A stretch of 36,463 bases of DNA from a virus (IMGVR_UViG_3300048091_000082:1-36463); one strand, 5' to 3'; counted from the first letter of the stretch, positions 1 through 36,463 are shown. Notes: generated from the sequence alone by a model not told the origin. Translations and numbers: made by a program.

Positions 1-17
1 TATTCTTCTGCCTCTGG

Positions 18-23
18 TATAAT
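18..23 (+). promoter_or_regulatory. -10 box of the tRNA-Pro promoter
   Basis: A perfect TATAAT lies 11 bp before the first base of the tRNA, which puts the transcript start around position 30 and leaves a leader of about five bases. The -35 box would fall left of the window edge and cannot be judged. Confidence 0.7.
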
Positions 24-34
24 CCCTGCCCAGT

Positions 35-111
<77 letters not shown>

Positions 112-126
112 ATAGAATCAATGACT

Positions 127-181
127 TACAGTGCTATCTGTATATATCCACAGCACTGTATATTAGATGATCATCTAATAT
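127..181. promoter_or_regulatory. AT-rich dyad cluster with a LexA-type box beside the tRNA
   Basis: Three symmetric elements lie end to end. A 9-bp perfect inverted repeat, TACAGTGCT (127-135) and AGCACTGTA (152-160), encloses CTGT-N8-ACAG (138-153), which matches the gamma/betaproteobacterial SOS box including an ATATAT core. A second box start, CTGTATAT (156-163), follows but lacks its right half. A perfect 22-bp palindrome then occupies 160-181. The cluster could be the operator of a displaced host SOS gene, a prophage attachment or accessory-protein region, or both. No coding sequence is seen here. Confidence 0.5.
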
Positions 182-192
182 CGGATGCTCCG

Positions 193-218
193 AAAGCCGC
201 CTGTTGGGCGGCTTTTTT
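193..218. terminator. Intrinsic terminator, possibly bidirectional
   Basis: A 9-bp perfect stem, AAAGCCGCC (193-201) with GGCGGCTTT (207-215), has a 5-base loop and runs into six T on the plus strand. On the minus strand only three T follow the stem. It can end the tRNA-side transcript and sits four bases after the stop of the last late gene (Rz), so it probably also ends the late operon. Confidence 0.75.
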
Positions 219-221
219 GCG

Positions 222-815
222 TCAGTCGAGCTCGATCCGCGCAGCCCACTCCCCCGCCTTGCCGTTGATCGCTACTTGCTGCCCGGCGTAAAACTTGCGC
301 CAGGCGAAGACTCTTTCGCGCCAGACGAGGCAGCTGGTGGCGTTGTCGGTTTCGTTCGCGGCGACGACGCTGGGCGGAACGCTGGCGGGTTCTCGGTCAG
401 AATCGGCGGAGGGTCCAACAGGGGCACCGGCCCAGGCAGCGTCGAGGATGCGCACGAAGCCAGCAGGCAGAGGCAGGCGGCGGTCGACATCAGGCGTAAT
501 GATTTCGGGGATGTGTTTTTCAATCTGTTCACCTTGGACGTAGATTTTCTGGATGCGGTCGCGGTACTGGGTTTCGACCTTAGTCACCACCTGCACCTGG
601 TGCTTGACGATGACGGCGGTCTGCGCGCCCTGCTTGCCGATGTACTCGGCCATCGCATCGGCGCCGTGGCGCGCTTCCTGCAGGCGGCCGAGGCCGTACA
701 CTGCGGCCAGCAGCGCGGCCAGCGCGGCCCACTTGAGCCACCAGGGCAGCAGGGCCGCACGCGCGCTGTTGAACAGCCGGCCCAGCAGCGATGCTCCCGA
801 TTCGAGCGCGCTCAT
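222..815 (-). CDS. Rz: Rz-like inner-membrane spanin subunit
   Basis: The protein of 197 residues should be the inner-membrane half of the spanin that joins inner and outer membrane at the last step of lysis. It has one N-terminal membrane segment (about residues 23-42, WWLKWAALAALLAAVYGLG) and then a periplasmic stretch with a helical, charged part (about 45-95). The start chosen is the ATG at 815, whose first bases overlap the TGA of the upstream membrane gene (ATGA), which suggests coupled translation. A longer open frame to 1031 is only the shadow of that upstream gene. It contains the Rz1 frame inside it. The assignment rests on position, topology and the nested lipoprotein rather than on a strong motif. 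Confidence 0.8.
   Translation of the reverse strand: MSALESGASLLGRLFNSARAALLPWWLKWAALAALLAAVYGLGRLQEARHGADAMAEYIGKQGAQTAVIVKHQVQVVTKVETQYRDRIQKIYVQGEQIEKHIPEIITPDVDRRLPLPAGFVRILDAAWAGAPVGPSADSDREPASVPPSVVAANETDNATSCLVWRERVFAWRKFYAGQQVAINGKAGEWAARIELD
272..532 (-). CDS. Rz1: Rz1-like outer-membrane spanin lipoprotein, nested in Rz
   Basis: The 86-residue frame lies wholly inside Rz in another frame. It carries a basic n-region (R3, K5, K10, R13), a short hydrophobic core and a lipobox LLAS-C, so the mature protein would begin at Cys27. The rest is rich in proline (PGPVPLLDPPP and further on), typical of Rz1. The start is uncertain: GTG at 532 gives a proper basic n-region, while ATG at 490 would leave a signal peptide without positive charge. 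Neither has a strong ribosome site, as is common for Rz1. It would pair with Rz across the periplasm to fuse the membranes. Confidence 0.75.
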   Translation of the reverse strand: MNRLKNTSPKSLRLMSTAACLCLLASCASSTLPGPVPLLDPPPILTENPPAFRPASSPRTKPTTPPAASSGAKESSPGASFTPGSK

Positions 816-1024
816 CCGATTACTATCTGGACGCCGAGCAGCCACAGGCCGACCAGGCTCAGCATCCCGAAGCCCTCCCACAGGTGGCCCAGCAGCCAGC
901 CGACGAAGAGCAGCAGCACAGCAAGCGGCGCGAGGATCACGCGCAGAAGCAGGAGCAGGATCTTGTGCGGATGCGCGCGCAGGTCGGCGAAGTAGTCCCG
1001 TACAGCCAAAAGTGCATTTCTCAT
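812..1024 (-). CDS. Small two-segment membrane protein of the lysis cassette
   Basis: The 70-residue protein has two strongly hydrophobic segments (about residues 22-45 and 52-70) after a short basic, cytoplasmic-looking head. A good ribosome site (AAGGGATG) precedes the ATG at 1024, and its stop overlaps the start of Rz (ATGA). It lies between endolysin and Rz, where a second holin, an antiholin or a pinholin could sit. The family is not recognised; holin-like function is inferred from size, topology and place only. The 56 bases between it and the endolysin hold a near-palindrome, GGCCAGCCGGTTGGCC, and nothing else of note. Confidence 0.65.
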   Translation of the reverse strand: MRNALLAVRDYFADLRAHPHKILLLLLRVILAPLAVLLLFVGWLLGHLWEGFGMLSLVGLWLLGVQIVIG

Positions 1025-1080
1025 AGATCATCCCTTTCAGTGTTTTGATGAGGGCCAGCCGGTTGGCCAGCCCTGGTTGC

Positions 1081-1731
1081 TTATGCGAGCACCTGCAGGG
1101 CGCGTTCGGTGAGCGCCAGGCGCTCGCTCAGCCCCAGCGCGCCGCCGTTGACTGCCCGGCTTACGCTCTCGATCTTGCCGGCATCGGCCAGCAGGCTCAG
1201 GTCGTGCCCGGTCGGGTTGCCCTTCGTCCAGAACCAGGCGAATGCCAGGCATCCCACTTCCGGCAGTGAGACCTGATCCGGGAAGCGCACCAGGTCAACG
1301 CCGAGCGCGGCGCCGCACCGTGCGTAGTTGTCCTTGCCGGTCAACTGGCCCGGGCCACGGCCGCGATAGCGCCACCCGTCGCCCGACTCGACCGAGCCGT
1401 TGCCCATGCGTTTGGCGTACGCGACGTTCGCGATCATCGGTTGGTTCGCCGGGTGCGCAGCCGTGCGGCCGTAGAGCGCCGCCGTCTCTTGCGTGAAGCG
1501 CTCGACCTTCGGCGTGTTGAACGTCGCGATCAGGCTCGCCGGGCTGTAGTTGAGGTTCTCCGTCATCACAGCCAGGTTGCTCGACTCGTGCAGGATCTGC
1601 GCAATGAACGCTGACTGGCGGGCCGGGCCGGCAATGCCGAAGCGCGCCATCGCGGCGTTGAGCGGCTCGAGGAACGCGTCGACCTGCCGGCCAGCGGCCG
1701 GCGCGATCGCGAGCAGCTGGTCGCGGTTCAC
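1081..1731 (-). CDS. GH19-family endolysin
   Basis: The 216-residue enzyme has the chitinase/lysozyme GH19 fold used by phages to cut the glycan strands of peptidoglycan. Visible marks are QILHESSNL with the presumed catalytic acid Glu49, TENLNYS with the second acid Glu58, and the substrate-cleft motif RGRGPGQLTGKDNY (about 123-136). It has no signal peptide or membrane anchor, so it should need the holin to reach the wall. The start is GTG at 1731, overlapping the holin stop (GTGA) with GGGAGG about 8 bases upstream. The length is normal for single-domain phage GH19 lysins. Confidence 0.92.
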   Translation of the reverse strand: MNRDQLLAIAPAAGRQVDAFLEPLNAAMARFGIAGPARQSAFIAQILHESSNLAVMTENLNYSPASLIATFNTPKVERFTQETAALYGRTAAHPANQPMIANVAYAKRMGNGSVESGDGWRYRGRGPGQLTGKDNYARCGAALGVDLVRFPDQVSLPEVGCLAFAWFWTKGNPTGHDLSLLADAGKIESVSRAVNGGALGLSERLALTERALQVLA

Positions 1732-2168
1732 ATGGCCTCCCGCACGTCGCGCACCACCGCGGCCGCATCATGTGCGATCTCTGCGATGTCCTTGCCGCGC
1801 CGCTTGTCCAGCCACAGCACCACGCCTCCGAGGATCCACCAGGCCGGCAGTGCCGCTGCCAGGTAGAACGGCGCAGCCACGTACAACAAGCCAATCTGTG
1901 GATCGCCGGCGTATTGCTGGCCGGCCTGCTTGGCCGCCTCGAACAAGCCTGGCCACCACGCATGCGCGACGATCCCAAGCAGCGGCCCGATCATCAGCGA
2001 GGACAAGATCGAGCAGGCAAAGCGCACGAAGGCTTCCTTCATGGTTTTCGGCCAGAGGAACATGAAGCCGAGGGCGGTGCCCGCCGCACCGACCAGGACT
2101 GGGACACCGAAGACTTTGATCAGGGCACTGCCAGCTGCTGTAGTTTCAATGGACATGGTTTCTTTCAT
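1728..2168 (-). CDS. Holin-like membrane protein
   Basis: The 146-residue protein has three hydrophobic segments (about residues 13-39, 47-72 and 93-120) and ends in a charged tail with DKRRGKD. It directly precedes the endolysin, with a GTGA overlap of the two genes. This is the layout of a class I-like holin that opens the inner membrane for the endolysin. The start may be ATG at 2168 or the ATG at 2156 (MSIETT), the latter preceded by AAAGAA; dual starts are common in holins. It is longer than the classic 100-residue holins, so the exact family is not certain. Confidence 0.7.
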   Translation of the reverse strand: MKETMSIETTAAGSALIKVFGVPVLVGAAGTALGFMFLWPKTMKEAFVRFACSILSSLMIGPLLGIVAHAWWPGLFEAAKQAGQQYAGDPQIGLLYVAAPFYLAAALPAWWILGGVVLWLDKRRGKDIAEIAHDAAAVVRDVREAM

Positions 2169-2235
2169 ATTTGATTGCGGAAGCGGTGGTTGGGAAATCT
2201 ACTGCTGGTACTGCACTTGACCTTGCGGCCGCTCT

Positions 2236-3525
2236 TTACACGACCTTCACTCGCACGTTCGCACGGCCGTCAGGCAGAACGTTCTGCACGATGCCCACGG
2301 CTCGCCTGTACTGCGCGAACGTGATGGCGTCGTCGTCCACCAGCACGCTGCCGATGCCGTCGCCGTCCTGCACCGCGACCACGTACTGGCCCGGCGTCGC
2401 ACCGGTCACGTTCACCGGCACCTGGCCGCAGTAAGCGATGCGGTCGACCTGCTGGCGGGCCGCTTCGAGCACGGCATTGAAGGTGGCCAGGTTCTGCTGG
2501 TGGGCCAGCATCGCGGCGTCGAACTGTTCATGCGCTGCGGCCACCGCGTCGGTATAGGAGGACTGCTCCTGCTCATACACGGTGAGCGCAGCTTGGTAGG
2601 CCTCCAGCTCGCCCTGGTACAGCGCCAGCGCTGCGTCGTATTCAGCCTCCACCTGCTCGAAGGCCAGCTGCTGTTCGATATCGGCGTCTTCCGGCAGCGC
2701 CAGAGGCGCGTCCGGCGCGATCGGTGCCGGCCCAGGATCTACGCTGCCGGCGTATTCCGGGAGCACCAGCGTCGGCTCCGCCGGGCGCGTCATGTCCAGC
2801 GCCGCCTCGGTGCCCCACACGTCGCCGCCGACATACGACGGGTTGGTGGACTTGATGAGGAACGACACCGACCCGGCCCACAGGTCGGTCAGCTGGCCGT
2901 TGGCATCCACGCCCACGATCTGGCCCTTGCCGATGGTGCCGCAGGTGTCGGCCTTGGTCATGTACTCGGCATAGTCGGCGCCGGAAGCGTTGACAGTGCC
3001 GGCCGCGTTCAGCGAGCGGTTGGTGGTCGCGTCCTTACGCAGATACATGCAGGCGTCGGCCGCGTTTTCGCCGACCGCCACTGCCTGGTTCCAGAAATAG
3101 GCGACGTTGGCCCCGGTGGCGTTGTTGATGCCCAGGATCCGCGCCGCCGAGACGGCGCCGGCACGCTGGATCGCATGGTTCGAGCCGCTGATTGCCCCCA
3201 CCAGCAGGTTGCCACTGGCGTCCAGCGTCATGGCTTGGGTCAGCGTCGCTGCCGTGCCCGCTGCAGCAGATGGCGCGATCTGCCACGTAAAGGCTCCCAG
3301 CTCAAGAGCGTAGCGAAGCACTGGATTCGTAGTTTGGCGGATCCAGTTACTCCCGTTCCAGTAGGCGTTGGCTGTCAGGTACAGATTGGCGTTGTCGGCC
3401 ATGATCCCGCCGCCGGCCATGATCTGAATGGCCTTGAACGAAGTTGACCATGCGCTCGGTGTTACGCCGACCCCGAGGGTGTTATTCAATGCCAGCGAAT
3501 TCGTATCCAGCTTAGTTTCAGCCAT
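2236..3525 (-). CDS. Tail fibre protein with Peptidase_G2-like C-terminal fold
   Basis: The 429-residue protein looks like a distal fibre. Residues 1-110 have a short-repeat fibre character (MTLDASGNLLVG). A motif GADYAEYM (182-189) and the segment up to about 240, together with the C-terminal part DRIAYCGQVPVNVTG (361-375) to the end, resemble the self-cleaving chaperone domain (Peptidase_G2) found at the ends of phage fibres. A proline-rich stretch (247-280) and a long charged helical segment (about 282-360, likely coiled coil) are inserted between the two halves. It starts 8 bases inside the end of the preceding fibre gene. The receptor is unknown. Confidence 0.7.
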   Translation of the reverse strand: MAETKLDTNSLALNNTLGVGVTPSAWSTSFKAIQIMAGGGIMADNANLYLTANAYWNGSNWIRQTTNPVLRYALELGAFTWQIAPSAAAGTAATLTQAMTLDASGNLLVGAISGSNHAIQRAGAVSAARILGINNATGANVAYFWNQAVAVGENAADACMYLRKDATTNRSLNAAGTVNASGADYAEYMTKADTCGTIGKGQIVGVDANGQLTDLWAGSVSFLIKSTNPSYVGGDVWGTEAALDMTRPAEPTLVLPEYAGSVDPGPAPIAPDAPLALPEDADIEQQLAFEQVEAEYDAALALYQGELEAYQAALTVYEQEQSSYTDAVAAAHEQFDAAMLAHQQNLATFNAVLEAARQQVDRIAYCGQVPVNVTGATPGQYVVAVQDGDGIGSVLVDDDAITFAQYRRAVGIVQNVLPDGRANVRVKVV

Positions 3526-6472
3526 TGCGCACCCCCTTGATGCAAATGTTGTAAGTGAGCTTCGGGACGGTGATGAACGTCACCGTCCAGCGGTAGCCGT
3601 CAAACGTGGTGGTGTAGTCGAAAGTGCCGCCCTCGCGCATGACCAGGCCTTGCACGGTCACGCCGCCGTCCACCGGCTGGTAGCCGTACGGCAGCACGAA
3701 TGCGGCAGTGGTGCCGTCGCCGGTGAACCAGAACGGCGTCGGGATCTGGCCAGTGGCGCGCGCTGCCTCGGCCTTGCGTTTCAGTTCGTCGCGCAGGGTC
3801 AGCGCCGGCTGTGCATAGCGCCCGGCCGATGCGCCGCCGCTGATGTGCGCACCGCTACCTGCCGCGATGCTGGTCAGTGCGCCGATGGTGGTGGCGCCGC
3901 TTTCGATGCGCACCAGTCCGTGCAGCGCGCTGCGCCCCCAGCTGGTGCCGGCATGCAGCAGTTCGGTGCTGTCGTCGTAGGCGAGCGCGGTGACGGCGCT
4001 GCTGGTGCCATCCAGCGTGCATTGCGCGCCGGGCTGGAACAGGGCCAGTTCGTCGCGGTAGATTTGAGCGATCTGGTCGGCACTGGGCGCGCTGGCCGAC
4101 GCGCGAACCAGCGTCACGCTGCCGCTGTCGAAGCCCCCGGTGTGGTATTGGCCAATGCGCGTTGTCGCGGTCGTGTTTGTGAGGTTGGTCGTGTCGCTGG
4201 CACGCGACGCTGCCAACACCCCGTTGACCCACAGTTCAACCGTGCCGGAGCGGCGCAGCAGCGTGATGTGGCTCCACGTATTAGGCGCGATGCCGCCCGC
4301 CGAGAGGGACGAGTTATAGCCGGTCGCCGACACGTAGGCGATCACGTTGCCGGACGATCCTCCTGCGGCCAGCGCAATCGTTGGCCCCAAGGTTGATGGC
4401 GTCGAGCGGCTGAAGATCGGCGCGCCATTGGACGCTGTGGATGGCGTGTAGGCCCACCCCATCACGCAGAAGTCGCCAGTACCAAAATCCAGATCGCTGT
4501 TGTACGGCTGCTCAAGGAAGTTGGTCGCGCTGAACCCGCTGTAGCCAACAAGCTGAGAGCCAGCAGCGACCGCAGCCTTGGTCAGACTGCCGTTGACGGT
4601 CAGCGGCTTCGCTTTGACGCTGCGATCATCAACAGCAAGCTGCACCTGAATGTTGTCTAGGTAGAGTGCCTCTCCAGAGCCGCCCAAAACAAAAGCCCCG
4701 AAATAGCAGGTCGTTGCGCTAGCAACAAAACTGATCGAACTTGTCGAGTGTGTAGTGGTGAACGTAATTGCTTTTGCCGAGAGGTTGGTGCCACCATTGT
4801 AGATGCCTGTCGAGACATGGAAATTCGACGATGCACTAGCACTGGAGGCATTCTTTCCCGAGAAAGTTATCGTATAAGAGCGGCCTACCGTTAGTCCAGA
4901 CAACGGAAGAGCTGAGTAAAAATTCGACCCCACAATGGAAGTCAGAGCAACGGCCCCCGTACCACCTACACCATTAGTTGCATCCCAAGTGCTTGTTGCA
5001 CTCGCTTGAGAAGTCCAACTTCCCTTAGTAGCAGAATAATTAGCATCATCCCCCGTTAGCAGGTTAGCCCCACTTACAGTCTCTACAACAGTGTCAGCTA
5101 GGTATGCCCCACGAATGTCGCCCACCATCCAGCCGGTGTTGTAGGCGTTGCTGATAAGCGCCTGCATCGACTTGGCATAACTGGCCGGATTCGGTTTGAA
5201 CAAAATCAGTGGGTTCACTCCACCATTGCTCTGGCCGAAAGCGTACTGGTTACGCAGCGCGACTTGATTGACCAGTACGCCTGTTGTCGCGTCTTCGCCA
5301 AGGCGAGCCGGAATGGTCCCTTTAGAATAAACAAAGTCGGAGGTGTTATCCGGAGAGGTTGTCGGCAGACTATTCTTGAACCACACCCTGCAGTTGACAG
5401 AGATACCGCCAACAGCGCACAAGCGCCCTTGGCTGTCGATACTTACTGAGTAAATGCCACCGACATTTGTGATCCAGTTGTACACCGTACCGTCACTCTT
5501 GATGACACTCACCCCGCCCGCTGTCGCCACCGCAATCGTCGGGACCGGCAGGCCCGTAGCGGGATCAGCCGGGGCGCCGGGCAGGACGGTGGCGGCAACA
5601 TCGTTGACGGAACTGGACACGATGGATGCGAGACTGCCGGTTACGACACCCGCAGCGGAATTTCGGAACGAGATTTGAGCAGGCGTCAGATACCCTGAAC
5701 CTGAAGCCCCGTTCGTCCGTTGCCAGGCCCGGTCTGCGGCAAAATCATACCCAAGCACTTCTCCAGTGGCCCCGGTATTACTTCCGACGATCACGGTTCC
5801 GTTAAGCGCGGCGACGGAGGTCGCCGAAGTCCAGCCGCGATTCGTCGCGCCGCGCACCAACACCATCCACATCGGTGCGCCAGGCTTGGTCAGGTCGTAG
5901 ATGATGACCCGGCCAGTCTCGGCAATGATGGCCGACAGTGCCGGGAACTCGCGGCTGCTGCCACGGAAGACTTCGGTAAAAGTACCAGCGCCTACTGTGC
6001 TGACAACCTTATAGAACTTGCCGTCCGATGTATATTGGAAGTAGTCGCCCGGCACCCCACCAGCAGCCGCAATCGCAGTTCCCGAACCCGTCGCCTGTTG
6101 CCCTAACCATTTGCCGGTCTGGATCGCTTCGGTGTACCAGCTGGTGTGCTGGCAGCGCTTGATCCACGCTCCGCCGTCGCTGTCTTTGGCGACGTCATAC
6201 AGGAGCGCCTTGACGATCGCGCCGGAATGGATGGACTGCGAGAATGCCGCCAGCTGCTCGGCCGGGGCGGTGCTGGCCTGCCAGGCTGCGATCGCTGCGT
6301 CACGCGAAGCACCGGCCGCGGTCGCGCTGCCAGCCGCCAGGGAAGCCGATGCGGCTGCGGCCACACCCGCGCCCAACGCGGTAGCGCTCGACTGCTGCAT
6401 GTCGTCGTCCAGCTGGTTCAATGCCTGCATCGCCACGACTGGCGGCATGTTGTAGTAAAACCGTTTGCCCAT
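3518..6472 (-). CDS. Large receptor-binding tail fibre or tailspike with LamG-like domain
   Basis: The protein has 984 residues. The N-terminal part (about 1-160) is alanine-rich and helical and probably attaches to the tail. A middle part (about 160-460) has short beta repeats. Residues about 465-612 resemble a carbohydrate-binding jelly-roll (LYLDNIQVQL at its end). Residues about 648-808 read as a LamG/concanavalin-like domain (GTGDFCVMGW, NTWSHITLL, VELWVNGVL). The C-terminal part ends in YNICIKGVRNG. DNA coding for the sugar-binding-like part (about 4640-5460) is visibly richer in A/T than the flanks, as expected of an exchanged host-range domain. The start ATG overlaps the previous stop by one base. 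Confidence 0.75.
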   Translation of the reverse strand: MGKRFYYNMPPVVAMQALNQLDDDMQQSSATALGAGVAAAASASLAAGSATAAGASRDAAIAAWQASTAPAEQLAAFSQSIHSGAIVKALLYDVAKDSDGGAWIKRCQHTSWYTEAIQTGKWLGQQATGSGTAIAAAGGVPGDYFQYTSDGKFYKVVSTVGAGTFTEVFRGSSREFPALSAIIAETGRVIIYDLTKPGAPMWMVLVRGATNRGWTSATSVAALNGTVIVGSNTGATGEVLGYDFAADRAWQRTNGASGSGYLTPAQISFRNSAAGVVTGSLASIVSSSVNDVAATVLPGAPADPATGLPVPTIAVATAGGVSVIKSDGTVYNWITNVGGIYSVSIDSQGRLCAVGGISVNCRVWFKNSLPTTSPDNTSDFVYSKGTIPARLGEDATTGVLVNQVALRNQYAFGQSNGGVNPLILFKPNPASYAKSMQALISNAYNTGWMVGDIRGAYLADTVVETVSGANLLTGDDANYSATKGSWTSQASATSTWDATNGVGGTGAVALTSIVGSNFYSALPLSGLTVGRSYTITFSGKNASSASASSNFHVSTGIYNGGTNLSAKAITFTTTHSTSSISFVASATTCYFGAFVLGGSGEALYLDNIQVQLAVDDRSVKAKPLTVNGSLTKAAVAAGSQLVGYSGFSATNFLEQPYNSDLDFGTGDFCVMGWAYTPSTASNGAPIFSRSTPSTLGPTIALAAGGSSGNVIAYVSATGYNSSLSAGGIAPNTWSHITLLRRSGTVELWVNGVLAASRASDTTNLTNTTATTRIGQYHTGGFDSGSVTLVRASASAPSADQIAQIYRDELALFQPGAQCTLDGTSSAVTALAYDDSTELLHAGTSWGRSALHGLVRIESGATTIGALTSIAAGSGAHISGGASAGRYAQPALTLRDELKRKAEAARATGQIPTPFWFTGDGTTAAFVLPYGYQPVDGGVTVQGLVMREGGTFDYTTTFDGYRWTVTFITVPKLTYNICIKGVRNG

Positions 6473-7305
6473 CAGATTTCCTCTAAATCAAGTGAACTTG
6501 CGTAGCGCTGGAAACTCGGCGTATTGAGGGCCGCCAGCGTCGAGAGCTTTCCGTAGATCTGGCGCTCCTGCTCGAGCTTCGCGTCCTCGTGGTTGGGGTA
6601 GAGGCTGAAGAAGACCGGGCGCGGCATGCCGTTGCCAAGGACGAAGCTCCAGAACGTCGCCCGGTCCGCCGGGCTCAGCCCGGACAGACTCACGCTCTGC
6701 TTGCGGTAGCGCGCTCCTATGTCGGTGCGCAGGTCGCCGGCGTCGTTTCGGTAATGCTTGCTCGTATCAACGGGCGTCGCCGGCGCGCCGTAGTCCGCGT
6801 TCTCAGCCGGTTCCCAATAGCCGCCGCACACCAAGCGCGCCGCCTCGATATAGCCAGCCGGGTTGGTGCTGTCGTCCACGTCCACCACCAGCTTCTTCAC
6901 TGCACCAGGTGTCGGGATCCAGACGCGGCCGTAGGTACCGCCGCCATAGGCGAAGGCGTTACTGCCCAGCGGCAGGCTTCCCCAGTTCCAGAGCCCAAAG
7001 ATCGGCGCGGGGCAGGCGAAGACCGCCCCGGTATCAAAGAGCGGCACCAGGTCAGCGAGCTCGGCGTAGCCGCGAACGCGCAGCGTGGCTAGCGAACTGA
7101 GGTTGCAGAACGGGAGCGCCACACCCCCGATCGTCTCGGCCGTTGGCCACGTCGCGGTGATCGTCGCGGTTGGGCCCGTGCTGCGCCACACATCGGCCTT
7201 GATCTCGGTGAGGAGGCGGTCAGCCGTCATGGCGCCGGCCGCACTGGAGGCGACCAGCGCGGCACGGTCGGCGGCGTTGTCGTAAATGATGCGGAGATTC
7301 GGCAA
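6472..7305 (-). CDS. Tail protein of unknown fold between hub and fibres
   Basis: The 277-residue protein is not recognised beyond being a structural tail component. It is rich in beta-type sequence and aromatic residues, with a glycine run AYGGGTYGRVW near the middle and a conserved-looking end (MPRPVFFSLYPNHED). I chose a TTG start at 7305 because GGGAGG lies 8 bases upstream and the preceding gene ends only five bases before; the open frame extends further back without any ATG-type start, overlapping that gene. Its place between the central fibre and the receptor-binding fibre suggests an adaptor or baseplate role. Confidence 0.65.
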   Translation of the reverse strand: MPNLRIIYDNAADRAALVASSAAGAMTADRLLTEIKADVWRSTGPTATITATWPTAETIGGVALPFCNLSSLATLRVRGYAELADLVPLFDTGAVFACPAPIFGLWNWGSLPLGSNAFAYGGGTYGRVWIPTPGAVKKLVVDVDDSTNPAGYIEAARLVCGGYWEPAENADYGAPATPVDTSKHYRNDAGDLRTDIGARYRKQSVSLSGLSPADRATFWSFVLGNGMPRPVFFSLYPNHEDAKLEQERQIYGKLSTLAALNTPSFQRYASSLDLEEI

Positions 7306-7309
7306 GGTG

Positions 7310-9418
7310 TCAGCCTCCCAGGTAGATGCAAGGAATAACGAGAATGGTGTCGGTTGATGCGAACTCGATGGTTTGCCCGGCAGCGACGCGGGCTTTCGCA
7401 ACCGTGTAGCAGCGGACCACGTCATCGACCGGGCAGGAGGAATCCGCGCCGATGTTCTGGCGCATCGCCACGCCCGGGATCGAACTCGTCACCAGCAGGT
7501 CGTCGGGACCAATCGGCCCGCCTTCGCCGCAGACCTTGATCGAGCCCTCGCCCACCGCGTTGACCGCGACCAGGGTATGGCTGTCGGCCAGGTCGTAGTA
7601 GGCGCCGGCCATCAGGTCGTGCGTGATCGGGTTGCCCTCAGCGTCCTCGCTGTAGCTGCGGGCGTCGATCATCGCGGCCGGCGCATGCTCACCGAGTGGT
7701 CCGGCCACGACTGCGACTGGGCCGCGCACCCCGCGTTGGTATGGCTGGCTGGAGCGCGCCATGGTAAACAGCGTATTGCTGTAGCCGCGACTAGCTACGC
7801 AGGCCACGTCCACCATCAGGTCGCCCAGGTCAGGCACGGCGTCATTCGGCACCAAGCCATCGTGCGCCCCGGTGAACGGGCCGTAGTTGGTGCCGCTGCC
7901 GTCGGCGTAAATGTCGTAGGCCCCGGCCATGCCGACAATGCCCGACGTGCCGTAGTTGGTATTTGCCGCCTGCACGCCATGCGCGGTCGAGGCACTGCCC
8001 ACCGCCTTGGCCGAAATCGCCACTGCGCCCGAGGTCGCTACGGTGGTGGCGGTAATGGTCGGCTTGGTCGGGTCGGCAAGGTTGCCGAAAGTGGCCACGC
8101 TGAACAGCCCCTTGGTGGACGAGACCACGCCGGTGCTGGCCACCTGGAATTCGCCGCTTGGGCCGAGTGAAACGGTCACGCCGCTGATCTGGCCACCGCT
8201 GATCTTCGTCGCGGAAAAGGTGCCGTCCACCACCATGTTGCCGTTGATGTAAGCGGCCAGGGTCAGCCACGAACCGCTGTCGTAGAAGCGGGTCTGGGTG
8301 AACGTCGTGTTGTTGGTCAGCGTGACGATATCGCGGTTCTTCGGCGTGCCGTAGCCCGCCAGCGCCACCTCGTTGGTGGCCCCCGGGCTTGACCAGCTGC
8401 TGTAGCCAGTGGCCACGATGTTGACCGTGCCGCGCTGGCCATCGTTGCCATCGCCGCCGGCACTGCCGGCCGCGCCCGCCTTCGACTTGGCCACCGTGAA
8501 TACCTTGTCGATGTTCACTCCCTTGTAGGCGGCGCGGAACGTCACGCTAGCCGTGTCGGCGGTCATGGCACTGACGCTGTACACGCCGGCACCGTTGATC
8601 GCGCCGGTGATGCTGGTCGATCCCACTACGCTGTAGGTGACAGCCACGTTGCCGGTCATGTCGGCGATGCCGTCGAACACCTTGAAAGTGCCGCTGGCGG
8701 TGGCGTAGCTGGCCACGGTGCCGGCCGCATCGGTCGCCACATTGACCGCTTCATTGGTCAGCAGGCCAGTCAGCGCATCGGTGCCTTCGCGCACCTTGAC
8801 GATCGTCACCTGATCGACCAAGCCGTCCTGCGCCACCTGGACGGTCACCGAGTCGGTGCCCATGTTGGCGAATGTCAGGAACTTCTGGCTGGCGCTACCG
8901 CCGGCAGTGAGCGTGGCGGTCCCCGAGGGGATCGTGAAGGACGGTGAGCCAAACACGTTCTGGCCGACCGCCGTCAGCGAAATGCTCGACGGCGCGTTGG
9001 TGCCATTCTTGGCGATCTGGAATACCTGGCTCGACGCCATCAGCGCCAAGCCCTTGGCGGTGGCGCCCGTCGCGCCATCGGTCACCCGGACCACCGTCTG
9101 CGAGGCCGTGAAGTTCACGCCATCCTTGGTGATCGCCGCAGTCACGGTCACGCTGTCGGTCGTGATGTCCGCGCTGGCCAGTGTCGCGTTATTGCCAGTG
9201 ACCGTAAGCGGGACGGCCGGCGCCGCCGAGAATGTCACGGCACCGGTCATGTTCAGCAGCATCGCCGAGAAGATGATGCTGGCTGGCGCGGGCGTGGTGC
9301 CGGCCACCTTGATGACGTTGGCGCTGGACGCGAGCAGTAGGGCGCGGTCGGTCGGTGGTGTCGATCTTTGTGCAGACGTCTGCAAAAGCACGTCGCGGTC
9401 GTTCAGCACTTCGCTCAT
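7310..9418 (-). CDS. Central tail fibre protein with Ig-like repeats and collagen-like linker
   Basis: The 702-residue protein has several Ig-like beta repeats in its N-terminal half (for example FSAAPAVPLTVTGNNATL and TKDGVNFTASQTVV). A short collagen-like Gly-X-Y stretch (GAAGSAGGDGNDGQRG, about residues 309-326) follows, then a fibre segment (INGNMVVDGTFSATKISGG) like that following the hub in lambda gpJ-type proteins, and a C-terminal globular domain from about 560. The ATG at 9418 overlaps the hub stop (ATGA). It probably continues the tail tip below the hub and may contact the cell surface. One copy of the dispersed palindrome lies in its first codons. Confidence 0.7.
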   Translation of the reverse strand: MSEVLNDRDVLLQTSAQRSTPPTDRALLLASSANVIKVAGTTPAPASIIFSAMLLNMTGAVTFSAAPAVPLTVTGNNATLASADITTDSVTVTAAITKDGVNFTASQTVVRVTDGATGATAKGLALMASSQVFQIAKNGTNAPSSISLTAVGQNVFGSPSFTIPSGTATLTAGGSASQKFLTFANMGTDSVTVQVAQDGLVDQVTIVKVREGTDALTGLLTNEAVNVATDAAGTVASYATASGTFKVFDGIADMTGNVAVTYSVVGSTSITGAINGAGVYSVSAMTADTASVTFRAAYKGVNIDKVFTVAKSKAGAAGSAGGDGNDGQRGTVNIVATGYSSWSSPGATNEVALAGYGTPKNRDIVTLTNNTTFTQTRFYDSGSWLTLAAYINGNMVVDGTFSATKISGGQISGVTVSLGPSGEFQVASTGVVSSTKGLFSVATFGNLADPTKPTITATTVATSGAVAISAKAVGSASTAHGVQAANTNYGTSGIVGMAGAYDIYADGSGTNYGPFTGAHDGLVPNDAVPDLGDLMVDVACVASRGYSNTLFTMARSSQPYQRGVRGPVAVVAGPLGEHAPAAMIDARSYSEDAEGNPITHDLMAGAYYDLADSHTLVAVNAVGEGSIKVCGEGGPIGPDDLLVTSSIPGVAMRQNIGADSSCPVDDVVRCYTVAKARVAAGQTIEFASTDTILVIPCIYLGG
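9370..9385. repeat. Dispersed palindrome, copy A
   Basis: GTGCAGACGTCTGCAA matches the 16-bp palindrome GTGCAGACGTCTGCAC at 15 of 16 positions; its inner 14 bp are perfect. It lies inside codons 12-17 of the central fibre gene. See copies B-E at 18429, 25430, 33063 and 34121. Confidence 0.85.
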
Positions 9419-10890
9419 ACGATAAACCCTACTTTGACGCGGCAAGTCACCCAATCACGGCCGAGAGACACCACCATGCCGGTGACGCCGTTCTGCATGC
9501 CGAAGCGCGGGTGATAAACGGTGATGGCCTGCCCGAGCTCGAGCGTGAGCAATTCGGGCAGCCCATCGAATTGATAGGTGGTGCGGGGCACCTTCCACAA
9601 GTCCAGGCGACGTTGCGCCTCGGCGTCCGCGTCGACGCGGCGCAACAACATCGTGTCCTGCTGCAGCGGCTCGCCGTTCAACTTGTAGGTGGCCAGCACG
9701 CCGGCGTCGCTCTTGGTCGTGGTCAGCCACTCGGTGGCGTACAGCGCCTTGTGCTCTTCGGGGATCGCGGTCACCAGCCCGGCCTGCACGGTCCAGGCCT
9801 TCGCGAACCCCAGCTTGACCGCGCCCACGGCCTCGGTGCGGCTGACCGGCTCCAGCGTCCGTTCCACCATCTGCTGCGGCCGGACCACGACCGGCACGCC
9901 TGGCGCCGGCAGTGCGATCTGGATCAGGCGCAGCTTGCCGAGGCTCGACATCGACAGCTGCGCGCCCAGGCTTCCGGTAAGCATCTGGCAGGCGGCCAGC
10001 ACGTTCAGGCGGTCGGGCGCGGCAAGCCCCATCGGTTCGGGGTGCGCCGCGTCGAACGCCGCCAGGTTGGCCATGTCCAGGTCGGCCACCGTAAAGCGGT
10101 CGGTGGCTTTGCCGTAGCCCGTCACCAGGCGCTGCACCAGCTGCGCGCACGACGTGCGGTAGCTGACCGCGCCCTCTTTGTCGCCCTGCACCGAGACCGT
10201 GACGGCGCCTGCAGGCGAGTGCTCGAGCGTGAAGGTGCCGGCGCCGTTGTCGACGGTGGCGGCCACCGGGACGCCGTTGTCGCGCACCTCGAAGATGCTT
10301 TCCACCGGCCCGCCGTGCACCTGGTACTTGAGCAAGGCCGGGTCGATCAGCAGCGGCGACACGTTGTGCGCTTCGCCAAATACCATCGGGATCAGCGCGT
10401 CCTTGTTCTGCGTGAGCCCGCCCAACTTCGCCTCGGTGATCGGCGTGTTCAAGCGCTGCAGCTTGTCCCGCAACTTCAGCGCAAGCTTCAGCCGGCCGCG
10501 CGGCGCGATGTCCGCGGTGATCCCGTCGAAGATCGGGCGGAAGTCGGCGCGCGGCCAGCGCACGTCGCCCACGTACGCCTTGAACGTCCGGTTGGTCCAG
10601 ACGTAGCCCAGCCAGGCATCGCGCTCGCCGCCATAGTTGTCGATCTCGACATCGCCGGCGGACAGCGCGCCATCGCCGGTCAGGGACAACTCCTCGGTGA
10701 ACAGCACGCCGACCGCCACGATCGGGCGGTAGTGCGTGTTGGCCGGCACGTCCATGGGCGAGGTGTTGTACGGCTTGGTGGCCATGTACATCACCGTCTC
10801 CACGCCGAAGACTTGCGCGGTCGCCTCGATCAACACGACGCGCCGCGCGTCCGGGCTTTTCAGCCAGGCTTGAAACTGGTCATCTGTCAT
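9415..10890 (-). CDS. Tail hub or baseplate protein
   Basis: The 491-residue protein follows the tape measure and precedes the fibres, the usual place of the distal tail and hub proteins. It begins with a region about cofactor-free beta structure (YRPIVAVGVLFTEELSL, DVEIDNYGGERDAWLGY) and a part that resembles hub proteins taking part in tail-tip assembly (LTLELGQAITVYHPRFGMQ near the end, a barrel-like motif seen in hubs). No catalytic residues are evident. It is linked by ATGA overlaps to genes on both sides, so tape measure, hub and fibre are probably made in fixed ratio. The exact family is not recognised. Confidence 0.65.
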   Translation of the reverse strand: MTDDQFQAWLKSPDARRVVLIEATAQVFGVETVMYMATKPYNTSPMDVPANTHYRPIVAVGVLFTEELSLTGDGALSAGDVEIDNYGGERDAWLGYVWTNRTFKAYVGDVRWPRADFRPIFDGITADIAPRGRLKLALKLRDKLQRLNTPITEAKLGGLTQNKDALIPMVFGEAHNVSPLLIDPALLKYQVHGGPVESIFEVRDNGVPVAATVDNGAGTFTLEHSPAGAVTVSVQGDKEGAVSYRTSCAQLVQRLVTGYGKATDRFTVADLDMANLAAFDAAHPEPMGLAAPDRLNVLAACQMLTGSLGAQLSMSSLGKLRLIQIALPAPGVPVVVRPQQMVERTLEPVSRTEAVGAVKLGFAKAWTVQAGLVTAIPEEHKALYATEWLTTTKSDAGVLATYKLNGEPLQQDTMLLRRVDADAEAQRRLDLWKVPRTTYQFDGLPELLTLELGQAITVYHPRFGMQNGVTGMVVSLGRDWVTCRVKVGFIV

Positions 10891-13800
10891 TGTGGGTTCA
10901 CCCTTGTCTCACGTGTTTGCCCGGCAGCCTTGATCGCATCCGCCGCAGCGGCAGCAACCTTCTCCGCGTTGCTGCTGGAGGCTGCAGCCAGCGCCTGCAT
11001 CAAGTCGCCGGTCTGTTCGGCTGCATCGGCACGCAGCCCCTCAACCTGGTCCTTGAGTGCCTGGTTATCGGCGGTCAGTTTCTTGATCGCTTCCACCAGC
11101 GGGACCATGTTCGACGTGCCCATTGCGCTGTAATCGATCGGCGCCGCCATCAGCGCAGTCCCGGCCGGGCTGCGGTACTCGTCGCTCTGGCTAATCGCCT
11201 TCGCGATATCGCCGATGGACATACCGTCGGACAGGCGCTGCTGCCAGAACTGCGTGCCTGCAGCGTCCGGCGCGCGGCCGAGCATTTCCTCGTACAGCGA
11301 CTGGATCGCGCTCGACTGCGACTGCTGCAGCGCAGCCGAGCCGGATCCGCCCATCGCCTCGGCCAGCGCGTCGATCGCCTCGGTCACGGTCAACACCGCG
11401 TCCTTGACATCGACAAGCCCGTCCACCTGGGCATTCAAGGCTTCGAGGCTCGCTTGTGCGATATCGACCTGCTGCGACGCCCAATCGATCGCCTCTTCCG
11501 TGGCGGCCTGGGCGTACGCAAAGTCGCGCTGGTATTGATCCCCGCTCGCATTGGCCACTTGCGACGCCTGCAGGAAGGCGGTATAGGCCTCCTGGTAGTG
11601 CGCCTGGGCTTCGGTGTCGCCACCCCGGGCGTCGGCCAGCGTGCGCTCGTACTGCGACTTCGCCTCGGCATACTTCTCCTGCGGCGTCAGCGGCGACAGC
11701 GAGCCGAGCAGCGTGCTGTCGTGCAGGTGGCGCAGGTTGGTAGCGAACGAAGACATCTGATCGCTGGTCGCCTTAATCGCGTCCTGCTCGCGCTGATAGG
11801 CCTCCGTCAGCGCAGCCCGGGCGCCGGATACGGTGGTGATCGCGTCAGCCGTATCTGCCAGCTCCGGATGCAGCTCGGCGAACGCATGCTCAACGCTGAG
11901 CAGCATCGCCACATTACTGGCGCCAGCATCGCCCAGCTTCATCTGCGCCTCGAACAGCGCGCGGAATTCGGCGCGCGTCGCCGGCATCTGCAATGCCGCC
12001 TTCTTGAACGCTTCCTCGAGCTGGCCGGACATCGCGACCGCCTTCTCGCCTTCGCTGTAGAAGTCGTCGTAATAGGTGCCCGCGCTCGCGGCCAGCGCGT
12101 CGATGCCACCAGCCGCTGCGATCAGCTTGGATACGGCCGAATCGCTCAGGTCCGCGAAGCCGGCCAGGTGCTGCCCCATCAGCGTCAGCGCGCTTTGCGT
12201 GGCGTTGATCGCGTCGACGGTCTTGGCCAGGTCGTCGAGCGCCGGCGCGTCGCCCAGGTCGTCGAGCATCTTCGTGGCCCAGCCGGGCAGCCCGATCTGG
12301 TCCAGCGCCGTGCGCACAGACTTGCTCACCTCGGCCAGGTACTGCTGCTGCCCGGCCTCACCGTCGGCGAAGACCTTGGGCGCCCACGGGCCGTTGCCGC
12401 GCGCATCCTGCCAGTCGAGCACCTTCTGCGGGCCGAACTGCCCATCGCCCTGTTTGTTGATCACCAGGCCGCCCCACGCGCCATCCTTCGACGAGTCGTC
12501 GGCAAACGCCGTGGCCACCGCGTAGCCAGCCTTCTGGCCGAACGAGCTTGCGGTGCTGTCCAGGATCGAGGCGATGCTCGATGCGACGCCAGACACGAAC
12601 TTCTCGGTGTCGGCAGAGGTGGCGGTCTTCTCGAAGTGCAGCGACTCGGCCGCGATGACCGAGGTGTGACCGTACGACGATTCCGCAGCGCCGCCGGTGT
12701 GCGGCGTGCCGGAATGGTCGAGCGACTTGGACAGGGCATACAGGGCCGCTACACCAAGCGCGATCGGGCCCAGGGCGCCAGCAGCCATGCCAAGGCCGGA
12801 CATCGCGCCAGCGGCCGTGCCGGTGCCGATCAGCGAGCCGGCAGCGCCGAGCGAACCGGCGAGCGTGGTCGATCCCGTCAGCCAACCGGCGCCGGCCAGC
12901 ATCGAACCACTCAAGCCACCGGCGCCGAACATCGTGCCCAGCGCCGCGCCGGCCATCGATCCGCCAGCGCTCGACGCCCCGCTCATCGCCGCGCCGGTAG
13001 CCATGCCGCTCATGCCGGTACTGGATACGGAGGCGCCAATGTCGATGATCCACTGCTTGACCGTGATCTGGTACAGCAGGTCGTACAAGCCATTCTTCAG
13101 CGTGTCCTCGAGCCGGTCGAAGGCGCTCTTGCCGCTGTCGAAGATCGACACGAACGTATCGTGCGCGGTCTGGTCGATCGAGGCCCACATCTGCTTGTCC
13201 GCATCGAGCTGCGGCTTGAGCAGCTGGTTGCGATACCAGATGTCGTATTGCGTCTGCAGGGCCTTCTGTGCGTCCGTGCCGTCGCCGGCAAGCTGGATGC
13301 GCTCTTGCCAGGTCTCGGCGTCGATCCGCAGCAGCGCGGCCGCGCGGTCCTTGTCGTCGAAGATGGCTTCCGCGCCGAAGCGCTTGTTTTCCTCGGCCAG
13401 CTGGTAGGCATAGCCGAGCGCTTTGGTCTGCGCGAGCGTGGCCTGTTCGACCTCAGTGCGCATCTCGCTCTCAGCGCGCAGCTGCGCGATCTGCTCGTCG
13501 GTGATCGGCTTGCCGGATCGGCGCACGTCGAACAGGTACTTCTCGAGCGCAGCCTCATTCTTGACCTTCACCATCGCGATCTCGCGCGCATCGGCCGACT
13601 TGCCGTAGAGGGCGTATTCGGCCGCCAGCGCATCGTTCGCAGCATTGCGCGCCTGGGCGCTCTGCTGCATCTGGTCGAGCACTTCCTTTTCCATCTGGCG
13701 GGCTTTGATGTTCTGCTCGATCGCATCCCACTCCGCGAGCATCACATCGACCGCATCCCGCTGATCGGCGGTCAGCTTCACCTTCCCTGCAGCCAGCTCC

Positions 13801-15143
13801 TGGTCGAGCTTGATCCGGGCCTTCTGGCTCTCGGTCGCGTCCTGGTCGATGGCCAGCTCGAGCTTGCCCACCTCGATCTTGGCGCCGATAGCAGAAACCA
13901 GCTTCGCGTACTCTTCCGCCTGCTTCGCTTTGTCCTTATCGTTGCCGGTGGTGTAGTCCAGTTGTGGTAGATCTGGTGAACCGCTCCCGCCGCCGTCGCC
14001 CCCGTCCTTTGGCCGGTCCGCGATGCGCTTGAGCACCGCTTGCTCCATCAGGTTGGCCGGCTTGTTCCAGAGGTCGTCGTATTTCTTGTTCGCCTCTTCC
14101 AGCACCTTGTTGCGGGCCGCGACCGCGTCGCGGATCTCCTGCAGCGGATCGCCGCCGGTCAGGACCTTGTATGCTGCCTTGACCGGGTTCGCGTTCTCAG
14201 CCAATACCGCTGCGGTCTGGATGTCCGCGGCGACGACCCTGAAGCTGCCAGCTACAGCACCGTTGACCTTCGCCAGTAAAACGGCCACATCGACGATACG
14301 CGCCAGGCCAACCGCGGCATCGTCGGCCCATTCCGAAAGACTGCCATCCGTTAGCCCATCCTTAGCGTTAGCGACATCCGTGAGCGCAGTGGCGAAATCG
14401 TTCATCGCCGGCAGCGTGGCCAGCGCGATCGATTCCCACAGCTCCTCTGACTTGACGCGCAAGCGCCCGAGGTTGTCCTGCATATCCGCGCCACGCTTTG
14501 CTGCCGCCGCCGAAACGCTGCCGAACTTGTCGACGTTCTCAGCCAGGTCGTTCAGGTAAGGCAGCAGGTCGGCGCCGGATTTTCCGAACAGGTCGGTCAC
14601 GAGCGCGGCCTTCGCGGCGCCATCCCGGTATTCCTGCAGGCGCTTCGCAACGTCGATGAATACCTGCGCCGGCTCGCGCATCTTGCCGGCGGAGTCCTTC
14701 GACGAAACCCCGAGTGCGGCAAGCGCCTTCTGCGTCTTGTTGGTGTCGTCGTCGACAGTGGCCATGCCCTTGGCCAGCCTCGAGATGGAAGTGTCTACCG
14801 AGTCGATATTGGCGCCGAATGCGACGGCCACCTTCTGCATTTTCGACAGCGTCTCGACCGTCGATCCGGTCTTCTGCGCCATGTCGTCGAGCTTACCCAG
14901 CGTATCGATCGAATGGTTCAGCTGGTCCATCACCGCATTCACGCCGACAACGGCGGCTGCAAACCCGGCCACCTTCTTGACGACTTTCCCGATCGCCTCG
15001 TCGGCTTTGGCACTCGCCTGGTCAAATCCCTTCTGAACGTTTTGGGCGAACTTCAACGCGTCCTGTTCGGACTTATTGAGACCCTGCGTGTACTGGGCAT
15101 ATTCCAGCGCGAGCTTGACAACCAGCGAACCGAGAGCGGACAT
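10887..15143 (-). CDS. Tape measure protein
   Basis: The 1418-residue protein is the longest in the phage and follows the tail chaperones, as tape measures do. It is mostly helical and rich in Ala, Lys and Gln. Long coiled-coil parts lie at about 1-70 and 400-680, and a Gly/Ala-rich hydrophobic region at about 708-808 (GTMFGAGGLSGSML) may insert in the host membrane during DNA entry. Near the C-terminus (about 1280-1327) is a DUF4214-like segment (LYEEMLGRAPDAAGTQFWQQ). By the lambda-type rule of about 1.5 angstrom per residue it would set a tail near 210 nm. The start has GGAG about 8 bases upstream. Confidence 0.92.
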   Translation of the reverse strand: MSALGSLVVKLALEYAQYTQGLNKSEQDALKFAQNVQKGFDQASAKADEAIGKVVKKVAGFAAAVVGVNAVMDQLNHSIDTLGKLDDMAQKTGSTVETLSKMQKVAVAFGANIDSVDTSISRLAKGMATVDDDTNKTQKALAALGVSSKDSAGKMREPAQVFIDVAKRLQEYRDGAAKAALVTDLFGKSGADLLPYLNDLAENVDKFGSVSAAAAKRGADMQDNLGRLRVKSEELWESIALATLPAMNDFATALTDVANAKDGLTDGSLSEWADDAAVGLARIVDVAVLLAKVNGAVAGSFRVVAADIQTAAVLAENANPVKAAYKVLTGGDPLQEIRDAVAARNKVLEEANKKYDDLWNKPANLMEQAVLKRIADRPKDGGDGGGSGSPDLPQLDYTTGNDKDKAKQAEEYAKLVSAIGAKIEVGKLELAIDQDATESQKARIKLDQELAAGKVKLTADQRDAVDVMLAEWDAIEQNIKARQMEKEVLDQMQQSAQARNAANDALAAEYALYGKSADAREIAMVKVKNEAALEKYLFDVRRSGKPITDEQIAQLRAESEMRTEVEQATLAQTKALGYAYQLAEENKRFGAEAIFDDKDRAAALLRIDAETWQERIQLAGDGTDAQKALQTQYDIWYRNQLLKPQLDADKQMWASIDQTAHDTFVSIFDSGKSAFDRLEDTLKNGLYDLLYQITVKQWIIDIGASVSSTGMSGMATGAAMSGASSAGGSMAGAALGTMFGAGGLSGSMLAGAGWLTGSTTLAGSLGAAGSLIGTGTAAGAMSGLGMAAGALGPIALGVAALYALSKSLDHSGTPHTGGAAESSYGHTSVIAAESLHFEKTATSADTEKFVSGVASSIASILDSTASSFGQKAGYAVATAFADDSSKDGAWGGLVINKQGDGQFGPQKVLDWQDARGNGPWAPKVFADGEAGQQQYLAEVSKSVRTALDQIGLPGWATKMLDDLGDAPALDDLAKTVDAINATQSALTLMGQHLAGFADLSDSAVSKLIAAAGGIDALAASAGTYYDDFYSEGEKAVAMSGQLEEAFKKAALQMPATRAEFRALFEAQMKLGDAGASNVAMLLSVEHAFAELHPELADTADAITTVSGARAALTEAYQREQDAIKATSDQMSSFATNLRHLHDSTLLGSLSPLTPQEKYAEAKSQYERTLADARGGDTEAQAHYQEAYTAFLQASQVANASGDQYQRDFAYAQAATEEAIDWASQQVDIAQASLEALNAQVDGLVDVKDAVLTVTEAIDALAEAMGGSGSAALQQSQSSAIQSLYEEMLGRAPDAAGTQFWQQRLSDGMSIGDIAKAISQSDEYRSPAGTALMAAPIDYSAMGTSNMVPLVEAIKKLTADNQALKDQVEGLRADAAEQTGDLMQALAAASSSNAEKVAAAAADAIKAAGQTRETRVNPQ

Positions 15144-15155
15144 GGATACTCCAAC

Positions 15156-15177
15156 AAAAAGACCGCCAGCGGCGGTC
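15156..15177 (-). terminator. Terminator-like hairpin before the tape measure gene
   Basis: Read on the minus strand, GACCGCC-GCT-GGCGGTC forms a 7-bp stem followed at once by TTTTT. It fills the 36-base gap between the GT stop and the tape measure start. It probably lowers tape measure expression or protects the upstream message unless antitermination is active. Confidence 0.7.
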
Positions 15178-15179
15178 GG

Positions 15180-15892
15180 TTATTTCTTAGGTTTGTTCAG
15201 CAGCGGCAGCGCGGCGCGCTCCATCAGCTCGAGGTAGTCCCAGTAGTCGGGCTGTTCCTCCGGCAGGATCCGCAGCCGCGCCATCTGGCCGGGGACGGAC
15301 TCGTACCTGATGCCGATGTATGCGGCGCCCGCCATGCCAACGCGCACATCCCACTGCGTACTGAGCTTCAGGAACAGCTGCACGGCGTTCCAGTTTTCCG
15401 GCCACACGTGGAAGTCCTGGTCGACCGGCGCGACTTCGATACGTTTGCGCGCCGCGTCGATCACGGCCGGCGGCGCCTTGGCCGCGAGGAGCTGGCCGAC
15501 GATGTCGTCGCTCATCGCGGTCTTCGGCGCCGGCCTGTCCCCGGCCCAGTGCCGCGCTGCCGCTTCTAGTTTTTTTCGCGCGCCTTGAAGATCGAGGTCC
15601 AGAAGTGGTGCGCCAGGCCGGCGGCCGCCTGCGGGATCGCCATCACCGTCTTGAAATTGGTCTCGTTGAACGGGACTTCCTGGTCGGCTTTGTCAAGCAG
15701 GTCGCTCCAGCCCTTCAGCACCTCCTTGACCACTTCCTTGCCCGACAGCTTGCGCAGCTCGTCGATTTCTTCGGAGCTGCAGCGCTTGAATACAGCCGTG
15801 AATTCGGATTGCTCGAAGCCGCCGTTCTCGGCGGGCAGGTCGACAATGACCCGCACTTGGTAGGTCGGGGTAAGCGCGATTCTGAATGCCAT
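15180..15892 (-). CDS. GT tail assembly chaperone made by -1 frameshift
   Basis: Reading the G gene up to AAC at 15569 and slipping back one base gives a continuous 237-residue product. The T part (129 residues) begins LEAAARHWAGDRPAPKTA and runs on without a stop through the DUF1799-like sequence (DQDFHVWPENWNAVQLFLKL) to 15180. An internal ATG at 15515 exists, but the open stretch between the slip site and that ATG (18 codons) and its tail-chaperone-like sequence argue for the fusion. In lambda-type phages GT recruits tail tube protein to the tape measure. Confidence 0.85.
15566..15892 (-). CDS. G tail assembly chaperone (short product)
   Basis: The 108-residue protein is the unshifted product, starting at ATG 15892 and ending ...REKN at a TAG. 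It is acidic to neutral and helical in its second half (SSEEIDELRKLSGKEVVKEV), as in the G-type chaperones that coat the tape measure before tube assembly. Normal for the family, its last codons carry the slip site. It follows the tail tube gene, with a hairpin in the gap. Confidence 0.85.
   Translation of the reverse strand: MAFRIALTPTYQVRVIVDLPAENGGFEQSEFTAVFKRCSSEEIDELRKLSGKEVVKEVLKGWSDLLDKADQEVPFNETNFKTVMAIPQAAAGLAHHFWTSIFKAREKN
15569..15575 (-). promoter_or_regulatory. Slippery heptamer A AAA AAC for -1 frameshifting
   Basis: In the G frame the codons are GAA AAA AAC TAG, so A AAA AAC is in exact slip phase and sits against the stop codon. About 23 bases downstream a GC-rich hairpin, GCCGG/CCGGC (15545-15529), could help pausing, though it is further away than usual. 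Confidence 0.85.
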
Positions 15893-15910
15893 GATGGTTC
15901 CTTGAAAATG

Positions 15911-15933
15911 AAACGGCCGGCAAGGCGCCGGTC
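15911..15933 (-). other. Hairpin between tail tube and G genes
   Basis: On the minus strand CCGGC-GCCTT-GCCGG forms a 5-bp stem (extendable past a mismatch), followed by CCGTTTCATTTT. It is weaker than the hairpins at 15156 and 20762 but has the same place, just before a ribosome site (AAGGAACC). Confidence 0.5.
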
Positions 15934-15968
15934 GCGGGGTTGCAAAACAATGTGCCCGGTGCGCCCGC

Positions 15969-16901
15969 TTAGCGGACGGTCAGGATCACTTCGTCGTTAC
16001 CGGCGTTCGGCCGGATGTCGAGCTTCGCCTGCAGCATGGCGATGCCTTCCGAGTCCTGCTGGTCGATGTCGATCACCTGGGTCTTCGCACACGCGAGCTC
16101 GACGATGTTGCCGGCGACAGTGCCGTGGATCAGCGACAAGGCCCCGAGGGTCGCGGACTTGAGCGTCGCATACCAGTCCTTCGTTGCGATGCTCTGCAGC
16201 TCCCACAGCATGGTGCCGGACGGCTCGCGGTCGGTGTTATTGATGCTCTCGCCACCGATCAGGTTGCGGTACGCCAGCGTGGCCGCCATGTCGATGTTGA
16301 TCGACTCGACCTTGCCGGCGATACCGTGCAAGGTGCACGTTGGCGTATTGGCCGCATTGACCGCCAGCGGATCCTTGAAGCCGGTGTAATCGACACCGAC
16401 CGGCAGCGCCGAGTCCGAGATCGGCGCGCACAGGCCGATGAAGCGGTACTTCATCACCGGGATGTTCTTCGAGTTGTAGTCGAACGCCACCGTGCCCTGC
16501 GCGTCGGTGCACTTGTAGAGGATACCGTCGAGCCAGTACCAGAGCGTGACGGCCTCCTCGGCGGTGCTGATCGGCGCGTACACGGTGCTGGTGACGGCAG
16601 TGACCGTTTCCGACCATGCGCAGCCGCGCAGCAGCACGCCGTACTTCGGCGCGGTACCAGCGGCGCCCGAGCCTGCGAGCTCGACCTCGAACGACACTTC
16701 ATAGTGCGCCGCTGCGAACACGCTGCCAGGGTTGCCCTTGTACGGCATCTGGACCTTGCGCTTGACGAACTCGGCAGAGACCGGCTTCGCGCTGATGTTC
16801 TGCGCGAGGATGGCGTTGGCCGCGCCGGTTGGCGCGGCATCGGTACCGGCAACTGGCTGCAGCTTCACCAGCAGCAGGCAATTCGCTGTCTTCTTACCCA
16901 T
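15969..16901 (-). CDS. Major tail tube protein
   Basis: The 310-residue protein lies directly before the G/GT chaperones and is composed mostly of beta-rich sequence, as expected of a tube subunit that stacks in rings around the tape measure. Supporting stretches are YEVSFEVELAGSG, VAFDYNSKNIPVMKYRF and the end AMLQAKLDIRPNAGNDEVILTV. The length suits tube proteins of long-tailed phages. Its start overlaps the stop of the small gene upstream by one base (TAATG). The call rests on position and character; no single diagnostic motif is claimed. Confidence 0.82.
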   Translation of the reverse strand: MGKKTANCLLLVKLQPVAGTDAAPTGAANAILAQNISAKPVSAEFVKRKVQMPYKGNPGSVFAAAHYEVSFEVELAGSGAAGTAPKYGVLLRGCAWSETVTAVTSTVYAPISTAEEAVTLWYWLDGILYKCTDAQGTVAFDYNSKNIPVMKYRFIGLCAPISDSALPVGVDYTGFKDPLAVNAANTPTCTLHGIAGKVESINIDMAATLAYRNLIGGESINNTDREPSGTMLWELQSIATKDWYATLKSATLGALSLIHGTVAGNIVELACAKTQVIDIDQQDSEGIAMLQAKLDIRPNAGNDEVILTVR

Positions 16902-17134
16902 TACGCACCTTCCGTTTCAGTGGTTGCGGATGGCGCGGCTTCGGCAGGCTGCTCGGCCTGCCCCGACTGCGCCGCTTGTTCGGCCTGGTGCCGCTCGGCC
17001 GTTTCGGGCGTTGGCGTGCGCAAGCCCGTCCCCGGGTCGAACACGTAACTGCCGCCCTTGCCGGCGTGCTCGTCTTTGGCGAGCACGTCTGCCGCGGTTT
17101 GCACCGCAGCCTGGACTGCTGGAGGTTTCTTCAT
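16901..17134 (-). CDS. Small acidic, low-complexity protein before the tail tube
   Basis: The 77-residue protein has a short ordered-looking start (AVQTAADVLAKDEHAGKGGSYVFDP) and a tail rich in Glu, Gln, Ala and Pro (AEQAAQSGQAEQPAEAAPS) that should be disordered. The ribosome site is very strong (GGAAGGAAGGT before ATG 17134), implying high expression. It lies between tail terminator and tube genes. No function is recognised; comparable small proteins in this place may be decoration or assembly factors. Confidence 0.7.
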   Translation of the reverse strand: MKKPPAVQAAVQTAADVLAKDEHAGKGGSYVFDPGTGLRTPTPETAERHQAEQAAQSGQAEQPAEAAPSATTETEGA

Positions 17135-17144
17135 ACCTTCCTTC

Positions 17145-17173
17145 CAAAATAAAAGAGCCCGCTTTGAGCGGGC
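17145..17173 (-). terminator. Terminator-like hairpin inside the late operon
   Basis: On the minus strand GCCCGCT-CAA-AGCGGGC is a 7-bp perfect stem followed by TCTTTTATTTT. It separates the DUF3168-type gene from the small acidic gene and the tail tube gene. Confidence 0.65.
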
Positions 17174-17193
17174 CGGGTTTCGAGAGGTGTTGC

Positions 17194-17553
17194 TTATCGC
17201 CGGGTGCGGACCCGGAAATTCTGCACGTAGGCGTAGACGCTGGCGTCGCCCTCGTATGCGGCATCGCCGCCGCCTTCGTAGCTCATGAATCCGGGGATGG
17301 CTTCCATCGCCGCGATGATCTGGTCGCGGAGGCGGTCCGCGCCCACGATCTCGATCTTCGACTTGGCCATCGTCGCCACCATGATGTCGTGCATCTCGTA
17401 GCCTGCACCCATCACCCAGCCCTTCTCCGGTTCGGAGTCGACCTCGAACACCACCGCCGGCCAGGTTGGCGCTTCGGGCAGCTCGACGGCGTAGGTGTTC
17501 GGCAGGATGGCGGACAGGGCCGCGTAGACGGTTTCTTCGATACTGGTGCTCAC
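17194..17553 (-). CDS. DUF3168-type tail terminator (tail completion) protein
   Basis: The 119-residue protein matches the character of gp17/gpU-type tail completion proteins: a helical start (SIEETVYAALSAILPN), VYAVELPEAPTWPAVVFE-like core with conserved prolines, and RVRTRR at the end. Such proteins cap the tail and join it to the head. The start is GTG at 17553, overlapping the TGA of the previous gene (GTGA). It is the normal length for the family. Confidence 0.75.
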   Translation of the reverse strand: MSTSIEETVYAALSAILPNTYAVELPEAPTWPAVVFEVDSEPEKGWVMGAGYEMHDIMVATMAKSKIEIVGADRLRDQIIAAMEAIPGFMSYEGGGDAAYEGDASVYAYVQNFRVRTRR

Positions 17554-18071
17554 TTGGCGTTCATCCTTTCAATGGCGGCAGCGAGCCGCCTTGCCATCGC
17601 TTCCAGCGCCTCGGCCTGCTTGTTCTCGAGCGCCGGCGCGATGTATGGCATCGCCTCGACCTTCGACCGGAGCGCATTCCGGCGTTTGCCGTTGCCGTGG
17701 TAGACGTTGCGCCCGGCCTCGAGGAACCACCAGTAGAACGGGTCGTCGATGTAGCGCCTGGTGACGCGGCCGGACTTTCCAACGGCCAGCAGCGACGGCG
17801 CCTTCCTGCCCATCCATCGACCGTGCCGCACGCCCAGGTTGTACTGGGTGACGCCGTCCGGTGCGCGATCGCGCTTGATCACGATGTTCTTGATCAGGGC
17901 GCCGGTTTTGCGCAGCCCCTGCTGCTGCGCCAGGCCGCGCGCTTCCTTGCGCAGCACGCCGCCGGCGCTGGCCACCATGAGGCGCGACGTGCGCGTTTTC
18001 ATGTCGTCCTTCACCTCGGCGAACGCGCGCCGCAGCTCGCCCAACCCCTCGATCTTCGTCGACGCCGGCAT
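17550..18071 (-). CDS. HK97 gp10-type head-tail connector protein
   Basis: The 173-residue protein has the features of HK97 gp10-like tail components: a basic helical start (LRRAFAEVKDDMKTRTSRLM), then KEARGLAQQQGLRKTGALIKN and a basic core (DRAPDGVTQYNLGVRHGR, DPFYWWFLEAGRNVYHGNG). It starts right after the stop of the head-closure gene with no gap and overlaps the next gene by four bases. It acts at the neck, between portal ring and tail. Confidence 0.85.
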   Translation of the reverse strand: MPASTKIEGLGELRRAFAEVKDDMKTRTSRLMVASAGGVLRKEARGLAQQQGLRKTGALIKNIVIKRDRAPDGVTQYNLGVRHGRWMGRKAPSLLAVGKSGRVTRRYIDDPFYWWFLEAGRNVYHGNGKRRNALRSKVEAMPYIAPALENKQAEALEAMARRLAAAIERMNAK

Positions 18072-18410
18072 CTAGTCCGCCAGAGCCGTGCCGGTGTCGC
18101 AGGTCAGGATCATCTTCCAGTTCTGCTCGTTCCAGTTGTTGACGTGCCGGATGTTGTAGTACGCACCGTTGTAGACCACGCGCATCCGCTCGTTCACGTC
18201 GGGGTGGTAGCGGATCGTGATCTCGGTGCGCGCGATCGCGGCCTGGCCGCCGTGCGCCGTGCTGCGCTTTTCTTCGCCGGACAGGTTGCGGATCCCCGCC
18301 CATACCTCGTCGAAGTCGGCCCACACTTTGGTGGCGCCGCCGGCGGCGTCCTTGCCCTGCGTGCACGTCTGCAGTACAACCAGCTTGTTGAGTCCTGCGG
18401 AGAACGCCAT
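18072..18410 (-). CDS. Head-closure (head-tail adaptor) protein
   Basis: The 112-residue protein resembles SPP1 gp16/HK97-type head-tail adaptors: a start of the form MAFSAGLNKLVVLQT, a central DEVWAGIRNLSGEEK with the common W-A-x-I, then ARTEITIRYHPDVNERMRVVYN and YNIRHVNNWNEQNW. These small beta-barrel proteins form the ring that closes the filled head. The position between the gp6-like and gp10-like genes supports this. The gap upstream (18411-18447) carries palindrome copy B. Confidence 0.85.
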   Translation of the reverse strand: MAFSAGLNKLVVLQTCTQGKDAAGGATKVWADFDEVWAGIRNLSGEEKRSTAHGGQAAIARTEITIRYHPDVNERMRVVYNGAYYNIRHVNNWNEQNWKMILTCDTGTALAD

Positions 18411-18428
18411 CTGCTAACTCCAGGTTGC

Positions 18429-18444
18429 GTGCAGACGTCTGCAC
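18429..18444. repeat. Dispersed palindrome, copy B (perfect)
   Basis: GTGCAGACGTCTGCAC is a perfect 16-bp palindrome, lying in the 37-base gap between two head-tail connector genes, three bases after a stop codon. It is the best copy of the family and the only one with no mismatch in either half. Confidence 0.9.
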
Positions 18445-18447
18445 TGG

Positions 18448-19008
18448 TCAGGAATAGACACGGTAATCATCGAGCATGCTGTCGATGAAACTGGTCTTGT
18501 ACGGTTTGCCGACAGTCGGCGGGAAGTTGCCGGCATCCGGTTCAAACATCTCCGCCACCTTCGCCAGCAGGTACAGCTTGATGTCCGATGGCGTGCTGGT
18601 GGCGTCCGCGCCATACCCGCAGGTTGTCATGATCTCGACGGCATCCGGCCGGTTGTACGTGGTCGGCCACCCGGCGCCGGCTGCCGGCAGCAGCTGGTCG
18701 CCGACGACGCGGTAGCTGGCTGGGTCAAGCAGCTGCAGCACGTTGTCGCGGTCGTAGAACTTAACCTGGTTGACCGACACCACAGGCGGGAAAGCGAGCA
18801 GGATCTCGGGCGCAAAGCCCGGGATGATCTGCTTCCAGTCCTGCTGCATCAGCGAGCGCCGCATCAGCTTCTCGGCGTTACGGGTGATGCCACGTATCCA
18901 GGCTTCGAGAGCCGCGTCCTGCCGGTTCCCGCTGATGCGCATGTTGGCTTTAACCTCGTCGAGCGAGACCGCCAGCGCGGTAGCTGGCGTAACGAGGACC
19001 GGCATCAT
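18448..19008 (-). CDS. gp6-like head-tail connector protein
   Basis: The 186-residue protein has the all-helical pattern of HK97 gp6-like connectors, which form a ring under the portal: LDEVKANMRISGNRQDAALE at the start, RNAEKLMRRSLMQQDWKQ, then a beta hairpin with VNQVKFYDRDNVLQLLDP and YRVVGDQLLPA, and YLLAKVAEMFEPD near the end. Its ATG at 19008 overlaps the stop of the preceding gene. The order capsid, small gene, gp6, adaptor, gp10, terminator is the standard one. Confidence 0.88.
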   Translation of the reverse strand: MMPVLVTPATALAVSLDEVKANMRISGNRQDAALEAWIRGITRNAEKLMRRSLMQQDWKQIIPGFAPEILLAFPPVVSVNQVKFYDRDNVLQLLDPASYRVVGDQLLPAAGAGWPTTYNRPDAVEIMTTCGYGADATSTPSDIKLYLLAKVAEMFEPDAGNFPPTVGKPYKTSFIDSMLDDYRVYS

Positions 19009-19367
19009 TTTGTAGCGTCGTCCGCAAGTGCGCCCTGTGCCGCAGGAGCGTCACCCTCCGCGCCGGCCGGCCCGTCAACTGGCGCCGCACCAGCGGGTGC
19101 ACCACCATTGCCAGCCGGTGGCGATGCCGGATCCTGCGGCGTCGACGACTTCCCGTTCTTCTTCGGCGCCGTAGCCGCTTTCGGTTTGCTGGTCTCAGCC
19201 GGATTCTTCGGAGCCGCAGCGGGTGCCTTGACATACTCGGCTGCTTTGCAATCCTCCACCAGGTGCTTTGCAAACGCAGCATCAGTGCGCAACATGGCGC
19301 CGGTGTTCAGCGTACCGTGCGCAGCCGTCACCACTTGGCAGAGAATCTTTACTTGAACTTGTTCCAT
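19005..19367 (-). CDS. Hypothetical protein with Pro/Ala-rich tail, after the capsid gene
   Basis: The 120-residue protein starts with an ordered part (MEQVQVKILCQVVTAAHGTL to about residue 50, AAFAKHLVEDCKAAEYV) and ends in a long Pro/Ala/Gly/Lys-rich tail. I use ATG 19367 because AGGAGAGCTCG precedes it; a longer frame to 19400 would include the hairpin at 19384. Short proteins in this place are often capsid-associated, but no family is recognised. It overlaps the gp6-like gene (ATGA). Confidence 0.7.
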   Translation of the reverse strand: MEQVQVKILCQVVTAAHGTLNTGAMLRTDAAFAKHLVEDCKAAEYVKAPAAAPKNPAETSKPKAATAPKKNGKSSTPQDPASPPAGNGGAPAGAAPVDGPAGAEGDAPAAQGALADDATK

Positions 19368-19383
19368 CGAGCTCTCCTGTTGA

Positions 19384-19413
19384 GCAGGGCCGCTTGGCAT
19401 ACAGCGGCCCTGC
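19384..19413. other. Strong 11-bp stem-loop after the capsid gene
   Basis: GCAGGGCCGCT (19384-19394) pairs perfectly with AGCGGCCCTGC (19403-19413) around an 8-base loop. No T-run follows on either strand, so it is more likely to stabilise the 3' end of the capsid message than to end transcription. Confidence 0.7.
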
Positions 19414-19419
19414 GATCGA

Positions 19420-20751
19420 TTACGCCGGGGTCAGGTCGCCGTAACGCGCGGCGGCTGGCTTCTCGACGGTCAGCGCGAGGCGGCGCTCGGCACGGATCGT
19501 GATCAGGCCGGTGGTGAAGTTGTCACCGTCCGAGTCGGACAACGCGATGCCGACCGATTCGCGGTCATGCAGCGTGGCCGCCTGTGCCAGGTTGCCGACC
19601 CAGACCATGTCCACCGGGACCGAGTTGCTGGCCACGACTGGCAGGCCGAACAACGTCGGGGGCACCGATGAGCCCGGGTCGCCCAGGAGGTAGCGGCCCT
19701 GCCCGTCTTTGGTCAGGCGCATGGTCCACCAGTCGATCGTGTTGAGGACGATCACGTCTGCCGGGTAATCGGCGGCAGCGCAGTCACCGATCATCTTGCC
19801 GATGATGTCGAAGCGGTTGGTTGGCGACAGCCCGAGCGCGGTCAGGCTGGCCGCGGTGTAGCCGTGCGGTGTGAAGTTGCCAGCGAGCGCCAAGCCCGAG
19901 ATGTTTCCCCCGGCGCCGTTGCCGGCGAACAGCTGCCCTTCCACGCGCAGGTCCACGCCGTAGATCATGCGGCGGTTGATGTACGCGGCGAGCGCTGCGT
20001 TGTCCATCGCCATCTGACGGGTGATCTTCACGAAGTGCGAAACCGTGCTCACCGGCATGGTGCCCGGGGTGAAGGTGATCGAGCTTTGCGGCTTGGCAGT
20101 GCCCTCGGCCGTTTCGGCGGCGGCGTTGGTGAAGACGTTCTCGCGCACCCAGTCGATGGCGTTGGCCGAGGTCGGGATCTTCGTCAGCAGGGCTTCCAGT
20201 GTGAACACGCGGAACGCGCCTTCCACCACACCCGGGCGGCGCTCGCTGAACGTGTTCGCGACGGCGTTGGATACCGTATTTTTGACTTCGCCGTAGACCT
20301 TCAGGCGGCCGTCCGCCTTCATGAAGTTGTCGTACGATCCGCTCTTGGTGAACAGTGCGCCGGCGGTTTCATCCACTGGCGTATCGTCACCGCCTGCGCT
20401 GGCTTTCTGTTCCAGCTGGACGAGCCGGTCAGCCAGCGTGCGCTGCTCGACACCGAGGTTCTCGATGGCGGTTTTGGTTTCCTGGGTGACTTTGCCCAGG
20501 TTTTTCATTTCTTCGTTCGCCTTCGCCGACATCTGCTCGAGCTTCTTGTCGACGCCGTCGAGCGCCTGCATGATCTTCATGTCCATCTCGCCGACGAAGC
20601 CCAAGCCGGACAGCGCTGCAGCACCGTCGGGGTGGCTGGCAATGAAATGCTGGACATCCACACCGCAGGCTTGTGCCGTGACGGCGACAGCGAGCAGCCC
20701 CAAAATCACCGCTGCGCGCAGCGGGATGCCAAACAAGGTTTTGCGTTTCAT
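19420..20751 (-). CDS. HK97-type major capsid protein with an unusual hydrophobic N-terminus
   Basis: The 443-residue protein has the HK97 capsid plan: a helical scaffold-like delta region (about 56-125, KIMQALDGVDKKLEQMSAK), then the head domain from about 130 with the usual end motifs (DRESVGIALSDSDGDNFTTG, ITIRAERRLALTVEKPAA). It follows portal and protease. Odd feature: the start supported by GAGG (ATG 20751) gives a basic, hydrophobic leader (KRK, then RAAVILGLLAVAVTAQAC to Cys29) like a signal or membrane segment. Internal ATGs at 20586 (Met56) or Met58 would give an ordinary capsid but have poor ribosome sites. Residues before the protease cut are probably removed. Confidence 0.88.
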   Translation of the reverse strand: MKRKTLFGIPLRAAVILGLLAVAVTAQACGVDVQHFIASHPDGAAALSGLGFVGEMDMKIMQALDGVDKKLEQMSAKANEEMKNLGKVTQETKTAIENLGVEQRTLADRLVQLEQKASAGGDDTPVDETAGALFTKSGSYDNFMKADGRLKVYGEVKNTVSNAVANTFSERRPGVVEGAFRVFTLEALLTKIPTSANAIDWVRENVFTNAAAETAEGTAKPQSSITFTPGTMPVSTVSHFVKITRQMAMDNAALAAYINRRMIYGVDLRVEGQLFAGNGAGGNISGLALAGNFTPHGYTAASLTALGLSPTNRFDIIGKMIGDCAAADYPADVIVLNTIDWWTMRLTKDGQGRYLLGDPGSSVPPTLFGLPVVASNSVPVDMVWVGNLAQAATLHDRESVGIALSDSDGDNFTTGLITIRAERRLALTVEKPAAARYGDLTPA

Positions 20752-20761
20752 GTATTTCCTC

Positions 20762-20785
20762 AAAAAGAAAACCGCCTTTCGGCGG
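20762..20785 (-). terminator. Terminator-like hairpin before the capsid gene
   Basis: On the minus strand CCGCC-GAAA-GGCGG, a stem with a stable GAAA tetraloop, is followed by TTTTCTTTTT. It lies between protease and capsid genes, just before the capsid ribosome site. Confidence 0.75.
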
Positions 20786-20814
20786 CAGTGGTTGCAACAG
20801 GGTGGGTGTGTTCG

Positions 20815-21486
20815 CTAGCTCGCCAATTTGGTGAGGCGCTCCAGCAATTCGGCTTGGAACTTCGCTTGATCCGGCCCGTCGGCATCCCGCTCGCCGAACA
20901 GGATCTTTGCGCGAGCGGTCAGTGCCTGTGCCGCTCCTTTCGTGAACCCTCCTACGTCCCGTAGCAGGGCCTCGAAATCTCGTATCGTTTCCACCTGGGC
21001 GATCTCTTCCGCGTAAGCCTTCACGCTTGTCAGGTCCACCCGGGCAAAGGTATCGGCGGGGTACGTGACGATCGAGGATTCGGGCAGCCGCGCCACCTTC
21101 TTGATCGTGCGCCCGGTCGGCGTTTCCTGATAGTCGCCCTTGGCCAGGCTGTACCCGATCGAGATCCCGTCCACCGTGCCGTGCTTGAGTGCAGCCCGGA
21201 CTTCCGTCGCCAGCGAGTTGCCTGGGGTGAACTCACCCGTCAGCAGCAGCCCGTAATCGTCCTCGACCGCCTTCACCCACTTGCCGATGGGGACCGCGTA
21301 CTTGTCGTGGTTGAAGAACATCTTCGGCAAGCCGTTGACCTTCAGCGTTTCCTTGTACGCGCCCTTGACGATGGTGTCGCCGTACGAATCCACATTCCCG
21401 AAGGTCGATGCGTAACCGATGAAGGTGTTGTCGTCGGCCTCCAGCTTGAATTGGGTGTCGCCGATTGGGAGTAACTTGTGTGGCAT
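20815..21486 (-). CDS. HK97-type prohead protease
   Basis: The 223-residue enzyme cleaves the delta region from the capsid protein inside the prohead and then itself. Motifs of the S78/U35 family are visible: FIGYASTFGNVDSYGD (22-37), MFFNHD with the presumed catalytic His60, and HGTVDGISIGY with the presumed nucleophile Ser109, followed by VARLPESSIVTYPA. It lies between portal and capsid genes as usual, and its ribosome site (AAAGGA) overlaps the portal stop. Confidence 0.95.
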   Translation of the reverse strand: MPHKLLPIGDTQFKLEADDNTFIGYASTFGNVDSYGDTIVKGAYKETLKVNGLPKMFFNHDKYAVPIGKWVKAVEDDYGLLLTGEFTPGNSLATEVRAALKHGTVDGISIGYSLAKGDYQETPTGRTIKKVARLPESSIVTYPADTFARVDLTSVKAYAEEIAQVETIRDFEALLRDVGGFTKGAAQALTARAKILFGERDADGPDQAKFQAELLERLTKLAS

Positions 21487-21495
21487 GTTTTTCCT

Positions 21496-22728
21496 TTATT
21501 GAGCAATTGCACTGCCATTGCCGCCGGACGCGACAACCTTCCCCAGCATCGTGAGCGGGACCAGATTCGACTGGGCCGTCAGCTCGTCACCGCCGTCGAT
21601 CGGCGGGTCGTTCTCCAGCTGCCTGCATTCGTTGCGGGTCTTGATGCCGTTCTGCGTCGCCTGGGCATACACGGCCATCCGATCCTTCAAGTTGCCGCGC
21701 AGCAGAGCATCGAGGTTGAACTCGGCCGTCATGGTGGCGCGCTGGCGCGGCGTCATCACGCGCTTGCGCACGCCCTGCTCGATGTTGATCAGCAGTGGCC
21801 GGATCGCCAGCGTGTAGAAGCCGGACACGAGCTGCTCGATGCCCGAGCCCCAGGCCGTGACGTTGCTGTGGTGGACCAGCACCGGCGGGGTGTCGTACCA
21901 GCGGCACAGCTCTTCGACGCCGTACTTCCTGGTCTCGAGCAGCTGCTGCTGTTCCGGCGTCATGGTCAGCTGCTGGTACTGCATGTTCGCCTCGAGCAGG
22001 TGCAGGCGACTGGTGCTGCCTTCGCCCATGTCGGCGAAGTTCTGCTTGACCGCCTTGCGCTGGTCGGCATTGAGCACCTTGTCGATCATCAGGATGCCGG
22101 CAGGCTTACCGCCGGAGCCGAACAGCTTGCTCGCATCGGCCTGGGCCTTGCTGGCCTCGTCGAGGCCGGCGCGCATGAATTCCAGCTTGTCCATGCCGGT
22201 GGTGCCGTTGCCCAGGTTCTTCAGGACGTAGACGCTGGACTCGTCCAGTACCGCCACGTCGTTGCCGAACCGGTAGAGGTACACCATCGAGCCGCCAGGC
22301 AGCACGCGCGCCTCGACTTGGGCGGCCGGCATCGGCCACAGCGCCACCGCCTCGCCGTTGACATCGCGGTCGATGCGCGCGTAGCCGTTGCCGCGCAGGT
22401 CGTGGTTCATCACCAGCGCGCGCCAGAACTCGAACGGTGTCATCCGTGAATTCGGCGACTCGTGCAGCAGCGTGTACAGCCTGCTCAGCCGTGCAAGATC
22501 CTTTTGCCCCGCGCGCTGCTCGTAGACGAAGAACGGAAGGCTGGCGACGGTCGTCGCACGGCGGTCGATGCAGGCCCACACTGTGCTGATCTGCAGCGCG
22601 GCATCCACGCTGATGCTCGGCGTGTCGGGCACCAGCGTGGCACTCGGCGCCGCGTTCTGCGGCCCCGGGACTTCCGCGATCGCCGTGCCACCGCCCCACC
22701 AGGTGCGTAGTGAGCTAAGAATGTTCAT
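21496..22728 (-). CDS. HK97-type portal protein
   Basis: The 410-residue protein forms the twelve-fold ring through which DNA enters. It shows the family pattern: VWACIDRRATTVASLPF (49-65), a conserved HDLRGNGYARIDRDVNG, YVLKNLGNGTTGMDKLEFMR, the core AGILMIDKVLNADQRKAVK, and the wing/stem FGIxxx-like EELCRWYDTPPVLVHHSN. Its ATG overlaps the terminase stop (ATGA), tying portal to terminase expression. Full length for the family. Confidence 0.95.
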   Translation of the reverse strand: MNILSSLRTWWGGGTAIAEVPGPQNAAPSATLVPDTPSISVDAALQISTVWACIDRRATTVASLPFFVYEQRAGQKDLARLSRLYTLLHESPNSRMTPFEFWRALVMNHDLRGNGYARIDRDVNGEAVALWPMPAAQVEARVLPGGSMVYLYRFGNDVAVLDESSVYVLKNLGNGTTGMDKLEFMRAGLDEASKAQADASKLFGSGGKPAGILMIDKVLNADQRKAVKQNFADMGEGSTSRLHLLEANMQYQQLTMTPEQQQLLETRKYGVEELCRWYDTPPVLVHHSNVTAWGSGIEQLVSGFYTLAIRPLLINIEQGVRKRVMTPRQRATMTAEFNLDALLRGNLKDRMAVYAQATQNGIKTRNECRQLENDPPIDGGDELTAQSNLVPLTMLGKVVASGGNGSAIAQ

Positions 22729-24572
22729 GAGGTAACCGGGTCAAAAATTGCGTCATCGAGATTCCCTTGTTCTTCGTAGTAGCTGGCCCGGCTCAGTGCC
22801 ATGACGGAGGCCACGATCCCATCGATGCGACCGTTGTCGTTCGACTTCTTTTTGTCCGGGCGGAAGTTGCCGTTCGAGTCGAACAGCAACGCGGTATTCA
22901 TTGCACACCAGCGGAGCACAGGGTTCCCGCCATGGTTCAGCAGGAAGCCATACACCAGCTCTTCGAGGCGCTTGCTGCCGGGGTGCATGCCGCCGGTGTT
23001 CTGCGGGATCTCCACCAGTGGGGCATCCGCCTCGATCAGTTCGTTGGCCAGCTGCAGCGCGTTCCACTTGTCGTAGCCGATCTCGACCACGTCGTATTCC
23101 TTGAGCGACTGCAGGATCCGCTGCCGCACTGGCGTGTAGTCGGTCACGTTGCCCGGCGTGCCGGTGATCCAGCCGGCCTCCTGCCATGCCTTGTAAGGCG
23201 CGGCGTCGTCGTGCTCTTGCGAGTCGATCTTCTCTTGCGGGCACCAGAACCAGATCAGCACGTGCCAGCTTTCGTCGCCGCCTGTCGGCGGAAAGAACAG
23301 CGCGTAGGCCGTCAGGTCACGCGTCGATGCCAGGTCGAGCCCACCGAAGCAGCGCCGGCCCTTCAGCTTTGCCGGGTCAAACTTCTTGCCGCCCTTGTCC
23401 CATACGCTCAGATCGAACCAGCCCTCGGCGCTGTTGCACCAGACGTTCAAGTCCTTGGTCAGGAAGTTGGCACGCGCGCCCGGCAGCGCCGCAGCCTTGC
23501 GCGCCATGCCGCGCATGTAGGCCAGCGTCTTTGACTTGCCGAGGCCGGGGTTCGCCTTGTACCAGGCCGCCTCGCTGAACGGGTCGTCGCCTTCATCGAG
23601 CGTGTAGATGTAGCCGAAGATATCGTCGTCGACGCGCTTCCCTTCCAACACGGAGATCAGGTACGAACGAACCTCGGTGCAGATCCCATCGAGGATGAAA
23701 CCAGCGGTCGTGATCGCGGACAGCAGCGGCTGCTTACGTGCGCCGAGCGCCGTCTCCATCACGTCCCACACATCGCGGTGCCGTTGAGCGTGCAGCTCAT
23801 CGAACAGGATCGCGGACGGGTTCAGGCCGTCCAGGTTCTCCGCGTTGGCCGGCAGCGGTGCGAACACGGAGGTATCGAGCTCAACACGCTCCTGGTTCAA
23901 TCCGCTGTGTACCTTGAACGACCGGGCCGCACCCGGCGATCGCCGCACCCAGCGCTTGATGTTGTCAAACGCCGGCTTGAAGACGGTCATCGCCTGGGCG
24001 CGCGTGGTCGCGACTGCGTACACCTCGGCGCCGATCTCGCCGTCCATCGAAAACAGGTAGGCGCCCTGCGGTCCCTTCCACGTGCTCTTGCCGTTCTTCC
24101 GTGCCACCTCTTCATAGCCTCGGTTGAACCTGCGGCCGCCGTCTTCGGCGCGGCGCCAGCCGTACAGCACGGCGGTCCAGAACTTCTGCCAAGGATCGAG
24201 CAGGATCGGCGTGCCCGCCAGCGGCCCCTTGATGTGGGTGAAGAACTTCTCGATGTACTCGATGATGTGCCAGCTGTATGCCGGCGCGAACACCAGGCCG
24301 CGCGCCGGGCCCTTCACCAGGTCAACGTAGTGCCGCATCACGGCAAGGTAGACGAAGCGGCACGAGGGGATCTCGCCGCGCAGAACTGGCAGGCCGTAAG
24401 CCTCATCCCATTCGTGCAGCACCTCGGGCGTTAATGCTGCGACCCTCTTCCTGGTAAGTTGGTGGCGTGGCTTACGAGGTCGCTGAACAGATCGTCCTGC
24501 CCGCCCTTCTCCCCCGTATCCTTTCGGACCCGCGCCAGGGACGGGATTGTCAAACACGCTTTTGGTAGCCAT
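22725..24572 (-). CDS. terL: Large terminase subunit
   Basis: The 615-residue ATPase-nuclease pumps DNA into the prohead and cuts it. The ATPase part has Walker A-like ARKNGKST (157-164) and Walker B AILFDELH (254-261, Asp258/Glu259). The RNase H-like nuclease starts at GGLDLASTRDL with Asp412 and ends with DNGRIDGIVASVMALS near the C-terminus. It is of the phage lambda-unrelated Terminase_1 type common with HK97 portals. The start at ATG 24572 gives an unusual 142-base overlap with terS; the first 45 residues are basic and look like a natural leader. Confidence 0.95.
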   Translation of the reverse strand: MATKSVFDNPVPGAGPKGYGGEGRAGRSVQRPRKPRHQLTRKRVAALTPEVLHEWDEAYGLPVLRGEIPSCRFVYLAVMRHYVDLVKGPARGLVFAPAYSWHIIEYIEKFFTHIKGPLAGTPILLDPWQKFWTAVLYGWRRAEDGGRRFNRGYEEVARKNGKSTWKGPQGAYLFSMDGEIGAEVYAVATTRAQAMTVFKPAFDNIKRWVRRSPGAARSFKVHSGLNQERVELDTSVFAPLPANAENLDGLNPSAILFDELHAQRHRDVWDVMETALGARKQPLLSAITTAGFILDGICTEVRSYLISVLEGKRVDDDIFGYIYTLDEGDDPFSEAAWYKANPGLGKSKTLAYMRGMARKAAALPGARANFLTKDLNVWCNSAEGWFDLSVWDKGGKKFDPAKLKGRRCFGGLDLASTRDLTAYALFFPPTGGDESWHVLIWFWCPQEKIDSQEHDDAAPYKAWQEAGWITGTPGNVTDYTPVRQRILQSLKEYDVVEIGYDKWNALQLANELIEADAPLVEIPQNTGGMHPGSKRLEELVYGFLLNHGGNPVLRWCAMNTALLFDSNGNFRPDKKKSNDNGRIDGIVASVMALSRASYYEEQGNLDDAIFDPVTS

Positions 24573-24916
24573 TGTCCCAACTCCATCTTGAGCCGCTTCT
24601 CATCGTCGGCCCATGGCGTCGGCGTTGACCATCCAGTCTTCGAGGTTTGCGATCGCCCCTTCTCGGCGCATTCCTTCGACGCCTTGATCCAGTCAATGAA
24701 CGTCCGCACGATCACGGCCAGCGGCATGCCGGCAGTGAGGTGCTCGATGCCAGCCGTGCGCAAGGATTCGCAGATGTACTCGTACACTTCTAGCTCCTCG
24801 GCCGTCAGGCCGATGACCGGCGGCGGGCTGGGCGACGCAACCTCGGCGGCGGATGACTTGACGGTCGATCCGCCTACCGCAGGCAGCGCGGTCGAGAATT
24901 GTGTTTTTGGGTCCAT
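24431..24916 (-). CDS. terS: Small terminase subunit, P27 family
   Basis: The 161-residue DNA-recognition subunit begins with a disordered Pro/Ser/Ala stretch (to about residue 35). It continues with the helical core TAEELEVYEYICESLRTAGI, MPLAVIVRTFIDWIKASKE and a section typical of the P27 family (LGQWLPKACLTIPSLARV) before the acidic tail. The ribosome site AAGG sits 8 bases before ATG 24916. It would bind the cos or pac region directly upstream and load the large subunit, whose gene starts inside this one. Confidence 0.9.
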   Translation of the reverse strand: MDPKTQFSTALPAVGGSTVKSSAAEVASPSPPPVIGLTAEELEVYEYICESLRTAGIEHLTAGMPLAVIVRTFIDWIKASKECAEKGRSQTSKTGWSTPTPWADDEKRLKMELGQWLPKACLTIPSLARVRKDTGEKGGQDDLFSDLVSHATNLPGRGSQH

Positions 24917-25061
24917 GCTGTGACCTTGCGAATATCGGGATCTGGCTCGTAGCTAAACCCCCCGGGGGTAGTTTTCGTTGTCCATAAAAGTTCGGCTAGA
25001 CAGACGGTTTCCACCGCCCACCGCCGTGACTTTCGACCCGCCCCGGCCGGTGGGGGGGGGC
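24917..25061. other. Gene-free stretch between HNH and terS; candidate cos region
   Basis: These 145 bases hold no frame. They contain a C6G5 block (24958-24968, with the 10-bp palindrome CCCCCGGGGG), a nine-G run (25052-25060) straight after the HNH stop, and GCCGGCGCCGGC just inside the HNH end. HNH endonuclease, cos and terS lie together in many cos phages, so this is the best place for a terminase cut site, but the exact nicks cannot be seen. Confidence 0.35.
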
Positions 25062-25415
25062 TCACCGCCGGCGCCGGCGGCCCCGCTTGGCCTCGGCGAG
25101 GCTCTTCGCCTCGTGGCAGTCGTCGCAGAGGGCCTGTTCGTTGGTCTCGTCATCAAGACCACCTTCCGCCAGCGGGATTACGTGGTCGCGCTGGGTCACG
25201 GTCTTTGCCCGACCCTCGGCCCGGCAGATGACGCACAGGGGCTGGCGGGCGAACAGCTTTGCGCGCATCGCCTGCAGCCGCCGTCCGGTGATCCGCTTGA
25301 CTGGCGTGACCTTGACCCATGCAGCCCTGGGATGAGCGCTGCAACGGCCGGAGCCATCCGATACCAGCGCCCTGCAGCCCAGGTGACTGCACGGCCTTGG
25401 TGCGGCTCTAGGCAT
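25062..25415 (-). CDS. HNH endonuclease next to terminase
   Basis: The 117-residue protein has a Cys/His-rich front (CSHLGCRALVSDGSGRC) and a classical HNH core: CVICRAEGR, then RDHVIPLAEGGLDDETN and LCDDCHEAKSLAEAK, supplying the metal-binding cysteines and the DH/N/H catalytic set. The start is ATG 25415, with GGAGTAAG upstream; longer frames would include palindrome copy C. HNH proteins beside terminase genes are known to be needed for cos cleavage in HK97-type phages. It is the first gene of the late operon after the terminator stack. Confidence 0.93.
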   Translation of the reverse strand: MPRAAPRPCSHLGCRALVSDGSGRCSAHPRAAWVKVTPVKRITGRRLQAMRAKLFARQPLCVICRAEGRAKTVTQRDHVIPLAEGGLDDETNEQALCDDCHEAKSLAEAKRGRRRRR

Positions 25416-25429
25416 GATGCTTACTCCAA

Positions 25430-25445
25430 GTGCAGACGTGTGCAC
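25430..25445. repeat. Dispersed palindrome, copy C
   Basis: GTGCAGACGTGTGCAC has one mismatch to the perfect palindrome. Read on the minus strand it is GTGCACACGTCTGCAC, identical to copy D. It lies 15 bases upstream of the HNH start in the early/late boundary, where a bound protein could influence late transcription. Confidence 0.85.
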
Positions 25446-25531
25446 TGCGTGGGGCCACAACTCGCGGCCAATCACCGTCCAGCAAAAGCTTGAGGTGGGC
25501 GCGTTGTCGGACTACCATGGGCACGTCGAAT

Positions 25532-25553
25532 AAAAAAACCCGGGCATGCCGGG
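25532..25553 (-). terminator. Minus-strand terminator T1 of the early/late boundary
   Basis: On the minus strand CCCGG-CATGC-CCGGG is followed by seven T. It is the last of three terminators before the late operon. The rest of the gene-free stretch 25446-25801 holds T2, T3 and a further small hairpin (CCGCTTCAAAAGCGG, about 25577-25592); no convincing gene or promoter was found in it. Confidence 0.8.
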
Positions 25554-25629
25554 CAAACGAACGAAGATCGTTGTATCCACCGCTTTTGAAGCGGGTCGAG
25601 ACAGGATCACCACCTTTCGTCGTTGAGAA

Positions 25630-25658
25630 TAAAAACGCCGGGGCCGGAAGCCGCCGGC
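25630..25658 (-). terminator. Minus-strand terminator T2
   Basis: GCCGG (25637-25641) and CCGGC (25654-25658), with an inner CGG/CCG stem, are followed on the minus strand by GTTTTTATT. It is somewhat less regular than T1 and T3 because of an internal bulge. Confidence 0.65.
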
Positions 25659-25690
25659 AAAGGGCTGCGATCGCAACCCGAGGAGACAAA

Positions 25691-25724
25691 CGAAAAACCC
25701 CGCGTGGTCTGCACCAGGCGGGGT
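25691..25724 (-). terminator. Minus-strand terminator T3
   Basis: ACCCCGC/GCGGGGT (25697-25703 with 25718-25724) encloses a second stem TGGT/ACCA, and on the minus strand five T follow. It should stop most transcription that leaves the early operon unless the polymerase has been modified. Confidence 0.85.
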
Positions 25725-25801
25725 CGTGGAAGCTGCGATCTATGCTTTGGACGCAATTGCTTCGAGAATGGCGAAAATGTACCCTAGCTGGGACACATGC
25801 G

Positions 25802-26794
25802 TCAACAAGTTTCTTGAACAGGCCACACCACGCCCTGTTCGGCCAGGTACGGCGCCAAGCGTTCAATCGCCTTTTCCTCCAGCTGGCGGACGTGATTCTT
25901 CATCTTGTGCCCCGCACGCAGGTAAGTCTTGTAGCTGCCGCCGAACTGCGCCTCCAGATCGCGTGCGCTGATGTCGATCTTCTTATGGTTCGCGAACATA
26001 CGCCCGAGCATGCAGCAGATGGCGAACAGCTTCAGACGCGGGAACATCGGGGCAAACCACTGAGCGAGGCCGTCGATGGCCTCGATGCGCTCGGCTGAGA
26101 AAGCAAAGCGCCGCCGTGGCTCGCCGTCCTTCCCGCCAGCGCGCGGGCCGTTCTCCATCAATGCCGAGGAGGACAGCCGGTCAATCGCAATCTGCGCCTC
26201 GCGCGCCTTCGCTTCCGCCCTCGCCAGCTCGCCGCCAACGTCGCGCACGGCATCGCGCGCCGCGTGGTACTGCTGCTGCACCGATTCCTCCAGGCCGGGC
26301 CCGGTGATCCGCTGCTTGGCCGCCAGGTAGTGATCCCGCGTCACATCCAGCGCGCCGCGCGCCTGCTGCATCTTCGTCGTCAGAGCCTCGACCTGCTTGC
26401 GCATACGGTCCAGCGCCGCGACTACCTGGCTCGATCCCGGCTCGTCATCAACGATGTCCTCGAAGTCGGTCTGGCCGTACTTGGCCAGCAGAACCCAGCG
26501 CTCCGGCCCGGGCAACCGGGTAGCCACAGCCTGCGTGATCAACGCGCACTGGGCGCGCACATCGTTCATGTCCAGGCCTTCGAAGTTGACCCGGCCCGAA
26601 GGCTCGCCGCGCAGCTGGTCGAGCCAGTGGCGCTGCTCCGTGCTCAGCTTGATCGACTCCATCGAGCGCATCAGCGCCTTCCGGAACGGCGCGTCTTGCC
26701 GGGCCGGCTGCGCCATCACCAGGAACGCCACGTGCACCGCCTGGCCGGCGTCTTGAAAGATCGGTTCTACCACCTGCTGCACTACTCCCATCAT
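25802..26794 (-). CDS. Last gene of the early operon; unknown, candidate antiterminator
   Basis: The 330-residue protein is not recognised. It has an alanine-rich front, a long central coiled-coil-like part (about 150-225, MRKQVEALTTKMQQARGALD and ARAEAKAREAQIAIDRL) and a C-terminal helical region rich in basic residues (DLEAQFGGSYKTYLRAGHKM) that could bind nucleic acid. I choose ATG 26794, which has AAAGGGACGAG before it; the frame further upstream overlaps another gene. It lies between early genes and three stacked terminators, where lambdoid phages encode Q-type antiterminators; this role is an inference from place alone. Confidence 0.7.
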   Translation of the reverse strand: MMGVVQQVVEPIFQDAGQAVHVAFLVMAQPARQDAPFRKALMRSMESIKLSTEQRHWLDQLRGEPSGRVNFEGLDMNDVRAQCALITQAVATRLPGPERWVLLAKYGQTDFEDIVDDEPGSSQVVAALDRMRKQVEALTTKMQQARGALDVTRDHYLAAKQRITGPGLEESVQQQYHAARDAVRDVGGELARAEAKAREAQIAIDRLSSSALMENGPRAGGKDGEPRRRFAFSAERIEAIDGLAQWFAPMFPRLKLFAICCMLGRMFANHKKIDISARDLEAQFGGSYKTYLRAGHKMKNHVRQLEEKAIERLAPYLAEQGVVWPVQETC

Positions 26795-26838
26795 CTCGTC
26801 CCTTTCAGAGTTCCCGCCGCTCTTTGGCGGCAAATTTG

Positions 26839-27093
26839 TTATCGCTCTTCCTGCCCGCCTGCACCTGGTCCGTTTGCCACGAACGGGATGCCGCGCGCGT
26901 CCCACTGGATCCGGGTCCGCTCGGGGCTGGGTGTGCCGACCACCTGCCCGTTCTCGCTGGCGCAGAACGTCGGCTCGCCGCGCATCGCCTTCCTGATCTG
27001 CCCATCGATCGACACCTGACCAAATACCTTCCGCAGCTCGTCGATCCATGCAGCCGTGATCGGCATCTGCTCCCGCATGCTTCCTTTCGCCAC
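26839..27093 (-). CDS. Small conserved-looking phage protein, function unknown
   Basis: The 84-residue protein has a helical front (MPITAAWIDELRKVFGQVSIDGQI) and a back half with VVGTPSPERTRIQWDARGIPFVANG, suggesting a small folded domain. Start choice: GTG 27093 has GGGGAGGGG five bases away; ATG 27078 (MREQM) is preceded by AAAGGA and is an equal alternative. It lies just after the origin candidate. A small GC-rich hairpin (around 26822) fills the gap to the next gene. Confidence 0.65.
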   Translation of the reverse strand: MAKGSMREQMPITAAWIDELRKVFGQVSIDGQIRKAMRGEPTFCASENGQVVGTPSPERTRIQWDARGIPFVANGPGAGGQEER

Positions 27094-27109
27094 CGCCCCT
27101 CCCCGCTTT

Positions 27110-27391
27110 GCCTAGAATTGTTTCTCTTGTGCAAACCCTCAACACCCCCAACATACCCTCAACACATCTAACCTTTTGTTTTCATTATCTTTATTGACAG
27201 TATTGAGACTATTGAGGGTTAAATTGAAATCGAACCGAATTGATTTCTCCGCTCCCTTCTCTTGGCTGCCTTTGCTTTGCGCTTCCGCGTGCGCGTGGAG
27301 CCTCAAAAAACCACCAACACCCTCAACACCGTCAACATTCCCTTTATGTTCAGATACTTACGCTTGTTGACACTTGCCCACATGTGGACGG
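27110..27391. other. Candidate replication origin with 9-bp iterons
   Basis: The gene-free stretch between the primase-helicase and the small downstream gene holds 9-bp repeats of type CCCTCAACA: plus orientation at 27136, 27145, 27156, 27311, 27320 and 27329; inverted (TGTTGAGGG type) at 27192, 27201, 27210 and 27365. Several are tandem without gap. Between the clusters is an AT-rich stretch (about 27160-27235) that could melt. The layout (two iteron blocks around an AT-rich core, beside a primase-helicase) fits a phage origin. Confidence 0.6.
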
Positions 27392-30130
27392 TTAACCCTC
27401 CATACCCGCGCCCCCGCGATGCCGGTATGCCCGCAACTCGGTCTCGAACACCGAGCTGGCGGCTTCGGCCCACTCGCGCAGGCTCTTGCCGGGCGGGTGC
27501 TCGCCCACCAGGAACACGAGCCGCTGCTTCACCTTTTCCCCGTACTCGTACAGGATGGGTTTCTTGTGCAGCGTCGCGCCGGCATATCGCTCGACGGTTG
27601 GGCTGAACAAGGTCAGCGAGGTGTACTTCGATTCGCCCGATCGGTTGCACCACACTTGGAAGGCGTCGTACAGCTGCTGCACGCCGCAGGTGATGAACGG
27701 CAGCGGCAGCAGGCCCTTCGACCAATCGCGGTAGAAGCGCTCAGCCGGCGCCAGGCTCTTTTCAATGAGGTTGTCCTTCGCCTCGTTGTACAGGGGCTTG
27801 GTGTGCTCGTTGAAGTCGCCCATGTCCAGTTCGTGCATGAGGAAGTGATAGAAGGCCTCGATGCCGCCAGCCTTGATCTCGTCAGCCACGCCGATGTAGA
27901 ACTCGCGGGTCAGTGCCGGCGGCGTCCACACCACCAGGTAGCGCCGGTCCGTCTTGTCCAGGGCGAGCGGTTGCAGTTCGTTGGACAGGAACACGAAGTT
28001 CATCTGGTTCGCTTCGCTGTGCTCGGGCAGGCCCTTCGGGTTGACGATGACCGTGTCGCCCGATACCAGGTACTTGAGCTTGCCCTTCATCTGCTTGAGC
28101 TCGGCCCGCGTGACCACCTCGTCGGCCACCATGAACAGCTTCATGGATGCCCAGTCGTTGAAGTTCGACTCCAGCTGGGCATTGCCGATCACGTAGCCGT
28201 ACTCGCCGTAGATGGCCTTGACCACCTTCTCGAAGAAGAAGTTTTTGCCCGATCCCTCGTCGCCGTGCATGATGATCGAGGTCTCCATCTTCGCGCCCGG
28301 GTTGCGCAGCGGGTAGGCGAGCCAGCGCAGGATCCACGTCTCAAGGTCGGCGTTGCCATCGCACAGGTGGTACAGCAGCACGCGGATCTGCATGCAGTTG
28401 CCCTTCTTGGGCTTCATCTTCCAGCCGCTGAACAGGTTGACCGTCGCGGTCGGGCCGCTCTCGGCCGGGCTGGGCGTCTCCGTCGGGTCGAACACGATGT
28501 TCTTCTTGAGCACCCACTTTCGCGAATCACCGGACCAGAACTTCATCACGTCGTTGTTCGCCACGATCATGCGCATGGCCGATATCTTCATCAGCATGCG
28601 CTGCCGGCGGTCCCACACCAGGTCTTCGCCGTAGATCAGGACAAAGTTGTCGAGCGTGTCTCCGACGGCGTCCCAGTGCGCCTGCCCGTATTCCTTTTTC
28701 GGCTTTTCCTTCTTGCGCGACTCGTCCGGCGCGCCCCCCTCCCCCGGCGCGGAGCGGACGCCGGTCGTTTCCGACTTCGCCATCGAGCCTGCACCTTCGT
28801 ATGCGCCGACGTTCGACTGCGCGTCGAACTGCTTGGCGAGTTCCACCGGCAGCTCGTCTGTCGCGCTCGCGCGCGGCTGCTCCGCACCAGGGGGCGGGGG
28901 GGATTCCGCTGTTGGCTTGGGGCCGGGGGCAGCTGCCTGCGGCTCTGGCCCCGCCTCCGCTGGAGAGGGTGCGGGAGAACCGGTTTTGCGCTGCTCCGCA
29001 GCGAGGATGGCAAACCCGATCTGCGCCGCCACTTTCTCGAGCCCCTCCTCGACATGGAGGTCGTTGAAGTCGGTCAGCTTGCGCCCGGCGCGGTCGGCGA
29101 ACAGCGGCTTTACAACGGACGCGTTGCCCACGGCCTTTGCCGCAGCGTGGCAGCTGGCCACGCCGGCGTTCTTGTACGTGTACTGGCGCACCAGGCGGCC
29201 CCGGCGCATGTCGGCCTCGATGTACTCGATTCCCTGCGGGTCCACGCGCCACCACGCGGTTACCTCGACCGCTTCATCATCGTCAGCGACAACGCGATGG
29301 GTGACGCCGTCGATCGGCACCGAGGCGGAGACCTTGAATTCCTCGCGCAAGCGCTCGGTGAATCGTTGCGTCAACAGGTAATCGTCGTCCGAGAGAAAAA
29401 GCAGATGTGCCTCGGGGTGATCGCGCCGCAGCGACTTGGCCACGTTCATGATGTTGCCCGCGTTGAGCGCAACTGCGGCCGGCAAATCGTAGCCAGGGGC
29501 GACACTGAACCGCGCACTGGCGCACGTCGCGTAGCCCTCGCCCACCGCAATGATCGGCGCCCCGGCCGGCGTGCCCAGGACGTGCATGACGCCGATCGCG
29601 TCCATGTCCTGGTTCAGCTTCTTCCCGCCCTCGGGGTCGATCTTCTGCAAGCCCATCAAGCGCCCATCGCGCACCAGCGGGATCAGCAGCAGGCCAGCGG
29701 GGCTAACGCGCACGCCCTCGGCCGGCACCTGCTTGCGCACCAGGTACGGGTGACCACCGGCGTCGTCCGAGCCCTTCGACCACTGATCGCGCGCCCGGCC
29801 AGCCGCCAGCCGGATCGCGGTGTCGCGCTTTTCCTGCTCGGCCTTCTCGGTCGCGCGCTGTTGGCGAGCGTACTCGGCCAGGTCTTCTTCGGACATTTCC
29901 TCCATGTCCACCGTGACCGGAACCGTGTTGCGGTTTTCGCCCTGGAAGAAACCAAACGCGCCAGTAACGACCGTGCGGCCCGACTTCAGCTTCATTTCGC
30001 GGAGGATGTACCACGCCTTCTTTTGAGGGCCAAAGCGCTTGTATTTGCCGTCGAGGATCGGGTGATTCGGCGGCAGCTGGGGCATATCGTAAGCGACCAT
30101 CTGTGCTACTACTTGACCAACGTCGCTCAT
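27392..30130 (-). CDS. TOPRIM primase / SF3-type helicase (DUF5906-like)
   Basis: The 912-residue protein should start and unwind phage replication. The front half has a TOPRIM fold (IIAVGEGYATCASARFS, 193-209, and LLFLSDDDYLL, 243-253). A disordered Pro-rich linker covers about 385-420. The C-terminal half is a hexameric-helicase-like ATPase: Walker A GDEGSGKN (623-630), Walker B LFMVADEV with Asp670/Glu671, and a polar/arginine motif KTDRRYLVV (Arg729/730). It lies beside the iteron region and is coupled by ATGA to the gene upstream. A truncated copy of its helicase domain lies at 35346. Confidence 0.93.
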   Translation of the reverse strand: MSDVGQVVAQMVAYDMPQLPPNHPILDGKYKRFGPQKKAWYILREMKLKSGRTVVTGAFGFFQGENRNTVPVTVDMEEMSEEDLAEYARQQRATEKAEQEKRDTAIRLAAGRARDQWSKGSDDAGGHPYLVRKQVPAEGVRVSPAGLLLIPLVRDGRLMGLQKIDPEGGKKLNQDMDAIGVMHVLGTPAGAPIIAVGEGYATCASARFSVAPGYDLPAAVALNAGNIMNVAKSLRRDHPEAHLLFLSDDDYLLTQRFTERLREEFKVSASVPIDGVTHRVVADDDEAVEVTAWWRVDPQGIEYIEADMRRGRLVRQYTYKNAGVASCHAAAKAVGNASVVKPLFADRAGRKLTDFNDLHVEEGLEKVAAQIGFAILAAEQRKTGSPAPSPAEAGPEPQAAAPGPKPTAESPPPPGAEQPRASATDELPVELAKQFDAQSNVGAYEGAGSMAKSETTGVRSAPGEGGAPDESRKKEKPKKEYGQAHWDAVGDTLDNFVLIYGEDLVWDRRQRMLMKISAMRMIVANNDVMKFWSGDSRKWVLKKNIVFDPTETPSPAESGPTATVNLFSGWKMKPKKGNCMQIRVLLYHLCDGNADLETWILRWLAYPLRNPGAKMETSIIMHGDEGSGKNFFFEKVVKAIYGEYGYVIGNAQLESNFNDWASMKLFMVADEVVTRAELKQMKGKLKYLVSGDTVIVNPKGLPEHSEANQMNFVFLSNELQPLALDKTDRRYLVVWTPPALTREFYIGVADEIKAGGIEAFYHFLMHELDMGDFNEHTKPLYNEAKDNLIEKSLAPAERFYRDWSKGLLPLPFITCGVQQLYDAFQVWCNRSGESKYTSLTLFSPTVERYAGATLHKKPILYEYGEKVKQRLVFLVGEHPPGKSLREWAEAASSVFETELRAYRHRGGAGMEG

Positions 30131-30558
30131 CCGTTTTTCACCCGAAAGCTGGTTTGGAACGCCGTTCTTTGACCCGCCTGCAGGGACGGAATGCCGCGAT
30201 AGTCGAAGGCCCCCTCGCGGATCACGGGCAGGCCAGGACGATACTTGGCCGACAGCGGGCGCATTGGCGGAACGTAGGTGGCCGGCGTGATGACCAGCTC
30301 AGCAACCGGGTCCGCGGCGCCAATGAATGCCTTGCCACGGCCAGTAATGGCCAGGTCAGCGCCGCGCTTGATGATCAAGCCGCGCAGCAGCAGCGGGGCG
30401 ATGACTTGCCGGTCGAATATGCCCAGCGCTTCCTTCCACGCGACCGCGACGGTCCATTCCTTGGCGGCCATGCAGCCGCCGTAGCCGTGCAGCTGCTGCA
30501 GGGCAAAGTAGGCGCGGCTGTCGGAGCGCGGCCCCTTGCGAGTGGCATGGGTACTCAT
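30127..30558 (-). CDS. Early phage protein of unknown function
   Basis: The 143-residue basic protein has a helical front (SRAYFALQQLHGYGGCMAAKEW), a winged-helix-like middle (FDRQVIAPLLLRGLIIKRGADLAITGRGKAFI) and an extended end that carries RPGLPVIREGAFDYRGIPS. The middle part has the spacing of a small DNA-binding wHTH (helix, turn, helix, then a beta wing), but no family is recognised. It is joined by ATGA overlaps to the YmfL-like gene before it and the primase after it, so it is probably a replication accessory or regulator. Confidence 0.75.
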   Translation of the reverse strand: MSTHATRKGPRSDSRAYFALQQLHGYGGCMAAKEWTVAVAWKEALGIFDRQVIAPLLLRGLIIKRGADLAITGRGKAFIGAADPVAELVITPATYVPPMRPLSAKYRPGLPVIREGAFDYRGIPSLQAGQRTAFQTSFRVKNG

Positions 30559-31022
30559 GCTTCGTCCCGCCGCGGTTGTGGGGTGTAGATGCGGCGCACC
30601 AGCGCGTGCAGCTCGGCCATCACCCGGTGGACGCGCGCCTCGTCGCTATCAAGACGGGCTTGCTCGCGCTCGTCGATGACGCCGTCCGCCGTCGTCTCCT
30701 TGACGGTGCCAAAGTAGCGCCCGAGCTCGACGTGCAGCTGCTGCGCCTTCGTCCACATTTCTTCGTTGCTGTCGCTCAGGTCGTCCGGCAGTTTGACGAA
30801 CACACCGCCGCTGTCGGTCGCGATCGCTTCGGCGAGGCAGGTGGTGCCCGAAAATTTTTGCATCTGGCGTTCGGTCTCGCCCAGCAAGCCCTGCCCCTTG
30901 CGTTCGTAGATGCGGTTCTCCAGTGCGTCTCGGGTCATGCCGAGTGCCGCTGCCATCGCGTCCCAGCCGCCAGGGTACGCCTTGATCATCGAGAGAAAAC
31001 ATTGCCTCAAATTCACAAACAT
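30555..31022 (-). CDS. YmfL-like (CII-position) regulatory protein
   Basis: The 155-residue protein starts with a helix-turn-helix of the YmfL kind (MIKAYPGGWDAMAAALGMTR, DALENRIYERKG at about 12-43), followed by a helical tail that includes ARVHRVMAELHALVRRIY. It occupies the place of lambda cII in the early operon, after the cro-like gene and before replication genes, so it is probably a transcription regulator. The start has AAAAGGGG immediately before the ATG, which is tight; the internal Met12 is an alternative. An operator-like half-site lies upstream at 31031. Confidence 0.82.
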   Translation of the reverse strand: MFVNLRQCFLSMIKAYPGGWDAMAAALGMTRDALENRIYERKGQGLLGETERQMQKFSGTTCLAEAIATDSGGVFVKLPDDLSDSNEEMWTKAQQLHVELGRYFGTVKETTADGVIDEREQARLDSDEARVHRVMAELHALVRRIYTPQPRRDEA

Positions 31023-31030
31023 CCCCTTTT

Positions 31031-31046
31031 GTTGTGGTTTAGTAAT
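31031..31046. promoter_or_regulatory. Weak operator-like site before the YmfL-like gene
   Basis: GTTGTGGTTTAGTAAT matches 12 of 16 bases of the operator ATTACCGTTTAGTAAT, with one half-site intact. It lies in the gap between the cro-like gene and the regulator and could be a secondary repressor site. Confidence 0.4.
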
Positions 31047-31087
31047 TTTTTTATTGCAACTACACTGCTGTGGAACTTTGGCGACAA

Positions 31088-31327
31088 CTAGGATTGGCGA
31101 TCTGCAGGAATGGAGCGCAGGTACGCCCAGTTCAAGTCCGGCCGCAGGTCCTCACAGCAAACCTTCGCGCCGGAATGGCAGTCGATTGCCATGCACAATT
31201 CAGCACTCAAGCGTTGCTTAATGCTGATTGCCTTGCGCAGGTAGCCCTCAGTCGTGTTACACGCACCTGCGAACGTGCTCCGCTCAGGCTTTGAAAGGCT
31301 GTTCAGGTAGTCGAGTAATTTTTCCAT
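31088..31327 (-). CDS. Cro/YdaS-like repressor
   Basis: The 79-residue protein is of the YdaS/Cro-like type: LLDYLNSLSKPERSTFAGAC, then a helix-turn-helix region (TTEGYLRKAISIKQRLSAEL) and the characteristic end PDLNWAYLRSI. It is transcribed away from the cI-like gene and should compete for the same operators. The ATG at 31327 lies only six bases after the -10 box of its promoter, so its message is probably leaderless. Start of the early operon. Confidence 0.88.
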   Translation of the reverse strand: MEKLLDYLNSLSKPERSTFAGACNTTEGYLRKAISIKQRLSAELCMAIDCHSGAKVCCEDLRPDLNWAYLRSIPADRQS

Positions 31328-31333
31328 GCGGCC

Positions 31334-31362
31334 ATATTACTAAACGGTAATGGCAGCGTCAA
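31334..31362 (-). promoter_or_regulatory. Early promoter (PR-like)
   Basis: On the minus strand TTGACG (31362-31357), a 17-bp spacer and TAATAT (31339-31334) form a near-consensus sigma-70 promoter. Operator O1 overlaps the -10 box and spacer. The transcript start falls at about the A of the cro-like ATG. Confidence 0.85.
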
Positions 31363-31391
31363 CACTGTTTGGTGATTTACTTGAAAGTAAT
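31336..31391. promoter_or_regulatory. Switch-region operators O1-O3
   Basis: Three 16-bp sites of the form ATTAC-N6-GTAAT lie between the divergent repressor genes. O1 is ATTACTAAACGGTAAT (31336-31351), O2 is AACACTGTTTGGTGAT (31361-31376), and O3 is TTTACTTGAAAGTAAT (31376-31391). O1 and O2 are 25 bp apart centre to centre. O1 overlaps the early -10 box. O2 overlaps the -35 box. They should bind the CI-like and Cro-like proteins. Confidence 0.75.
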
Positions 31392-31410
31392 TACCGATGA
31401 CAATTCGCGA

Positions 31411-32097
31411 ATGACAATCCAAGACATTCGTCGGGCGCGACTGGCGCAATTGATCCGAGAGCGCTACGACGACTCTCAGGCGTCGTTTGTGTCACAGACC
31501 GGTGAGAACCAGAGTGAGGTGTCTGGCCTGCTCAAATCGAAATCGTTCGGGGAGAAGAAAGCTCGTAAGCTCGAGGAAAAATGCGGCCTTCCAACTGGAT
31601 GGCTGGATACATCGGACGAGCAACCTGATGTGCCGAAAGGCTTCCAGTCCGTCGCTGTCGCCGATACAAGCGATCAACGATATGTGGAAATTCCAAAGGT
31701 AATGCTGCGGCTGTCAGCGGGCATAACAGGATTTGAAACCGAACCGGAGAATTTCGACGGGTCAGCGCTGACAGTTCCCCGCCAGTGGATCGAGCGCAAA
31801 GGGTATGACCCGCGCCGGCTAGTAGCCATCAAGATCCGCGGCGAGAGTATGGAAACCACTCTGTACGAAGATGACGTCGTCGTCATCAATACAGCCGACA
31901 CGCGCCCGGTCGACGGCGAAGTATTCGCGGTCAACTACGAGGGCGAGGCAGTCGTGAAACGGCTAGTACGTGACGCGGGGTCTTGGTGGCTCGCGTCCGA
32001 TAACCCCGACCAGCGGAAATACCATCGGAAAATTTGCCGAGGGTCGTCATGCATAATCGTTGGTAAGCTCGTGCGCCGCGAGAGCGACCGTGCGTAG
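31411..32097 (+). CDS. CI-like S24 repressor (LexA-type self-cleaving)
   Basis: The 228-residue repressor keeps the prophage silent. The N-terminal DNA-binding domain covers about 1-65 (LIRERYDDSQASFVSQTGEN). The C-terminal peptidase domain has a presumed cleavage site Ala103-Gly104 (RLSAGITGF), nucleophile Ser146 (RGESMETT) and Lys183 (AVVKRL); the Ser-Lys distance of 37 is that of LexA. RecA-stimulated self-cleavage after DNA damage is expected, as for the family. I choose ATG 31411, which overlaps the stop of a five-codon leader frame at 31397; TTG 31369 is an unlikely longer start. Confidence 0.93.
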   Translation: MTIQDIRRARLAQLIRERYDDSQASFVSQTGENQSEVSGLLKSKSFGEKKARKLEEKCGLPTGWLDTSDEQPDVPKGFQSVAVADTSDQRYVEIPKVMLRLSAGITGFETEPENFDGSALTVPRQWIERKGYDPRRLVAIKIRGESMETTLYEDDVVVINTADTRPVDGEVFAVNYEGEAVVKRLVRDAGSWWLASDNPDQRKYHRKICRGSSCIIVGKLVRRESDRA

Positions 32098-32115
32098 TTC
32101 CCTCACGGGCTAAAC

Positions 32116-32619
32116 ATGGGATTGATCAAGTGTAGGGACTGCGCCCGGGAAATCAGCACGAAAGCGACAGCCTGCCCACAGTGCGGCGCAAAGCCAAGCA
32201 GCGGCATAAGCACCCGAACAATCCTGCTGGTCGGAGGCCTGGCCATTTGGTGGTATTCCGCAACTCGCCCATCAGACCCAACCCCGACTCTGCTCGCGAA
32301 AACGTCCCAAGAGATCGCCGCTGAAAAGGTGGCGGCAGCGAAAGATGATGCGGCTTTCCAACAGACCGTAAGGGTGGCGCTTTTTGCTAAAGCTGCACTG
32401 CGCGACCCCGCATCCTTGACGTGGGAAAGTATCCGAGCGAACGATGACGCAAGCGTTGTATGCCTGGAATATCGAGCGCGCAACGGTTTCGGCGGGATGA
32501 ACCGTGAGTTCACGGTGTACGCAGAGGGAGGCCATATGTCCCAAGACGCCAAGCTCTGGAACAAACACTGCCGAGTCCCGCTTAAAGACATGAAACACGT
32601 CCAGTTCGCAGTCAAGTGA
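32116..32619 (+). CDS. Zinc-ribbon membrane protein beside the repressor
   Basis: The 167-residue protein begins with a zinc ribbon (CRDCAREISTKATACPQC, two CxxC pairs), then a single membrane segment (about 34-48, TILLVGGLAIWWYSA), then a helical and a beta-rich exterior domain (SLTWESIRANDDASVVCLEY, NGFGGMNREFTVYAEG). It is probably anchored with the outer part in the periplasm. It lies downstream of cI in the same direction and is closed by a terminator, so it is likely expressed in the lysogen. Such genes often alter the host surface or block other phages, but nothing here proves a role. Confidence 0.75.
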   Translation: MGLIKCRDCAREISTKATACPQCGAKPSSGISTRTILLVGGLAIWWYSATRPSDPTPTLLAKTSQEIAAEKVAAAKDDAAFQQTVRVALFAKAALRDPASLTWESIRANDDASVVCLEYRARNGFGGMNREFTVYAEGGHMSQDAKLWNKHCRVPLKDMKHVQFAVK

Positions 32620-32672
32620 CCTCCCCAGGGCCTCTCTAGCCCCCACCCGTCGTCCAAGTTACAACTCTTCCC

Positions 32673-32696
32673 AACCCCGTAACCGGGGTTTTTTTT
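32673..32696 (+). terminator. Terminator of the cI operon
   Basis: AACCCCG-TAAC-CGGGGTT is followed by eight T on the plus strand. It ends the repressor/zinc-ribbon transcript and insulates it from the second promoter 42 bases downstream. Confidence 0.9.
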
Positions 32697-32723
32697 CGCC
32701 CATCCGTAAATTTATTTCCACGC

Positions 32724-32764
32724 ATTACCATTTGGTGTTGACACCCAAATTACCGTTTAGTAAT
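32724..32764. promoter_or_regulatory. Second operator pair O4/O5
   Basis: O5, ATTACCGTTTAGTAAT (32749-32764), is the exact reverse complement of O1. O4, ATTACCATTTGGTGTT (32724-32739), resembles O2 in reverse. The centre spacing of 25 bp is the same as between O1 and O2. The pair covers the promoter of the parB operon. Confidence 0.85.
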
Positions 32765-32766
32765 AT
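32738..32766 (+). promoter_or_regulatory. Second repressor-controlled promoter, for the parB operon
   Basis: TTGACA (32738-32743), a 17-bp spacer and TAATAT (32761-32766) form a strong sigma-70 promoter, with O5 over the spacer and -10 box and O4 just before the -35 box. It reads to the right, into five closely spaced genes. The first ATG lies about 26 bases after the expected transcript start. Confidence 0.88.
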
Positions 32767-32798
32767 TCACTCCCATCAACACGGCTTCGGGTGGATTT

Positions 32799-32942
32799 AT
32801 GAACAACTTTACGGTCACAGTCCGCACCGAGAGCGGGCAACTCACCTTCACGCTCCAATCGGCCTCAAGCATAGACGCGTTCATTGAGGCCGCAGACCGC
32901 TTCAGTTCGCAGCCCTGCGGGATCTCCGTGAGACTCGGATGA
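32799..32942 (+). CDS. 47-residue protein at the head of the parB operon
   Basis: A small frame of 47 codons starts at ATG 32799 after GGGTGG, and its TGA overlaps the start of the next gene (ATGA). The protein has a beta-type front (MNNFTVTVRTESGQLTFTL) and a helical middle (SIDAFIEAADRF), and ends CGISVRLG. The promoter, ribosome site and coupling make it a real gene rather than chance. Its function is unknown; it may be a small regulator or binding partner. Confidence 0.7.
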   Translation: MNNFTVTVRTESGQLTFTLQSASSIDAFIEAADRFSSQPCGISVRLG

Positions 32943-33280
32943 GCACAGCCACCGCGACCCGCAATCCCACTGCCCGCGCCCGCACCACGCCGCCCGGCAC
33001 TGGCCACCTGCACCAGGCGCTCGAGGACTCACGCGACCGGGCCCAGCTGGCGCAGTTCTGCAGTGCACACGTCTGCACGCCGGCAGAGGTTTCCAGCGAC
33101 GGCAAGCGGATCGACATGCTGCGCGTGCTCGACTTGATGCGCGCTCGCGGCTACGAGATCTCGGCGCCGGCACGCGCACACCATCAGCCAATAAAGGGCT
33201 CGACCAAATGGCTGGCACACGTACGCCTTCCCACTGGCCCGAGCTTTGACATGGGCTTCTACACCCCGAATACGCCGTAA
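32939..33280 (+). CDS. 113-residue protein of unknown function, parB operon
   Basis: The basic protein has a Thr/Arg/Pro-rich, probably disordered front (1-22), a helical part (HLHQALEDSRDRAQLAQFC), then RIDMLRVLDLMRARGYEISA and an extended basic end (GSTKWLAHVRLPTGPSFDM). The middle part could be a small wHTH, since it has the order helix-turn-helix then WLAHV strand, but it is not recognised. It contains copy D of the palindrome in codons that read CSAHVCT. It is joined by overlap to the 47-codon gene. Confidence 0.72.
   Translation: MSTATATRNPTARARTTPPGTGHLHQALEDSRDRAQLAQFCSAHVCTPAEVSSDGKRIDMLRVLDLMRARGYEISAPARAHHQPIKGSTKWLAHVRLPTGPSFDMGFYTPNTP
33063..33078. repeat. Dispersed palindrome, copy D
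   Basis: GTGCACACGTCTGCAC has one mismatch to the perfect palindrome and is identical to copy C read on the other strand; the two share GCAGTGCACACGTCTGCAC (19 bases). It lies inside the 113-codon gene, about 300 bases downstream of the second promoter. Confidence 0.85.
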
Positions 33281-33321
33281 GCGGCGCCACCGCAGTCCCA
33301 ACACAACTATCAGGAGAACCG

Positions 33322-35349
33322 ATGACCAAGAAAACCCCAGCTGTGTCCGCCGCAGCGGTTGCAGAGCAGCTCGCGCAGGACGGCGGTATCTACGGCCAGT
33401 ACGAACTTGCCAAGATCAGGATCTCGCCGGACAACCGCAAGCGTTTCAACGAACAGGCGCTGCAGGAGCTGGCCGCCAGTATCACGTCGGTCGGTGTCGC
33501 TCAACCGATCCTGATCCGCCCAGTCGACCCGACGCCGGATGCGCCGGAGGAGTTCGAAATCGTTGCCGGCGAGCGCCGCTATCGCGCATCCAAGATCGCC
33601 GGCAAGGAAACGATTCCCGCGCTGTGCCGCAATCTCAGTAATCTCGATGCGGCCAAGCTGCGCATCCTGGAAAACCTGCAGCGCGAGGATCCGCATCCGA
33701 TGGAGGAGGCCGAGGGCTACCAGCTGCTCATGCTGCAGCACGGCTTCTCTGCCGACCAATTGGCCGACGAGGTCAAGAAGAGTAAGGCCTACGTGTACGG
33801 GCGCCTCAAGCTGTGCGCGCTCGCTCCCGAGGCACGCGAACCGTTTCTCAATAACGAGATCTCGGCGTCGATCGCCCTGCTAATCGCTCGCATCCCGGCG
33901 CCGAAGCTGCAGGTTCAGGCACTCAACGAAGTGCTAAGACCTTCCTATGGCGAGCCGCTCTCGTATCGTGCGGCCGCCACCCATATTCAGCAACGTTACA
34001 TGCTGGACCTGCGGCACGCCGTCTTCAAGATCGAGGACGCGAAATTGCTCAAGAGCGCGGGCGCCTGCGCGTCTTGCCCCAAACGGGCGGGGAATCAACC
34101 TGAGGTGTTCCAGGGTGTCGATGCAGACGTCTGCACGGATCCGGACTGCTACGCCGAGAAGAAGGCCGCCCACTACGCGGCAGTTACCGTTCAGGCCAAC
34201 AAGAAAGGAATTCCGGTCCATGAGGGGTCGGAAGGGCAAGAGATCCTGAGCGACAGCGCCGGTTGGCGCAACGGCGAATTGGTGCGCGCCGATTCCAGTC
34301 TTTGGCACTTCAAACGCAATGCCCCGGGCACGCGAAACAACGGCGAGGCAGAGGACTACCTCGACGACCAGACCATGCCGGCAGTGGTCGCCTACATCAA
34401 GTGCTCGAGCGGCGAAATGGTCGCGCTATACAAGCGCGTTGACGTGCAACGCGCGCTTGAGGCCGTCGGCGCATGCGAAACCGAAGAGGCGCATGCCGAG
34501 CGGATGCGCCAGGCTGAGACCGATCCTGCGAAAGCGAGTGCTGCTGACGAGAAGCACGCAGAGGCGCAGCGCAAAGAGGCGGAGCTTGAAAAGAAAGCCG
34601 CCGACCTGACCGCCTTCCGAGTGGCCGTGTACACCCGCATCCGCGAACACATGGCCGCCAACGGTTTGACCCTGCAATCCCTGCGGGAGATCACCAAGCT
34701 GGCGCTCGAGGGCGATCTCGGCCTCCCCTTCGAGCTGGCCCACCTCTACAGCTTCAATGTCAACAACCGGATCGAGACGGCGGCGCACATCGACCAGGCC
34801 AGCATGCCGGAAGTGCAGCTGCTGCTGATCGATGCCGTGCTGGGCTACACGCTCGGCGTCACAACTTGGGACATTAAGAACGGGAATGCCGACGAAGATG
34901 ACTTCGGCACGGTGATCGACATTGCGGCGCATGAGGGCATCGATTACAACCGCTTGCGCGAGGAACACTTCCCGATGCCGATCGACGCCGCAAACCTGCA
35001 AGCGGCCAACCTTGTCACGTTCATCAAGTCTGCCCCGCAGCGAATCAACGAGCTTAAGGACGTCGTCATTGCAGACCGCCCGGATCTGCTCTGCGCGTTC
35101 GAGGACGCAGCCAACAGCCTGGGGTTTGTGTACGGCCCGGGTGGTTTCCAAGTGCCTGAAGAGAAAGCCGAGGATCAGCATCCTGCAGCACAGCAGCCCG
35201 AGCAAGTGATGCCGACCGACGAAGCGCTGGCGCCACAGGAAGAACCGTCGGCCGCAGGCGAGGGAACACCCGAACCGGCACCGGCGGCAGCGGCCGCGAA
35301 GGCCAAGAGGAGCTCGAAGAAACCCACCAGGACGCAGGAGCCAGCATGA
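33322..35349 (+). CDS. ParB-like partition protein with zinc-binding-like insert
   Basis: The 675-residue protein has the ParB/RepB N-terminal domain, with the CTP-binding motifs GERRYRAS (83-90) and ENLQREDPHPMEEAEGY (117-133), a KorB/ParB helix-turn-helix (about 141-165, FSADQLADEVKKSKAYVYGR), then a Cys-rich segment (CASC at 249-252 and CTDPDC at 271-276) as seen in PRTRC-type ParB proteins. A helical part (about 380-430) and an acidic, Pro/Ala-rich end follow. No ParA is visible in the window. It is far longer than chromosomal ParB (about 280-300). A ribosome site AGGAG precedes ATG 33322. Copy E of the palindrome lies in its own coding sequence. Confidence 0.92.
   Translation: MTKKTPAVSAAAVAEQLAQDGGIYGQYELAKIRISPDNRKRFNEQALQELAASITSVGVAQPILIRPVDPTPDAPEEFEIVAGERRYRASKIAGKETIPALCRNLSNLDAAKLRILENLQREDPHPMEEAEGYQLLMLQHGFSADQLADEVKKSKAYVYGRLKLCALAPEAREPFLNNEISASIALLIARIPAPKLQVQALNEVLRPSYGEPLSYRAAATHIQQRYMLDLRHAVFKIEDAKLLKSAGACASCPKRAGNQPEVFQGVDADVCTDPDCYAEKKAAHYAAVTVQANKKGIPVHEGSEGQEILSDSAGWRNGELVRADSSLWHFKRNAPGTRNNGEAEDYLDDQTMPAVVAYIKCSSGEMVALYKRVDVQRALEAVGACETEEAHAERMRQAETDPAKASAADEKHAEAQRKEAELEKKAADLTAFRVAVYTRIREHMAANGLTLQSLREITKLALEGDLGLPFELAHLYSFNVNNRIETAAHIDQASMPEVQLLLIDAVLGYTLGVTTWDIKNGNADEDDFGTVIDIAAHEGIDYNRLREEHFPMPIDAANLQAANLVTFIKSAPQRINELKDVVIADRPDLLCAFEDAANSLGFVYGPGGFQVPEEKAEDQHPAAQQPEQVMPTDEALAPQEEPSAAGEGTPEPAPAAAAAKAKRSSKKPTRTQEPA
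34121..34136. repeat. Dispersed palindrome, copy E
   Basis: ATGCAGACGTCTGCAC matches at 15 of 16 positions, with a perfect inner 14 bp. It lies inside parB, in the codons for ADVC of the cysteine-rich segment. It is about 1.06 kb from copy D. Confidence 0.85.
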
Positions 35350-36077
35350 AGAACCTTCTCCGCATCACAACGTTTATCCGCGGTGTCGCCACGATCATCT
35401 ACAGGGCATCGGGCTTCGGCGGTCTCGGCGCCCGCCGTCCGGTCGGCTGCAACAACATCTTGACCCTGCTGCTGCACGTGTGCGACATGGACGAACGCAT
35501 GCGGACGTGGATCCTGCGCTGGATCGCCTTCCAGCTCCGTAACCCGGGCGCGAAGATGCGCACAGGGCTGGTGATCAACGGGCAGCACTTCGGCAAGAGC
35601 GTGCTATTCAAGGACGTGCTTACCGAGCTGTTTGCCGGGCGCTCGGGCGTGATCACCGCCGACCAGCTGCACGACAAGTTCACCCGCTGGGCAATCGCAA
35701 CGCGGGCGCTGATCGTCGTTCATGGCACGTTCGCACCGCGGCATATCGCACGCCTGCGCGCCCTTGTGACGGCCGAAACATTCATCGTCGAGCGGCGCGG
35801 GACCGCACCGCAGGTGCGCCCGGCGCACCTGAATTTCGTCTTCCTGTCTGGCTCGAGTGAGTTCCTGCCGGAAGACGTTGGCAACCGGCGCTTTGCGGTC
35901 ATCGAGACACCGCCGGTGTGGCAGCGCAGCTTCCACGATGCCGTCCAGGATGAGATCAAGAATGGCGGTATCCAGGCGTTGTTCGACTATTTGGTGCGCG
36001 ATCTCGACATGGGCACCTTCAACGAAAGCACGCTGCCGCCGCTGCCGGCGCTGCTCAAACAACCGGAGGCTGCGTGA
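35346..36077 (+). CDS. Stand-alone, apparently inactive copy of the phage helicase domain
   Basis: The 243-residue protein aligns with residues about 565-785 of the primase-helicase at 27392. Both carry TWILRW(L/I)A..LRNPGAKM and NFVFLS, and both end with ADEIK/QDEIK...GGI.A...L...LDMG.FNE. Walker A has changed from GDEGSGKN to NGQHFGKS (first Gly lost), and the Walker B acids (ADE) have become VHG (126-127), so ATP hydrolysis should be lost. The arginine pair (181-182) remains. The start overlaps the parB stop (ATGA). It could be a dominant-negative partner of the helicase, a link between ParB and replication, or a decaying relic; its intact frame over 243 codons speaks against decay. Confidence 0.88.
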   Translation: MKNLLRITTFIRGVATIIYRASGFGGLGARRPVGCNNILTLLLHVCDMDERMRTWILRWIAFQLRNPGAKMRTGLVINGQHFGKSVLFKDVLTELFAGRSGVITADQLHDKFTRWAIATRALIVVHGTFAPRHIARLRALVTAETFIVERRGTAPQVRPAHLNFVFLSGSSEFLPEDVGNRRFAVIETPPVWQRSFHDAVQDEIKNGGIQALFDYLVRDLDMGTFNESTLPPLPALLKQPEAA

Positions 36078-36463
36078 TGGAAGCGATGGATTCGAAGTTC
36101 ACGTTCGTGGTTGACTCGCGGCCGGCCGTCCTTGGTGGCGGTTGGAAGCTGCGACTGCTCGAAGACGGCGCAGAGGTTGGCGGCGGCATCTACCCGGCCC
36201 AGGACGAAGCAGAGGCAATCGATGCCTATAACGATGCGATCGAGTTCGGGCAGACGTGGCTGGAAACGCGGGTGCCATCCGATGCTGACGCGCCGGCATC
36301 AGCGTGCACCTGCCCGCAACACACGCCAACGCTGGCCCTGCCCGCAACACACGCCAACGCTGGCCCTGCCCGCAACACACGCCAACGCTGGCCCTGCCCG
36401 CAACACACGCCAACGCTGGCCCTGCCCGCAACACACGCCAACGCTGGCCCTGCCCGCAACACA
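36077..36463 (+). CDS. Partial gene running into a 28-bp tandem repeat
   Basis: The frame starts at ATG 36077 (TGATG overlap with the previous stop, GGAGG 8 bases upstream) and stays open for 129 codons to the window end. The front (residues 1-75) looks like a small folded domain: FTFVVDSRPAVLGGGWKLRL, LEDGAEVGGGIYPAQDEAEA. From about codon 79 it enters the repeat, which encodes a Pro/Ala/Thr/His-rich, Cys-containing chain. Because the unit is not a multiple of three, the peptide repeats only every 28 residues. The 3' end is outside the window, and the function is unknown. Confidence 0.75.
   Translation, partial: MEAMDSKFTFVVDSRPAVLGGGWKLRLLEDGAEVGGGIYPAQDEAEAIDAYNDAIEFGQTWLETRVPSDADAPASACTCPQHTPTLALPATHANAGPARNTRQRWPCPQHTPTLALPATHANAGPARNT
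36310..36463. repeat. Perfect 28-bp tandem repeat, 5.5 copies to the window edge
   Basis: The unit starts CTGCCCGCAACACACGCCAA and is repeated without a single change at 36310, 36338, 36366, 36394 and 36422, with 14 further bases at 36450-36463. It has no spacers and no dyad symmetry. The number of copies beyond the edge is unknown. Confidence 0.95.

Follow-up and report, generated by a model that had tools for sequence, protein, structure and literature searches.

A gene located directly behind parB in a temperate phage genome encodes a stand-alone AAA+ core of the SF3/DUF5906 (NrS-1) type, 243 aa in length, which lacks the catalytic residues of related helicases. The reading that we favour, with a probability of about 0.45, is that this protein, hereafter called the short, is a pseudo-helicase, that is, an AAA+ protein without ATP hydrolysis that has been repurposed within the ParB operon and is not tailored to the phage's own helicase. 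No paper on a phage pseudo-helicase of this type, or on a dead stand-alone core of a replicative helicase, was found in the open-access literature.

The window, i.e. the whole stretch of DNA analysed, comes from IMG/VR, is 36,463 bases long and is assigned to the linear class; it represents a tailed temperate phage with genes for an HK97-type capsid, portal and terminase. The very end of the record (positions 36309–36463) consists of 5.5 perfect copies of a 28-bp tandem repeat, at which the assembly probably broke.

Gene layout, fold and termini of the stand-alone core

The short is encoded on the plus strand (35346–36077) in one operon with parB (33322–35349, plus strand) and a 113-aa gene, orf113 (32939–33280, plus strand), which most related loci also carry upstream of parB. 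The 675-aa product of parB was assigned to the ParB family by the ParB_N (E 6e-22), HTH_ParB (E 5.5e-12) and TIGR00180 (above cut-off) models; it also matches the PRTRC ParB and Noc models, both below cut-off. The two genes overlap by 4 bp (ATGA), the start codon of the short lying inside the parB stop, with an AGGAG-type ribosome site just 5' of it, and the reading frame, earlier described as intact, is indeed open over all 243 codons.

The short matches the DUF5906 Pfam model above cut-off (E 8.7e-9, 36.5 bits versus a cut-off of 27.6) and, weakly, the VapE-like profile PF05272 (E 5.6e-6). The phage encodes its own 912-aa primase-helicase on the minus strand (27392–30130; phrog_2249, E 7.5e-118; DUF5906, E 2.4e-19), in which Walker A, Walker B, sensor 1 and the arginine pair are intact. 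Residues 579–779 of this protein align with the short at 39% identity over 201 aa (E 2e-45), in agreement with the relationship to the primase-helicase ATPase claimed from the sequence alone. Homology is limited to the AAA+ core: the primase, head/collar and tail domains are absent, and the first approximately 34 residues of the short have no counterpart in the BLAST alignment with the helicase. An AlphaFold2 model built from a 69-row alignment (pLDDT 86) had as its best match among solved structures the NrS-1 helicase domain (Foldseek E 3.9e-12; Z 20.5 over 201 residues), followed by the SaPI5 primase-helicase, the ASFV primase-polymerase and poxvirus D5/E5.

The short resembles the DUF5906 helicase of the NrS-1 polymerase (PDB 6k9c, 6lrb) in fold, motif order, profile and the arginine pair Arg555/Arg556, but the NrS-1 protein has a Walker A of the form GKQGTGKG, NTPase and unwinding activities, and head, tail and polymerase domains, while the short is a core without the catalytic Glu and the sensor-1 Asn. 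With the phrog_2249 primase-helicases of this and related temperate phages it shares, besides the 39% core identity, a conserved block WxLRW.A..LRNPGAKM preceding the P-loop and another one following the arginine pair, but these proteins form a separate clade, are far longer (912 versus 243 aa) and have an intact active site in all 63 cores compared. The SaPI PriRep/VapE-type helicases (PDB 7ola, 7om0, 7pds; PF05272) belong to the same SF3 branch and share the fold (Z 15–16 for 7om0 and 7ola), but they are full-length proteins rather than stand-alone cores. They function as replication proteins.

Residues 2–22 of the short (35349–35411, plus strand) form a putative amphipathic and mostly basic helix, predicted at low confidence for residues 4–22 (pLDDT about 50). 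The amphipathic signal appears to be moderate in the family, with a hydrophobic-moment z of 1.94 for the window copy, a mean of 1.56 over 32 members, and values above 1.5 in 21 of these 32. At the opposite end, 33 of 34 shorts terminate in Ala (AA in 17 and VA in 10; ALAA in the loci L059 and L064). The terminal Ala could possibly serve as an ssrA-like/ClpXP-type degron, while common ancestry and the gene overlap are equally compatible sources of the pattern.

Active-site residues across the family

Residues of the active site were tabulated for 35 stand-alone proteins and 63 helicase cores. The catalytic Glu of Walker B, present in all 63 helicases, is absent from every short (31 Gly and four Asp), and the sensor-1 Asn, also found in 63 of 63 helicases, is retained in only four of the 35. 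By contrast with these positions, the Walker A Lys is present in 31 of 35 shorts (63/63 in helicases), and the two members of the arginine pair in 33 and 34 of 35 (63/63 in helicases). A pattern test found Walker A intact in 29 of the 35 shorts and missing in six, the window copy included; on the tree of the shorts this loss requires five changes. Residues W59, A61, H44, C46, G208 and F225 are invariant in the family.

In the window copy, the degenerate Walker A, NGQHFGKS (residues 78–85; 35577–35600, plus strand), has lost one residue and the middle Gly while retaining Lys and Ser, and the same one-residue deletion occurs in the sister short of locus L005. The sequence VHG (residues 125–127; 35718–35726, plus strand) stands in place of the Walker B motif ADE, so the Walker B Asp is also gone, whereas most relatives retain both Walker A and the Walker B Asp. 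The two degenerate motifs had been recognised from the sequence alone, as had the preserved arginine pair, R181–R182 (35886–35891, plus strand), which aligns with DRRY of the helicase and, via the helicase, with DRRF of NrS-1. In addition, the sensor-1 Asn has been lost, FLSN of the helicase having become FLSG (Gly169). The designation "Walker-dead" is appropriate for this copy but does not describe the family, since Walker A is intact in most relatives and the family-wide loss is that of the catalytic Glu.

In the model of NrS-1, Arg555 and Arg556, to which R181–R182 correspond, extend to the nucleotide of the adjacent subunit; mutation of either one decreased NTPase activity 7–15-fold and abolished visible unwinding (PMC7102993). 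Together with the residue table, this suggests that hydrolysis was lost first, while ATP binding and the trans-acting face have been mostly kept, and the losses predict that the whole family is hydrolysis-dead. One could propose instead that catalysis has moved to another residue and that the short is still an active ATPase, given that Walker A and the Walker B Asp persist in the majority of relatives and that four carry Asp at the position of the Glu; this we regard as extremely improbable, because the Glu and the sensor-1 Asn have been lost together in nearly all shorts, and the window copy has neither a full P-loop nor the Walker B Asp.

Eukaryotic AAA+ complexes provide well-known examples of pseudoenzyme subunits, and clamp-loader delta prime is a pseudo-ATPase AAA+ subunit that keeps its arginine finger. 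The short is similar to the delta prime type in having lost the catalytic residues acting in cis while keeping the arginine acting in trans, but subunits of that type belong to fixed hetero-oligomers with known partners, whereas the helicase encoded in the genome of the short varies.

Ancestry, selection and genomic linkage

Single-protein searches with the short revealed nothing close in viral_contigs, only helicases among phages and plasmids, and in genome_contigs a single relative, a helicase in a long open frame of 771 aa. A search with the upstream ParB yielded 34 viral loci, 16 of them with a similar stand-alone protein, and an alignment search enlarged the set of shorts to 35, including that of the window. 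Among 399 genomes from the order of the L003 genome no clear stand-alone copy was detected; nearly all matches were in long frames, and the sole short-frame match was cut at a contig end. The nearest relative found for the window short, 60% identical, is that of L005, a phage with a VapE-type helicase. Of the 26 parB-bearing loci with a visible downstream region, 16 carry the short and 10 do not, which makes it an accessory gene.

All 35 shorts and the helicases lie on opposite sides of one branch of the phylogenetic tree (SH-aLRT 99). The short is therefore an old lineage, and neither its description as a copy of the phage's own helicase nor a recent duplication of that helicase is compatible with this tree.

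The homologues might have been randomly broken, an outcome which the sequence-only reading had named as refuting its proposal, but all 35 frames are open, without internal stops down to about 30% identity, and the residue losses are selective. Pairwise dN/dS counts, in which codon bias in GC-rich genomes is ignored, gave 0.13–0.26 for close pairs with a parB-type neighbour or none and 0.36 for the window and L005 copies, so that the short is under purifying selection in close pairs; it evolves faster than the helicase. In the subgroup located beside a retroelement or a methylase, some pairs have values of 0.5–1.1, which may reflect either weak constraint or diversifying selection. The view that the short is a functionless decaying remnant could draw on these pairs with dN/dS near 1, on a Walker A that has been progressively lost along about five lineages and on the absence of the gene from many relatives. 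Random decay is nevertheless ruled out by the open frames, by the selectivity of the losses (Gly at the Glu position in 31 of 35, the arginine pair in 33–34 of 35, and six invariant residues) and by dN/dS of 0.13–0.36 in the other pairs; a remnant is thus highly improbable, and the short is probably a repurposed protein rather than a decayed copy.

A survey for ParB with ATPase-dead DUF5906 neighbours in other genomes, which had been suggested together with the proposed coupling of the protein to ParB, revealed 34 homologues in other phages, 24 of them directly behind parB. With the window included, 25 of 35 loci have parB directly upstream, and a single small gene often intervenes. Coupling is thus frequent but not obligatory: a strict form of it is ruled out by the 10 of 35 shorts without a known adjacent ParB, although one flank is missing from L055 and L063. 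In L046 and L048 the short is present and ParB is absent.

Whole-record searches identified three kinds of helicase in phages carrying the short, namely Toprim/DUF5906 (the window type), PriCT2/DUF5906 and VapE-type. Mapped on the tree of the shorts, helicase type requires 10 changes, compared with a mean of 12.9 after shuffling, and on the ParB tree 17 compared with 15.9. Five pairs of sister shorts (window/L005, L007/L015, L004/L013, L022/L029 and L056/L061) reside with different helicases. Evolutionary distances of the short and ParB are correlated over 24 phages (0.37; permutation 0.006) and more strongly among the nine phages with the window type of helicase (0.79; permutation 0.002), while in the same nine phages the correlation of the short with the helicase is 0.58 (permutation 0.033). 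In its inheritance, the short follows the ParB operon and not the helicase of the phage.

These data bear on the proposal, made from the sequence alone, that a dead subunit enters the ring of the phage's own primase-helicase and either slows this helicase or brings it to DNA bound by ParB. The trans position of the conserved arginine pair, the similarity of the short to the helicase core, a probable co-induction of the operon with the helicase genes, and the correlation of distances within one helicase type would all suit such a regulator or poison. The main argument against it comes from the helicase swaps, about 10 on the tree, by which closely related shorts adjoin three very different helicases, together with the closer tracking of ParB; moreover, head and tail domains are missing from the short. 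The case for its entering the helicase ring is thereby weakened, and such a role appears unlikely.

Various other genes were observed around the shorts. A gene of about 81–85 aa (10205–10450 in L008, and relatives) lies between parB and the short in many relatives and is missing in the window; the L008 copy had no Pfam match. In L004, a gene for an Rv2179c-like 3'-5' exoribonuclease (11266–12393) is located downstream of the short in the same direction. Diversity-generating retroelements are found beside the short in L054, L055, L059 and L064. That of L054 comprises a reverse transcriptase gene (4461–5912), a template repeat at about 4669–4780, and variable repeats at 3550–3657 and 4004–4112, in which mismatches occur almost only at template adenines (10 of 10 and 9 of 10, respectively). 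A C5-type cytosine methylase is encoded nearby in L090 and L063, that of L090 being assigned from its likeness to the one of L059.

In L053 and L085, both phage contigs, genes of a PRTRC-type cassette precede the short, and in L085 the PRTRC proteins A, C and E and ThiF all score above NCBIfam cut-offs. The ParB of the window matches PRTRC_parB (E 6.7e-36, below cut-off); the short does not belong to the PRTRC definition. ThiF or PRTRC A, C or E genes were not seen beside the window parB among the ORFs scanned, the window ending 0.4 kb past the short. The L053 record also encodes an unusual 915-aa fusion (L152, 8853–11600) with an N-terminus like that of the window primase, an FtsK gamma domain in the middle and a VapE-like helicase domain.

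Control of the parB operon and possible roles of the short

A gene for a CI-type repressor (31369–32097, plus strand; phrog_4 transcriptional repressor, E 1.4e-38) lies upstream of the parB operon. A promoter-like site, TTGACA-17-TAATAT, identified by consensus match (10/12), precedes orf113, parB and the short (32738–32766, plus strand), and its -10 element is covered by a repressor-type operator, ATTACCGTTTAGTAAT (32749–32764, plus strand). The identical 16-mer occurs as an inverted copy (31336–31351, minus strand) inside the leftward lytic promoter (31362–31334, TTGACG-17-TAATAT). Weaker operator-like copies accompany both, ATTACCATTTGGTGTT at the -35 element of the parB-operon promoter (32724–32739, plus strand) and another at the lytic promoter (31361–31376, plus strand). 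The six matches observed for the four operator sites were reached in none of 100 shuffles. The earlier claim of a second promoter under the lysogeny repressor is in line with this arrangement. The repressor transcript is separated from the operon by a terminator-like hairpin with a T-tract (32673–32690, plus strand), found by consensus match in a region where eight such sites occurred against 5.7 expected. Assignment to a lysogeny operon on account of the position downstream of cI is ruled out by this hairpin, the separate promoter and the shared operator.

The window operators thus serve two mirror-image promoters, and the same design, with different words, is observed in most relatives. Counting the window, 21 of 24 related loci have a word, matching at 15 or more of 17 positions, in common between their two promoter regions; several different words are used by related phages, and none of 20 shuffles was as good in most loci. 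That the words change between phages while their sharing persists indicates, as far as a repressor–operator link can be read from sequence repeats, that the operon is probably under the phage repressor and the short is probably made early in lytic growth.

An early accessory gene of this kind could be a weapon, supplying a dominant-negative SF3 subunit that cripples the helicases of competing phages or of satellites, the latter often using VapE/DUF5906-type helicases for replication. The accessory distribution, the fast evolution, the accessory-type neighbours (DNA methylase, retroelement, PRTRC), the dissimilarity between the short and the helicase of many carriers, and the conserved arginine pair are consistent with this idea. 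Yet the window phage, whose helicase is of the same kind, would risk poisoning itself, and the PADLOC defence models had no match to the short at E 0.01, i.e. no known defence family was recognised; on balance we give this explanation a low probability. The short might also act in counter-defence as a decoy that occupies either a sensor of the host or an inhibitor made by a satellite, directed against the SF3 helicases of phages. Its preserved surface and fold, its lost enzyme activity and the accessory, early character of its gene would suit such a role; no known sensor for helicases of this type was identified here, however, and we consider a decoy very unlikely.

According to the favoured pseudo-helicase reading, the AAA+ core of an SF3 helicase of the NrS-1/DUF5906 type would have become a stand-alone protein once, long ago, and would have lost ATP hydrolysis through replacement of the catalytic Glu, mostly by a fixed Gly, and disappearance of the sensor-1 Asn. 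The fold and the arginine pair that acts in trans would have been retained, as would a good P-loop in the majority of members. As an accessory member of a ParB-led operon, it would be switched on with the lytic programme. Via the conserved arginine-finger face it may self-assemble or dock on a partner, forming a non-hydrolysing scaffold, ATP-bound or, for the window copy, ATP-independent, which would work with the ParB module on phage DNA; the basic amphipathic N-terminal helix could contact membrane, DNA or protein. It would not be a subunit tailored to the phage's own helicase. Oligomerisation, timing and partner, as well as the function of the helix, are inferred. A more specific version, tentative and rather doubtful as a whole, is that the SF3 core has turned into a non-enzymatic self-assembling scaffold that acts early in lytic growth with a ParB-type DNA clamp having no evident ParA, for example holding or positioning phage DNA or blocking rival helicases; ATP binding would then be dispensable to a degree that allowed its loss on about five occasions.

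For phage gene clusters of this type, the findings suggest that the helicases of relatives should be checked before a ring partner is assumed. Members with an intact Walker A and members that have lost it form a natural series, through which the order of loss, hydrolysis followed by ATP binding with the arginine finger last, can be tested directly. If the short acts, it would represent a new kind of early phage control or an inter-element weapon.
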